NCBI GenBank assembly: GCA_900314215.1
Contig: OMUK01000095.1
Location: 1 to 50,894, forward strand
Origin: an uncultured Prevotellaceae bacterium
GTDB taxonomy: Bacteria; Bacteroidota; Bacteroidia; Bacteroidales; Muribaculaceae
Length of the DNA stretch: 50,894 nucleotides
Reading direction: 5' to 3'
Both the position numbers and the translations under genes were made by a program. Of the stretch, positions 1 through 50,894 are shown piece after piece. The notes under the pieces were generated by a model. It was given only the letters and a program-made list of their open reading frames with translations, was not told the DNA's origin and did not search any database. The first letter of the stretch is position 1. The number at the start of each line of letters is the position of its first letter.

Positions 1-110
1 TAAGGTAGTTATTTTTGCCTTAGTAAACTACTTCCTTTTTTACTTTCTTCAAAAACGTTTAGGACAATATTGCCCGGAAGTGAGATTCAGAAAATGTAAA
101 TGATAGATAG

Positions 111-150
111 AAATCCAAAGAGATACTGTAATGTGCTCTTTGGATTTTTT
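111..150 (+). terminator. Rho-independent terminator
   Basis: A perfect 12-bp stem (AAATCCAAAGAG, 111-122, with CTCTTTGGATTT, 136-147) with a 13-nt loop runs into a T-rich tract. It ends a plus-strand transcript that begins outside the window or at the TATTTTTG box at 10-17. Confidence 0.8.
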
Positions 151-299
151 ATATCCGCGCATAGTGTTTTTATCACCCAATAACCCAAATTTTAGATTTT
201 TTTTTAAATATGTGGATAGAGTTGGCAATATAATACCGGGGGAGATTTTATATTTTATATTTTATATTTGCCTCGCCCAATCAATTAATAGGCAATTTG

Positions 300-331
300 T
301 TTGGACAACTGAGCATTTATTCTTACTTTTA
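300..331 (+). promoter_or_regulatory. Bacteroidota-type promoter of the cysteine desulfidase gene
   Basis: TTTG at 300-303, a 20-bp spacer and TACTTTTA at 324-331 match the -33/-7 pattern with one mismatch in the -7 box. Transcription would start near 338, giving a leader of about 30 nt. Confidence 0.5.
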
Positions 332-369
332 CCTGTGGAAACAATTTATCTCTAAAACGACTAACCACT

Positions 370-1662
370 ATGTTAAACAAAAACGAAATGCTTGCATTTC
401 TGCAGCGCGACATGGCTCCAGCTCTCGGGTGCACCGAGCCTGCTTGTGTTGCCATAGCAGCCGCAACGGCTATGCAGGCCATTGGCGGCGAGATCAACAA
501 AATCAAGGGTGTGGTCAACTCCAATGTGTACAAAAACGGCATGTCGGTCTCGATACCCCACTTCGAACGCAAAGGGCTGAACTATGCCTTTGCAATTGGC
601 GCAGTGATAGGCACCCCCGACAAGTCGCTCCAAATTCTTGAAGACCTCACTCCCGAGGATGCACAAAAAGCAATTGAAATTGTCGAGGCCAACAAGGTCG
701 ATGTCACTATCGACCGCAGCCAGCGCAGCATCTACGTGCGCTGCGATGTGATTTCGAGCAACGGCATAGGCACAGCCGTGATCTCGGGCGCCCACACCAA
801 CGTTGTGCTCGTGCAACGCAACGGCGAGGACCTGATGCGCAAAGACACAGCAACCCCCACGCAGGAAAATGCCGCACTCGACAAGCTCACCAAGATGACC
901 ATCAAGCAAATGCGTGAGCTCGTAGACACGGCCAGCGAGGAGGAGTTGGAGTTTCTCAACAAGGGCATCGACATGAACGAGCAAGTGGCCAACTATGGCA
1001 TGACCCATGAGGCCGGCATAGGCATAGCGCGAGTGCTGAAAAATGACTGCTGCGATGTGCTGGGCGACGGGCTCATGACGCGCACCATGCTCAAGGTGTC
1101 GAGTGCCATCGAGGCCAGGCTCAACGGCTGCCCCCTCTCGGTGATGAGCAGTGCGGGCTCGGGCAGCAAGGGGGTGGCAATGATTGTGCCCATTGTGGAG
1201 ATGGCCAAAGCCTGCAAGGTGAGCCGCGAGAGGATGCTCAAGGCTGTGGCCCTGGGCGACCTGCTCAACAGCTACATCAATGCCAAGATAGGCAAACTGG
1301 TGGCCATGTGCACCTGCGTGGCAGCAGCGTCGACAGCCGCCAGTGTGGCTATGACCTGGCTCATGGGCGGCAACGACCAGCAGATGGGCTGGGCCGTGCG
1401 CAACATGACAGGGGCCATCACCGGCATGATATGCGACGGCGGCAAGGTGGGCTGCGCCCTCAAGCAAGCCTCGGCCACGGCAGCAGGCTTCATGTGTGCC
1501 CGCATGGCCATCAACAACGTGCGACTGCGCCCCACCGACGGAATATGCGACGTCACCCCCGAGCAGTGCATCGCCAACATGGCCCAGGTGGGCACTCCCG
1601 GCATGAACCTTGCCGACGACGTGATACTCGACATCATGCTCCACAAGAGCGCCGTGTATTGA
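370..1662 (+). CDS. cyuA: L-cysteine desulfidase / serine dehydratase-like (UPF0597, CyuA family)
   Basis: Predicted cytosolic enzyme that breaks L-cysteine down to pyruvate, ammonia and sulfide, or acts similarly on serine. The 430-residue length is normal for UPF0597. The family signature GCTEP is at residues 20-24, with Cys21 and Cys26. Later Cys-containing motifs (MCTC, then ICDGGKVGC) fit the three-cysteine [4Fe-4S] site known for archaeal L-cysteine desulfidase. The ATG follows a short leader from a plausible promoter. The next gene is 110 bp downstream on the same strand and unrelated in sequence, so this is probably a single-gene unit. The family assignment is firm; the preference for cysteine over serine is inferred from E. 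coli CyuA/YhaM. Confidence 0.82.
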   Translation: MLNKNEMLAFLQRDMAPALGCTEPACVAIAAATAMQAIGGEINKIKGVVNSNVYKNGMSVSIPHFERKGLNYAFAIGAVIGTPDKSLQILEDLTPEDAQKAIEIVEANKVDVTIDRSQRSIYVRCDVISSNGIGTAVISGAHTNVVLVQRNGEDLMRKDTATPTQENAALDKLTKMTIKQMRELVDTASEEELEFLNKGIDMNEQVANYGMTHEAGIGIARVLKNDCCDVLGDGLMTRTMLKVSSAIEARLNGCPLSVMSSAGSGSKGVAMIVPIVEMAKACKVSRERMLKAVALGDLLNSYINAKIGKLVAMCTCVAAASTAASVAMTWLMGGNDQQMGWAVRNMTGAITGMICDGGKVGCALKQASATAAGFMCARMAINNVRLRPTDGICDVTPEQCIANMAQVGTPGMNLADDVILDIMLHKSAVY

Positions 1663-1772
1663 CAACTGGCTGCTCCTGGCACATCGACAAAAAAGTGGTC
1701 CACTCCTGGCTTTTAATGAACATGTCTAAAGCGTAGACTACTGGAAGAGAGCAACCCCAAGCCCCAAACAAA

Positions 1773-2177
1773 ATGAACATAGCAGACACAGTCTTTAACA
1801 TCTACCAATATGTGGTGATACCAATAGTCGCTGCCGGCATAATGTATGCAATATATTGTATTGGAAAGACGATTTCACATCGCTACAACGTAGCCAAATG
1901 GTATTTTTGGACTGCCTACTTACTGGCCGTCCCGGTAATTGCAGCACCAGCTGTGTTTTTTGGATCCTTATTTATGGATAATGTTAAACACTACAATTTT
2001 GCCATAATTGCCTGGCTCATGATAAACACCTGGGCAATATGGTTTATTTGGGGATTTAAGGAATCGATGAGGCTTTACAACAAGATGCCTAGCTATCTTT
2101 CGATTTCACCCTCCATCCTTTCATGGGTATTAGCCGCACTCGCAATCTATGGAGGAATCTACCTGGTGAGTTACTGA
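1773..2177 (+). CDS. Small four-helix membrane protein, unknown function
   Basis: A 134-residue protein with four hydrophobic stretches, at about residues 14-31, 42-65, 77-95 and 112-133, joined by short loops. The middle loops are rich in Trp, Tyr and Phe. It has no cleavable signal peptide and no recognisable catalytic motif. It lies 110 bp after the cysteine desulfidase gene and just before a bidirectional terminator shared with mutB, so it may be read through from upstream; I see no promoter of its own. I do not recognise the family. The continuous hydrophobic pattern and the terminator right after the stop support it as a real gene. Confidence 0.65.
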   Translation: MNIADTVFNIYQYVVIPIVAAGIMYAIYCIGKTISHRYNVAKWYFWTAYLLAVPVIAAPAVFFGSLFMDNVKHYNFAIIAWLMINTWAIWFIWGFKESMRLYNKMPSYLSISPSILSWVLAALAIYGGIYLVSY

Positions 2178-2210
2178 AACAGCTCAACACACAGGTGCAA
2201 CTAAACAACA

Positions 2211-2245
2211 ACTGCGGCCTCGATGAGGGGCCGCAGTCGTTATAT
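2211..2245. terminator. Bidirectional terminator between the membrane-protein gene and mutB
   Basis: Perfect stem ACTGCGGCC (2211-2219) with GGCCGCAGT (2229-2237), loop of 9 nt, between two convergent genes. It is flanked by A-rich sequence on one side and TTATATTTA on the other, so it can serve both strands. Confidence 0.75.
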
Positions 2246-2267
2246 TTAGACAAATGTGTTGCTACGA

Positions 2268-4406
2268 TTACTTGTCGAGCAGGATTTGCATCACTTGCTC
2301 GGCACTCTTCATCACGTTGGTGCCAGGACCGAAGATGGCAGCTACGCCAGCCTTGTAGAGGAAGTCGTAGTCCTGCACAGGAATCACACCACCGGCGGTG
2401 ACAACGATATCCTCGCGGCCCAGCTTCTTGAGCTCCTCGATGACGGCAGGAATCAAGGTCTTGTGACCTGCTGCCAGCGACGAAACGCCAAGCACGTCGA
2501 CATCATTCTCGACGGCTTCCTTGGCAGCCTCGGCAGGAGTCTGGAACAATGGGCCCATATCAACGTCGAAGCCACAGTCGGCATAGCCGGTAGCAACTAC
2601 CTTAGCGCCACGATCGTGACCATCCTGGCCCATCTTGGCAATCATGATGCGAGGTTGACGACCCTCTTTCTTTGCAAACTCACTCGTGAGCTCGCGAGCC
2701 TTCTTGAGCTCATCACTGTCTTTAACTTCACCTGCGTACACGCCCGAGAACATTTGAACTTTAGCTTTATAACGGCCCACGACTTTCTCGCAGGCATCAG
2801 AAATCTCGCCCAGCGAAGCGCGGTCCTTGGCGGCCTGCACTGCAAACTCGAGCAAGTTGCCCTTGTGTGTCTTCACACACTCGGTGAGAGCATCGAGGTC
2901 ACGCTTCACGGCGTCGTTGTCGCGAGTCTTGTAGAGCTCTTGCAGGCGAGCCACCTGCGAGTTGCGAACCTCGGTATTGTCGATTTCAAGGATGTCGATA
3001 GGAGCTTCCTTCTCAAGTTGATACTTGTTGACACCGATGATGGTCTGGCGGCCAGAGTCGATGCGGGCCTGAGTGCGGGCTGCAGCCTGCTCGATGCGCA
3101 TCTTGGGCACGCCGGTCTCGATAGCCTTGGCCATGCCGCCCAGCTTCTCAATCTCGGTGATGTGCTCCCAAGCCTTGTGCACGAGGTCGTCGGTGAGTTT
3201 CTCAACATAGAAGCTACCAGCCCATGGGTCGATAACCTTGGTGATATAGGTCTCTTGCTGCAGATAAATCTGCGTGTTGCGGGCAATACGTGCCGAGAAG
3301 TCGGTGGGCAGTGCGATGGCCTCGTCGAGTGCGTTGGTGTGCATCGACTGGGTGTGGCCAAGAGCGGCAGCCATAGCCTCGATACAGGTGCGGCCCACGT
3401 TGTTGTAGGGATCCTGAGCGGTGAGCGACCAGCCCGAAGTCTGGCTGTGAGTGCGCAGCGACATCGACTTGGGATTCTCGGCGCCGAAGCTCTTCACGAT
3501 CTTGGCCCACAGCAGGCGGCCTGCACGCATCTTGGCAATCTCGGTGAAGAAGTTCATCGACATGCCCCAGAAGAACGACAAGCGGGGAGCGAAAGCGTCG
3601 ACCTTAAGGCCGGCGTTCACACCGGTGCGTATGTAGTCGATACCATCGGCCAGTGTGTAGGCCAGCTCGATGTCGGCAGTAGCACCAGCTTCCTGAATGT
3701 GGTAACCCGAGATAGAGATGCTGTTGAACTTGGGCATATACTTAGAGGTGTACTCAAAGATGCTGGCGATGATCTCCATCGAGAACTTAGGAGGATAGAT
3801 ATAGGTGTTGCGCACCATGAACTCCTTGAGGATATCGTTTTGGATTGTACCGGCCATCACCTCGAGCGAAGCGCCCTGCTCAAGACCTGCCACGATGTAG
3901 AATGCCATAATAGGAAGCACAGCGCCATTCATGGTCATCGACACCGACATCTTGTTCAACGGAATGCCATCGAAGAGCACCTTCATGTCCTCGACCGAGC
4001 AAATCGACACACCAGCCTTGCCCACATCGCCCACAACGCGTGGGTTATCGGCATTGTAGCCACGGTGAGTAGGAAGGTCGAATGCTACCGAGAGGCCCTT
4101 CTGACCCGAAGCCAGGTTGCGGCGGTAGAATGCATTGGACTCGGCAGCAGTCGAGAAGCCTGCATACTGGCGCACGGTCCAGGGGCGGAAGGGATACATC
4201 AGCGAGTAGGGACCTCCAAGATAGGGAGGAATACCAGCCTTGAAGTGCAGGTGCTCCAGACCCTCGAGGTCTTCTTTGGTATATACTGGCTTAATCTTGA
4301 GCAACTCGGCGTTGGTCCAAGGTTCAGCCATCTTGAGTGGCTTGTGTTCAACATTAAAGCCATCTTTTGTGATATCTATATTTTTAAAATTTGGTCTCAT
4401 TTTCAA
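2268..4406 (-). CDS. mutB: Methylmalonyl-CoA mutase large (catalytic) subunit
   Basis: Adenosylcobalamin-dependent isomerase interconverting succinyl-CoA and (R)-methylmalonyl-CoA. At 712 residues it has the usual length. The N-terminal two thirds form the substrate-binding barrel ([13 protein letters not shown] near residue 70, [11 protein letters not shown]-like motif around 320). The C-terminal ~130 residues are the B12-binding domain, with the DxHxxG signature (DGHDRG) and His597 as the cobalt ligand. Its start lies 3 bp after the stop of mutA, so the two subunits are co-transcribed and probably translationally coupled. Together with the epimerase and decarboxylase genes at 21.7-26.5 kb it makes the succinate-to-propionate branch. 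This annotation is very secure. Confidence 0.97.
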
Positions 4407-4409
4407 TGA

Positions 4410-6245
4410 TTATTTTAAAAGTTTAGCGTTGAAAGCCTTTAATGTCTCAAGCACATTAGTGCGAACGTTGACGAAGTTGGTCACACCCATAGCCTTGAAC
4501 TCATCGGTCTCAGGGCCAGCGAGCACAAACTCGGCGCGGCCGTTGAGAGCCTTGAGTGCAGCAGGAATGAGCTCGGGATACTCAGCATCGCTCGAGCAAA
4601 GCACGATGATGTCGGCGCCGGCCTTCACGCCAGCCTCGACACCCTCTTCAACGGTGTTGAAACCGTTGTTGTTGATGAGCTTATAGCCAGCGCAGCCAAA
4701 AAAGTTGTCGCTGAACTGAGCACGAGCCAGGCGCATAGCCAGGTTGCCAATGGTGAGCATGAACACCACAGGGGTCTTCTTGCTGGCCTCGGTAGCTTGG
4801 CGCATGGCCTCGAAGCCGCTGGCCAGACGCTTGGTGTTGAGCACCGGAACGCCCTCCTCGGCCTTGTCGCAACTGCAAGCGCAGTTGGCGTGTATGTCGC
4901 GATGGTCGCCGCTGTTCTCGGTGAAGTTAGGGAACTGGTTGGTGCCCAGGAGCTGCTCCTTGCGCTTGGCCACCTTGTCGAAACGAGTGTTGGCGCTTGC
5001 GTTCACAGCATTGGTCACATCATAGTTCTCAACCTCGGCCTTGAAGCCGCCCTTGTCCTCAACCTCGAGGAAGAGCTTCCAGCCCGACTCGGCGATGAGC
5101 TTGGTGAGCTCCTCGATGTAGTAGCTGCCGCCTGCTGGGTCAACCACCTTGTCGAGGTGCGACTCCTCCATGAGCAGCAACTGCTGGTTGCGAGCGATGC
5201 GCAAGCTGAAGTCGGTGGGATCCTCATAGGGGGTGTTGAATGGAGTCACAGTGATTTCATCGACCGAAGCCAGTGCTGCCGACATCGATTGAGTCTGGCT
5301 GCGCAGCATGTTCACATAGGGGTCGAAGAGCGTCTGGTTGAAGCGCGAGGTAGCGGCATTCACCACCATCTTGCAAGCCTCGTCGCTGGCGCCATATTGC
5401 TTCACGATCTGAGCCCACAGCATGCGAGCTGCACGGAACTTAGCGAGCTCCATGAAGTAAACCGTAGAGATGTTCATGTTGAACTTGATGCGGCTGGCCA
5501 CCTCGTCGGCGCTGAAGCCGGCATCGGTGAGCTCGGCCATGTACTCATTGCCCCATGACAGAGCGTAGCCCAGCTCTTGATAGATAAATGCTCCGGCATT
5601 GGCCAGCATCACCGAGTCAACGCCAAGCACGCGCAGGCCGGGAACGGGAGCCACCACCTTGAGCAGCTTGGCAGCAGTCTCTTGCACGCCAGCCTCAAAT
5701 TTCTTGCCCTTCTTGAAAGTGGGACGGAATGGGTTGAAGTCGATGCTGCCCTTGAACTTGGCTGCTGTGCCCTTCTTCTCGAGATAAGCCACGAGAGCCT
5801 TGGCCAGCTCCACAGCCTTGCTGGGGCAAATGTTGAAGTTGATCTCAACCGACTCGGTGTAGATGCCATCGAGAAGCACGTCGAGGTCAACCACCTCGCG
5901 ATGCAGGTTGAAGCCCAGAGCGGTAACGCCCTTGTTCAAGATGTCGAGCACCAGCTTGTTGGTCTCGGCTGCATCCTTCACATCAAAGTCTTGACGCACC
6001 ATCCAGGTGTTGTCGGTGCGGGTACCACGCACATAGGGGAACTCGCCAGGAAGTGAATCGATCGTCTTGAAGTCCTTGATGTCCTCATCAAAATACAATG
6101 GGTTGACATTAAAGCCTTCATTAGTTCGCCAAATCATTTTCTTGTTGAAATCGGCTCCCTTGAGGTCGATCTCAGCTTTGGCTCTCCAAGTTTTGAAGTC
6201 TACCGGAGAAAATGCTTCGAACAGTTTTTCTCTTTTTTCTGCCAT
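4410..6245 (-). CDS. mutA: Methylmalonyl-CoA mutase small subunit
   Basis: Non-catalytic partner of MutB in the alpha-beta mutase, 611 residues. The barrel-domain sequence is recognisable (QTQSMSAALASVDEI, RIARNQQLLLMEESHL). The C-terminal cobalamin-like domain is degenerate: where MutB has DGHDRG this protein has FFGCAGY, as is normal for the small subunit. An unusual cysteine cluster, CACSC, sits at about residues 454-458 in the linker just before the degenerate B12 domain. It is first in a two-gene operon and has an upstream -7 box TACCTTTG on the minus strand at 6333-6340. Symbols for the two subunits vary between genomes (mutA/scpA/mcmA). Confidence 0.95.
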   Translation of the reverse strand: MAEKREKLFEAFSPVDFKTWRAKAEIDLKGADFNKKMIWRTNEGFNVNPLYFDEDIKDFKTIDSLPGEFPYVRGTRTDNTWMVRQDFDVKDAAETNKLVLDILNKGVTALGFNLHREVVDLDVLLDGIYTESVEINFNICPSKAVELAKALVAYLEKKGTAAKFKGSIDFNPFRPTFKKGKKFEAGVQETAAKLLKVVAPVPGLRVLGVDSVMLANAGAFIYQELGYALSWGNEYMAELTDAGFSADEVASRIKFNMNISTVYFMELAKFRAARMLWAQIVKQYGASDEACKMVVNAATSRFNQTLFDPYVNMLRSQTQSMSAALASVDEITVTPFNTPYEDPTDFSLRIARNQQLLLMEESHLDKVVDPAGGSYYIEELTKLIAESGWKLFLEVEDKGGFKAEVENYDVTNAVNASANTRFDKVAKRKEQLLGTNQFPNFTENSGDHRDIHANCACSCDKAEEGVPVLNTKRLASGFEAMRQATEASKKTPVVFMLTIGNLAMRLARAQFSDNFFGCAGYKLINNNGFNTVEEGVEAGVKAGADIIVLCSSDAEYPELIPAALKALNGRAEFVLAGPETDEFKAMGVTNFVNVRTNVLETLKAFNAKLLK

Positions 6246-6332
6246 AACTTTAATTAAAATTATATAGTAACTTTATAGTAGTTTTGTGTTTCGTTAAAAA
6301 GGCCACAAAAATAGTTGTTTCATTATTACACA

Positions 6333-6340
6333 CAAAGGTA
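6333..6340 (-). promoter_or_regulatory. -7 element of the mutAB operon
   Basis: On the minus strand it reads TACCTTTG, a full match to TAnnTTTG, about 88 bp upstream of the mutA start. No clear TTTG box is seen 19-21 bp further upstream. Confidence 0.5.
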
Positions 6341-6422
6341 CAAACAATTATTGAAATAATTCAGTAATTTGGGCAACAATTAATCATAATTAAAGGTGAA
6401 AGATTTTTAAAAATCCTTGACT

Positions 6423-6453
6423 TTTCGATTATGAGAATAATTAGCTATATTTG
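6423..6453 (+). promoter_or_regulatory. Promoter of the small lipoprotein gene
   Basis: TTTC at 6423-6426, a 19-bp spacer and TATATTTG at 6446-6453. It places the transcript start near 6460, which excludes the upstream ATG at 6431 and supports the start at 6497. Confidence 0.55.
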
Positions 6454-6496
6454 CCAACAAAAGAAATACAAAAGTGAAGTAATAGGGAACAAAACA

Positions 6497-6982
6497 ATGA
6501 GAAATACAGCAATTGCAATCCTGCTCGCCATCGTGGCAATGAGCGTGAGCTCGTGCTACGAGCGAGTGTACACTGTGCCGCGGCACAACATGACCTACTC
6601 GCGCGACCCGGGCTTTGATGCCAGCAATGTGGGCCTGGCTGGCGGTTTCCTCTCGTTCACCTCCAGGAAGTCGCGACACGGCTACCCGTTGCAATTTAGC
6701 GTGAAATCAATGAGAAACGACGCGGCAAGCGAATTTCTCGACGCCAGCAAGATTGCAGTGATGCAAGACGGCGAGCCGCTTGAGACCAAAGCAACACAAA
6801 GCTACATGAAAGTGCAGCGTGGCAAGAAGTGGGTGACCGACTCGACGCGCGTTTACAAGGATGTGCGTTTTCATGCCGACATGGCCCCCGGCGACTCGCT
6901 CACCATCATCAGGCGCGATTGGCCGCTGCCAGGCGACAGCGTGGTGATAGGCGTGAACTTCAAGGGCGTGTTCAAGCAGTAG
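6497..6982 (+). CDS. Small secreted lipoprotein, unknown function
   Basis: A 161-residue protein with a clear lipoprotein signal: Met-Arg-Asn, a hydrophobic core (AIAILLAIVAM) and a lipobox ending in Cys20 (SVSSC). After lipidation it would sit in the inner or outer membrane facing the periplasm. The mature part has alternating charged and hydrophobic residues that suggest a small beta-rich domain, but I recognise no family. An in-frame ATG 66 bp upstream is rejected because it lies inside the promoter and would bury the signal peptide. It stands alone between the divergent mutAB operon and the convergent pgk gene, and has its own promoter. Confidence 0.7.
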   Translation: MRNTAIAILLAIVAMSVSSCYERVYTVPRHNMTYSRDPGFDASNVGLAGGFLSFTSRKSRHGYPLQFSVKSMRNDAASEFLDASKIAVMQDGEPLETKATQSYMKVQRGKKWVTDSTRVYKDVRFHADMAPGDSLTIIRRDWPLPGDSVVIGVNFKGVFKQ

Positions 6983-7036
6983 CCAGTGCTCGCACTTCTT
7001 CCTGACTTTGGCATTGCGACAAAGCACATTACCCCC

Positions 7037-7080
7037 CCCCTACAAGTCGGTTTAGCCAGGGCTGCGATTTAGCCAATGCC
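7037..7080 (-). repeat. Partial third copy of the REP-like repeat
   Basis: Read on the minus strand, this stretch matches the middle of the two longer repeats at 39.0 and 41.7 kb: GCATTGGC, then AAATCGC, then CCGACTTGTAGGGG. It breaks off in a run of nine C (7032-7040) where the other copies continue into the first hairpin. It lies in the 177-bp gap between the lipoprotein gene and pgk. Confidence 0.6.
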
Positions 7081-7090
7081 TCACTCCCAA

Positions 7091-7128
7091 TTAAAAAACA
7101 AGAGGAACGGAAATCACATCCATTCCTC
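7091..7128 (-). terminator. Terminator of pgk
   Basis: Nine-pair stem (7102-7110 with 7120-7128, one G-U pair) with a 9-nt loop, followed on the minus strand by TTGTTTTTTAA. It lies 32 bp past the pgk stop. Confidence 0.8.
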
Positions 7129-7159
7129 CTGCATGATTTGTATATAGTCTCAAAAAAGA

Positions 7160-8413
7160 TTACTCACCCTTGATGGCAGCTACGCCTGGCAGCACCTTGC
7201 CCTCGATAGCCTCGAGAAGAGCGCCACCGCCAGTCGACACATAAGATACCTTGTCGGCAAGACCGAACTTGTTGACGCAAGCCACCGAGTCGCCACCGCC
7301 CACGAGCGAGAAAGCGCCATTCTTGGTAGCCTCTACAACGGCGTCGGCAACTGCACGAGAGCCCTTGTCGAAGGTGTCGAACTCAAACACGCCAGCAGGA
7401 CCGTTCCACAGAATGGTCTTGGCGCCCTTGATAGCGTTGGCAAAGATCTCACAAGTCTTAGGACCGATATCGAGACCTTCCCAGCCATCGGGAATCTCAT
7501 TGCTTGGGCACACGAGTGTCTTGGCATCGTTGCTGAAGCTGTCGCCGCACACGCTGTCAACACCCAGCACCAGGTTCACGCCTTTCTCCTTGGCCTTCTT
7601 CATGATGTCGAGAGCCAGGTCAAGCTTGTCGTCCTCGCAAATCGAGTTGCCAATCTTGCCACCCATAGCCTTCATGAAAGTGTAGGTCATACCGCCGCAC
7701 AGGATCAGGTTGTCGACCTTCTCCATGAGGTTCTCGATGATGCCAATCTTGGTCGACACCTTAGAGCCACCCATGATAGCTGTGAATGGGCGCTTGATAT
7801 TGTTGAGCACATTGTCGACAGCTTTGAGCTCCTTCTCCATGAGCAGGCCCACCATCTTGTTGTCTTTGTCGAAGTAGTCGGCAACAACAGCGGTAGAAGC
7901 GTGCTTGCGGTGAGCGGTGCCGAATGCGTCGTTCACATACACGTCGGCATAGCTAGCCAGCGTCTTGGCGAACTCCTTCTGACGCTTCTTCATCTCAGCC
8001 TTAGCCTCGTCGTATTTTGGATCGGTCTTCTCGATGCCCACGGGCTTGCCTTCCTCTTCGGGATAGAAGCGCAGGTTCTCGAGCAGCAGAGCCTCGCCGG
8101 GCTTCAGAGCTGCGGCTTGGTCGGCAGCCTTAGCGCAGTCGGGAGCAAATTGCACCTTCACGCCGAGTTTCTCACTCACAGCGTCGACGATTTGCTTGAG
8201 AGAAAGCTTTGGAACCACTTTGCCCTTGGGCTTGCCCATGTGGCTCATGATGATGACACTGCCACCATCGGCAAGAATCTTCTTCAGAGTGGGAAGAGCA
8301 CCGCGGATGCGGGTGTCGTCGGTGATTTCACCTTTCTCGTTCAACGGAACGTTGAAGTCAACGCGTACAAGTGCCTTTTTGCCGGCAAAATTGTAATTAG
8401 TTACGTTAGTCAT
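7160..8413 (-). CDS. pgk: Phosphoglycerate kinase
   Basis: Glycolytic enzyme transferring phosphate from 1,3-bisphosphoglycerate to ADP, cytosolic. 417 residues from the chosen ATG. The family hallmarks are present: VRVDFNVP near the N-terminus, SHMGKPKGK, the [13 protein letters not shown] segment, and the nucleotide-binding [13 protein letters not shown] near the C-terminus. The frame stays open a further 21 codons upstream, but that extension has no similarity to the family and would run up to the -7 box at 8474-8481, so the start at MTNVTNYNF is preferred. It is a single-gene unit with its own -7 box and a strong terminator. Confidence 0.97.
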
Positions 8414-8473
8414 TTTAATAGAAAATTTAATATATTTATTCCAGTGGTTTGTCAGTTGATTACACTTGGAGTG

Positions 8474-8481
8474 CAAAGTTA
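8474..8481 (-). promoter_or_regulatory. -7 element of pgk
   Basis: Minus strand TAACTTTG, a full TAnnTTTG match followed by C, about 60 bp upstream of the pgk ATG. No good -33 box is visible. Confidence 0.5.
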
Positions 8482-8533
8482 TAAAATAATTATTTTATAG
8501 AGTATTAATTGATGAAAAAATTCCGTAAATGTG

Positions 8534-9349
8534 TCATAAAATCGGCTCAAGCAGGCGAGCCATCTGCTCTTGCATGGCACGCGCCTTGCTGGCAGCCACC
8601 TGGGCAAAATCGTCGTCGTGCGAGGCATGGATGATGCCACGCGACGAGTTCACGATGAGACCGCACTGGCTGTTCATGCCATAGCGGGCCACCTCCTCGA
8701 GGCTGCCACCCTGGGCACCCACGCCGGGCACCAGCAGGAAATTATCGGGCACGATCTTGCGTATCTGGGTGAAGAGCGTGGCCTGTGTAGCGCCGCACAC
8801 GTACATCATGTTGTCGGCACTACCCCACTGCTGGGTCTTTTTGAGCACATTGATGTAGAGCGGCGTGCCGCTTGCATCCTCGATGTGCTGGAAGTCGAGC
8901 GAGCCCTTGTTGCTGGTGAGCGCCAGCACAACCACCCACTTGCCCTCGTGGCCCAAGAAGGGCGTGATGCTGTCCTCGCCCATATAGGGAGCCACCGTGA
9001 GGGCGTCGACACCCACCGTGTCGAAGAAGCTCTTGGCATACATCTTGCTCGTGTTGCCTATGTCGCCGCGCTTGGCATCGGCTATGATAAAGATGTCGGG
9101 GTAATGTGCCCTGATGTAGGCCACCGTGTCCTCAAAGGCTTTCACGCCCTTTGAGCCCTGCACCTCGTAGAAAGCCATGTTGGGCTTGAAAGCGATGGCA
9201 TATTGTGCCGTAGCGTCGATGATGGCCTTGTTGAAGGCAAGCAAGTCGCCATTGAGCGAAGCAGGCATTTTTTCCAAGTCGGGGTCAAGACCCACGCACA
9301 AGAAGCTATGCTTCAGCTTAATCTGGTCAAATAATTGGTCTCTTGTCAT
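8534..9349 (-). CDS. pyrF: Orotidine 5'-phosphate decarboxylase, PyrF type 2
   Basis: Last step of UMP synthesis: decarboxylates OMP. 271 residues, the length of the longer type 2 subfamily. The catalytic motif DAKRGDIGN is at residues 91-99, with Asp91, Lys93 and Asp96 as the charged active-site network. The N-terminal FLCVGLDPD and the C-terminal phosphate-binding VPGVGAQGG are also clear. It follows a polytopic membrane-protein gene by 9 bp and is the last gene of a prfA-membrane protein-pyrF unit. No terminator is apparent in the gap before the pgk promoter. Confidence 0.96.
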
Positions 9350-9358
9350 AATATGATG

Positions 9359-11053
9359 TTATTTCAAAAATAGTAGTCCTTTTACCATAAACCGAGCTGA
9401 CCCGTTGTAGCCCTGGGGGTCGAAATAGAATTGGTAGGGATACAGCATGGCGCCTTCGCTCGATTTTAACTCAATGCGCTGGCTCTTGTTGGCCTTGGCT
9501 TGCCTCAAGCGCCCTGTTGAGACCGTGAAATGAAGCATCTTGCCGCCATTGTCGATTGCAAAGTTAAGTATGTCGCCGTTTTTCACTACTACATCAGCGT
9601 TGACATCAGCGTCGACATACGTCACACGCCTGTATCCTGCCGGAACAGCAATGGGCTCATAGGTGGGGAAAGAGACGTCGATATCTTGCGTTGAGGCCGG
9701 CACGGCCACGGTGTCGGTGTCCCATGTGTCGCTCTCGTAGATTTGCACCCGCGGGTCAACATAGGGCGCAATTGCGGTGCTGTCGTAGTTTAGTCGCAAG
9801 TAGTCGAGCTGGCTGCACAGGTTTTCGGCCTGCGCGCTGTCGAGCTTATTGATGAACTTGCTGAAGCCCGCAGCATCCATGGGGGTCTTCTTCACCCCGT
9901 GGACTGCCAGGGTGCTATCTATCTGGTGGGAAATCACGTGACGCGTGATATTGCTCATGCTCCAAGGCCCTATCGACGAAATGAGAAATACCAAAGCAAA
10001 CGAGCTGATAATCCACCCAAAGCGCTTGCTGCGAATCACGAAGAGGACGACGCACACCACATAGCACCACACGTTGAAGAGCACCAAGTAGAGCCGTGAA
10101 ATGGTGATGCCATAGTCGATCACGCGGCGCGCGATGCCTATGCTCATGAGCACCAGCATGGGCAATACCATGACGGGCAGCCACCGCACAATCCAGTGGC
10201 CCAACTTCATACCCGCATCGTTGCGAGAGGGGTAAAGCACAAAAGTGAGCAGGAGCATCACTGCCATGAGTGCCGTGACCAGATAGCTCACCCCGCCATC
10301 GGGCAACCGCCACTCGATGATGATTTTAAGCGTGTACACATATAGCGTGAGCAAGTAGAGCGCTGCCACAGGAATGAGCATATACTTGGTCACGCCCATG
10401 ACGAAACGGCTCAAGTGATTGCCGCTGTCGTGCTTTTTGGAGCCGGCAGGTATCAATTGCATGAGCAGGAACGGCGCCACAAGCCCCTCGCAAGCCACGA
10501 GCACATCAAAGATGGCAATGCTGGTGTCAAGCCCAAAGAGCAATTTCAAGGCACCAAGCAGGATGGATAAAGCAAGATATAGCGCTAAGCCCACACCCCA
10601 GCTGATAACAGCTGAAATCGTTGTGCGCCACATGAAGTTCCACAGCTGGTCGTCGGTGCTACAACGCACATACGACAACACCCAGCACGAGAGCAATATC
10701 GCCACGCAACAGGCCACAAGCGCAATCGTGGTAGGCTTGTTGTCGTAGAATGGCACTTGACTGGCAAAATACAATGCAGCCCCCAGCCAAACGGCATGCA
10801 CCACCCCTTGCACAATCAGGCTGAGCCGCCGGTTGCTCACCTCCTCACTCCACAGCCGCAGCGAGAGGGCAAGAACGGCAGCCGATGCAGGGTAATAGAT
10901 AGCAAAAAAATAGAAATTGGCGCTATACAGCTTGGGCGCGTGGAAACAAATGATAGCAAAGAAAACCGCAATGGCCAGCAAGGCTACCGAGATGGGGAAA
11001 CGCCTGCAGGCTCCCGCGAAATTGCGTGACACGTTTTGAAAAGCTGTTTTCAT
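9359..11053 (-). CDS. Polytopic membrane protein, DUF4153-like
   Basis: A 564-residue inner-membrane protein. About a dozen hydrophobic helices fill roughly residues 20-370, and a C-terminal soluble part of about 190 residues ends in a beta-rich segment (YRRVTYVDADVNADVVVKNGDIL). The topology and the C-terminal pattern resemble DUF4153 proteins of Bacteroidota; its role is unknown. The frame is open to 11092, but that start lies within the hairpin at 11078-11109 that follows prfA, and the ATG at 11053 gives the more natural N-terminus MKTAFQNVSRNF. It lies between prfA and pyrF on the same strand. Confidence in the gene is high; in the family name moderate. Confidence 0.75.
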   Translation of the reverse strand: MKTAFQNVSRNFAGACRRFPISVALLAIAVFFAIICFHAPKLYSANFYFFAIYYPASAAVLALSLRLWSEEVSNRRLSLIVQGVVHAVWLGAALYFASQVPFYDNKPTTIALVACCVAILLSCWVLSYVRCSTDDQLWNFMWRTTISAVISWGVGLALYLALSILLGALKLLFGLDTSIAIFDVLVACEGLVAPFLLMQLIPAGSKKHDSGNHLSRFVMGVTKYMLIPVAALYLLTLYVYTLKIIIEWRLPDGGVSYLVTALMAVMLLLTFVLYPSRNDAGMKLGHWIVRWLPVMVLPMLVLMSIGIARRVIDYGITISRLYLVLFNVWCYVVCVVLFVIRSKRFGWIISSFALVFLISSIGPWSMSNITRHVISHQIDSTLAVHGVKKTPMDAAGFSKFINKLDSAQAENLCSQLDYLRLNYDSTAIAPYVDPRVQIYESDTWDTDTVAVPASTQDIDVSFPTYEPIAVPAGYRRVTYVDADVNADVVVKNGDILNFAIDNGGKMLHFTVSTGRLRQAKANKSQRIELKSSEGAMLYPYQFYFDPQGYNGSARFMVKGLLFLK

Positions 11054-11077
11054 GTGGAGTGGGTGTCGTTTAGCATC

Positions 11078-11109
11078 AAGGATGCGCCACAACAGCGTGA
11101 CGCATCCTT
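11078..11109 (-). terminator. Hairpin after prfA
   Basis: Perfect 9-bp stem (AAGGATGCG, 11078-11086, with CGCATCCTT, 11101-11109) and a 14-nt loop, 10 bp past the prfA stop. It is not followed by a U-run on the minus strand, so it may be an attenuating or processing hairpin rather than a full terminator. Confidence 0.5.
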
Positions 11110-11119
11110 GACTGCAATT

Positions 11120-12229
11120 TTATAATTCTGCTTCTTTCAGTTTCTCGGCATTCTCGGCTACGATCAAGTGGTCGATGCAATCTTGAATGTCGCCATCCAT
11201 AAAGGCTGGCAGGTTGTAGACAGTGTAGCCAATACGGTGGTCGGTGATGCGGCCTTGCGGGTAATTATAGGTGCGTATTTTGGCCGAGCGGTCGCCCGTG
11301 GAGACCAGCGTCTTGCGACGGCTGGCAATGTCGTCGACATACTTCTGATGCTCGTGGTCGTAGATAAATGTGCGCAAGCGGGCCAAAGCGCGCTCCTTGT
11401 TCTTGGGCTGGTCGCGCGTCTCGGTACACTCGATGAGGATTTCCTGCTGCTCGCCCGTGTTGGGATTGGTCCACATGTAGCGCAGGCGCACGCCCGAGTT
11501 CACCTTGTTCACATTCTGGCCGCCCGCGCCGCCGCTGCGGAAGGTGTCCCACTTGATCTCGCCCTCGTTGATGTGCACCTCGAAGGGCTCGGCCTCGGGC
11601 AGCACAGCCACCGAGGCCGCACTGGTGTGCACACGGCCCTGCGTCTCGGTCACGGGCACACGCTGCACGCGATGCACACCGCTCTCATACTTGAGCGTGC
11701 CATACACATTGTCGCCCGTGATGCTGAACACCACCTCCTTGTAGCCACCGGCAGCGCCCGGGCTGCAGCTCGACATCTCCACCTTCCAACCCTTGCGCTC
11801 GCAGAAGCGCACATACATGCGCGCCAGGTCGCCGGCAAAGAGGCAAGCCTCGTCGCCGCCAGTGCCACCGCGTATCTCGAGCACCACATTCTTGCTGTCC
11901 TCGGGATCCTCGGGAATGAGTTTGAGCTTGATTTCCTCCTCAAGCTTGGGCAACTGGGCTTGATTGGCCTCAATCTCCTCGCGAGCCATTTCCTTCATGT
12001 CGGGGTCGGACTCTTCCTCGAGCAATTGCTTGGCCTCGTCGATGTCGCCTAAGAGTTTTTTGTATTGGTTGGCAACCTTAAGCAAGTCCTCAAGATGCTT
12101 GTATTCCTTGGTGAGTTTCACATAGCGTGGTTGGTCGGCAATTACAGCCGGATCGGTGATGAGCGTCTTGATTTCCTCGAAACGGGCATCAAGGCCCTCA
12201 AGCCGTTGCAATAATGGTGAATCAGCCAT
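11120..12229 (-). CDS. prfA: Peptide chain release factor 1
   Basis: Recognises UAA and UAG and triggers release of the finished peptide from the ribosome. 369 residues. The catalytic GGQ is at residues 236-238 in the context RSGGAGGQNVNK. The codon-recognition tripeptide is PVT (192-194), the P-x-T form of RF1 and not the SPF of RF2. The N-terminal coiled domain is rich in Leu, Glu and Lys as expected. A -7 box TAACTTTG lies about 42 bp upstream on the minus strand, so prfA starts a new transcript even though holA is just upstream on the same strand. Next in line are the DUF4153-like gene and pyrF. Confidence 0.97.
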   Translation of the reverse strand: MADSPLLQRLEGLDARFEEIKTLITDPAVIADQPRYVKLTKEYKHLEDLLKVANQYKKLLGDIDEAKQLLEEESDPDMKEMAREEIEANQAQLPKLEEEIKLKLIPEDPEDSKNVVLEIRGGTGGDEACLFAGDLARMYVRFCERKGWKVEMSSCSPGAAGGYKEVVFSITGDNVYGTLKYESGVHRVQRVPVTETQGRVHTSAASVAVLPEAEPFEVHINEGEIKWDTFRSGGAGGQNVNKVNSGVRLRYMWTNPNTGEQQEILIECTETRDQPKNKERALARLRTFIYDHEHQKYVDDIASRRKTLVSTGDRSAKIRTYNYPQGRITDHRIGYTVYNLPAFMDGDIQDCIDHLIVAENAEKLKEAEL

Positions 12230-12270
12230 ATTCTAAATATTACTTTCCTTATATCGTGTTAACTGTGCCG

Positions 12271-12278
12271 CAAAGTTA
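12271..12278 (-). promoter_or_regulatory. -7 element of prfA
   Basis: Minus strand TAACTTTG, full TAnnTTTG match, in the 84-bp gap between holA and prfA. Confidence 0.5.
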
Positions 12279-12313
12279 CGAAAATTTTGTGGCAAAAAGC
12301 ACAGGTGCAGCAG

Positions 12314-13366
12314 CTAACTATGCAAAATCTTGTAGACCAAGTCGAAGAGCAGGTCGTAGGGATCCTGCCTCGAGCCTTGGCCCTTGCACTTGACGTCGCA
12401 CTCGCGCAGATAGCTGATGATGTTGACGCAGGCACGGGTGCTGTAGTTGCGGGCGGCCTCCTTGAATTTCTTCACCCTGAACATCGAGCGCGTGCCGCAT
12501 TGCGCCATGAGGCCGGCATCGGTCTTGTCGCGGGCTGTGCGCACCAGCAGCACATTGCTGAAGAAGCCGTAAATCATGCTGATGGTGATCACCACAGGAT
12601 TGTTTTTGGGATTTTTCTTGTAGTAATCGATGATCTTATAGGCCTTGGCCTGGTCGCGGGCGATGAGTGCATCCTCAAGCTCAAAGTTGTTGTAATCCTT
12701 GCTGATGCCAATGTTCTCCTCGATCAAGGCCGGCGTGATGCGGTTGTCGTGGCCCAGCAGCAGCTTGAGCTTGTCGATTTCGCCAAACATGCGCGAGATG
12801 TCGACGCCTATGAAGTCGCAAAGCATGCGCACGCTCTTGTCGTCGATATTGACCTTGAGCGACATGCAGTAGTCCTTCACCACCTGGGGCATCTGGTAGT
12901 CGCGCACCTTGTTGGAGGTGAGCACTACTCCACTCTGCGCTTTCTTCATGGCATTGAGAAACTCGGTCGACTTGCACGCGCCGCCCTTGTAGCACACCAC
13001 CAGTATCGTGCTCGAGAGCGGGCGCTCGGCATAGAACTTGAGCATGTTGAGCTCGGCGGCGTTCTGCTTGTTTTGGGCCTTGCCCACATTCTGGGCCTCG
13101 CGCAACACCACCACCTGGTATTGCGACATGGCGGGATACTGCTTGCACGAGGCAATCACATTGCGTATGTCCACGTCCATACCGTAGCATATCGTGAGAT
13201 TGAAATCGCGCTCATCCTCGTTCAGGGCAGCGTTCACGATCATGTCGCTCAACTGGTCGATATAGTAGGGCTCGTCGCCTTGAAGCACATAGATGGGGCG
13301 AAACTTCTTCTGAATGATTTCGTTACGCAGCGAGAAATAGGTTACCTCTTCTTTTTTTGCGGGCAT
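12314..13366 (-). CDS. holA: DNA polymerase III delta subunit
   Basis: Clamp-loader subunit that opens the beta sliding clamp during replication. 350 residues. The N-terminal AAA-like fold begins with the family's typical RPIYVLQGDEPYYIDQL, followed by VVVLREAQNV and a three-helix C-terminal collar region (ISMIYGFFSNVLLVRTA). Delta lacks a working Walker A motif, and none is seen here. The N-terminal MPAKKEE and the ATG at 13364-13366 fit. It is divergent from the nuclease-fold gene, with only 68 bp between the two starts. Confidence 0.92.
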   Translation of the reverse strand: MPAKKEEVTYFSLRNEIIQKKFRPIYVLQGDEPYYIDQLSDMIVNAALNEDERDFNLTICYGMDVDIRNVIASCKQYPAMSQYQVVVLREAQNVGKAQNKQNAAELNMLKFYAERPLSSTILVVCYKGGACKSTEFLNAMKKAQSGVVLTSNKVRDYQMPQVVKDYCMSLKVNIDDKSVRMLCDFIGVDISRMFGEIDKLKLLLGHDNRITPALIEENIGISKDYNNFELEDALIARDQAKAYKIIDYYKKNPKNNPVVITISMIYGFFSNVLLVRTARDKTDAGLMAQCGTRSMFRVKKFKEAARNYSTRACVNIISYLRECDVKCKGQGSRQDPYDLLFDLVYKILHS

Positions 13367-13372
13367 CGTAGT

Positions 13373-13403
13373 TTTGACTATAAGAATTTATTTGCTAAAT
13401 TTA
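13373..13403 (+). promoter_or_regulatory. Promoter of the HsdR-N-like gene
   Basis: TTTG at 13373-13376, a 19-bp spacer and TAAATTTA at 13396-13403. Transcription would begin near 13410, which disfavours the alternative start at 13414 and supports the one at 13435. Confidence 0.6.
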
Positions 13404-13434
13404 CGACTAATTTGTGACCTGTGCAAATTTAAAA

Positions 13435-13893
13435 ATGATGATAAATCTCAATCTTCCTGATTATCAATTCAATATAAAACGCAACGAAAAGGGGGTGCTC
13501 ACCATCTACGACCCGTTGCGCCACCGCTTTGTGAGACTCACGCCCGAAGAGTGGGTGCGCCAGAACTTTGTGAAGTATCTCATCACCGAGAAGCACTACC
13601 CCATGGGGCTCATGGCCAATGAGGTGTCGCTGGTGCAAAACGGCATCAAGCGCCGTTGCGACAGCCTGGTGGCCGACGCTGGCGGCCGCCCGCTCGTGAT
13701 TGTGGAATACAAGGCGCCCCACATCGCGATTGACCAAGCCGTGTTTGACCAAATCATCTTGCGCTACAATCAAGTGATGATGGTGAAATACCTCATGGTG
13801 AGCAACGGGCTGGTGCACTATTGCTGCCGCAACGACTATGAGCACAAGCGCATCGTTTTCCTCACCGAGATACCCGAATACAGCGCATTGTAG
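13435..13893 (+). CDS. Stand-alone type I restriction HsdR N-terminal-like nuclease-fold protein
   Basis: A 152-residue protein that looks like only the N-terminal nuclease domain of a type I restriction R subunit (HSDR_N_2 type), without helicase or methylase partners. The PD-(D/E)xK core is visible: Asp76 in RRCDSLV, then VIVEYKA with Glu91 and Lys93, followed by the supporting helix residue Gln101 in IAIDQAV. The C-terminal NDYEHKRIVFLTEIPEY closes the fold. It is monocistronic between holA (divergent) and galE (convergent), ending at a shared terminator. No other restriction-modification genes are nearby, so a housekeeping role in DNA or RNA processing is as likely as defence. Catalytic residues look intact. 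Confidence 0.8.
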   Translation: MMINLNLPDYQFNIKRNEKGVLTIYDPLRHRFVRLTPEEWVRQNFVKYLITEKHYPMGLMANEVSLVQNGIKRRCDSLVADAGGRPLVIVEYKAPHIAIDQAVFDQIILRYNQVMMVKYLMVSNGLVHYCCRNDYEHKRIVFLTEIPEYSAL

Positions 13894-13912
13894 CCCCCTC
13901 ATCGCAACAGCA

Positions 13913-13953
13913 AATTGCCCCGCAACCACACCGGGCCGCAGGGCAATTATATT
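13913..13953. terminator. Bidirectional terminator between the nuclease-fold gene and galE
   Basis: Eleven-pair stem (13913-13923 with 13938-13948, one G-U) around a 14-nt loop, followed by ATATTTTTC on the plus strand. It lies between convergent stops. Confidence 0.75.
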
Positions 13954-13973
13954 TTTCTCAACTATAAGCCGAA

Positions 13974-15008
13974 TCACATGATACCGCGCTCACGCAGTTT
14001 CTTCTGCCAGTTCCAGGCGCTGCGCATGGTGTCTTCGATCGACACCTCGGCCTTCCAGCCCAGCACGGTGTTGGCCTTGGTGGGGTCGGCCCATATTTGC
14101 ACGATGTCGCCCTCGCGGCGGCCCACAATCTTGTGAGGCACCTTCACGCCAGTTGCACGCTCAAAGGCATCGAGCAGTTGCAGTACCGAGAGGCCTTGGC
14201 CGGTGCCAATGTTGAAGTACTCCAGCTTGTCGTCGCTCTTGTCCTCGAGCATGCGCTCGAGAGCCTTCACGTGAGCCTTGGCCAGGTCGACGATATTGAT
14301 GAAGTCGCGTATGCACGAGCCGTCGGGCGTGGGATAGTCGTCGCCAAAGATACTCAGTTCCTTGCGGATGCCTATGGCAGTCTGCGTGAGGTAAGGAACC
14401 AGGTTTTGCGGCACGCCGTTGGGCAGCTCGCCAATCTCGCCACTGGGATGAGCGCCAATCGGGTTGAAATAGCGCAGAATGATGGCCTTGATGGGAGCGC
14501 CGCTCACGATCACGTCGTGGATGATGTCCTCACTCACTTGCTTGGTCTCACCATAAGGCGAAGTGGCCTTCTTGATGGGGGCCGACTCGGTGATGGGGTT
14601 CTGGTCGGGCTCGCCATAGACAGTGCACGACGAGGAGAACACAAAACCCTTGATGCCGTACTCGGGCATCAAGTCGAGCAGGTTGAGCAGGATGTTGAGA
14701 TTGTTGCGATAGTACAAAATAGGCTTGTGCACCGACTCGCCCACGGCCTTGCTGGCGGCAAAGTCGATGATGCCGTTGATACCTGGATTGTCGGTGAAAA
14801 GCTTGCGCAATGTGTCGATATCGGTACAATCGCCCTCGACAAAGACGGGGCGCTTGCCCGTGATGTGCTCAATGCCGTCGAGCACCTCGACGTTGCTGTT
14901 AGAAAGATTGTCGATAATCACGACCTCGTAGCCTGCATTTTGCAGCTCTACGGTGGTGTGTGAGCCGATGAAACCGGTTCCACCCGTTACAAGAATTTTA
15001 CCTTTCAT
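13974..15008 (-). CDS. galE: UDP-glucose 4-epimerase
   Basis: NAD-dependent short-chain dehydrogenase/reductase-type enzyme interconverting UDP-glucose and UDP-galactose, possibly also the N-acetyl forms. 344 residues. The Rossmann glycine motif GGTGFIGSH is at residues 9-17, the catalytic YxxxK is Tyr152-Lys156 (YGETK), and the nicotinamide/substrate region RYFNPIGAHPSG is present. It begins 1 bp after the stop of wecB, so the two are co-translated. The pairing suggests supply of UDP-sugars for surface polysaccharide, though no glycosyltransferases are nearby. Confidence 0.95.
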   Translation of the reverse strand: MKGKILVTGGTGFIGSHTTVELQNAGYEVVIIDNLSNSNVEVLDGIEHITGKRPVFVEGDCTDIDTLRKLFTDNPGINGIIDFAASKAVGESVHKPILYYRNNLNILLNLLDLMPEYGIKGFVFSSSCTVYGEPDQNPITESAPIKKATSPYGETKQVSEDIIHDVIVSGAPIKAIILRYFNPIGAHPSGEIGELPNGVPQNLVPYLTQTAIGIRKELSIFGDDYPTPDGSCIRDFINIVDLAKAHVKALERMLEDKSDDKLEYFNIGTGQGLSVLQLLDAFERATGVKVPHKIVGRREGDIVQIWADPTKANTVLGWKAEVSIEDTMRSAWNWQKKLRERGIM

Positions 15009-15009
15009 T

Positions 15010-16176
15010 TTATACTGATTGAATTAAATGTTTCACAATTCGGGGGCAAGCCTTGCCGTCGCCATAGGGATTCACGGCATGGCTCATGCGCTCATAGGCC
15101 ACAGGGTCGTCGAGCAGTTGGGCTACACTGCCCACGATTTTGTCGTAGTCGGTGCCCACAAGCTTCACAGTGCCAGCCTCGAGAGCCTCGGGACGCTCGG
15201 TGGTGTCGCGCATCACCAGCACGGGTTTGCCCAGGCCTGGAGCCTCTTCCTGTATGCCGCCACTATCGGTGAGCACCACATGAGCCTTCTCCATGAGGAA
15301 TACAAAGCTCACGTACTCAAGCGGCTCGATAAAGAAGAGGTTGCCCTCGCCGTTGAGCGTGTCGCCAAAGGCCTTGCGGATGGGACCGCGCACGTTGGGA
15401 TTCAAGTGCATGGGATACACAAAGTCGACCTCGGGGTATCTCTCGCCCAGCGTCTTTATAGCTCGGCAAATGCGGTCGAAGCCCTCGCCGAAGTTCTCGC
15501 GGCGATGCCCGGTGATGAGCACCAAGCGGCGCTGGCCGCTAGCCAAGCGGCCCACGTCGTAGCCATAGTTGCGCAACTCCTGCGAGAGTCGCGCATGCAG
15601 CGCATGGTCGTTCTTGATTTTGCCCACCACGATGTGCAAGGCATCGATCACAGTGTTGCCAGTGACAACGATGCGTGACTCGGGCACACCCTCGTCGAGC
15701 AAATTCTGGCGGCTAAGCGCAGTGGGCGAGAAATCATAGGTGGCGATGCGGCCGGTGATTTGCCGGTTCATCTCCTCGGGCCAAGGGCTATAGATGTTGT
15801 GGGTGCGCAAGCCAGCCTCGACGTGCCCCACCGGTATCTGCTTGTAAAAAGCGGCCAGTGCGGCGGCCGTGCTCGTGGTCGTGTCGCCATGCACAAGCAC
15901 CACATCGGGATTCACCTTGGCCAGCACATCGCGCATGCCCAGCAGCACACGGCAGGTGACATCATAAAGGTCTTGGCCAGCCTTCATAATATTCAAGTCG
16001 TAGTCGGGAGTGATGCTGAACACATCGAGCACTTGGTCGAGCATCTCGCGGTGCTGCCCTGTGACGCACACGATGGTTTCTATATCGGAGGGATGTTTTT
16101 TTAGCTCAATCACCAGAGGCGCCATTTTGATAGCCTCGGGACGAGTGCCAAAAACAAGCATTATCTTCTTAGTCAT
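15010..16176 (-). CDS. wecB: UDP-N-acetylglucosamine 2-epimerase (non-hydrolysing)
   Basis: Converts UDP-GlcNAc to UDP-ManNAc for surface glycan synthesis. 388 residues, normal length. Visible family motifs are VFGTRPEAIKMAPL at the N-terminus, VHGDTTTS, the HRRENFG loop and TDSGGIQEEAPGLGKPVLVMRDTTERPE near the C-terminus. It is first gene of the wecB-galE pair, with a promoter at 16217-16248. There is no ManNAc dehydrogenase (wecC) next door, so the downstream fate of UDP-ManNAc cannot be read from this window. Confidence 0.95.
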   Translation of the reverse strand: MTKKIMLVFGTRPEAIKMAPLVIELKKHPSDIETIVCVTGQHREMLDQVLDVFSITPDYDLNIMKAGQDLYDVTCRVLLGMRDVLAKVNPDVVLVHGDTTTSTAAALAAFYKQIPVGHVEAGLRTHNIYSPWPEEMNRQITGRIATYDFSPTALSRQNLLDEGVPESRIVVTGNTVIDALHIVVGKIKNDHALHARLSQELRNYGYDVGRLASGQRRLVLITGHRRENFGEGFDRICRAIKTLGERYPEVDFVYPMHLNPNVRGPIRKAFGDTLNGEGNLFFIEPLEYVSFVFLMEKAHVVLTDSGGIQEEAPGLGKPVLVMRDTTERPEALEAGTVKLVGTDYDKIVGSVAQLLDDPVAYERMSHAVNPYGDGKACPRIVKHLIQSV

Positions 16177-16216
16177 AAATCTAAATTAGCGTTACTAATA
16201 TGAGCTAATAACATTG

Positions 16217-16248
16217 CAAATTTACAATTAGTCAACCTATTTCACAAG
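16217..16248 (-). promoter_or_regulatory. Promoter of wecB-galE
   Basis: On the minus strand: CTTG (16245-16248), a 20-bp spacer and TAAATTTG (16217-16224), about 40 bp upstream of the wecB ATG. Confidence 0.6.
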
Positions 16249-16271
16249 CAAATTGCAAAAAAATGAAATGC

Positions 16272-18506
16272 TCAGCGGCCACTTTGCGCAATGAGCATGC
16301 TTATTTTCTTGTTGAAACTCGAGGCTGCCACAACCGTCTCGAGCGAGATGTGCATGCGGTAGTTCCAATGCGGCTGCATGCTGGCAGGGTCGTTGACGCG
16401 CTCGCTCTCGGGGTCGGAATTGCGCAGGCCCTCGTCGATCGAGAGCCAGTCTTGAATGGGGAAAATAGCCAGCATCGACTTGGCATTGAGGTTGACAGCC
16501 AGGATTTCCTCACACACGTCGGGCGTTGCCTCGGCCGGTGCCTTGTTGGAATGATGCAGCACCAGCTCATAGAATTGCTGCGTCGCCTCGGGGTCTTGCT
16601 TCCACCAACTCCTGATGACGGGCATGTCGTGGTTTGACGTGGCACACACGCTCATGTAGGGGAACGTGTCGGGCCAGCGGAACTTGTATTCAAACTTGGG
16701 CATCTGCATGATTTCGAGAGAGAGAATGCCCAGCTTCTTCATCACGGCATCGAGTGCGGCAGGGGCAGCCCCCACGTTCTCGCCGCAGGGCAACATCGCC
16801 GTGGCACCCACAATCGCGGTGAGGTGCCTCGTGCCAAGCTGCTGCCACAGCAGCTCGTTGATCTCGAGCGACACATCAGGTATCTCGGGCAAGTAGCGCC
16901 CGCGCTTGCTGCCACGCGGGCCGGCCTCAATGGCCCACATGCGCATGTAGCCCATGATGTGGTCGATGCGATAGCAATCGAAATACTGCGCCATGTGGCG
17001 CAAGCGGGCCTTGAGCCACGAGTAGCCGTCGGCCTCCATCGTCTTCCAGTTGTAGAGCGGGAAGCCCCAAGCCTGCCCGCCCGTCGAGAGGTAGTCGGGC
17101 TGAGCCCCGGCTTGATGCTCCAGGTCAAAATACTCGGGATGCTGCCACACCTCCACGCAATAGCGGCTCATGCCAATGGGCAAGTCGCCCTTCAATAGCA
17201 CCTTGCGGGCATGGGCATGTTTCACAGCCTCGCTCAATTGCTCATGCAGGTGGTACTGATAGAAATAGATGAATTCAGCCTCGCTGGAATGCGCCTCGAG
17301 GAATGCCGAAATTTTCTGCTCGTCGTATTTTGAGTACAGTCCCCACCGATCGAAATGCTCGGTTTCGAGCTGGTTGCGCAAGATGCAATAGGCAGCATAG
17401 GGGCGAAGCCAGAAGGCATTATTCTTGACAAACTTACCCAACTTCTCGTCTTGATGTATTGCTTGATGGTTTTCACTATAAATGGCTCTCATATAGTCGA
17501 TTTTGAGATGAAGCACAGCATTGTAGTCGATGCTCTTCAAGCTATTGAGATGCATGGCTCGGCGGGTGAAGCGGGCCATGAGCCGCTTGTCGGCAAGCGT
17601 GCCCACCAGCGAGGGCCTGATGTAGACAGGATGCAGGGCAAAGCCCGACACGGGATTGTAGGGGAAAGAGTTGTGATAACTGTCGCACGAGGTGGTGTCG
17701 TTGAGCGGCAGGAATTGCAGGATGTGTTGCCCTGTGCGGCTTGCCCAGTCGACCAGTTTCGGGATGTCGGCAAAATCGCCTACGCCCATATCCGACGACG
17801 AGCGCAGCGAGAAAAGCGGCACCGCAGTGCCAGCGCACCGCCATTGCGAGAGCGGACTGCTGAACGACAGACCCGTGACAACCAGGGCGCTGTTGTGGGG
17901 AAAAAGCATCGTGAGTTCATGATTGTCGCCATTTTCCCATGCAATGAGCTCGCCGCTGTCGGCATCGAGCACCACAAACTTAAACTCCATGTAGGGCTCG
18001 GGCTTCATGCAGATGGAGAAATAGGGAAATGTAGAAGGTGCCATCTTCAAGCCCTTCTGCGGGTCCCAGTTGCCCAGCTGCGGCGTGTTGCCAACGATAG
18101 CCAGAACGTACTCGGGTGGCACAAGTGGAGCCTTCACCCTGAGCGTGATGTGGCCGGGCGCAACGTTGTCGCAGGCTTGCCTGCCCTTCTTGCGGGGAAA
18201 CAAAGTCTTGAACGGGGCAGTCCCGCTCACATCGGCCACCTGCGGCTCCTGCCACGAGTCGAGGAAGGTGGCTTCTTGCAAATCGGGCTTGCAGAATGAG
18301 AGTGAATGCGGCAGCGTCTCGATGCGTGCCGTTTCGCCGCCTTCCACTTGATAGTGATAGCAGAAATCAGGCCCCACGTCGAGCATGCACGACCAGAAGA
18401 AGCCGTCGTTGTAGGTCATGGGGTGCCGCGTGCCGTCGCGGTCGTCGACAAGTATGAGATTCTCGCCCCAGCGGGTGATGTAATTGATGTTGAAAATAGC
18501 CCTCAT
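16272..18506 (-). CDS. malQ: 4-alpha-glucanotransferase (GH77) with two CBM20 modules
   Basis: Amylomaltase/DPE2-like enzyme transferring alpha-1,4-glucan segments, for maltose and glycogen or starch use. 744 residues. Two starch-binding CBM20-like modules occupy roughly residues 1-100 and 115-215 (second: LAIVGNTPQLGNWDPQKGLKM). The GH77 domain follows, with the catalytic triad Asp515 (YRIDH), Glu576 (CGENVG) and Asp627 (NHDMP). The distance between the first two residues, 61, is short, like single-domain MalQ; plant DPE2-type enzymes carry a long insertion there. The frame also opens with a GTG two codons upstream (18512), but the ATG at 18506 is preferred. Its stop lies 95 bp upstream of the wecB start, with the wecB promoter between. 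Confidence 0.92.
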   Translation of the reverse strand: MRAIFNINYITRWGENLILVDDRDGTRHPMTYNDGFFWSCMLDVGPDFCYHYQVEGGETARIETLPHSLSFCKPDLQEATFLDSWQEPQVADVSGTAPFKTLFPRKKGRQACDNVAPGHITLRVKAPLVPPEYVLAIVGNTPQLGNWDPQKGLKMAPSTFPYFSICMKPEPYMEFKFVVLDADSGELIAWENGDNHELTMLFPHNSALVVTGLSFSSPLSQWRCAGTAVPLFSLRSSSDMGVGDFADIPKLVDWASRTGQHILQFLPLNDTTSCDSYHNSFPYNPVSGFALHPVYIRPSLVGTLADKRLMARFTRRAMHLNSLKSIDYNAVLHLKIDYMRAIYSENHQAIHQDEKLGKFVKNNAFWLRPYAAYCILRNQLETEHFDRWGLYSKYDEQKISAFLEAHSSEAEFIYFYQYHLHEQLSEAVKHAHARKVLLKGDLPIGMSRYCVEVWQHPEYFDLEHQAGAQPDYLSTGGQAWGFPLYNWKTMEADGYSWLKARLRHMAQYFDCYRIDHIMGYMRMWAIEAGPRGSKRGRYLPEIPDVSLEINELLWQQLGTRHLTAIVGATAMLPCGENVGAAPAALDAVMKKLGILSLEIMQMPKFEYKFRWPDTFPYMSVCATSNHDMPVIRSWWKQDPEATQQFYELVLHHSNKAPAEATPDVCEEILAVNLNAKSMLAIFPIQDWLSIDEGLRNSDPESERVNDPASMQPHWNYRMHISLETVVAASSFNKKISMLIAQSGR

Positions 18507-18565
18507 GCGCACGTTGGTTTTATTGTGGTATAAAATTACTGAAAAGCCACGAAAACAACAAAATT

Positions 18566-18600
18566 AAAGGGACAAATTTTTGTAACTTGTCCCTTTTTTG
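18566..18600 (-). terminator. Terminator of nrdJ
   Basis: Perfect 10-bp stem AAAGGGACAA (18566-18575) with TTGTCCCTTT (18587-18596), loop 11 nt, followed on the minus strand by an AATTTTG tract. It lies between nrdJ and the glucanotransferase gene, which are on the same strand. Confidence 0.75.
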
Positions 18601-18635
18601 CTAAAAAATATAGTAAATCGTAAAGCCCAAAACAA

Positions 18636-21191
18636 TCAACCGCAACGTGAGGTGCCGCAATTGGTGCATATCAGGCAGCCCTCCTGGTAGATGAGGGTCT
18701 CCTGTCCGCAATTCGGGCACTTCTTTCCCTCGGCCTTGGTGCCATTGGGCATGTATTTCTTGAGCGCGCGCTCAACGCCCATCTTCCAGGTGTTGATCGA
18801 CTTGTTGTCGAGCTCGAGGCTGCTCACCAGCTTCAGCACTTGTGCGATAGGCATGCCGTAGCGCAGCACGCCCGAGATGAGTTTGGCATAGTTCCAGAAC
18901 TCGGGGTTGAACTTCTCGCTCAGGCCTTCGATGGTGGTCTTGAAGCCGCGCTTGTTGACAAACTGGAAGTCGTAGCGCTTCTCGCCATCCTCGCCTATCA
19001 CCTTGATGATCTTGCCCTTGGTCACCGACTTGGGGCAGAAGATGCCCTCGTCGTCGTCGGCAATACCGGTGAAGATCTCGTAGGGACGGCCGTCGATCAA
19101 GCCGATGAAGGCAATCCACTTCTCCTTGTTGTTCTGGAAGCGCACCACATCGGCATCGAGCTCGATAGGACGCTTGAGAATGTGCTCCTCGGCAGCCATG
19201 TAGTGAGAGGCCTGCTTGGCTTTCTCCTTCTTCTTGTCGTCGCTGGTGAGCGTCACGAGCACGCCCGAGCGAGAGCCGTCGCGGTACACGGTGCAGCCCT
19301 TGCAGCCCACCTTCCAAGCCTCGACATAGAGCTTGTTGACCATTTCCTCCGAGATGTCGTTGGGCAGGTTGATGGTGACGCTGATCGAGTGGTCGACCCA
19401 CTTCTGCACAGCACCTTGCATCTTCACCTTCTCGACCCAGTCTACATCGTTCGACGTGGCCTTGTAGTAGGGCGACTTGGCAACGATCTCGTCGAGTTGC
19501 TGCTGGGTGTAGTCGTGGCGCACCTCGATGCCATTCACCTTCATCCAGGTGAGGAATTTGGGATGATACACGATGTATTCCTCAAAGGAGTCGCCCGTGT
19601 TGTCGACATAGTCGACGTGCACGTCCTTGTCGTTGGGGTTCACCTTGCGGCGGCGCTTGTACACAGGCAGGAACACAGGCTCGATGCCCGAGGTGGTCTG
19701 CGTCATGATGCTGGTGGTGCCAGTGGGCGCAATGGTGAGGCAAGCGATGTTGCGGCGGCCGTACTTAGTCATTTCCTCGTAGAGCTCGGGGTCGGCCTCC
19801 CTGAGGCGATTGATATAGGGGTTGTTTTTCTCCCGCTCAGCGTCGTAGATTTCAAAGGGACCGCGCTCCTTGGCCAGGTTGACCGATGCGCGATAGGCGG
19901 CCAGCGCCAGTGCACGGTGCACGCTTACCGAGAATTGAGTGGCCGGATCGGTGCCGTAGCGCAGGCCCATGGCAGCTACCATGTCGCCCTCGGCAGTGGT
20001 GCCCACGCCCGTGCGGCGGCCCTTGAGGGTCTTGTTGCGTATCTTGATCCACAGGTTTTTCTCGGTGAGCTTCACCTCCTCGGTCTCGGGATCGCTCTCA
20101 ATCTTGGCAAGTATCTTGTCGATTTTCTCCATCTCGAGGTCGATGATGTCGTCCATCATGCGCTGAGCATAGCCAATGTGCTCGCTGAAGAGGTCGAAAT
20201 TGAAGTGAGCATCCTTGGTGAAGGGGTTCTCGACATAGGAGTAGAGGTTGATGGCCAGCAGGCGGCAGCTGTCGTAGGGGCACAGCGGGATTTCGCCGCA
20301 TGGGTTGGTCGAGATGGTGCGGAAGCCCAGGTCGGCATAGCAGTCGGGCACCGACTCGCGTATGACGGTGTCCCAGAAGAGCACGCCAGGCTCGGCGCTC
20401 TTCCAAGCGTTGTGCACAATCTTGGCCCAAAGTTTGGAGGCGTCGATTTCCTTCTTCACGATTGGGTGGTCGCTGTGCACAGGGTATTGTTGCACGTATT
20501 TCTTGCCCTCGGTAGCGGCACGCATAAACTCGTCGTCGATGCGCACGCTCACGTTGGCACCCGTCACCTTGCCCTCGGTCATCTTGGCGTCGATAAACGA
20601 CTCGCTGTCGGGGTGCTTGATGCTCACGGTGAGCATGAGGGCGCCGCGGCGGCCGTCTTGTGCCACCTCGCGGGTGCTGTTGCTATAGCGCTCCATGAAG
20701 GGGACCAGGCCAGTCGACGTGAGTGCTGAGTTCTTCACAGGAGAGCCCTTGGGGCGGATGTGAGTAAGGTCGTGCCCCACGCCGCCACGGCGCTTCATGA
20801 GCTGCACCTGCTCCTCGTCGATTTTCATAATGCCGCCGTAGCTGTCGGGGTCGCCATCAAGGCCTATCACGAAGCAATTGGACAATGAGCCCACTTGGAA
20901 GTTGTTGCCAATGCCGGCCATGGGGCTGCCCTGCGGCACGATGTAGCGGAAGTGCTTGATCAAGTCAAATATTTTCTCCTCGCTCATCGGGTTGGGGTAT
21001 TTTTTCTCGATGCGGGCAATCTCACGAGCGATGCGATGGTGCATGTCGTCGGGCGTGAGCTCGTAGAGGTTGCCTTCGGAATCCTTCAGGGCATACTTGC
21101 TCGTCCAGACTCTTGCTGCAAGCTCGTCGCCATCAAAGTATTTCAATGTGGCTTCATAAGCTTGCTCATAAGTGTAAGTCTTTGTTTCCAC
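18636..21191 (-). CDS. nrdJ: Adenosylcobalamin-dependent (class II) ribonucleotide reductase
   Basis: Reduces ribonucleotides to deoxyribonucleotides using a B12-generated thiyl radical, without oxygen. 851 residues. The active-site NPCGE has Asn296, Cys298 and Glu300, the usual radical and acid/base residues. The nucleotide-binding APTGTTSIMTQTTSGIEPVF is clear. The C-terminus carries a zinc-ribbon-like tail with CPNCG and CTNCGTSRCG, which holds the redox-active cysteines. The start codon is GTG (METKTYTYEQ); no in-frame ATG occurs for 50 codons and the family similarity needs the N-terminus. It has its own promoter, a leader of about 60 nt and a strong terminator. No B12 riboswitch is evident upstream. 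Confidence 0.95.
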   Translation of the reverse strand: METKTYTYEQAYEATLKYFDGDELAARVWTSKYALKDSEGNLYELTPDDMHHRIAREIARIEKKYPNPMSEEKIFDLIKHFRYIVPQGSPMAGIGNNFQVGSLSNCFVIGLDGDPDSYGGIMKIDEEQVQLMKRRGGVGHDLTHIRPKGSPVKNSALTSTGLVPFMERYSNSTREVAQDGRRGALMLTVSIKHPDSESFIDAKMTEGKVTGANVSVRIDDEFMRAATEGKKYVQQYPVHSDHPIVKKEIDASKLWAKIVHNAWKSAEPGVLFWDTVIRESVPDCYADLGFRTISTNPCGEIPLCPYDSCRLLAINLYSYVENPFTKDAHFNFDLFSEHIGYAQRMMDDIIDLEMEKIDKILAKIESDPETEEVKLTEKNLWIKIRNKTLKGRRTGVGTTAEGDMVAAMGLRYGTDPATQFSVSVHRALALAAYRASVNLAKERGPFEIYDAEREKNNPYINRLREADPELYEEMTKYGRRNIACLTIAPTGTTSIMTQTTSGIEPVFLPVYKRRRKVNPNDKDVHVDYVDNTGDSFEEYIVYHPKFLTWMKVNGIEVRHDYTQQQLDEIVAKSPYYKATSNDVDWVEKVKMQGAVQKWVDHSISVTINLPNDISEEMVNKLYVEAWKVGCKGCTVYRDGSRSGVLVTLTSDDKKKEKAKQASHYMAAEEHILKRPIELDADVVRFQNNKEKWIAFIGLIDGRPYEIFTGIADDDEGIFCPKSVTKGKIIKVIGEDGEKRYDFQFVNKRGFKTTIEGLSEKFNPEFWNYAKLISGVLRYGMPIAQVLKLVSSLELDNKSINTWKMGVERALKKYMPNGTKAEGKKCPNCGQETLIYQEGCLICTNCGTSRCG

Positions 21192-21257
21192 TTTTTTTAT
21201 TATATTGTTTATAGTTTAAATCGGTTGTGTTTTATGTCAATTTTCGCAAAAACCTTG

Positions 21258-21289
21258 CAAATATAACAATAAACAATTTATCCAACAAG
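21258..21289 (-). promoter_or_regulatory. Promoter of nrdJ
   Basis: Minus strand: CTTG (21286-21289), a 20-bp spacer and TATATTTG (21258-21265), about 67 bp upstream of the GTG start. Confidence 0.6.
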
Positions 21290-21632
21290 CGTAATACTCA
21301 GAAAAAGCAAATTTTCTAAAATAAAATTTAATTAATTACAAATCAAATAATTAAGAAAACAAGAGCAACAAAAAGTTGAACAAAAAGTAAATTTCACCAC
21401 CGCTTAAGCGTTGTCAACTCAATCAATTTGGAACTTTCGGCTTATTTAGAAACGTTACAAATTTGCCACTTGAGAAATTCACGTGCCGAGCCACGGGGGG
21501 CGAAATGCGCCAGGCGTCGAGATGGTATTCTCTCGACAAGTTCTAAAAAAAAATTTAAAATTTGATATTTATTTTAAAGAAGTTTAAAAGTAATTACCGG
21601 TTAAAACTTAGGCCTCTTTGAATAATTTGTAT

Positions 21633-21640
21633 TAATTTTG
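21633..21640 (+). promoter_or_regulatory. -7 element of the methylmalonyl-CoA epimerase/decarboxylase operon
   Basis: TAATTTTG matches TAnnTTTG and is followed by C. The nearest TTTG boxes are too close (12 bp), so the -33 element is uncertain. It places the transcript start at the leader hairpin, roughly 90 nt before the first gene. Confidence 0.45.
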
Positions 21641-21645
21641 CACTG

Positions 21646-21682
21646 GATGTGTAGCCGGAGTAAACAGGCTGCGCGCCACATC
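21646..21682 (+). promoter_or_regulatory. Leader hairpin at the 5' end of the epimerase/decarboxylase transcript
   Basis: GATGTG (21646-21651) pairs with CACATC (21677-21682), and inside it AGCC (21653-21656) pairs with GGCT (21667-21670). With a transcript start near 21647 this hairpin would cap the mRNA. It could stabilise the message or be part of a regulatory fold; it matches no riboswitch I know. Confidence 0.4.
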
Positions 21683-21738
21683 AAACTTTAAATTACAATT
21701 AACTAATTATATAACAACTTTTTAAAATCAATTTAATT

Positions 21739-22158
21739 ATGCAGATTTCACACATCGAACACGTGGGTATCGCTGTTGCTTCGCTTGAGCAGGCAATCCC
21801 ATTTTATGAGAAATTATTGAACACCAAGTGCTACAAGATTGAGGAAGTTGAGGACCAGCACGTTAAGACTGCCTTCCTGAAAGTGGGCGAGACCAAGATT
21901 GAGCTTCTCGAGGCTACCAGCGACGAGAGCGCAATTGCCAAATTCATTGCCAAGAACGGCGGTCACGGCGGCATCCAGCACATGGCATTCGCCGTTGAGG
22001 ATGGTCTTGCCAATGCACTCAACGAGCTCCAGGAGAATGGCGAGCGTGTGATCGACAAGGTGCCACGCAAGGGTGCCGACGGCCTGAACATCGCATTTGT
22101 GCATCCCAAGAGCACTTGCGGCGCATTAATCGAACTTTGTGAAAATCCAAATAAGTAA
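21739..22158 (+). CDS. mce: Methylmalonyl-CoA epimerase
   Basis: Interconverts (R)- and (S)-methylmalonyl-CoA, linking the B12 mutase to the decarboxylase. 139 residues, a single VOC-fold (glyoxalase-like) protein. The N-terminal [22 protein letters not shown] and the metal-binding segments [13 protein letters not shown] and CGALIELCE are typical. It is the first gene of a five-gene plus-strand operon and is separated from the carboxyltransferase gene by 8 bp, which strongly supports the pathway assignment. Confidence 0.96.
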
Positions 22159-22166
22159 TCAAGATA

Positions 22167-23771
22167 ATGGGTAAACAACTTGAGAAAATTCAAGAGCTGA
22201 TCGAGCGTCGCAACAAGGCACGCCTCGGTGGTGGCGAGAAAGCCATCGAAAAACAGCACAACAAGGGCAAATACACTGCCCGCGAAAGAATCAACATGCT
22301 CCTCGACGAGGGCAGCTTTGAGGAACTCGACATGTTCGTTCGTCACCGTTGCACCAACTTCGGCATGGAGAAGAAGCAAGTAGATGGCGACGCCGTTGTG
22401 ACCGGTTATGGCACAATCGATGGTCGCCTTGTTTATATATTTGCACAAGATGCCACTTCATTTGGCGGCGCACTGAGCGAGACCATGGCCCTGAAGATTT
22501 GCAAAATCATGGACCTGGCCATGAAGAATGGCGCCCCTGTGATTGGCCTTAACGACTCGGGCGGCGCCCGCATCCAAGAGGGCATCAACGCACTGGGCGG
22601 CTATGCCGAGATATTCCAGCGCAACATCAACGCCAGCGGCGTGATTCCTCAGATTTCGGCTATTTTGGGTCCCTGCGCCGGTGGTGCAGTGTACTCCCCT
22701 GCCCTCACCGACTTCATCATCATGTGCCAGGGCATAAGCTACATGTTCCTGACCGGACCTAAGGTGGTGAAGACCGTGACTGGCGAGGACGTGACTCAAG
22801 AGCAACTGGGCGGCGCCAAGGTGCATGCCACCAAGAGCGGTGTGGCACACTTCGCAGCCGAGAACGAGGAAGAGGCCATGGCACTCATCAAGAAATTGCT
22901 GAGCTACATGCCAAGCAACAATATGGAGGAAGCTCCACGCGTGGAGTGCACCGACCCCATCGACCGTGCCGAGGACTCACTCAACACTGTGATTCCCGAG
23001 AGCCCCAACGATCCCTACAACATGTATGATGTGATAGGTGCCATCGTCGACAACGGCGAGTTCCTTGAGGTACACAAGGATTGGGCCAAGAACATCATCG
23101 TGGGCTTTGCCCGTTTCAATGGCCAGAGCGTGGGTATCGTGGCCAACCAGCCCAACTACATGGCTGGCGTGCTCGACGTGAACGCAAGCCGCAAGGGCGG
23201 CCGCTTCGTGCGCTTCTGCGACGCTTTCAACATTCCTATCGTCACCCTCGTCGACGTGCCTGGATTCCTGCCTGGCACCCAGCAAGAGTACAACGCTGTG
23301 ATCATGAACGGCGCCAAGTTGCTCTATGCCTACGGCGAAGCCACCGTGCCCAAGATCACCGTGACCCTGCGCAAGAGCTACGGCGGCAGCCACATCGTGA
23401 TGAGCTGCAAGCAGCTGCGCGGCGACATGAACTACGCTTGGCCAAGCGCCGAGATTGCTGTGATGGGCGCAAGCGGCGCTGCCGGCATTCTCTATGCTAA
23501 GCAAGGCAAGGCTGCCAAGGCTGCCGCTGCCGAAGCCAAGAGCGAGGAAGAGGCCAAGAAGATCATGGCCGACCACAAGCAGTTTATTGCCGAGAAAGAG
23601 CAAGAGTATAACGACCTGTTCTGCACTCCTTACAATGCAGCCAAATATGGCTACATCGACGACGTGATTGAGCCACGCAACACCCGCTTCCGCATCATTC
23701 GCGCCCTGGAGCAGACCCGCACCAAGAAGCTTACCAACCCTGCTAAGAAGCACGGCAATATTCCTCTCTAA
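22167..23771 (+). CDS. mmdA: Methylmalonyl-CoA decarboxylase / propionyl-CoA carboxylase carboxyltransferase subunit
   Basis: Biotin-dependent carboxyltransferase moving CO2 between methylmalonyl-CoA/propionyl-CoA and the biotin carrier. 534 residues in two crotonase-like halves. Oxyanion-hole and acyl-CoA motifs are visible ([51 protein letters not shown]). A Lys/Ala/Glu-rich insertion ([21 protein letters not shown]) sits near residue 450, after GAAGILYAK. The downstream OadG, biotin carrier and OadB-type genes make the sodium-pumping decarboxylase reading more likely than a plain carboxylase, as there is no biotin carboxylase gene here. Names used in other genomes include pccB. Confidence 0.93.
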
Positions 23772-23794
23772 TATATTTTAATGTGTTACAAGAG

Positions 23795-24823
23795 ATGAAT
23801 AAGAGAAATATATTATTCCTGCTGCTTGCTGCAGTCGTGAGCTTCGGAGCCCTTGCGCAGGGCCACAAGAACCTGCGCATCACCGAGGTGATGACTGCAC
23901 AAGATAGCACGCAGTATGGTGGCACAACCACTGGCTGGGTCGAGCTTTACAACTCGAGCTACCACGCTTATGCCATCGAGAAGATGTTTATCACCAACAA
24001 GAAGCCCGAGGAGCTCTTCACCCAGGCCAACCGCGATGCCGCCTATGCTCGCGAGAAAGTGCGCGACAACGACGCTGTGCTGCGTTACCTCTCAGAGGCT
24101 CCCTTGAAGACGGGCGTCTACATGATTCCGCGCGGTGATGAAAGAAACACCAACCTTGGCGAACACGGGCAATGCGTGTTTGTCGCCGACGGGCAAATTC
24201 AGAATGGCACATTCCACCTGCCCTTTGAGTTTGTGCCGGGCCAGGCCAACTACCTTGCCGTCTACGACGTGAATGGCGAGATGGTCGACCAAGTCACCGT
24301 GCCTGCCTCGCTCAAGGCTGGCCAGTCCTATGCCATCAAGGCCGAGGGGCGTCTGCCTCTTGAAGGCACCGAGCACAACGGCGACTTTGAGGTGCGCGAC
24401 GGGAGCAGCATTGAGAAAGCCATCACCCCGGGCAATTTCAACACCCGCATCAAGAACGAGAATGTTGAAAAGTTCCATCAGCATGACCCCTATGGTGTGA
24501 TTATCACCGTCATCGCTATGCTCATTGTGTTTTCGGCACTCATCCTGCTGTACTTGCTCTTTAAGGTGTTTGGATATGTGAGCGACAAGTCGCTCAACAA
24601 AAACACTGCCCCTGCAGTCACACAGGCAGTTGAGACCCCGGCAAGCACTGCTACAGCCGAGCCAGAAGCTGGCGAGGAGGAAATTGCAGCCATCTGCATG
24701 GCGCTCTTCCAGCATTTCAATGCCCACGACGAGGAGAGCGGCGTGCTCACCTTCAAGCGCAGCGGCTCTACCGCATGGAACTCCAAGGAGCAAATGATGT
24801 GCCCAGCACCTCAACGCAAATAA
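23795..24823 (+). CDS. OadG-family subunit with an N-terminal lamin-tail-like periplasmic domain
   Basis: Membrane-anchoring (gamma/delta-type) subunit of the sodium-translocating decarboxylase. 342 residues, far longer than the ~80-120 of classical OadG/MmdD. A signal peptide (NILFLLLAAVVSFGALA) is followed by about 180 residues resembling a lamin-tail domain (LRITEVMT, then GWVELYNSS). One transmembrane helix at about residues 233-260 (VIITVIAMLIVFSALILLYLLFKVF) comes next, then a Pro/Ala/Glu linker and an OadG-like end (EEIAAICMALFQHF). The frame opens at a GTG 12 bp upstream, but the ATG at 23795 with AAGAG before it gives the proper signal peptide. It is 23 bp after mmdA and 45 bp before the biotin carrier gene. 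Confidence 0.8.
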   Translation: MNKRNILFLLLAAVVSFGALAQGHKNLRITEVMTAQDSTQYGGTTTGWVELYNSSYHAYAIEKMFITNKKPEELFTQANRDAAYAREKVRDNDAVLRYLSEAPLKTGVYMIPRGDERNTNLGEHGQCVFVADGQIQNGTFHLPFEFVPGQANYLAVYDVNGEMVDQVTVPASLKAGQSYAIKAEGRLPLEGTEHNGDFEVRDGSSIEKAITPGNFNTRIKNENVEKFHQHDPYGVIITVIAMLIVFSALILLYLLFKVFGYVSDKSLNKNTAPAVTQAVETPASTATAEPEAGEEEIAAICMALFQHFNAHDEESGVLTFKRSGSTAWNSKEQMMCPAPQRK

Positions 24824-24868
24824 CAACCAAGTTTTCAAAAACAAATTAAAAAGACTTAACATCAAAAA

Positions 24869-25303
24869 ATGAAAGAATATAAGTATAAAATCAATGGCAA
24901 CGAGTATAAGGTTGCCGTTGGTGACGTCGACGAGAACAACGTTGCAAGTGTCGAGGTCAATGGCAAGAGCTACAAAGTGGAGCTCGAGGACCAGCCCAAG
25001 ATTTCTCACGTTGTGAAGAAGGTGGCTCCCGCCGCTGTGGCAAGTGCCCCCGTCGCCAAGAAGAAGACCGCCGCCAAGGCTGCCGCAGGCGACTACGTGG
25101 TAGAGTCGCCACTGCCAGGAACAATCAAGGAACTCTATGTGAAAGAGGGCCAGGCTGTGAAGGCCGACGACGTGGTGTGCATCCTCGAGGCCATGAAGAT
25201 GGGCAATGAGGTGAAGGCCGGTAAAGACGGTACAGTAAAGAGTATCAACGTCAACAAGGAGGACTCTGTTCTCGAGGGTGACACTATCATGGTAATCGCT
25301 TAA
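24869..25303 (+). CDS. mmdC: Biotin carrier subunit of the methylmalonyl-CoA decarboxylase
   Basis: Carries the carboxyl group on biotin between the carboxyltransferase and the membrane pump. 144 residues. The C-terminal biotinyl domain has the target motif EAMKM, with Lys110 as the biotinylation site, in a hammerhead fold (VESPLPGTIKELYVKEGQAVK). An Ala/Pro/Lys-rich flexible linker at about residues 50-74 precedes it. The N-terminal ~45 residues (YKYKINGNEYKVAVGDVDEN) are the usual small beta domain of such carriers. It starts 45 bp after the OadG-like gene and ends 5 bp before the beta subunit gene. Confidence 0.93.
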   Translation: MKEYKYKINGNEYKVAVGDVDENNVASVEVNGKSYKVELEDQPKISHVVKKVAPAAVASAPVAKKKTAAKAAAGDYVVESPLPGTIKELYVKEGQAVKADDVVCILEAMKMGNEVKAGKDGTVKSINVNKEDSVLEGDTIMVIA

Positions 25304-25308
25304 GAGTT

Positions 25309-26466
25309 ATGTTAGCAAGTATATTTGACATCGTATCAAGTAATTTGTTACAGTTCTGGCACTTTACTGGTTTCTACAACTGTGACTACACCAACTTGAT
25401 CATGATATGCTTTGGTCTGCTGTTTATCTACCTGGCCATCAAGCATGACTTTGAGCCAATGCTGCTTGTTCCCATTGGCTTCGGCATCCTGGTTGGCAAC
25501 ATTCCATTCCAGCCAGGCAATGAGATTGGTGTATATGAGGAGGGCTCGGTGCTCAACATCTTGTATCAAGGTGTGGTGAAAGGCTGGTACCCGCCACTCA
25601 TCTTCCTGGGAATCGGCGCAATGACCGACTTCGGCTCGCTCATTGCCAATCCTAAGCTCATGCTGGTGGGCGCTGCGGCCCAGTTTGGCATCTTCGGCGC
25701 CTACATGGTAGCTCTGGCCATCGGCTTCATGCCCGACCAGGCAGGTGCCATCGCCATCATCGGCGGTGCCGACGGCCCCACTGCCATCTTCCTGAGTGGA
25801 AAACTCGCACCCAACTTGCTGGGAGCTATCGCCGTGTGTGCCTACTCCTACATGGCCCTAGTGCCAGTGATACAACCGCCCATCATGCGACTGTGCACGA
25901 CCAAGAAAGAGCGTGTGATACACATGAAGCCAGCGCGCAAGGTGACCAAAAACGAGAAGATACTGTTCCCAATCGTTGGCCTGCTGCTCACTTGCTTCTT
26001 TGTGCCATCGGGTCTTCCCCTGCTGGGCATGCTCTTCTTCGGCAACCTGCTGCGTGAGTCGGGAGTCACTACCCGTCTTGCCAAGACTGCAAGCAATGCA
26101 ATGACCGACATCGTTACAATGATACTGGGCTTGACCGTGGGTACCTCAACCCAGGCTTCTCAGTTCCTGACTATGAGCACTGTCAAGATCTTCTTCCTGG
26201 GCGCTATGGCATTTATCATTGCCACATTTGCCGGCGTGCTCTTTGTGAAGTTCTTCAACCTGTTCCTGAGCAAGGACAACAAGCTCAATCCTCTCATTGG
26301 CAACGCTGGCGTGAGTGCCGTGCCTATGGCAGCCCGCATCAGCAACGACCAGGGCTTGAAGTATGATCCGCGCAACTACCTGCTCATGCATGCCATGGGT
26401 CCCAATGTGGCCGGTGTGATTAGCTCGGCAGTGGCTGCCGGTGTGCTGCTCGGTTTCTTAGGATAA
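25309..26466 (+). CDS. mmdB: Sodium ion-translocating decarboxylase beta subunit
   Basis: Integral membrane subunit that decarboxylates carboxybiotin and exports sodium. 385 residues with about ten hydrophobic segments. The family's re-entrant motif GGADGPTAIFLSGKLAP is intact, including the Asp that binds sodium in OadB. The C-terminal signature NDQGLKYDPRNYLLMHAMGPNVAGVISSA is also present. It is the last gene of the operon, followed by a strong terminator. With MutAB it lets the cell couple propionate formation to a sodium gradient. Confidence 0.95.
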   Translation: MLASIFDIVSSNLLQFWHFTGFYNCDYTNLIMICFGLLFIYLAIKHDFEPMLLVPIGFGILVGNIPFQPGNEIGVYEEGSVLNILYQGVVKGWYPPLIFLGIGAMTDFGSLIANPKLMLVGAAAQFGIFGAYMVALAIGFMPDQAGAIAIIGGADGPTAIFLSGKLAPNLLGAIAVCAYSYMALVPVIQPPIMRLCTTKKERVIHMKPARKVTKNEKILFPIVGLLLTCFFVPSGLPLLGMLFFGNLLRESGVTTRLAKTASNAMTDIVTMILGLTVGTSTQASQFLTMSTVKIFFLGAMAFIIATFAGVLFVKFFNLFLSKDNKLNPLIGNAGVSAVPMAARISNDQGLKYDPRNYLLMHAMGPNVAGVISSAVAAGVLLGFLG

Positions 26467-26492
26467 AACCTAACCCACACATATTAAAGATG

Positions 26493-26529
26493 ATAAAGGC
26501 GAACCTCAATGGCTCGCCTTTATTTTTTA
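26493..26529 (+). terminator. Terminator of the epimerase/decarboxylase operon
   Basis: Perfect 10-bp stem ATAAAGGCGA (26493-26502) with TCGCCTTTAT (26514-26523), loop 11 nt, then TTTTTT. Confidence 0.85.
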
Positions 26530-26563
26530 CCGAAATTTGGCCGTTAATCCACAAAAAAAGCAT

Positions 26564-26571
26564 TAAATTTG
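26564..26571 (+). promoter_or_regulatory. -7 element of the patatin-like gene
   Basis: TAAATTTG, full match; a TTTG box at 26536-26539 is 24 bp upstream, slightly too far. It puts the transcript start near 26578 and so rules out the upstream start at 26490. Confidence 0.5.
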
Positions 26572-26588
26572 TAAGAAATTTACGAGTG

Positions 26589-27383
26589 ATGCTTATGCAC
26601 AAGAAATACCATTTTGGCGTGGCGCTGAGTGGCGGCGGCGCAAAAGGGTTTGCTCACATTGGTGTGATGAAAGCGCTCGACGAGTTTGGCCTGGTGCCCG
26701 ATGTGATTGCGGGAGTGAGCGCAGGCGCGGTGATGGCGGCTTTCTACAGCTCGGGCGTTACGCCCGACGACACACTCAAGGCCTTCTCGCAAATCAGAAT
26801 TGGCGACCTCACCTCGTTCAGCGTGCCGAGCAACGGACTCTTGAAGTTTGACGGCTTTGCCAAGTTTCTGAAAAAAAATCTGCCCGTTGAGCGCATCGAG
26901 CAACTTCACATCCCCACGATAATCACAGCAACCAATCTCGACACCTATAAAGAGGACCTCTTCACAAGCGGCCCTCTGGTGAATTGCGTGCTCGCCTCGT
27001 GCAGCCTGCCCGTGGTGTTCAAGCCCACCAAGGTGAATGGGCACACCTATATCGACGGCGGCGTGTTGCACAACCTGCCGGCCTTTGCCTTGCGCGACAA
27101 GTGCGATGTGCTGCTGGGCGTGAACGTGAGCCCGCTCAACACCTCGCCCTTCAAGTCGAGCATCGCCGACATCGCCTACCGCTCCTACCGGCTCATGACC
27201 ACCCACAACTCCAAGCCCGACTTGGAACTGTGCGATGTGGTAATCAATGTGGACTCGATGAAGAAAATCAGCACATTCGACGTCAAGAAGATGGCCGACA
27301 ACGCCAAGGAAGGCTATTTTGCCGCCATGAAGGTGCTCGTGAATTCACCCATTTTGAAACAATTGAGAGATGAACGCAAATAA
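26589..27383 (+). CDS. Patatin-like phospholipase family protein (RssA/YlbK-like)
   Basis: Predicted serine lipase or acyl hydrolase of the patatin fold. 264 residues from the chosen ATG. The oxyanion-hole motif GGGAKGFAHIG is at residues 15-25, the nucleophile elbow GVSAG has Ser44, and the catalytic dyad is completed by Asp156 in YIDGG. There is no signal peptide, so it probably acts in the cytosol on membrane lipids. A second ATG two codons on (26595) is equally possible. An open extension to 26490 is rejected because it would include the preceding terminator and this gene's promoter. Its end overlaps the GH13 gene start by 14 bp, so the two are translationally linked. Confidence 0.88.
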   Translation: MLMHKKYHFGVALSGGGAKGFAHIGVMKALDEFGLVPDVIAGVSAGAVMAAFYSSGVTPDDTLKAFSQIRIGDLTSFSVPSNGLLKFDGFAKFLKKNLPVERIEQLHIPTIITATNLDTYKEDLFTSGPLVNCVLASCSLPVVFKPTKVNGHTYIDGGVLHNLPAFALRDKCDVLLGVNVSPLNTSPFKSSIADIAYRSYRLMTTHNSKPDLELCDVVINVDSMKKISTFDVKKMADNAKEGYFAAMKVLVNSPILKQLRDERK

Positions 27384-29070
27384 AATCATCATTTACCAGC
27401 TGCTGCCCCGCCTCTTCACCAACACATGCGAGCACAACATCTACAATGGCACCATCGAGCAAAATGGCGTGGGAAAACTCAACGACATCGATGCCCGAGT
27501 GCTGAAATCGATTCACGACCTGGGCGTGACCCATGTGTGGTATACCGGCGTCATTGAGCATGCCACCAAGACCGACTACAGTGCCTATGGCATAAAGTCG
27601 AGCAACCCGCATGTGGTGAAAGGCAATGCTGGTTCGCCTTATGCCATCAGGGACTACTACGACGTAGACCCCGACCTGGCCGAGAGCGTGCCCAACCGGT
27701 TGGCCGAGTACAAGCAGTTGATAGCCCGCACCCACGAGGCTGGGATGAAGGTGATCATGGACTTTGTGCCCAACCACGTGGCACGCGAGTACCACAGCGA
27801 CGCCGCCCCGGCTGGCGTGAAAGACCTGGGCGAGGGCGACAACACTGGCATGTTTTTCTCCCCCGGCAACAATTTCTACTACATCACTGGGCAGGAGTTT
27901 GCGCCCCACATCGACCTGGGACAAGGAGCTGGCGCCTATCACGAGTTTCCGGCCAAAGCCACTGGCAACGATTGCTACAGCGCCTCGCCTGGCGTGAACG
28001 ACTGGTATGAGACAGCCAAGCTGAACTATGGCGTAGACCCATGGAACGGCAGCAAGCATTTCGACCCCATTCCCAGCACCTGGCACAAGATGCTCGACAT
28101 ACTCAAGTACTGGGCCGGCATGGGAGTCGACGGCTATAGATGCGACATGGCCCACATGGTGCCGGTAGAGTTCTGGCGCTGGGCAATAGCGCAAGTCAAG
28201 GCATTGCACCCCGGCATCATCTTTATTGCCGAGATATATAATGTGGGCTTGTATCACAGCTATCTAGGCGATGGCGGATTTGACTACCTCTATGATAAAG
28301 TGACGCTCTACGACACGCTGTGCAACATACTGCAATCCAAGCAGATGGCAAGCGACATCACGGGATGCTGGCAGACGGTCGACGACATCAAGGACCACAT
28401 GCTCAACTTCCTGGAAAATCACGACGAGCAGCGCATAGCCAGCTATCAGAAAGCAGGCGATGCCAGCCATGTACTGCCTGCTCTGGTGGTATCGGCCACA
28501 TTGACCACTTGCCCCTTCATGCTCTATGCCGGGCAGGAGCTGGGTGAGAAAGGCATGGGCGCCCAGGGCTATAGCGGCGACGACGGCCGCACCTCGATAT
28601 TCGACTATTGCAGTGTGCCCACACTGCGGCGCTGGTACAATGGCGGCAAGTGCAACTTGAGCCGGCTGTCGCCTGCCGAGAGGCAACTGCGCCACACCTA
28701 TCAGCAAGTGCTCAAAATCGCCACAAGCGAGAAAGCTATCGCAATGGGTGAGCTCTTCGACCTGATGTATGTGAACATGGGCAACCTCGATCCGGGCAAG
28801 CACTATGTGTACTTGCGCCACTACAATGCCGAGACACTCGTGGTGGCAGTGAACTTTGGCGGCAACGCAGCCCATATCGACATCGACCTGCCCGAGCACG
28901 CCTTCGACTACTTGCACCTCGCGAGCGGCACCTACAAGATGAAGGAGCTGCTCACCAAGCAAGAGCGGGAGGCCAAGATAGCGAGCGAGAGCAAGTTGCA
29001 CCTCGACATCGAGCCACATGGGGCCGTGATATGGAAGTTCAAAGCAAGCAGGGAGAAAAATGAATTGTAA
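27370..29070 (+). CDS. Alpha-amylase family glycoside hydrolase (GH13)
   Basis: Predicted alpha-glucan-active hydrolase or transferase. 566 residues, no signal peptide, so cytosolic. All GH13 catalytic residues are present: nucleophile Asp259 in GYRCDMAHM, acid/base Glu288 in FIAEIYN and the transition-state Asp352 in ENHDEQRIAS. The first conserved region is DFVPNHV. The C-terminal ~100 residues form the usual small beta domain. It starts inside the patatin-like gene (14-bp overlap). The glucanotransferase gene at 16.3 kb may act on the same substrates. The exact subfamily and substrate cannot be read from sequence by eye. Confidence 0.9.
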   Translation: MNANKIIIYQLLPRLFTNTCEHNIYNGTIEQNGVGKLNDIDARVLKSIHDLGVTHVWYTGVIEHATKTDYSAYGIKSSNPHVVKGNAGSPYAIRDYYDVDPDLAESVPNRLAEYKQLIARTHEAGMKVIMDFVPNHVAREYHSDAAPAGVKDLGEGDNTGMFFSPGNNFYYITGQEFAPHIDLGQGAGAYHEFPAKATGNDCYSASPGVNDWYETAKLNYGVDPWNGSKHFDPIPSTWHKMLDILKYWAGMGVDGYRCDMAHMVPVEFWRWAIAQVKALHPGIIFIAEIYNVGLYHSYLGDGGFDYLYDKVTLYDTLCNILQSKQMASDITGCWQTVDDIKDHMLNFLENHDEQRIASYQKAGDASHVLPALVVSATLTTCPFMLYAGQELGEKGMGAQGYSGDDGRTSIFDYCSVPTLRRWYNGGKCNLSRLSPAERQLRHTYQQVLKIATSEKAIAMGELFDLMYVNMGNLDPGKHYVYLRHYNAETLVVAVNFGGNAAHIDIDLPEHAFDYLHLASGTYKMKELLTKQEREAKIASESKLHLDIEPHGAVIWKFKASREKNEL

Positions 29071-29087
29071 AAATATTTTACAATTAG

Positions 29088-29120
29088 TTTGGCTCAAGTC
29101 GGTTTTAAGTAGTAAATTTG
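29088..29120 (+). promoter_or_regulatory. Promoter of prs
   Basis: TTTG at 29088-29091, a 21-bp spacer and TAAATTTG at 29113-29120; the leader is about 25 nt. One of the best promoter matches in the window. Confidence 0.7.
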
Positions 29121-29151
29121 TAAAGTTTTTATTAACGCTTCAATAAATACA

Positions 29152-30096
29152 ATGAGTAATTCAACGCAACCTTTCAAAATCTTTTCAGGCACTAAGTCGC
29201 GCTATCTCGCTACCGAGATGTGCCAGCATCTAGGCATCGAGTTAGGAAAGATGAACATTCAGTATTTCTCTGATGGTGAATTTGAGGTCTCCTTTGAGGA
29301 GTCGATACGTGGCAACGAGGTATACATCGTGCAGTCCACATTCCCCAACAGCGACAACTTGATGGAGCTCTTGCTCATGATTGATGCCGCCAAGCGTGCA
29401 TCGGCCAAAACTGTGATTGCCGTGGTGCCCTACTTCGGGTGGGCGCGCCAGGACCGCAAGGACAAGCCACGCGTGTCGATAGGCGCCAAGCTTGTGGCCG
29501 ACTTGCTGAGCACTGCCGGCATCGACCGGTTGATTACGATGGACCTGCATGCCGACCAGATACAAGGCTTCTTCAATGTCCCTGTCGACCACCTGTATGC
29601 CTCATCGGTGCTCATGCCCTATGTGCAATCACTGCACCTGAAGGATTTGGTCATTGCCTCGCCCGACGTGGGCGGCGCCAAGCGAGCCAACAACTACGCC
29701 AAGTATTTCGACTGCCCGCTGGTGCTGTGCCACAAGCAGCGCGCCAAGGCCAATGTGGTGGCCAAGATGACCATCATCGGCAATGTGGAAGACAAGGATG
29801 TGGTGCTCGTCGACGACATGATCGACACGGCTGGCACAATATGCAAGGCCGCCCAGCTCATGAAGGACGCTGGCGCCCGCTCGGTGAGAGCACTTGCCTC
29901 TCACGCCGTCATGAGCGGCCCCGCCGCCGAGCGCGTGATGGAGAGTCCTCTTGAAGAGGTGATCTTCAGCAATTCAATCCCATTCGACACCACCAAGTGC
30001 CCCAAGGTGAAAGTGCTGAGCATTGCCAACCTCTTTGCCGACACAATACAGCGTGTGCACGACAACAAGTCGATAAGCTCGCAATACTTGATTTAG
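29152..30096 (+). CDS. prs: Ribose-phosphate pyrophosphokinase
   Basis: Makes PRPP from ribose 5-phosphate and ATP for nucleotide, histidine and NAD synthesis. 314 residues, the standard bacterial length. Visible motifs are the N-terminal FKIFSGTKSRYLA, the ATP-binding region FGWARQDRKDKPR, the MDLHADQIQGFF segment and the PRPP loop VVLVDDMIDTAGT. It is monocistronic, with its own strong promoter and terminator, as expected for a highly expressed housekeeping gene. Confidence 0.97.
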   Translation: MSNSTQPFKIFSGTKSRYLATEMCQHLGIELGKMNIQYFSDGEFEVSFEESIRGNEVYIVQSTFPNSDNLMELLLMIDAAKRASAKTVIAVVPYFGWARQDRKDKPRVSIGAKLVADLLSTAGIDRLITMDLHADQIQGFFNVPVDHLYASSVLMPYVQSLHLKDLVIASPDVGGAKRANNYAKYFDCPLVLCHKQRAKANVVAKMTIIGNVEDKDVVLVDDMIDTAGTICKAAQLMKDAGARSVRALASHAVMSGPAAERVMESPLEEVIFSNSIPFDTTKCPKVKVLSIANLFADTIQRVHDNKSISSQYLI

Positions 30097-30141
30097 TCAC
30101 TTGCACCCAAAAAGGGTGCACCTATCTTATATACGTCACAT

Positions 30142-30178
30142 GGCCTCGACACGCAATTGCTATCGAGGCCTTTTTGTT
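30142..30178 (+). terminator. Terminator of prs
   Basis: Perfect 8-bp stem GGCCTCGA (30142-30149) with TCGAGGCC (30163-30170), then TTTTTGTTG. Confidence 0.85.
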
Positions 30179-30230
30179 GTGGAGAGCCCAATTAAAAGTT
30201 GTGAAAATATTATTAAAACGATTAATTTTC

Positions 30231-30262
30231 GTTGCACGAGAATATTTTTATCTTTAATTTTA
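30231..30262 (+). promoter_or_regulatory. Probable promoter of the propeller/amidase pair
   Basis: GTTG at 30231-30234, a 20-bp spacer and TAATTTTA at 30255-30262; each box has one mismatch. It leaves a leader of about 85 nt. Confidence 0.4.
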
Positions 30263-30353
30263 CGAAGCAAAATAAAGCGTTTTAAGGAAAAGGCTTTTAC
30301 ATTATATACAACCTTTTAATTTACATTTTTATTAACTTAAACAGATGCTTTTT

Positions 30354-31262
30354 ATGAAAAATGTTTTCTTAACATTGGCATTGTGTGCATCGTTTAGCTG
30401 CATGGCGCAGGTATTCACCGTTGGCTCGATCGAGAAAGTCAACATTCCCGTGAATGCCAACGCCAAGGTTGCTGCCATCAGTCCGCAGGGCGACTACCTG
30501 CTGCTGACCGACGCCAGCAACCAGGGCTTGGCTAAATATGACCTGCGCACAAGCACGACTACCACTCTGAGCACTGCTCCGAGTGCGGGTTATGACGTGA
30601 AAATCTCGCAAGACGGCCAGACGGTTGTCTACCGCGAGGCATCGTTCGACAAGAACCACCTTCGTCACGTGGCTCTGCAGTCGAAGAATCTGACTTCGGG
30701 CGCAAGCCAGCAGCTTGTGGCTCCCACCCGCGACCTGCAGGGCGTGGCTGTGGAAGGCGCTACTGCCGCCTATGTGAACAAGGGCAAGATGAAAGCCAAG
30801 GCTCTTGGCACCGCCAAGGCAGCCGTGCCGGCTCCAGTGCTCTCGATCAACAACCGCCAGCTCATGATCACCCGCGACGGCAAGACCACTGTGTTCTCGC
30901 CTAACGGCACCGACCAGAGCTACATCTGGGAGTCGGTTTCGCCCGACGGCACCAAGGCCCTCTACTTTGTGATGGGCCACGGTACCTATGTGTGCAACAT
31001 CGACGGAACCGGTGTGAAGAAAATTGGCAACATGCGTGCTCCCAAGTGGTGGGACAACAACACCATCGTGGGCATGATGGACTATGACGACGGCGAGGCT
31101 GTGTATGCCTCTACCATCGTAGCTGCCGACCTCAATGGCAACAACCAGACCCTGACCGACGGCTCGCAGATTGCCATGTATCCCGAGGTATCGCCCGCAT
31201 CGGGCAAGATTGTGTTCTCGACCCCTGCCGGCGAGGCTTATATTATCAACGTTACTAAATGA
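30354..31262 (+). CDS. Secreted WD40/TolB-like beta-propeller protein, unknown function
   Basis: A 302-residue exported protein. The signal peptide is MKNVFLTLALCASFSCMAQ, with probable cleavage after CMA. The rest consists of repeated four-strand units with the TolB/PD40 flavour, for example AAISPQGDYLLLTDA, YDVKISQDGQTVVYR, ESVSPDGTKALYFVM and PEVSPASGKIVFST, which suggests a propeller of five or six blades. There are no catalytic residues that I can name. An ATG three codons upstream is also possible. Its stop overlaps an ATG of the amidase frame (ATGA), so the two are probably translationally coupled and work on the same substrate in the cell envelope. Confidence 0.75.
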   Translation: MKNVFLTLALCASFSCMAQVFTVGSIEKVNIPVNANAKVAAISPQGDYLLLTDASNQGLAKYDLRTSTTTTLSTAPSAGYDVKISQDGQTVVYREASFDKNHLRHVALQSKNLTSGASQQLVAPTRDLQGVAVEGATAAYVNKGKMKAKALGTAKAAVPAPVLSINNRQLMITRDGKTTVFSPNGTDQSYIWESVSPDGTKALYFVMGHGTYVCNIDGTGVKKIGNMRAPKWWDNNTIVGMMDYDDGEAVYASTIVAADLNGNNQTLTDGSQIAMYPEVSPASGKIVFSTPAGEAYIINVTK

Positions 31263-31270
31263 TTACAGCT

Positions 31271-34200
31271 ATGAAGAAATTTATCTTACTTATCGCAGCT
31301 GCAATCATCGCAGCTGGAGCAGTGCAGGCTAAGACAGCCGACGAACTGCGCATCTACCTGAATCCAGGTCACGGCAGCTGGGGCCCCAACGACCGCCCAA
31401 TGGCTACCATCCCCTATCCCAACCTGCCCGAGACGGGAATGCCCGACACCTGCGGCTTCTATGAGTCGAACACCAACTTGTGGAAAATCCTGCGCATGGG
31501 TGCTGCCCTCGAGAACATGGGCGTGAAGCACGAGAACATCATGTACTCGCGTGTGAAGAATGGCCCGTACCCATATACTAAGGACAACTACGATCCCGAC
31601 GAGATCTACAACCGTCCACTCTCGGCAATATGCCGCGAAGTTGATGCCAACAACATGGATATCTTCGTTTCGATCCACTCCAACGCCGCCAGCGAGGGCA
31701 GCACCACCAACTACCCGCTCTTCCTGTATCGCGGTAGCGATGGCGAGGGTGGCGACTCGGTGGCAGGAAGCCGCAACATGTGCTTGAGCACCTGGGGACC
31801 TCACTATATGGACGAGCTTGACCCGCAGAGCTATTACAGCCGTACAAGCACCAACGTGCGCGGCGATATCTCGTTCTACGGCAGCTCCTACACGACTACC
31901 ACCAGCAAAGGCACCTTCCGCGGCTACCTGGGCGTGCTGCGTCATGGCACTCCCGGCTTCTTGATGGAAGGCTATTTCCACACCTATCAGCCTGCACGCC
32001 ATCGTGCCCTCAACAAGGACTATTGCGGACAAGAAGGCATACGCACCGCCCGCGGCCTTGCTGCCTACTTCGGCCTCAAGGGCGAGTCGACTGGCTACAT
32101 CATGGGTACTGTGAAAGACCTGCACGAGAAAATCGTGAACAGCCTCTTCCACTATGCTCCCAACACCAACGACCAGTGGCTGCCCCTGAACGGTGCCACA
32201 GTGACCCTGTATAAGAACAACAACGCTGTGCAGACCTACAATGTAGACACCCTGTACAACGGCATCTTCGTCTTTGAGAACCTTGAGCCCGGCACCTACA
32301 CCCTGCGTGCAACCGCTCCTGGCTACAAGCCTCAAGGCACCTATACCGAGTCGACCGTGAGTGACGAGTATAAGAACCTGGTGACCACCAGTCTGGGCGA
32401 CTACACCGTGACTGCCAACGCCACCACCTATGCCAAGCTGTATCTCGAGTCGGAGTCGTATGTGCCTCCCACAATCACCTATGTGAACTATCCCGACCCA
32501 GCACAGCCTACTTATCTGAAACTGCCCGAGAGCTTCAAGTTTGGCGAGGGCAAGAGCAGCAACCTGGCAATGGCCGGTACTGTGAAGCGCGCTATCGTGC
32601 GCGGCGACTCTACCGTAGTGCTCACTGCCGAGGGCAACACTCCTCACCTCTACCTGATCAACAACACCACCAAGAGCGTGGTTAAGGAGCTCAGCACCGA
32701 GGGTATCGTGGCTGTCGACACTGCCAATGCAGGCGACTACAGCGCACTCAACGACATCGCCTTCACCGCCGACGGCCAGCTCGTGGGCGTGAACAGCATG
32801 CTTTGCCAATACAGCGCCGGCCAAGTCGACGCTGGCTACCAGCGCGGCACCATTCGTTTCTACAAGTGGGCTTCGCTTGACTCAGTACCTACACTGTGGC
32901 TCACCTCGCAGAGCTCGGCCAATTTCTATCGTGCCATCATGGGTCGCGGCCTGGCCGTGAGCGGCACTGCCAACGAGTGCAAGATCATCACCACTGGTAC
33001 TACCACTGGCACTTCTACGGGCAGCCGCATGCTCGTGATCTCGGCAACCGACAATACGATCACTAGCACAGTATTCACCGAGAATACCATCACCAATGGC
33101 AACTTCAGCACCATCAAGAATGGTGTGAACAAGCAACTGGTGGTTTCGCCTTACAGCGACGACAACTTTGTGATCGACGGCGAAAACTGCCTGCCACAGG
33201 AGTTCACTCCTGCTGCAGCCAACAACACCAACAGCACCATCAACTCGATTCTCAACGACTCGACCGTGGGCAACGCTGCCACTGGCATCCAATTCTTCAA
33301 GTATGCTAAGCACGCTCTCATGGTGACTCCAGCCGTTGACGGCAACAATGTGCTCGGCTTGAAGCTCTACAGCGTGGACGGCGGTCTCGACCAGGCCAAG
33401 CTGCTTGGCACCACCAGCATTGCTGCAAGCAGTGGCGCAAGCAGCGCAGCACGCAAGGCTGCAGCTACACTGCCAGTTGTGGCTTCGGGCGCAACTGTGA
33501 AGGGCGAGGACATCAACCTCTACCTCTTTGTCGACACCACCATGTACTCGTTCTCGACCAGCGACGTCGAGCAGCCACTCGTGAAGGGCGTGTTTGCCTA
33601 CGCACTCTCGTCGACCGAGAATAGCGACAGCTATACCCTCACTTATAGCCTGACCGACGCTTCGAGCAACGTGAACGTAGTGCTCACTCCTGCCGAGGGC
33701 GATGCTATCACCATCCCGATGGGCAGCCAAGAAAAGGGCACCTACACCACTACGGTTGAGAAATCGCAACTCACTCCTAATGTGAAATACAACTGGAACG
33801 TTGAGGTGCAAAATGCAGCTGTGCCCACAGTGAAGACCTTCTTCACCACGACCAGCAACAGCGGCCGCGGCGTGGCTATCGACCTCAATCCCGAGAGCTC
33901 GCGCTTTGGCGACATCTACTACAGCGATCCTTACGGCACGACCAAGGGCATGTACTTCTACAATCCCGATGGAAGTGCAATGAGCACGACGCCTTACATC
34001 ACCAGCGGATGGGTAAGCAACACTGCATCTCCATTCCGTCTGGCTGTTGATCCTGTGAACGGCTACGTTTACTCGGCCGACTGGAGCGATGCTCATGCAG
34101 GTCTGTGGGGCTTCAACCCTGCTGCTCCTGAGAATGGTCTTTTCAACTTCTTCCAAGGCACAACCGAATCGACGGGCCGCATCGTGAACGGCGACGTCAC

Positions 34201-35014
34201 GGTGGGTGGCGGCACAACGGGTGCTTACTTCTTCGGCACTGGCGACAACACCAAGCTGGTGACCTTCGTCGAGGACTACCCGACTGGCAACAATGGCCAG
34301 ACCCTGTGTCTCTACAACGTGGGCACCGACACTACTTGGAATGCAGCTCCTAGCAAGACCTTCCCAACCGTTTCGGCTCTCATGATCAACACCAACGTCA
34401 ACATCTATGCCGACACGCTCGGTATGTGGGTTGCCCAGGTGCGTGGCGCCGGCAACAATGGCGTGAACGTTCCATCGTTTGTCTACGCCGACTACGACGA
34501 CAATGTGCTCTTCAACAGCGGCAATCTTGATGGCGAAATCCAAGACGGCAGCTGGGGCGCAGCCATCGTGATGAGCCCCGACCGCTCGAAGCTGGCAGTG
34601 TGCACCGCCAAGCCAAACATCAACGTGTACAACATCACTTGGACTGGCAACACTCCTGCCCTCACGCTCGACTACACAATCACTTATCCTACCGACAGCC
34701 GCGGCCAGAACATCCTGAACCAAATGGCATTTGACTACGCCGGCAACCTCTATGTTGCCAACCGCTATCAAAGCTATGGCTTCACCATGCCTAAGGATGC
34801 TCAGGTTGTGACCACTCCGGCCGCTCAGCGCTACTATCTCTACACCACCGTTGAGACTGGCGTTGACAACGTGACTGCCGCCAAGACTGTGAAGAGTGTG
34901 CAATATGTGAATGCTGCCGGCATGACGAGCAGCACGCCATTCGACGGCATCAACATCGTGGTGACCAACTACACCGATGGCACCAAGAGCGTCGTTAAGA
35001 AAGTAATGAAATAA
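31271..35014 (+). CDS. Large secreted N-acetylmuramoyl-L-alanine amidase with propeller and sorting-like tail
   Basis: Predicted zinc amidase cleaving the peptide stem from peptidoglycan. 1,247 residues. Signal peptide residues 1-20 (AVQA end). The Amidase_3 domain covers about 25-265; its zinc ligands and catalytic residues are His34 (NPGHGSWG), Glu65, His136 (SIHSN) and Glu233 (FLMEGYF). A carboxypeptidase-regulatory-like beta domain follows at about 265-385 (NGATVTLYKN, GIFVFENLEPGTYTLRA). Then come ~750 residues of repeated beta strands resembling NHL/propeller blades. The last ~45 residues (VNAAGMTSSTPFDGINIVV) resemble the C-terminal sorting domains of Bacteroidota. An ATG 12 bp upstream, overlapping the previous stop, is an alternative start. 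Confidence 0.85.
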   Translation: MKKFILLIAAAIIAAGAVQAKTADELRIYLNPGHGSWGPNDRPMATIPYPNLPETGMPDTCGFYESNTNLWKILRMGAALENMGVKHENIMYSRVKNGPYPYTKDNYDPDEIYNRPLSAICREVDANNMDIFVSIHSNAASEGSTTNYPLFLYRGSDGEGGDSVAGSRNMCLSTWGPHYMDELDPQSYYSRTSTNVRGDISFYGSSYTTTTSKGTFRGYLGVLRHGTPGFLMEGYFHTYQPARHRALNKDYCGQEGIRTARGLAAYFGLKGESTGYIMGTVKDLHEKIVNSLFHYAPNTNDQWLPLNGATVTLYKNNNAVQTYNVDTLYNGIFVFENLEPGTYTLRATAPGYKPQGTYTESTVSDEYKNLVTTSLGDYTVTANATTYAKLYLESESYVPPTITYVNYPDPAQPTYLKLPESFKFGEGKSSNLAMAGTVKRAIVRGDSTVVLTAEGNTPHLYLINNTTKSVVKELSTEGIVAVDTANAGDYSALNDIAFTADGQLVGVNSMLCQYSAGQVDAGYQRGTIRFYKWASLDSVPTLWLTSQSSANFYRAIMGRGLAVSGTANECKIITTGTTTGTSTGSRMLVISATDNTITSTVFTENTITNGNFSTIKNGVNKQLVVSPYSDDNFVIDGENCLPQEFTPAAANNTNSTINSILNDSTVGNAATGIQFFKYAKHALMVTPAVDGNNVLGLKLYSVDGGLDQAKLLGTTSIAASSGASSAARKAAATLPVVASGATVKGEDINLYLFVDTTMYSFSTSDVEQPLVKGVFAYALSSTENSDSYTLTYSLTDASSNVNVVLTPAEGDAITIPMGSQEKGTYTTTVEKSQLTPNVKYNWNVEVQNAAVPTVKTFFTTTSNSGRGVAIDLNPESSRFGDIYYSDPYGTTKGMYFYNPDGSAMSTTPYITSGWVSNTASPFRLAVDPVNGYVYSADWSDAHAGLWGFNPAAPENGLFNFFQGTTESTGRIVNGDVTVGGGTTGAYFFGTGDNTKLVTFVEDYPTGNNGQTLCLYNVGTDTTWNAAPSKTFPTVSALMINTNVNIYADTLGMWVAQVRGAGNNGVNVPSFVYADYDDNVLFNSGNLDGEIQDGSWGAAIVMSPDRSKLAVCTAKPNINVYNITWTGNTPALTLDYTITYPTDSRGQNILNQMAFDYAGNLYVANRYQSYGFTMPKDAQVVTTPAAQRYYLYTTVETGVDNVTAAKTVKSVQYVNAAGMTSSTPFDGINIVVTNYTDGTKSVVKKVMK

Positions 35015-35043
35015 TCAAGATAGTTGATTAACACCCCCTATTT

Positions 35044-35085
35044 AGGGTCGTGGCTCAGCAACTGGGCCGCGACCCTATTTTTTTT
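35044..35085 (+). terminator. Terminator of the propeller/amidase pair
   Basis: Eleven-pair stem (35044-35054 with 35066-35076, one G-U), then eight T. Very strong. Confidence 0.88.
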
Positions 35086-35122
35086 GAGCCGTTTTACCAG
35101 CTGAAAATCAGAATAATAACAT

Positions 35123-35158
35123 TATATTTGCTGAAATCTAAATAATTAGCTATATTTG
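35123..35158 (+). promoter_or_regulatory. Promoter of the Crp/Fnr gene, with a nested second -7 box
   Basis: TATATTTG occurs twice, at 35123-35130 and 35151-35158. The TTTG of the first lies exactly 20 bp before the second, so it can serve as the -33 box of the downstream promoter while being itself the -7 box of a weaker one. Confidence 0.7.
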
Positions 35159-35188
35159 CATGTTTTATAGCAATGTTGTACAACACTA

Positions 35189-35890
35189 ATGATTAAAAAG
35201 AGTACAATTGAAAAAATCGTAAATGAAGACTTGGCTGCGATATGGACGATACTCACGCCCGAGGAAAAGCATATTGTGGCCAACAACTTCAACGTTCACA
35301 CGTTCAATAAGAACCAGATCATATATGCCGAAAAAGACAACCCGGTGTATCTGTTTTGCCTGCTCAAGGGCAAGGTGAAACTGTTTAAGGACGGCATAGG
35401 CGGCCGCCAGCAGATATTGCGCCTGTACCGCCCCATTCAGTACTTCGGCTACCGCGCCTCGTTTGCCGAGGAGCCCTATGTGTCGAGTGCGGCAGCATTT
35501 GAGCCGTCGACGGTGGGCACCATACCCATGCAGGTGGTGAAAGAGATTATCAACGAGAACACGCAGCTGGCTTGGTTTTTCATCCATGAGCTCTCGAAGC
35601 ACCTGGGAGGATCGGACACCCGCATCGTGAACCTCACGCAGAAGCACATCAACGGCCGCCTGGCCGAAGCCCTCACCGTGCTCATCGACAACTACGGCTA
35701 CGAGGACGACGGCCGCACGCTCAAGATATACATGGCCCGCGAGGACCTGGCCAACTTGTCGAACATGACCACGAGCAACGCCATACGCACGCTCTCGACA
35801 TTTGCCCAAAAGCGCATCATCACGGTCGACGGGCGCCGCATCAAAATCATTAACGAGCCAGAATTACGGCAAATCAGCAAGTTCGGTTAA
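35189..35890 (+). CDS. Crp/Fnr-family transcriptional regulator
   Basis: A 233-residue DNA-binding regulator. The N-terminal ~120 residues form a cyclic-nucleotide-binding-type beta roll (FNKNQIIYAEKDNPVYLFCLLKGKVKLFK, then QILRLYRPIQYFGYRASF), a long dimerisation helix follows, and a C-terminal winged helix has the recognition region MAREDLANLSNMTTSNAIRTLSTFAQKRII. The FNR-type N-terminal cysteines are absent, so it is unlikely to be an iron-sulfur oxygen sensor; the ligand is unknown. It is 2 bp from the DUF4924 gene, so it heads the run of four genes to prfC. It has a strong promoter; autoregulation cannot be judged. Confidence 0.9.
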   Translation: MIKKSTIEKIVNEDLAAIWTILTPEEKHIVANNFNVHTFNKNQIIYAEKDNPVYLFCLLKGKVKLFKDGIGGRQQILRLYRPIQYFGYRASFAEEPYVSSAAAFEPSTVGTIPMQVVKEIINENTQLAWFFIHELSKHLGGSDTRIVNLTQKHINGRLAEALTVLIDNYGYEDDGRTLKIYMAREDLANLSNMTTSNAIRTLSTFAQKRIITVDGRRIKIINEPELRQISKFG

Positions 35891-35892
35891 TC

Positions 35893-36456
35893 ATGATTAT
35901 AGCTCAAGCCAAACGCAAAGAGAACATCGCCGAGTATCTGCTCTACATGTGGCAGGTCGAGGACATGATACGCGCCAACCACTTCGACATCGACGAGATT
36001 GAGCGAAACATCATCGACAAGTATCAAGTCGACGATGCCACCAAAGCAAAAATTAGAGAGTGGTATGAGAACTTGATCAAGATGATGGAGCTGGAGCACG
36101 TGAAGGAATCGGGGCACTTGCAAATCAACAAGAATGTGCTCATCGACCTTGCCGACTTTCATGCTCAATTGCTGAAATCGCCCAAGTACCCCCAGTATGG
36201 CGCCCAATACTACCAGACGCTGCCATTCATTGTGGAATTGCGCGCCAAGACGCCCAAGGAGCAGCAAGTGGGCGAGCTGGAGACATGCTTCAACGCCCTA
36301 TATGGCGTGCTCATGCTCAGGCTGCAGGGCAAGAAGATAAGCAACGGCACCACGACGGCCATCAACAACATCTCCTACCTGATAGGACTGCTGGCAGCGC
36401 TCTACAAGAAGAACGAGGAGAAGCCAATCTTTGACGACAACGACGATATAAACTAG
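35893..36456 (+). CDS. DUF4924 family protein
   Basis: A 187-residue, mostly helical cytosolic protein beginning MIIAQAKRKENIAEYLLYMWQVED, the recognisable start of the Bacteroidota family DUF4924. It has no signal peptide and no obvious catalytic motif. It starts 2 bp after the Crp/Fnr gene and ends 9 bp before rfbD, so it is surely co-transcribed. From memory, its association with rfbD and prfC recurs in related genomes; its function is unknown. Confidence 0.82.
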   Translation: MIIAQAKRKENIAEYLLYMWQVEDMIRANHFDIDEIERNIIDKYQVDDATKAKIREWYENLIKMMELEHVKESGHLQINKNVLIDLADFHAQLLKSPKYPQYGAQYYQTLPFIVELRAKTPKEQQVGELETCFNALYGVLMLRLQGKKISNGTTTAINNISYLIGLLAALYKKNEEKPIFDDNDDIN

Positions 36457-36465
36457 CGAAACACA

Positions 36466-37335
36466 ATGATGCCAAAACATATATTAGTGACAGGAGCCAA
36501 CGGCCAGCTTGGCAATGAGATGAGAAATATACTGGCCAGCGACAACGGTGCCGTGCCCTACTTCACCGACGTGAACGAGCTCGACATCACCTCGCGCGAG
36601 GCCATCGAGAGCTTTCTCGACGAGCATCGGGTAGACTACCTGGTGAATTGCGCCGCTTTCACCGCGGTCGACAAGGCCGAGAACAACGTGGAGCTGTGCA
36701 CCAAGCTCAATGCCCAGGCCGTGCAACTGCTGGCCGAGGCAGCTCACAAGCATGGCGCCAAGATGGTGCAAGTGTCGACCGACTACGTGTTTGACGGCGA
36801 GAACTGCCGCCCCTACCGCGAGGACGACCCCACGTGCCCCGTCTCGGTATATGGCCGCACGAAGCTCGAGGGAGAGAAACGGCTCTTTGCCGCCGCCCCC
36901 GAGAGCGTGGTGCTGCGCACGGCCTGGCTCTACTCGCCCTATGGGCACAACTTTGTGAAAACAATGATCAACCTGGGCAAAACCAAGCCAGCGCTCAAGG
37001 TCGTGGTCGACCAGCTGGGCACCCCCACCTATGCCAAAGACCTGGCAGGCGCCATCATGACGGTGATCAACGCACCCGAGTGGCACAGCGGCATCTACCA
37101 CTACAGCGACGAGGGCGCCATCTCGTGGTACGACTTCACCAAGGCTATACACCGCCTGGCCGGCATCACCACTTGCCAAGTGAACGCCTGCATGAGCGAG
37201 GAATACCCCACCCCGGCCCACCGGCCCCACTACAGCGTGCTCGACAAGAGCAAATTCAAGCAAACGTTTGGCGCAACGATACCCTACTGGGAAGACAGCC
37301 TGAAGGACTGCATCGAGCGCCTGAATCAAGAATAA
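36466..37335 (+). CDS. rfbD: dTDP-4-dehydrorhamnose reductase (RfbD/RmlD family)
   Basis: Short-chain dehydrogenase/reductase enzyme reducing dTDP-4-dehydro-L-rhamnose to dTDP-L-rhamnose. 289 residues. It has the Rossmann motif GANGQLG (residues 9-15), VSTDYVFDG and the catalytic YxxxK as Tyr129-Lys133 (YGRTK). The start could be either of two adjacent ATGs. The other rhamnose genes (rfbA, B, C) are not in this window; the gene sits in the DUF4924-rfbD-prfC run. The RmlD family also includes other sugar-nucleotide reductases, so the substrate is inferred. Confidence 0.9.
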   Translation: MMPKHILVTGANGQLGNEMRNILASDNGAVPYFTDVNELDITSREAIESFLDEHRVDYLVNCAAFTAVDKAENNVELCTKLNAQAVQLLAEAAHKHGAKMVQVSTDYVFDGENCRPYREDDPTCPVSVYGRTKLEGEKRLFAAAPESVVLRTAWLYSPYGHNFVKTMINLGKTKPALKVVVDQLGTPTYAKDLAGAIMTVINAPEWHSGIYHYSDEGAISWYDFTKAIHRLAGITTCQVNACMSEEYPTPAHRPHYSVLDKSKFKQTFGATIPYWEDSLKDCIERLNQE

Positions 37336-37374
37336 AAGAAACAACAACATCATCATCATAACACTCTACACATC

Positions 37375-38955
37375 GTGGCAAATTTAACCGACGAAATCAA
37401 GAAACGACGCACCTTTGCTATCATCTCGCACCCCGATGCCGGCAAGACGACATTGACCGAGAAGTTGCTGCTCTTTGGCGGCGCAATACATGTGGCAGGC
37501 GCCGTGAAATCAAATAAAATCAAGAAAACAGCAACCAGCGACTGGATGGAAATCGAGAAGCAACGTGGCATCTCGGTGGCCACTTCGGTCATGGGCTTTG
37601 AATATGAGGGTTACAAAATCAATATTCTCGACACCCCCGGCCACCAGGACTTTGCCGAGGACACCTTCCGCACCCTCACGGCCGTCGACAGCGTGATCAT
37701 CGTCATCGACTGCGCCAAGGGCGTGGAGCAGCAGACCCGCCGCTTGATGGAAGTGTGCCGCATGCGCAACACGCCCGTCATCATCTTTGTCAACAAGCTC
37801 GACCGCGAGGGCCGCGACCCGTTCGACATACTCGACGAGCTTGAAAGCGAGCTCAAGATAAGCGTGCGGCCGCTGAGCTGGCCCATCAACATGGGTGCAA
37901 AATTCAAAGGCGTATACAACATCTACGAGCACAACTTGAGCCTTTTCAAGCCCGACAAGCAGCACGTGACCGAGCGCATGGACATCAAGGACATCAACGA
38001 CCACGAGATCGACGAGGTGGTGGGCCATGACGACGCGCAGAAGTTGCGCGACGACATCGAGCTCATCGATGGCGTGTATCCACAATTTGACGAGCTGGAG
38101 TATCTCGACGGCAAGGTGGCGCCCGTGTTCTTCGGCTCGGCGCTCAACACCTTCGGCGTGAAGGAGCTGCTCGACTGCTTCATCCGCATCGCGCCCTCGC
38201 CCCAGCCCACACAGGCAGTGGAGCGTGTGGTGGAGCCAGGCGAGAGCAAATTCACCGGCTTCGTGTTTAAGATACAGGCCAACATGGACCCCAACCACCG
38301 CAGCTGCATCGCCTTTGTGAAAGTGTGCTCGGGCGTGTTTCACCGCAACCAGTACTACTACCACGTGCGCAGCGACAAGCAGATGCGATTCACCGCACCC
38401 ACCGCATTCATGGCGCAGAAGAAGGAAATCATCGACGAGGTGTATCCTGGCGACGTGGTGGGCTTGCCCGACAATGGCGTGTTTAAGATAGGCGACACCC
38501 TCACCGAGGGAGAAAAGATACACTTCAAGGGACTGCCAAGCTTCTCGCCCGAGATGTTCAAGTATATTGAGAACACCGACCCCATGAAGACCAAGCAGCT
38601 CAACAAGGGCATCGAGCAGCTCATGGACGAGGGCGTGGCCCAGCTCTTCGTCAACCAGTTTAACAACCGCAAAATCATAGGCACCGTGGGGCAGTTGCAA
38701 TTTGAGGTGATACAATACCGGTTGCTGCACGAGTATGGCGCCAGTTGCCGCTGGGAGCCCATCCACCTCTACAAGGCGTGCTGGATCGAAAGCGACGACG
38801 ACGAGGCGCTCGAGGCCTTCAAGCACCGCAAGCATCAGTTCATGGCACTCGACCGCGAGGGCCGCGACGTGTTTCTGGCCGACAGCAGCTATGTGCTCTC
38901 GATGGCGCAGCAAGACTTCCCCAAAATCCACTTCCACTTCACCAGCGAATTCTGA
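37375..38955 (+). CDS. prfC: Peptide chain release factor 3
   Basis: Translational GTPase that removes RF1 or RF2 from the ribosome after peptide release. 526 residues. The GTPase motifs are intact: G1 [10 protein letters not shown]3 DTPGHQDF and G4 NKLDREG. The domain II/III and C-terminal [11 protein letters not shown] segments are typical of PrfC. The start codon is GTG ([16 protein letters not shown]), which gives the conserved N-terminus; the next in-frame Met is far inside the protein. It is the last gene of the Crp/Fnr-DUF4924-rfbD run, with no clear hairpin terminator immediately after it. Confidence 0.96.
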
Positions 38956-39026
38956 TACACCCGCAACTTGGGCGATTGGCACAGTACCCCCCCCGTGAAA
39001 TTTTCCCTGGCTGCTGTGCACAAGGA

Positions 39027-39260
39027 ATGTCGATTGGTATTCAATAAGTTATTAGGTGAACGATTGGGTTGCCGCATTGGCGAAATCGCCGCATGGCGCC
39101 ACCGACTTGTAGGGGCCGGTCTTGTGCCGGCCCACGACAATGTTGCTTCACATTTTATTGATTATTAATAGGATGAAACCGTGTATGTGTGGGGGGCCGA
39201 AACAAGATTGGCCTCTGCAGGTTTCTGTGCTTTGTGCTGTGTTTAATGAAACAGTTGCTC
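39027..39260 (+). repeat. REP-like composite repeat, copy A (inverted relative to copy B)
   Basis: Matches the reverse complement of 41620-41849 at roughly 85-90% by eye. It contains two hairpins with related arms: GGGCCGG/CCGGCCC (39113-39133), directly preceded by GTAG, and GGCCGA/TTGGCC (39195-39213) in opposite orientation. A GTAG next to a palindrome is the hallmark of REP elements mobilised by RAYT transposases, and two facing hairpins make a BIME-like unit. The last 20 bp are identical to the reverse complement of the 3' end of the nucleotidyltransferase gene. Confidence 0.8.
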
Positions 39261-39309
39261 TACCTGCGCCTGCGCATCTCCACATTCAGGTAGCATAAGT
39301 GGAAACCGC

Positions 39310-39414
39310 ATGCCCATCTATTATCTGGATGAAAGTGAAATTCCGCGGTTGGATAGCTATGAGGATGATTGGGGCAAATTTCCAGTGAATTTCTTGATTA
39401 TGCCCGCATTTTAA
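39310..39414 (+). CDS. Possible 34-codon small ORF or gene remnant
   Basis: An open frame from ATG to TAA encoding 34 residues (begins MPIYYLDESEIPRLDSYEDD). Codon choice (GAT, GAA, AGT, ATT) differs from the GC-ending codons of its neighbours. It overlaps the -33 box of the following promoter and has no promoter or ribosome site of its own. It could be an imported fragment left beside the repeat; I do not claim it is expressed. Confidence 0.25.
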   Translation: MPIYYLDESEIPRLDSYEDDWGKFPVNFLIMPAF

Positions 39415-39424
39415 TTTAACTTTG
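39393..39424 (+). promoter_or_regulatory. Promoter of the kinase-RapZ/MurU operon
   Basis: CTTG at 39393-39396, a 20-bp spacer and TAACTTTG at 39417-39424. It lies outside the repeat and 30 bp before the ATG at 39455, and it rules out the upstream TTG start at 39422. Confidence 0.65.
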
Positions 39425-39454
39425 TCACAACGAAACCAAATAGTAGAAAATAAA

Positions 39455-40888
39455 ATGAATTCCGATATTCTGAAAGAGTTATATACCAAATATGTGGGCA
39501 CTGAGCCTGCTCATGTAGAAGAGATGCCCGCCTCGGGCAGCAACCGCCACTATTTCAGGCTCACAGGCGAGCAGTCGCTCATAGGCGTGCTGGGAGAGTG
39601 CAGGGAAGAGAACGAGGCCTTCCTCTACATGGACAAGCACTTTCTCGCGCGAGAGCTGCCAGTGCCACGGGTAGTTGCCGAGAGCGACGACCACATGGCC
39701 TACCTGCAAGAAGACCTGGGCGACTTGTTGCTTTTCAAGGCTATTGAGAAAGGCCGCAAGACCCGCGTGTTTGGCGAAGAGGAGAAAAAGTTGCTTGCCA
39801 AGACGATAAGGCTGCTGTGCAAGTTCCAGTTTGTGGGAGCCGACGGCATGGACTTTGACTACTGCTACCCTGCCAAGGAGTTTGACTCGCGCAGCATCTT
39901 CTGGGACCTGAACTACTTCAAATATTGCTTCCTGAAAGCCACTGGGCTGGAGTTTAACGAGGGCCAGCTCGAGGACGACTTCCAGCGGCTGTGCGACGTG
40001 CTGCTGCGCAGCAACTCGGCCACCTTCATGTATCGCGATTTCCAGTCGCGCAACGTGATGATCAAGGATGGCGAGCCGTGGTTTATCGACTTCCAGGGTG
40101 GCCGCAAGGGTCCGTTCTTCTACGACGTGGCATCGTTTCTGTGGCAGGCAAAGGCCAACTTCCCCAACAGCCTGCGCCACGAGCTGCTCAAGGTGTATCT
40201 GCAAGAACTGAAGAAATACAAATTTGTCGACGAGCAATATTTTTACTCGCAACTGCGCCACTTCGTGCTCTTCCGCACGCTGCAGGTGCTGGGCGCCTAC
40301 GGCTTCCGCGGCTACTTTGAGAAGAAGCCGCACTTCATGCAAAGCGTGCCCTATGCCATCAACAACCTGCGCGAGCTGCTCAAGAAGCCCTATGTGGAAT
40401 ATCCCTACCTCAACAAGTTGCTCAACAACCTGGTGAACATGTCGCAATTTACCGACGAGCTGCAGAAGCACATGCTCACCGTGAAAGTGATGAGCTTTGC
40501 CTACAAGAAAGGCATCCCCAACGACCCATCGGGCAACGGCGGCGGCTTTGTGTTTGACTGCCGCGCATGCAACAACCCCGGCAAATACGACCGTTACAAG
40601 CCCTATATAGGCCTCGACGAGCCAGTGATAAAATTCCTGGAGGACGACGGCGAGATACTCACCTTCCTCGACCACTGCTATGCCCTGGTCGACGCCTCGG
40701 TAAAGCGATATATCGAGCGCGGCTTCACCAACTTGATGGTGTGCTTCGGCTGCACGGGCGGCCAGCACCGCTCGGTGTATAGCGCACAGCACATGGCCGA
40801 GCACATCCACAAGAAATTTAATGTGAAGGTTGAGCTCGTGCACCGCGAGCAAAACATAGAGCAGGTGTTCACCCCAATACAGAAGTAA
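39455..40888 (+). CDS. AmgK-like sugar kinase fused to a RapZ C-terminal domain
   Basis: A 477-residue two-domain cytosolic protein. Residues ~1-320 are an aminoglycoside-phosphotransferase-fold kinase: catalytic loop YRDFQSRN with Asp195 and Asn200, and the metal-binding DFQ at Asp212. This form is seen in AmgK, which phosphorylates MurNAc or GlcNAc at the anomeric carbon. Residues ~345-477 match the RapZ C-terminal domain: FVFDCRACNNP (Asp368), then CFGCTGGQHRSV (Cys433, His438, Arg439), the pocket that binds glucosamine 6-phosphate in E. coli RapZ. The RapZ ATPase domain is absent. A MurU-like nucleotidyltransferase follows 5 bp later, which fits cell-wall sugar recycling. The sensing role is inference. 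Confidence 0.85.
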   Translation: MNSDILKELYTKYVGTEPAHVEEMPASGSNRHYFRLTGEQSLIGVLGECREENEAFLYMDKHFLARELPVPRVVAESDDHMAYLQEDLGDLLLFKAIEKGRKTRVFGEEEKKLLAKTIRLLCKFQFVGADGMDFDYCYPAKEFDSRSIFWDLNYFKYCFLKATGLEFNEGQLEDDFQRLCDVLLRSNSATFMYRDFQSRNVMIKDGEPWFIDFQGGRKGPFFYDVASFLWQAKANFPNSLRHELLKVYLQELKKYKFVDEQYFYSQLRHFVLFRTLQVLGAYGFRGYFEKKPHFMQSVPYAINNLRELLKKPYVEYPYLNKLLNNLVNMSQFTDELQKHMLTVKVMSFAYKKGIPNDPSGNGGGFVFDCRACNNPGKYDRYKPYIGLDEPVIKFLEDDGEILTFLDHCYALVDASVKRYIERGFTNLMVCFGCTGGQHRSVYSAQHMAEHIHKKFNVKVELVHREQNIEQVFTPIQK

Positions 40889-40893
40889 GAGCG

Positions 40894-41637
40894 ATGAAAG
40901 CAATGATATTTGCGGCTGGGCTGGGCACTCGCCTGCGCCCGCTCACCAACGACCGCCCCAAGGCCCTGGTAGAAGTGGGCGGCAAGACCATGCTCGAGCG
41001 CGTGATTACCCACGTGGCCGAGTCGGGATTTGACGACATCACCATCAATATCCACCACTTTGGCCAGAAGATCATCGATTTTCTTGCCGAGAAGAAAAAC
41101 TTCGGGCTCAACATCCACATCAGCGACGAGCGCGACCTGCTGCTCGACACGGGCGGCGGCCTGCTCAAGGCCAGGCGATATCTCGAGCAGGGCGACGAGC
41201 CCTTTCTCGTGCACAACGCCGACATCCTCACCGACCTCGACCTGCGTGCAATGCACGACTACGCCTGCGGCAGCAATACCCTATCGACCATACTGGTGAA
41301 GCCGCGCGTCACACAGCGATATTTTCTCTTCGATAAGGCCAACCAGTTGCAAGGCTGGGTGAACAAGAAGACTGGCGAGACACGGCCCTCGGGCATGGTT
41401 TACACGCCTGGCAAGTATACCGAACTGGCCTTTGGCGGCATCCACATGATTTCGCCCAAGATATTCCCGCTGCTCGAGCAATATGCCGGCAGCGAGCGGG
41501 TGTTCTCAATCACGCCATTCTACATCGACGAGTGCAAGCATCACGCCATACACGGCTACCAGCCCGCCGGCGACTACCTGTGGCTCGACGTGGGCAAACC
41601 CGAAACCCTGGCTCAAGCCGAGCAACTGTTTCATTAA
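40894..41637 (+). CDS. murU: MurU-like sugar-1-phosphate nucleotidyltransferase
   Basis: Predicted to convert MurNAc or GlcNAc 1-phosphate to the UDP-sugar, bypassing de novo synthesis. 247 residues, the length of MurU. The pyrophosphorylase signature GLGTRLRPLTNDRPKALVEVGGK is at the N-terminus; the metal-binding HNADILTDLD and the C-terminal DYLWLDVGKPETL are present. It is 5 bp downstream of the kinase-RapZ gene. The last five codons (EQLFH) and the stop lie within repeat copy B, so the C-terminus has apparently been set by the repeat. The enzyme family is firm; the exact sugar is inferred from the kinase partner. Confidence 0.85.
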   Translation: MKAMIFAAGLGTRLRPLTNDRPKALVEVGGKTMLERVITHVAESGFDDITINIHHFGQKIIDFLAEKKNFGLNIHISDERDLLLDTGGGLLKARRYLEQGDEPFLVHNADILTDLDLRAMHDYACGSNTLSTILVKPRVTQRYFLFDKANQLQGWVNKKTGETRPSGMVYTPGKYTELAFGGIHMISPKIFPLLEQYAGSERVFSITPFYIDECKHHAIHGYQPAGDYLWLDVGKPETLAQAEQLFH

Positions 41638-41849
41638 ACGCAACACAAAGCACAGAAACCCGCAAGGGCCGATCTTGTTTCGGCCCACACACACGGTTCC
41701 ATCCTCTTAATAATCAATAAAATAGGAAGCAGCATTGTCGTGGGCCGGCACAAGACCGGCCCCTACAAGAGGGTGGTACCATGCGGCGATTTAAGCCAAT
41801 GCGGCAACCCAATCGCAAACCTAATAACTTATTGAATGCCAATTGGCAT
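41620..41849 (-). repeat. REP-like composite repeat, copy B (inverted relative to copy A)
   Basis: Reverse-complement counterpart of 39027-39260. Hairpins: GGGCCGG/CCGGCCC (41742-41762), flanked by CTAC (41763-41766, GTAG on the minus strand), and GGGCC/CGGCCC arms (41666-41686). It starts inside the nucleotidyltransferase gene with GAGCAACTGTTTCATTAAAC and ends at a perfect 14-bp palindrome, ATGCCAATTGGCAT (41836-41849). Confidence 0.8.
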
Positions 41850-41943
41850 CTTTTTCAACGAAGTCGTGACACAACAAAGCACAATAAAAAAAGGAGCCCT
41901 GCATGAGCTCCTTTTTTATTGCTTTTATTCTTGATGACTTGAA
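41638..41943. other. 306-bp gap filled mostly by repeat copy B
   Basis: Apart from the repeat (to 41849) it holds 37 bp of unremarkable AT-rich sequence and the bidirectional terminator at 41887-41917. I see no coding frame. Confidence 0.6.
41887..41917. terminator. Bidirectional terminator between murU and the DUF4836 gene
   Basis: AAAAAAGGAGC (41887-41897) pairs perfectly with GCTCCTTTTTT (41907-41917), giving U-runs on both strands between two convergent genes. Confidence 0.88.
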
Positions 41944-43455
41944 TCAATTGAAGTTGTCGACATAGTCGTCGTCGTCGTAGACCTGGACGGGAGGCAGCGA
42001 GCACAGGATTTCGATGAAGGTGAGGGCTGGCACATCGGTTTCCTTGGCGGTGTAGAAGAGGCCGTCGCCCTGGGTGGCATTCTTGAAGCCGAAGTTGAAG
42101 TAGCCGCTCGTTTTGCCCACATCCTTCTGCACATAGAAGCCTATGGGCGAAGTCGCAAAACGATCCTTGGCATCCTGTGCCGCATTGTAGAAATTGTCCT
42201 CGGTGAGCTCGTGGTCGAGGCGGGTCACGCACACGGTAGAGCCCTGGGCCCACACGAGCACGGGCATGCCGTCGTAGTTAAAGAGGTGCTTGCCGTCCTT
42301 GAGCATATCGGGCTGGCCCATCTCGTCGGCAAATTTCACGATTGACTTCACCACCTCGTCGGGCTTCGACGACTTGAGCGCAATAGCCATGTTCCAGTCG
42401 TTGATAAACGTGGAGTCGCCATCCTCGCCCGAGAAATAACTTGGCGAGAGGGCAATTGCGAGAGGCCCGTCGACCGAGTTGATGATGCCCCGCAGGTCGA
42501 GTTTGTCCATCGAGGGCAAGTTGCTGAGCAGGTTGAGGCTCTTCTTGATCTGGTCGAGCTGAGCGAACTGCTGCCCCTTGACGCTGATAGAGAACAAGTA
42601 TTTCATCGAGATGGGTATGCCCTTCAGGAATTCATTGTCGGGCTTGGCCATCACCGTGTTGAGTAGCGTGATGTAGTCGCTATTCTTGTCGGCTTTAATC
42701 TTGGCCGTAATGCTGGCGCCCTCGTTTTCAAAATTCAGGCTGCAGGTGAAGGCCTTGATGTCGGAGTCGGTGAAGATCGAGATGAAGGGATACTGCTGCA
42801 CGGCATTCTTGAAGCCCGGAATCGTTTGCAACATGGCATTCAGGCCCTTGATGTCGAAGTAGGCATTCAGGTCGTTGTCGGCACCAATGCAATCCTTGAT
42901 GTCGTCGACGTCGCGCACGCTCTTTTGCGTTTTGCTGAAGATGAGACGAGCGGCATCGGTGCGCTTCTTATCGTCGGCCACATAGTTGTCGCGGCCTATG
43001 AGCAGCACATCATCGTCGATGACGAAGCAGAAGGCTTGGTAGCCCAAGTAGTCGACGCCGTCGACCTTCTTGAATTTGCCGCCCGTGCGGTACTCCAGCA
43101 TCTGCTTGGTGGCATCGTCGTCGTCGAGGGTGGCCAGGCACACGTAGCGGAAGGTGCCCTGGCTGAAAAACACGTAGATATTGTCGCCAAAGTCCAAACC
43201 CGATTTAGGCAGGTCGCTCATCACCTCGCTCATGAGCGAGCCATCGTTCTGGTCGATCACCTGCTTGAGCTGGTCGGGCAACACGCAGTCGCCGCCCTTG
43301 TCGAGCCTGGCTTTCTTGATGAAATTGGGGACTTTAACGCATATCACTCCGGTTGCGTCGGCCGGTATCATTTTTTCCATGTTCTTGTTGTCGCTGCAAG
43401 ATGTTGCGAGAGCAAGAATCAGCATTCCTAATAGCAGATTGATAATCGATTTCAT
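41944..43455 (-). CDS. DUF4836 family lipoprotein
   Basis: A 503-residue envelope lipoprotein. The signal peptide MKSIINLLLGMLILALATSC ends in a lipobox with Cys20, followed by Ser-Asp. The mature start MIPADATGVICVKVPNFIKKAGL-like segment (here KKARL) and the overall alternating beta/alpha pattern are characteristic of the Bacteroidota family DUF4836. Function unknown. The C-terminus is acidic (YDDDDYVDNFN). It is a single-gene unit, with a -7 box at 43490-43497 on the minus strand and a shared terminator with murU. Confidence 0.85.
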   Translation of the reverse strand: MKSIINLLLGMLILALATSCSDNKNMEKMIPADATGVICVKVPNFIKKARLDKGGDCVLPDQLKQVIDQNDGSLMSEVMSDLPKSGLDFGDNIYVFFSQGTFRYVCLATLDDDDATKQMLEYRTGGKFKKVDGVDYLGYQAFCFVIDDDVLLIGRDNYVADDKKRTDAARLIFSKTQKSVRDVDDIKDCIGADNDLNAYFDIKGLNAMLQTIPGFKNAVQQYPFISIFTDSDIKAFTCSLNFENEGASITAKIKADKNSDYITLLNTVMAKPDNEFLKGIPISMKYLFSISVKGQQFAQLDQIKKSLNLLSNLPSMDKLDLRGIINSVDGPLAIALSPSYFSGEDGDSTFINDWNMAIALKSSKPDEVVKSIVKFADEMGQPDMLKDGKHLFNYDGMPVLVWAQGSTVCVTRLDHELTEDNFYNAAQDAKDRFATSPIGFYVQKDVGKTSGYFNFGFKNATQGDGLFYTAKETDVPALTFIEILCSLPPVQVYDDDDYVDNFN

Positions 43456-43489
43456 CTTTTTTAAAAATTTTTTAAGTTGAATCGCAATG

Positions 43490-43497
43490 CAAAGTTA
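43490..43497 (-). promoter_or_regulatory. -7 element of the DUF4836 gene
   Basis: Minus strand TAACTTTG, full match, followed by CA, about 35 bp upstream of the ATG. Confidence 0.5.
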
Positions 43498-43552
43498 CTA
43501 CTATATTTTAACATAGCGTTAATATTTTGAACTTAAATTTACCATTAAATTT

Positions 43553-43583
43553 GTTGATAATATCACAGAATTTCTTATATTTG
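43553..43583 (+). promoter_or_regulatory. Promoter of the small-protein/aguAB operon
   Basis: GTTG at 43553-43556 with a 19-bp spacer (or TTTG at 43550-43553 with 22 bp) before TATATTTG at 43576-43583. Transcription from about 43590 excludes a start at 43586 for the next gene. Confidence 0.6.
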
Positions 43584-43642
43584 GGGTGCAAAAAAAAAGA
43601 GAACTAAAAACATTCATACCAATTTTATCACATAATTTGATC

Positions 43643-43867
43643 ATGAATGACATTTCCGACATATTGAGGTCACTGCTCGACCGCTATAGCATGGCAAGCG
43701 ACGCTGAAGCCGAGTTTGCGAGCATGCTTGAGCAGGATGCGACGCTGAAAAGCGATTACGACGTGTGGTGTGAAGCCAACGGTTATGATGTGAAAACAGG
43801 ATATCAAGATTACGTAGACGAGTTGATGGATTCTCGCGACTCGATATGGATAAACTTAAATGAATAA
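43643..43867 (+). CDS. Small acidic protein, unknown function
   Basis: A 74-residue, acidic, helical cytosolic protein (begins MNDISDILRSLLDRYSMASDAE; ends DSRDSIWINLNE). It has no signal peptide or membrane segment. Its stop overlaps the aguA start by 8 bp, so it is co-translated with the agmatine genes. Similar short proteins with a DYxxWCExxGY core and a C-terminal DSIW motif occur in related genomes as far as I recall, but they have no assigned role. A regulatory or assembly role for the agmatine pathway is only a guess from position. Confidence 0.65.
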   Translation: MNDISDILRSLLDRYSMASDAEAEFASMLEQDATLKSDYDVWCEANGYDVKTGYQDYVDELMDSRDSIWINLNE

Positions 43868-44909
43868 TCAACACAGGCACATCACACTACCGGCCGAGTG
43901 GCATCGTCAAGATGCCATCATGCTGGCTTGGCCCCATGCCGATACCGACTGGGCCTATATTCTCGACGAAGTGCGGCAATGCTACAAAGACATTGCCAGG
44001 CACATTGTGCCTGGCGAAGACCTCATTGTGGTGACTCCCGATGTGGAGATGGCTCGGGCCGACCTGGGCGACTTGATAGCGAGCTATCGCGGCAAAACAC
44101 ATATCTATGACTTGCCCACCAACGACACCTGGGCGCGCGACTTCGCCCCCGTCACCGTTGAAGTGGACGGACACATGACCCCGCTTGACTACCAATTCAA
44201 CGCCTGGGGCATGAAATATGCAGCCGACCGCGACAACCTGGTGAGCCAGAGGCTCGATGCACGGCAACTATTCAAGCAGCCGCTCGTCGACTACCACAAC
44301 TTTGTGCTCGAGGGCGGCTCGATAGAGAGCGACGGCAACGGCACCTTGATGACGACTGCCAGCTGCCTGCTCGCCCCCAACCGCAACGAGCACTACACGA
44401 GAGCCGATATCGACCGCTTTCTGCAAGAGACCCTGGGCGTGAGCAACATCATCTGGCTCGATCACGGCTATGTGGCCGGCGACGACACCGACGGGCACAT
44501 CGACACCCTGGCACGGTTTGCCCCCGGCAACACCATCGTATACAACGGCCCGGGCAATCAAAACGACGCTCAGGCCGAGAGTCTTGCCAAGATGAGACAA
44601 GAACTGCAGGCGGCACGCAACGCCGCCGGCGAGCCCTATCGCCTGCTGGAGCTGCCCATGCCAGAGCCCATTGCCGACGAGGATGGCAGCAGGCTGCCAG
44701 CCACCTATGCCAACTTCCTGGTCATGAACAGGCGCGTGCTCGTGCCCACCTACCGGCAACCCAGCCTTGATGCCCAAGCCCTGGCTGTGATACACGCGGC
44801 ATTTCCCGACCGCGAAATCGTGGGCATCGATTGCACACCGCTCATCAAGCAACATGGGTCGCTGCACTGCGTGACCATGCAGTTTCCCACCAATACTCTG
44901 AATTTATGA
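43860..44909 (+). CDS. aguA: Agmatine deiminase
   Basis: Hydrolyses agmatine to N-carbamoylputrescine and ammonia. 349 residues. The guanidine-modifying-enzyme fold is evident: TWARDFAPV, EGGSIESDG with the substrate-binding acidic residues, DTDGHIDTLARF with His213, and the nucleophile Cys337 in GSLHCVTMQ. The start overlaps the small upstream gene by 8 bp, and its stop overlaps the aguB start (ATGA), so all three are translationally coupled. Members of the wider peptidylarginine-deiminase-like family exist, but the aguB neighbour settles the agmatine reading. Confidence 0.95.
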   Translation: MNNQHRHITLPAEWHRQDAIMLAWPHADTDWAYILDEVRQCYKDIARHIVPGEDLIVVTPDVEMARADLGDLIASYRGKTHIYDLPTNDTWARDFAPVTVEVDGHMTPLDYQFNAWGMKYAADRDNLVSQRLDARQLFKQPLVDYHNFVLEGGSIESDGNGTLMTTASCLLAPNRNEHYTRADIDRFLQETLGVSNIIWLDHGYVAGDDTDGHIDTLARFAPGNTIVYNGPGNQNDAQAESLAKMRQELQAARNAAGEPYRLLELPMPEPIADEDGSRLPATYANFLVMNRRVLVPTYRQPSLDAQALAVIHAAFPDREIVGIDCTPLIKQHGSLHCVTMQFPTNTLNL

Positions 44910-45781
44910 AGATAGGCATTATACAACAGCATTGCACAAGCGACGTGGCCGACAACCAGAAGCGCTTGCTGGCTAAAATTGAGAAACTGGCAAAACAAAG
45001 AGCCGAACTTGTCGTGCTACAGGAATTGCACGACTCACTCTACTTTTGCCAAACCGAGAATGTAGACAACTTCGACCTAGCCCACCCCATACCTGGCGAG
45101 GCCACGGCAATATATTCACAAGCCGCGAGAGCATGCGGCGTGGTGCTGGTGGCCTCGCTCTTTGAGAAGCGGGCTGCCGGCCTGTATCACAACACGGCCG
45201 TCGTCTTTGAGAAAAACGGAGAAATAGCCGGGAAATACCGCAAGATGCACATCCCCGACGACCCGGCCTATTATGAGAAATTCTACTTCACCCCGGGCGA
45301 CCTGGGCTTCAATCCCATCAAGACCTCGGTGGGCACGCTGGGCGTGATGGTGTGCTGGGACCAGTGGTATCCCGAGGCTGCCCGCCTGATGGCGCTCAAG
45401 GGCGCCGAGATGCTCATCTACCCCACTGCCATAGGCTACGAGAGCAGCGACACACCCGACGAGAAGCAACGCCAGCGCGAGGCGTGGATCACCGTGCAAC
45501 GCGGCCATGCCGTGGCCAACGGGCTGCCCCTTGTCGCCGTGAACCGCGTGGGGCATGAAGACGACCCCTCGGGCCAGACGGGCGGCATCGACTTCTGGGG
45601 CAACAGCTTTGTGGCCGGACCGCAAGGCGAACTGCTATACCAGGCCCCTACCGACGAGGAAGCCGTGCAGGTGGTCGACATCGACATGAAGCGCAGCGAG
45701 AACGTGCGCCGCTGGTGGCCATTCTTGAGAGACCGCCGCATCGACGCCTACCAGGAAATCACCAAGCGATTTATCGATTAG
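44906..45781 (+). CDS. aguB: N-carbamoylputrescine amidase
   Basis: Nitrilase-superfamily enzyme completing putrescine synthesis from agmatine. 291 residues. Catalytic triad: Glu40 (QELHD), Lys113 (YRKMHIPD) and Cys150 (VCWDQWYPEAAR). The frame is open 75 bp further upstream inside aguA, but the ATG that overlaps the aguA stop gives the family's N-terminus MKIGIIQQ. Its stop overlaps, on the opposite strand, the stop of the convergent DUF5686 gene by two bases, leaving no space for a terminator. Confidence 0.95.
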   Translation: MKIGIIQQHCTSDVADNQKRLLAKIEKLAKQRAELVVLQELHDSLYFCQTENVDNFDLAHPIPGEATAIYSQAARACGVVLVASLFEKRAAGLYHNTAVVFEKNGEIAGKYRKMHIPDDPAYYEKFYFTPGDLGFNPIKTSVGTLGVMVCWDQWYPEAARLMALKGAEMLIYPTAIGYESSDTPDEKQRQREAWITVQRGHAVANGLPLVAVNRVGHEDDPSGQTGGIDFWGNSFVAGPQGELLYQAPTDEEAVQVVDIDMKRSENVRRWWPFLRDRRIDAYQEITKRFID

Positions 45782-48312
45782 AATGTGAAATGCAGGGTGG
45801 CCCTGATGCCTTGCTTGTCGCTGCCACGCACCTCGCGATAAGTGAGACGCCACACCCAGTCGACACGCAAGAATGTGAGGATGTTGTCGAGACCCACGCT
45901 CATCTCCATGTAGGGCTTTGTGCCAAGACCCTCGCAATGCGTGCGCTCGGGGAATTGGTATAAATCCAGGTTGCGGTTGGGGTCGTTTTTCTTGGAAAGC
46001 GAGCCATAGATGCCGCGGAACGAGAACACCTCGCGCAGCCTGAACCGCTTGAGCAAGGGCATGTGATTCATGAGCGCGCCGTTCATGAAATAGGTCACGT
46101 CCCACGAGAGATTCTGGTCGGTTGCATATTCCATCGCGTTGAGCAAGGCGAAGCTCTCGGGCTGAATGGTATAGGTGATATTGGCATTGGGATAGAGCAA
46201 CTCGGGATAAGGCACCTTGCTCCATATCTTGGCACCCTTCAAGATAATGTCGGTATAGCCCCAGGCCGAGAGCCAGAAACGCTTCTGGATGCCAATCTCG
46301 GTCTTATTCACCTCAAAGTCGTTGTCCAAGAAATGCTTGGGCATATAGGTGTGCTTGAGCGTGATGATGGGGTTGTCGATATTGATGGGGAAGCGATAGC
46401 TGCGGGTCTGGTAGAACTTCTCGCCGGGGGCGAAGCGCAGCTCCAGGTTGAAGCCAGCCTCGTGATAATGAGCGCGAGTGTTGCCGTAGCCGTCGACAAA
46501 GGGCAGGAACTTGCTTGCCTCGTGCATGTCGTGCTCGAGCGAGGCGGTAATGGAGAATCCATTGATGAGCTCGAGCTTGTATTCCAGCTGGTTCTTGCGC
46601 AGGTAGTTGATTTTGTCGTCCTTGTGGCGGCGCAGCATGAGGAAGGCGTTGTCCTGGCTGGTGTAGAGATAGTTCTGGCCCACCTTGTCGAGGTCGTAGG
46701 AAGTGGTGTACTTGATCGAGTGGATGGGGAACTCCATGCTGTGATATTTCTTGCGGTTGAAGGAATACTCCAGGTCGAAGTTGTACTTCATCTTTTTATC
46801 CTTGAAGCCATAGGCCACGTGCCAGCGGCTGAACCAGTGCGGATTAAGATAGGCAGTAGTCATGCCTCCCAGGCGCAGACGCAGGCCCTCGAGCTCGTTG
46901 CTGTTGATAAAGGTGTTGAGCGCGCCAATGTCGAACTTGCTGGGGTTGCCTGTGGCCACATAGCCATTGGCAAGCGTGGCGATGGTGCGCTCGCCCCAAT
47001 AGAATAGCTTGGAGCTGCGCAACTTCTTCATCAAGGCGTGCATGTAGCTCTCGTCGTGCTTAATCTCGGCAGGGCGTGTGGCGGCCCAATAGGCCTTGTC
47101 GTGGTTGCTTGCGCCCTGGGCAACGATTTGCTCGCCGCTCATGTCGAAGATGGCCAGGTCGCTGGGCTGCTGGGTGGAGAAATTCTTGTAGAACGTGTTG
47201 CGGCGGGCAAAGAGGCCCTGAGTGCCGGTCAAGACCTTGAACTCGATGGTGAGGTCGTCGCGGGTCTTGTGGCGGCAGCCGTCGTCGCCCTTCACAAACT
47301 CCTGCGTGATGTAGATGTGCTCCACATAGTTGAGGTTGATATTCTTGGGGATGTTCATCGAGAGCTTCTTGAGAAACATCGAGGTGTCGCCCACCTCAAA
47401 ATACATGCGTCCGATGAAGCCAAACGACTCGGTGTTGAACGGCACGAAGTCGAGCTCGACGCATTTCACGCCCTCCACCTCGACCGTGTCGACCAGGTAA
47501 TACTTGTAGAAACTGGGGCCAATCTTGGCCAGGGGGCTGATGAAGCGGTTCTGCATGAAATTGATGTCGTTGCCATAGATGTTGATCTCGCGGAAGGCAT
47601 CGTCCATAAACTTCTTGATGCTTTCATAGTTGAAGTCCTCGTCAAATCCCACATGCTGGCGGGCAGTGATGAGCTGCTTGTGGGTGGCAGGATCCTTGCG
47701 GTAGTAATCGATGCTCTGCGTCTCGTTGAGCGAGACAGGCAGCACCAGCTTGCCGGTGACTTCGCTTGAGTCGAGATACTCGACTGCGCCCTTGAAGGTG
47801 CGCATGATCAAGTTCTTGTCGACGTGGCCCAGGTCGTTGAGGCCGAAGGTCATTTGCTCATATTTACTGTAGCTGTAGTAAGGACGCTCCAGCGGGTCCT
47901 GGTCCTTCATGTGGGCACGCACCTTCTCGATGAAGGCGATGGCGGGGTTGCCCTTTTTCACGTAGTGCTCCTTGTGCTTGCGTATCACGACCTCGTCGAG
48001 CGTGCGGGTCGACGACTCCATGTTGAGCACCACGGCGCTGTCGCCGGCGCGCAGGTCAAACTCCCGGGTCTTGTAGTTGACTGCCTGCACCCTCACGGTG
48101 ACCCACGTGGAAGTGGCATTGATGGTGAACTTGCCGTCGACGCTGCATATCACGCCCTGCCTGCTGCCTTTCACATAGATCGAGGCATAGGGTATGGGCT
48201 GGTCGGCGAGGCTGTCCTTCACCACGCCCTTGATATAAGCCGCCTGAGCATGAGCTTGCAGCGATATAATCGACAGGAAGAGTAAAATTGCTAATCCTAA
48301 AAAGCGTTTCAA
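45778..48312 (-). CDS. DUF5686 family outer-membrane protein with a carboxypeptidase-like regulatory domain
   Basis: An 844-residue exported protein. Signal peptide residues 1-22 (QAHA end). Residues ~25-105 form a carboxypeptidase-regulatory-like domain (IKGVVKDSLADQPIPYASIYVKGSRQG), then a short segment typical of SusC/TonB-like proteins (TRTLDEVVI). The remaining ~700 residues match DUF5686, with many aromatic-rich amphipathic strands towards the C-terminus that suggest an outer-membrane beta barrel; the last residue is Phe (ATLHFTF), as in many barrel proteins. Function unknown; there is no TonB plug domain. It ends in a 4-bp convergent overlap with aguB. Its -7 box is at 48377-48384. Confidence 0.85.
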   Translation of the reverse strand: MKRFLGLAILLFLSIISLQAHAQAAYIKGVVKDSLADQPIPYASIYVKGSRQGVICSVDGKFTINATSTWVTVRVQAVNYKTREFDLRAGDSAVVLNMESSTRTLDEVVIRKHKEHYVKKGNPAIAFIEKVRAHMKDQDPLERPYYSYSKYEQMTFGLNDLGHVDKNLIMRTFKGAVEYLDSSEVTGKLVLPVSLNETQSIDYYRKDPATHKQLITARQHVGFDEDFNYESIKKFMDDAFREINIYGNDINFMQNRFISPLAKIGPSFYKYYLVDTVEVEGVKCVELDFVPFNTESFGFIGRMYFEVGDTSMFLKKLSMNIPKNINLNYVEHIYITQEFVKGDDGCRHKTRDDLTIEFKVLTGTQGLFARRNTFYKNFSTQQPSDLAIFDMSGEQIVAQGASNHDKAYWAATRPAEIKHDESYMHALMKKLRSSKLFYWGERTIATLANGYVATGNPSKFDIGALNTFINSNELEGLRLRLGGMTTAYLNPHWFSRWHVAYGFKDKKMKYNFDLEYSFNRKKYHSMEFPIHSIKYTTSYDLDKVGQNYLYTSQDNAFLMLRRHKDDKINYLRKNQLEYKLELINGFSITASLEHDMHEASKFLPFVDGYGNTRAHYHEAGFNLELRFAPGEKFYQTRSYRFPINIDNPIITLKHTYMPKHFLDNDFEVNKTEIGIQKRFWLSAWGYTDIILKGAKIWSKVPYPELLYPNANITYTIQPESFALLNAMEYATDQNLSWDVTYFMNGALMNHMPLLKRFRLREVFSFRGIYGSLSKKNDPNRNLDLYQFPERTHCEGLGTKPYMEMSVGLDNILTFLRVDWVWRLTYREVRGSDKQGIRATLHFTF

Positions 48313-48357
48313 TTTTAAAATTTTATTCTAAAGAACAATAAATCGACTCAAAACAAG

Positions 48358-48384
48358 TAACTTTGCAATGAGACTGCAAAGGTA
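48358..48384. promoter_or_regulatory. Overlapping face-to-face -7 boxes between the DUF5686 and CYTH genes
   Basis: TAACTTTGCA on the plus strand (48358-48367) faces TACCTTTGCA on the minus strand (48375-48384), 7 bp apart, forming a near-perfect inverted repeat. Each is a full TAnnTTTG match. The minus-strand box should drive the DUF5686 gene and the plus-strand one could drive the CYTH gene. Confidence 0.5.
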
Positions 48385-48441
48385 GTTATTTTAATTTTCT
48401 CAATTAAGCCTCGCCGAGGCAAATATAGAACATTTAACCAA

Positions 48442-48912
48442 ATGGCAACCGAAATCGAACATAAATACTTGGTCAAGAGCAACAGTTATAAAACGATGGC
48501 TACCGAGAGCCACACGATAGCGCAAGGCTACCTGTCGCGCGAGAGCGGACGCACAGTGAGAGTACGCACATGGGACGACACCGCTTTTCTCACCATCAAG
48601 GGAGCGGCACAGGGCATGACGCGTCCCGAATTTGAATACGAGATACCCGCCAGCGACGCGCAGCAGCTGCTCAAGCTGTGCCCCCCGCCCGTAATCATCA
48701 AGACACGCCACATCGTGAACTACGAGGGCGAGCGCTGGGAGGTCGACGAGTTTCATGGCCCGCTCGAGGGGCTGGTGACAGGCGAGCTCGAGGTGCCCAA
48801 CGAGGAGCATCGGTTCAACCTGCCGCCCTTTGTGGGACGCGAGGTGACGGGCGACCACCGCTTTGCCAATAGTCAGCTCACCACCCTCGAGGCGCTAAAA
48901 CCGGCGCTCTAG
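48442..48912 (+). CDS. CYTH domain protein (triphosphate tunnel metalloenzyme)
   Basis: A 156-residue cytosolic enzyme of the CYTH/class IV adenylate cyclase-like family; bacterial members are mostly inorganic triphosphatases. The diagnostic ExExK is at residues 4-8 (EIEHK). Further tunnel residues are visible: RVR, TIKG, EFEYEI, IIKTRHIV, EVDEF and GELEV. It is a single-gene unit. Its last 18 bp overlap the end of the convergent rlmD gene. Substrate cannot be decided from sequence alone. Confidence 0.9.
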   Translation: MATEIEHKYLVKSNSYKTMATESHTIAQGYLSRESGRTVRVRTWDDTAFLTIKGAAQGMTRPEFEYEIPASDAQQLLKLCPPPVIIKTRHIVNYEGERWEVDEFHGPLEGLVTGELEVPNEEHRFNLPPFVGREVTGDHRFANSQLTTLEALKPAL

Positions 48913-50307
48913 GGCCACCACATTCTCCACATGCTGCGTGTGGGGGAACATGTCGACCGGCTGAATTTCAATCACTTTGTATTTGGGGTCGAGCAGTTGC
49001 ACATCGCGGGCTTGCGTGGCCGGATTGCAGCTCACGTAGACGATGCGACGCGGCTCGGCATTGAGAATCACCTTCACCACATCCTCGTGCATGCCGGCAC
49101 GCGGCGGGTCGATAATCATCACATCGGGCACGCCGTGCTGGGCCACGAAGTCGTCGGTGAGTATGTCCTTCATGTCGCCGGCATAGAAGAGTGTGTTGTC
49201 GATGCCGTTGACCTGGCTGTTGAGCTTGGCGTCGGCAATAGCCTCGGGCACATACTCGATGCCGATAACCTGGCGGGCCTGGCGCGAGACGAAATTGGCG
49301 ATGGTGCCCGTGCCGGTGTAAAGGTCGTAGACGAGCTCGCTGCCTGTGAGCTTGGCCATGCGGCGAGCCACCTTGTAGAGCTCATAAGCCTGGCGCGAAT
49401 TGGTCTGGTAGAACGACTTGGGTCCCACACGGAATTTCAGGCCCTCCATCTCCTCCTCGATGTAGTCGCGGCCATAGTCGAGAATAAACTCCTGGTCGCC
49501 CAGCGAGTCATTGCGCTTCACGTTGACCACATGCATCAGGCAGGTGATGTGGGGGAAATGCTGCTTGATGGCAGCCATCACATCGGCAATGGCGGCATCA
49601 TCTTGCTCGCCAAAGACGACGACAAGCATGATCTCGCCAGTCGAGGCCACACGCACCATCATCGTGCGCATCAGGCCCTTGTTGTCGCGCATGTTGAAGA
49701 AAGAGTAGCCACGCTCGATGGCGTAATTGCGAATGAAGAGGCGCAGCTGGTTGTTGATGTCGTCCATGAGCCAGCACTTCTTGATGTCGAGCACCTTGTT
49801 GAAGCCATTGGGGATGTGGAAGCCCACGGCGTTGCGGTCGGGGAACTCCTGGCCGCTCTGCAACTGCTCGGGCGTGAGCCACAGTTTGTCGCTGAAGGTG
49901 AACTCGAGTTTGTTACGATAGGCGGTAGTTTGCTTCGAGCCCAGGATGGGATTCACAGGCGGCAACTCCACCTTGGCGATGCGCTCAAGGGCATCGACCA
50001 CCTGCTGCTGCTTGTACTTGAGCTGGTACTCATAGGGGATGTGCTGAAATTTGCAGCCGCCACACACGCCAAAGTGCTCGCAGAAGGGCTTCACCCTGAT
50101 CTCGCTCGGCTTCACGAGGCGCACGATGTGACCCTCGGCAAAACTGTGCTTCTTGCGGTCGATTTTCACATCGGCCACGTCGCCCGGCGCGCCATAGGGG
50201 ATAAACACCACCAGGTCGTTCCACCGCGCCAGGCTCTTGCCCTCGGCGGCGATTTTAGTTATCTCAAGCCCTTCGACAACGGGCAGTTCCTTGCGTTTTC
50301 TACTCAA
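48895..50307 (-). CDS. rlmD: 23S rRNA (uracil-C5)-methyltransferase, RlmD/TrmA family
   Basis: SAM-dependent RNA m5U methyltransferase. 470 residues. An N-terminal TRAM domain (residues ~10-65) precedes an iron-sulfur site with Cys76, Cys82 and Cys85 (CEHFGVCGGC) and a fourth Cys near residue 172 (KKCWL). The SAM motif is YDLYTGTGTIANF. The catalytic nucleophile Cys427 lies in VSCNPATQ, and the general base Glu is near 461 (HVENV). The start codon is TTG: the conserved N-terminus MSRKRKELPV begins there and a -7 box lies about 20 bp upstream. Whether it modifies U1939 or another uracil is not decidable here. Confidence 0.93.
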   Translation of the reverse strand: MSRKRKELPVVEGLEITKIAAEGKSLARWNDLVVFIPYGAPGDVADVKIDRKKHSFAEGHIVRLVKPSEIRVKPFCEHFGVCGGCKFQHIPYEYQLKYKQQQVVDALERIAKVELPPVNPILGSKQTTAYRNKLEFTFSDKLWLTPEQLQSGQEFPDRNAVGFHIPNGFNKVLDIKKCWLMDDINNQLRLFIRNYAIERGYSFFNMRDNKGLMRTMMVRVASTGEIMLVVVFGEQDDAAIADVMAAIKQHFPHITCLMHVVNVKRNDSLGDQEFILDYGRDYIEEEMEGLKFRVGPKSFYQTNSRQAYELYKVARRMAKLTGSELVYDLYTGTGTIANFVSRQARQVIGIEYVPEAIADAKLNSQVNGIDNTLFYAGDMKDILTDDFVAQHGVPDVMIIDPPRAGMHEDVVKVILNAEPRRIVYVSCNPATQARDVQLLDPKYKVIEIQPVDMFPHTQHVENVVALERRF

Positions 50308-50324
50308 AATTTCAGATTTTTGTG

Positions 50325-50332
50325 CAAAGGTA
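50325..50332 (-). promoter_or_regulatory. -7 element of rlmD
   Basis: Minus strand TACCTTTG, full match, followed by CA, 18 bp before the TTG start; the leader would be very short. Confidence 0.5.
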
Positions 50333-50409
50333 ATAAAACAAAATCACATGACCTATCCCGCACGGCCAGTTTCACAAGAAAGAAAATAGCCGGCGAGATA
50401 AAATCATCG

Positions 50410-50442
50410 TGGCTGCCTAGGCCCATGTGCCCGCGGCAGCCA
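50410..50442 (-). terminator. Hairpin after the YbjQ-family gene
   Basis: TGGCTGCC (50410-50417) pairs with GGCAGCCA (50435-50442), 15 bp past the stop on the minus strand. The following ACGATGATTTT is only weakly U-rich. Confidence 0.45.
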
Positions 50443-50456
50443 GAAGTCGCTTGCGT

Positions 50457-50774
50457 TTAGATCACCACAGCGGTGCCGCTGCATGTGACCATGAGCATCG
50501 AGCCGCTGCTGCCCACAGTCTCATAGTCGAGGTCGACGCCCACCACGGCGTTGGCGCCCCACTGCGTGGCGCGGCTCATCATTTCCTGCAGGGCGGTGTC
50601 CTTGGCCTTGGCGAGCACTTCCTCGTAGGCCGAGGAACGGCCGCCAAAGAAATCGGTGATACTTGCCATCATGTCTTTAAACACATTGGCGCCAATGATG
50701 GTTTCGCCAGTTACCACACCTATGTATTGTTTCACGGGATGACCTTCAAGTGTGGGAGTTGTTGTAATAATCAT
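50457..50774 (-). CDS. YbjQ/UPF0145 family protein
   Basis: A 105-residue cytosolic protein of the YbjQ family, also called heavy-metal-binding domain proteins, which form pentamers. Typical features are the N-terminal [34 protein letters not shown], the central [22 protein letters not shown] and the C-terminal [16 protein letters not shown] with a final beta strand. The physiological role is unknown, and metal binding is not established. It lies at the right edge, upstream of rlmD on the same strand but separated by 149 bp with a hairpin and the rlmD promoter. Confidence 0.9.
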
Positions 50775-50845
50775 AATTCAAAAAATAATTTGGTGTTACA
50801 CTCATCATATCGCAACAACTGTGCCAAACCCCACAGAATGATCGA

Positions 50846-50884
50846 GTAGGAGGTAAACACTAGTCATAGGTGCTTATCTCCTAC
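50846..50884. repeat. Long imperfect inverted repeat upstream of the YbjQ-family gene
   Basis: Two 15-bp arms (GTAGGAGGTAAACAC, 50846-50860, and GTGCTTATCTCCTAC, 50870-50884) match at 13 of 15 positions with a 9-bp loop; both mismatches allow G-U pairing in RNA. It is followed on the plus strand by TTTCGTGTTT. It may be a terminator of something beyond the window or a regulatory palindrome. Confidence 0.55.
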
Positions 50885-50894
50885 TTTCGTGTTT

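Follow-up and report, generated by a model that had tools for sequence, protein, structure and literature searches.

The locus described here raises the question of what the C-terminal domain of RapZ is doing when it is joined to a sugar kinase. It was found in a window (the whole stretch of DNA that was analysed) of 50,894 nucleotides, contig OMUK01000095.1 of an uncultured Prevotellaceae bacterium, in which a gene on the forward strand (39455..40888) encodes an AmgK-like kinase fused to the RapZ C-terminal domain (hereafter RapZ-C).

Domains of the fusion protein and the gene that follows it

The reading frame runs from an ATG at 39455 to a stop at 40888 and encodes a protein of 477 amino acids. 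An initial annotation of this DNA had described it as a sugar kinase fused to the RapZ sensor domain, and the profile searches agree with this description: residues 25-256 match the APH family (PF01636, E 9.7e-15) and residues 341-466 match the RapZ C-terminal domain (PF22740, E 3.2e-32), the latter with 111.7 bits for a cut-off of 27, which establishes the C-terminal part as RapZ-like. The kinase part (residues 1-335; 39455..40459, forward strand) was best recognised, among the NCBIfam kinase models, by that of AmgK (NF045759, 66 bits, E 3.2e-18, residues 16-327), with a score under the cut-off of 550. Solved structures searched by sequence gave 3csv for residues 27-305 (E 7.1e-10), and this was also the nearest solved fold of the kinase part (TM 0.78 by target). 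The AmgK-type catalytic loop previously noted at Asp195, Asn200 and Asp212 was confirmed, residue numbers included, as the three residues are invariant in 27/27 and in 55/55 aligned fusions.

RapZ-C occupies residues about 340-477 (40472..40885, forward strand). Residues 339-460 match E. coli RapZ among the solved structures (E 1.5e-14) and, in a Foldseek comparison, the model of the domain matched the fold of E. coli RapZ (5o5s) with a TM of 0.91 by target length; the model of the full-length fusion reached a pTM of 0.76. Inputs for structure prediction were 55 of 81 full-length sequences and 46 domain sequences. The RapZ model NF003828 gave 100 bits (cut-off 244) and covered model positions 150-277 of 278 only, in keeping with the earlier statement that the domain is detached from the RapZ ATPase domain: the N-terminal ATPase domain of RapZ is not in the fusion, whose N-terminal part is an APH kinase by Pfam. 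The source genome (90% complete, 140 contigs) gave a single PF22740 match, hence no full-length RapZ besides the fusion in this search.

Five nucleotides downstream of the fusion stop, and on the same strand, lies a gene (40894..41637) for a nucleotidyltransferase of 247 amino acids that is recognised by the MurU (NF045761) and NTP_transferase (PF00483) models, as expected from the operon originally proposed. NF045761 was the best NCBIfam model, with 135 bits for a cut-off of 250; the top two models were both MurU families, both under their cut-offs, and the protein also matched other sugar-1-phosphate families. The operon lies between two inverted copies of a roughly 240-bp repeat (39027-39270 and 41610-41849), which show 87-91% complementarity in three blocks. 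The idea that they mark the edge of a mobile element was rejected, since the repeat belongs to a dispersed family with 86 matches in the source genome. Further along the window, a PAD_porph (PF04371) protein is encoded at 43860-44909 and its gene overlaps the start of a frame (44831-45781) that looks like a carbon-nitrogen hydrolase by eye.

Occurrence of the fusion and its linkage to murU

Fusions of this kind had been supposed to exist in related genomes, and a survey of 296 Bacteroidota genomes, source genome included, bore this out. PF22740 was present in 36 of them, fused to the kinase in 27, as a separate gene in 7 and alone in 2. The same survey gave the frequency of co-occurrence with murU: 36/36 genomes with RapZ-C also carry a close kinase homologue (E<1e-40) and MurU (E<=1e-30). 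In the 7 genomes with a separate domain (L113-L119), RapZ-C is encoded by a short gene that follows the kinase gene and precedes murU, and in the two stand-alone cases (G180 and G271) kinase and MurU-like genes are found elsewhere in the genome. The kinase part matched 100 of the 296 genomes. In 37 the match was close (E<1e-40), and G009 is the sole one of these without RapZ-C; the other 63 kinases all belong to one family (f18), show about 24-29% identity among the matches listed and have no RapZ-C match. MurU (E<=1e-30) was detected in 38 genomes, namely the 36 with RapZ-C, G009 and G231.

Regarding the position of murU, it lies within 1.5 kb on the downstream side in 21 of the 27 genomes with a fusion and elsewhere in the genome in the other 6. 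A wider scan of contigs returned at least 586 relatives, whose titles name Bacteroides, Parabacteroides, Phocaeicola, Prevotella, Muribaculum and MAGs of Ignavibacteriales and Calditrichia; the best 80 were kept and all 80 are fused, a choice of best matches that favours fused forms. At 58 of these 80 loci murU is found on the same strand at most 400 nt downstream (median gap 18 nt), and at one further locus (L091) it overlaps the fusion by 5 nt. On one MAG contig (L079:7998-10277), kinase, RapZ-C and MurU are encoded in a single frame of 760 amino acids, for which a sequencing error is possible. Beyond these three proteins, no neighbour was conserved at over 12 loci, a count that covers 95 of 99 loci (L041, L059, L091 and L100 were left out as the anchor ORF was missed).

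A tree of 120 domain sequences separated the six full-length RapZ from all others (SH-aLRT 100) and placed the split and stand-alone forms inside the fused ones. From this nesting, the splitting of RapZ-C from the kinase looks secondary and would have happened at least twice, in a tree made by a quick method in which 52 of 117 inner branches are weak and several long branches were flagged. RapZ-C matches were also noted in other settings. On an actinomycete plasmid (L140:2219-3498), a NUDIX gene is followed by one for a short RapZ-C protein, and several similar partial matches on Streptomyces plasmids were among the matches listed. Three records from human faeces labelled Bacteriophage (MT836462, MT839161 and MT837443) carry the whole fusion at 70-74% identity and are probably bacterial DNA. 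In RefSeq, two annotated fusion records are named 'RNase adapter RapZ'.

The association of kinase, RapZ-C and MurU is a real and recurrent coupling in a known pathway, and no description of the kinase-RapZ-C fusion was found in the open literature searched. Compared with AmgK-MurU recycling in Pseudomonas, which includes MupP, the kinase and nucleotidyltransferase families are alike and their genes usually adjacent, but the kinase here bears RapZ-C. It is likely that the two window genes constitute a MurNAc salvage unit, in which the kinase part would phosphorylate MurNAc (perhaps GlcNAc too) at C1 and the downstream product, judging from its family and from gene linkage, would make UDP-MurNAc. 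Because RapZ-C co-occurs so regularly with the kinase, its probable role is to carry out or sense one step in cell-wall recycling and not to bind RNA.

The pocket and the CX5R loop of RapZ-C

Six full-length RapZ (E. coli, Xanthomonas, Azospirillum, Paracoccus, Latilactobacillus and Fusobacterium) were compared residue by residue with 113 domains of the present family (104 fused, 7 split and 2 stand-alone). In RapZ numbering, D182, R184, N188, P189, G246, C247, G249, G250, H252, R253 and S254 are identical across both sets, and T248, which is Ser in only one of the six RapZ, is invariant in the 113. The 11 positions D182, R184, N188, P189, C247, T248, G249, G250, H252, R253 and S254 are thus invariant in 113/113 sequences. 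The window protein has in common with the E. coli domain (5o5s) the fold, the CTGGxHRS loop, D182, R184, N188, P189 and also H276. Of the five residues of the ligand pocket (H190, T248, G249, H252 and R253), four are kept and H190, which is His in four and Tyr in two of the six RapZ, is Gly in 113/113 (Gly376 in the window protein). The family also differs from E. coli RapZ by Gln or Arg in place of K251 and by a five-residue glycine-rich insertion (residues about 358-364; approx. 40526..40546, forward strand), not found in the six full-length RapZ compared, which precedes the D182 strand and in which G362-G364 are invariant in 55/55. The pocket that had been described as retained is therefore kept in its loop and changed at His190 and by the insertion. 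It follows that the GlcN6P specificity cannot be carried over; the phosphate loop in common with RapZ still speaks for an amino-sugar phosphate as ligand, and the altered pocket would argue for one that is other than, or larger than, GlcN6P.

The loop GCTGGQHRSV (residues 432-441; 40748..40777, forward strand) contains C433-TGGQH-R439-S440, which fits CX5R(S/T), the signature of Cys-dependent phosphatases, and both Cys433 and Arg439 are invariant. In the AlphaFold model a strand (426-433) leads into the loop and a helix starts from 439; across the models, the Cys stands at the strand end and the helix starts at or near the Arg, a placement of the loop between strand and helix that is also found in Cys-dependent protein tyrosine phosphatases. 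By contrast, among the Foldseek matches listed for the domain (50 of 122), RapZ chains were found and no tyrosine phosphatase fold, so that the likeness is local and the domain is not classed as a Cys-dependent phosphatase. The initial annotation did not mention this loop, which provides the most specific prediction. Its likeness to Cys-phosphatase loops is already known: Khan and Goerke (2020) reported the RapZ pocket as homologous to them and speculated on GlcN6P hydrolysis (PMC7199280).

As the mechanism that we favour, though with less than even confidence, we propose that RapZ-C may be a cysteine-dependent MurNAc-6-phosphate phosphatase that replaces MupP within the MurNAc salvage unit. 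The domain would act on an amino-sugar 6-phosphate: the CX5R loop and Arg439 would hold the phosphate group of MurNAc-6-phosphate for attack by Cys433, after which the freed MurNAc would pass to the fused kinase. RapZ-C would in this way stand in for the Pseudomonas HAD phosphatase MupP, with which it has only the proposed reaction in common, the two sequence families (HAD and RapZ-C) being unrelated. We infer this substrate and this catalysis from the 36/36 co-occurrence, from the order kinase, RapZ-C, MurU that is kept in the 7 split genomes and in the 760-residue frame, and from the invariant CX5R loop. Against it counts that E. coli RapZ is known for binding GlcN6P and not for hydrolysing it, and that the loop match is a local one. 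Further support comes from the published loop homology (PMC7199280) and from E. coli RapZ itself, where C247A and C247S are reported to abolish activity and the density seen after GlcN6P soaking or growth was reported as likely a chemically transformed product (PMC9841335). D182 is another candidate catalytic residue, but the C-terminal domain of RapZ is also reported to need it in order to interact with itself (PMC7073468).

A close rival, which we regard as a substantial minority possibility, is that RapZ-C binds GlcN6P or MurNAc-6P without turnover and acts as an on-off switch of the kinase, which would match salvage to de novo supply. The isolated C-terminal domain of E. coli RapZ is indeed reported to bind GlcN6P with a KD of 10 nM, and the same source describes full-length RapZ as giving no response to GlcN or Glc6P (PMC7073468); the kept phosphate loop and the match to 5o5s point the same way. 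However, the pocket residue His190, whose change to Ala is reported to abolish E. coli RapZ activity (PMC9841335), is the one replaced by Gly throughout the family, which has gained the insertion as well, and 7 genomes encode domain and kinase as separate proteins. Moreover, binding alone does not explain the invariant Cys433, though RapZ needs its Cys too. The original suggestion that an amino-sugar signal tunes salvage thus keeps the phosphate loop in its favour and has the altered pocket against it. It is unlikely that RapZ-C serves just to dimerise the kinase or to dock MurU, with a pocket that is a relic: the RapZ C-terminal domain is reported to dimerise by itself (PMC5737377), and here the domain is linked to kinase and MurU and in one case fused to both, but a relic pocket is not expected to keep 11 positions unchanged across 113 sequences.

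Amino-sugar 6-phosphates and the MurNAc pathway

The proposed phosphatase was then set against the other MurNAc enzymes. In P. putida, MupP is reported to take the 6-phosphate off MurNAc-6P before AmgK (PMC5371407). AnmK was rejected as a simple predictor of RapZ-C, being present in 24/36 genomes with RapZ-C vs 182/260 others; these 260 include 63 AnmK-less f18 genomes, and outside f18 AnmK is found in 182/197 genomes without RapZ-C. Strong MurQ matches (>=268 bits) were obtained in 17/36 RapZ-C genomes, of which 15 exceed the cut-off and one contains a stop codon; two further matches of 42-45 bits, in frames of 611-613 amino acids, were taken to be another SIS protein. AnmK without strong MurQ thus occurs in 12/36 genomes (12 of the 24 with AnmK), in which MurNAc-6P should form without the known etherase exit. 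In 8 of these 12, differing in this from Pseudomonas, the MupP model gave no match at E<=1e-10, and in the other 4 it gave 44-101 bits for a cut-off of 359.

This gap in the pathway supports the phosphatase proposal, which is weakened by several of the same data. The MupP cut-off was passed by none of the 36 RapZ-C genomes, 24 of which have HAD matches under it, and by none of 14 control genomes, one being Caulobacter, for which a MupP homologue is reported (PMC13046382); a true MupP can therefore lie under the cut-off and be missed. The 17 genomes with strong MurQ need no phosphatase, AnmK does not predict RapZ-C and the contrast set comprises about two independent cases.

Among the remaining 12 RapZ-C genomes, which lack AnmK, MurQ was found in 5 (including the source genome) and a PF01869 kinase of about 300 amino acids in 7, PF01869 being the family of the MurNAc 6-kinase MurK (PMC5790795). 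A MurK-like gene lies beside MurQ in the source genome (90% complete) and in G230, as in the MurT-MurK-MurQ system of Tannerella forsythia, with a PF01869 match in G230 only. A permease that is AmpG-like by eye adjoins the PF01869 kinase in 7/7 loci (L164-L170); with the AmpG family model, the permease of L164 scored 180 bits and that of L163 168 bits, both under the cut-off of 350. Several of the loci from genomes without AnmK (L164-L172) have a GH3 hydrolase-like gene near this kinase and permease and, in L164, Pfam detects a GH3 domain fused to a beta-lactamase-fold domain. In the genomes that have the kinase and lack RapZ-C, AnmK was found in 0/64, MurQ in 0/25 and PF01869 in 0/7, where the 64 are the 63 of f18 plus G009, or about two independent cases. 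This pattern fits a domain dealing with amino-sugar 6-phosphates, with a contrast of about two lineages and with kinases that are common throughout the phylum.

We consider it very unlikely that the kinase and nucleotidyltransferase serve another sugar, GlcNAc or a heptose, and that the domain handles the corresponding 6-phosphate. The scores far under the cut-offs (66 of 550 bits for AmgK, 135 of 250 for MurU) and the matches of the nucleotidyltransferase to other families would allow this, but AmgK and MurU are the best models for the two proteins. In addition, a MurU-like gene follows the distant kinase homologue in f18 loci L144-L148, and at the two loci checked with Pfam, L146 and L148, the next gene encodes the exo-muramidase NamZ (in L148:6944-11494, kinase, MurU-like protein, NamZ and a sodium:solute symporter stand in a row), which supports MurNAc as substrate of the wider family. 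T. forsythia is described as having an AmgK-MurU route (PMC7670621) and is also named among the species with this pathway (PMC13046382); its AmgK and MurU, expressed in E. coli, are reported as a working labelling control (PMC13041923).

An RNA-linked role like that of RapZ for GlmY and GlmZ, which the initial annotation had entertained, is highly improbable and was rejected on residues: the fold is in common with the RNA-binding domain of RapZ and 98/104 fused sequences have Lys or Arg where RapZ has K170, but the family lacks the RNA-binding tail of E. coli RapZ, K270, K281, R282 and K283 having lost their basic character (V457, I468, E469 and Q470 in the window protein), R238 is Phe or Trp in 104/104 fused sequences, and the RNA-binding region is described as restricted to Enterobacteriaceae (PMC7073468). 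It should be noted that K270 is found in just one of the six full-length RapZ compared and that R238, K270 and K281-K283 are partly non-basic in non-enteric RapZ.

In a broader form that we hold to be doubtful, RapZ-C at its root could be a Cys-dependent amino-sugar-6-phosphate phosphatase, the missing MurNAc-6P phosphatase of AmgK-MurU in Bacteroidota and their relatives, joined there to the enzyme of the following step; the GlcN6P sensor of E. coli could then be a derived version that works slowly or no longer at all. For the two RefSeq fusions, the name 'RNase adapter RapZ' is misleading. If the phosphatase proposal is true, RapZ-C would be a candidate for the phosphatase reaction in the recycling of cell-wall sugar by Bacteroidota. 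The 7 genomes that encode it as a small separate domain between kinase and murU make the chemistry of the RapZ pocket directly testable.
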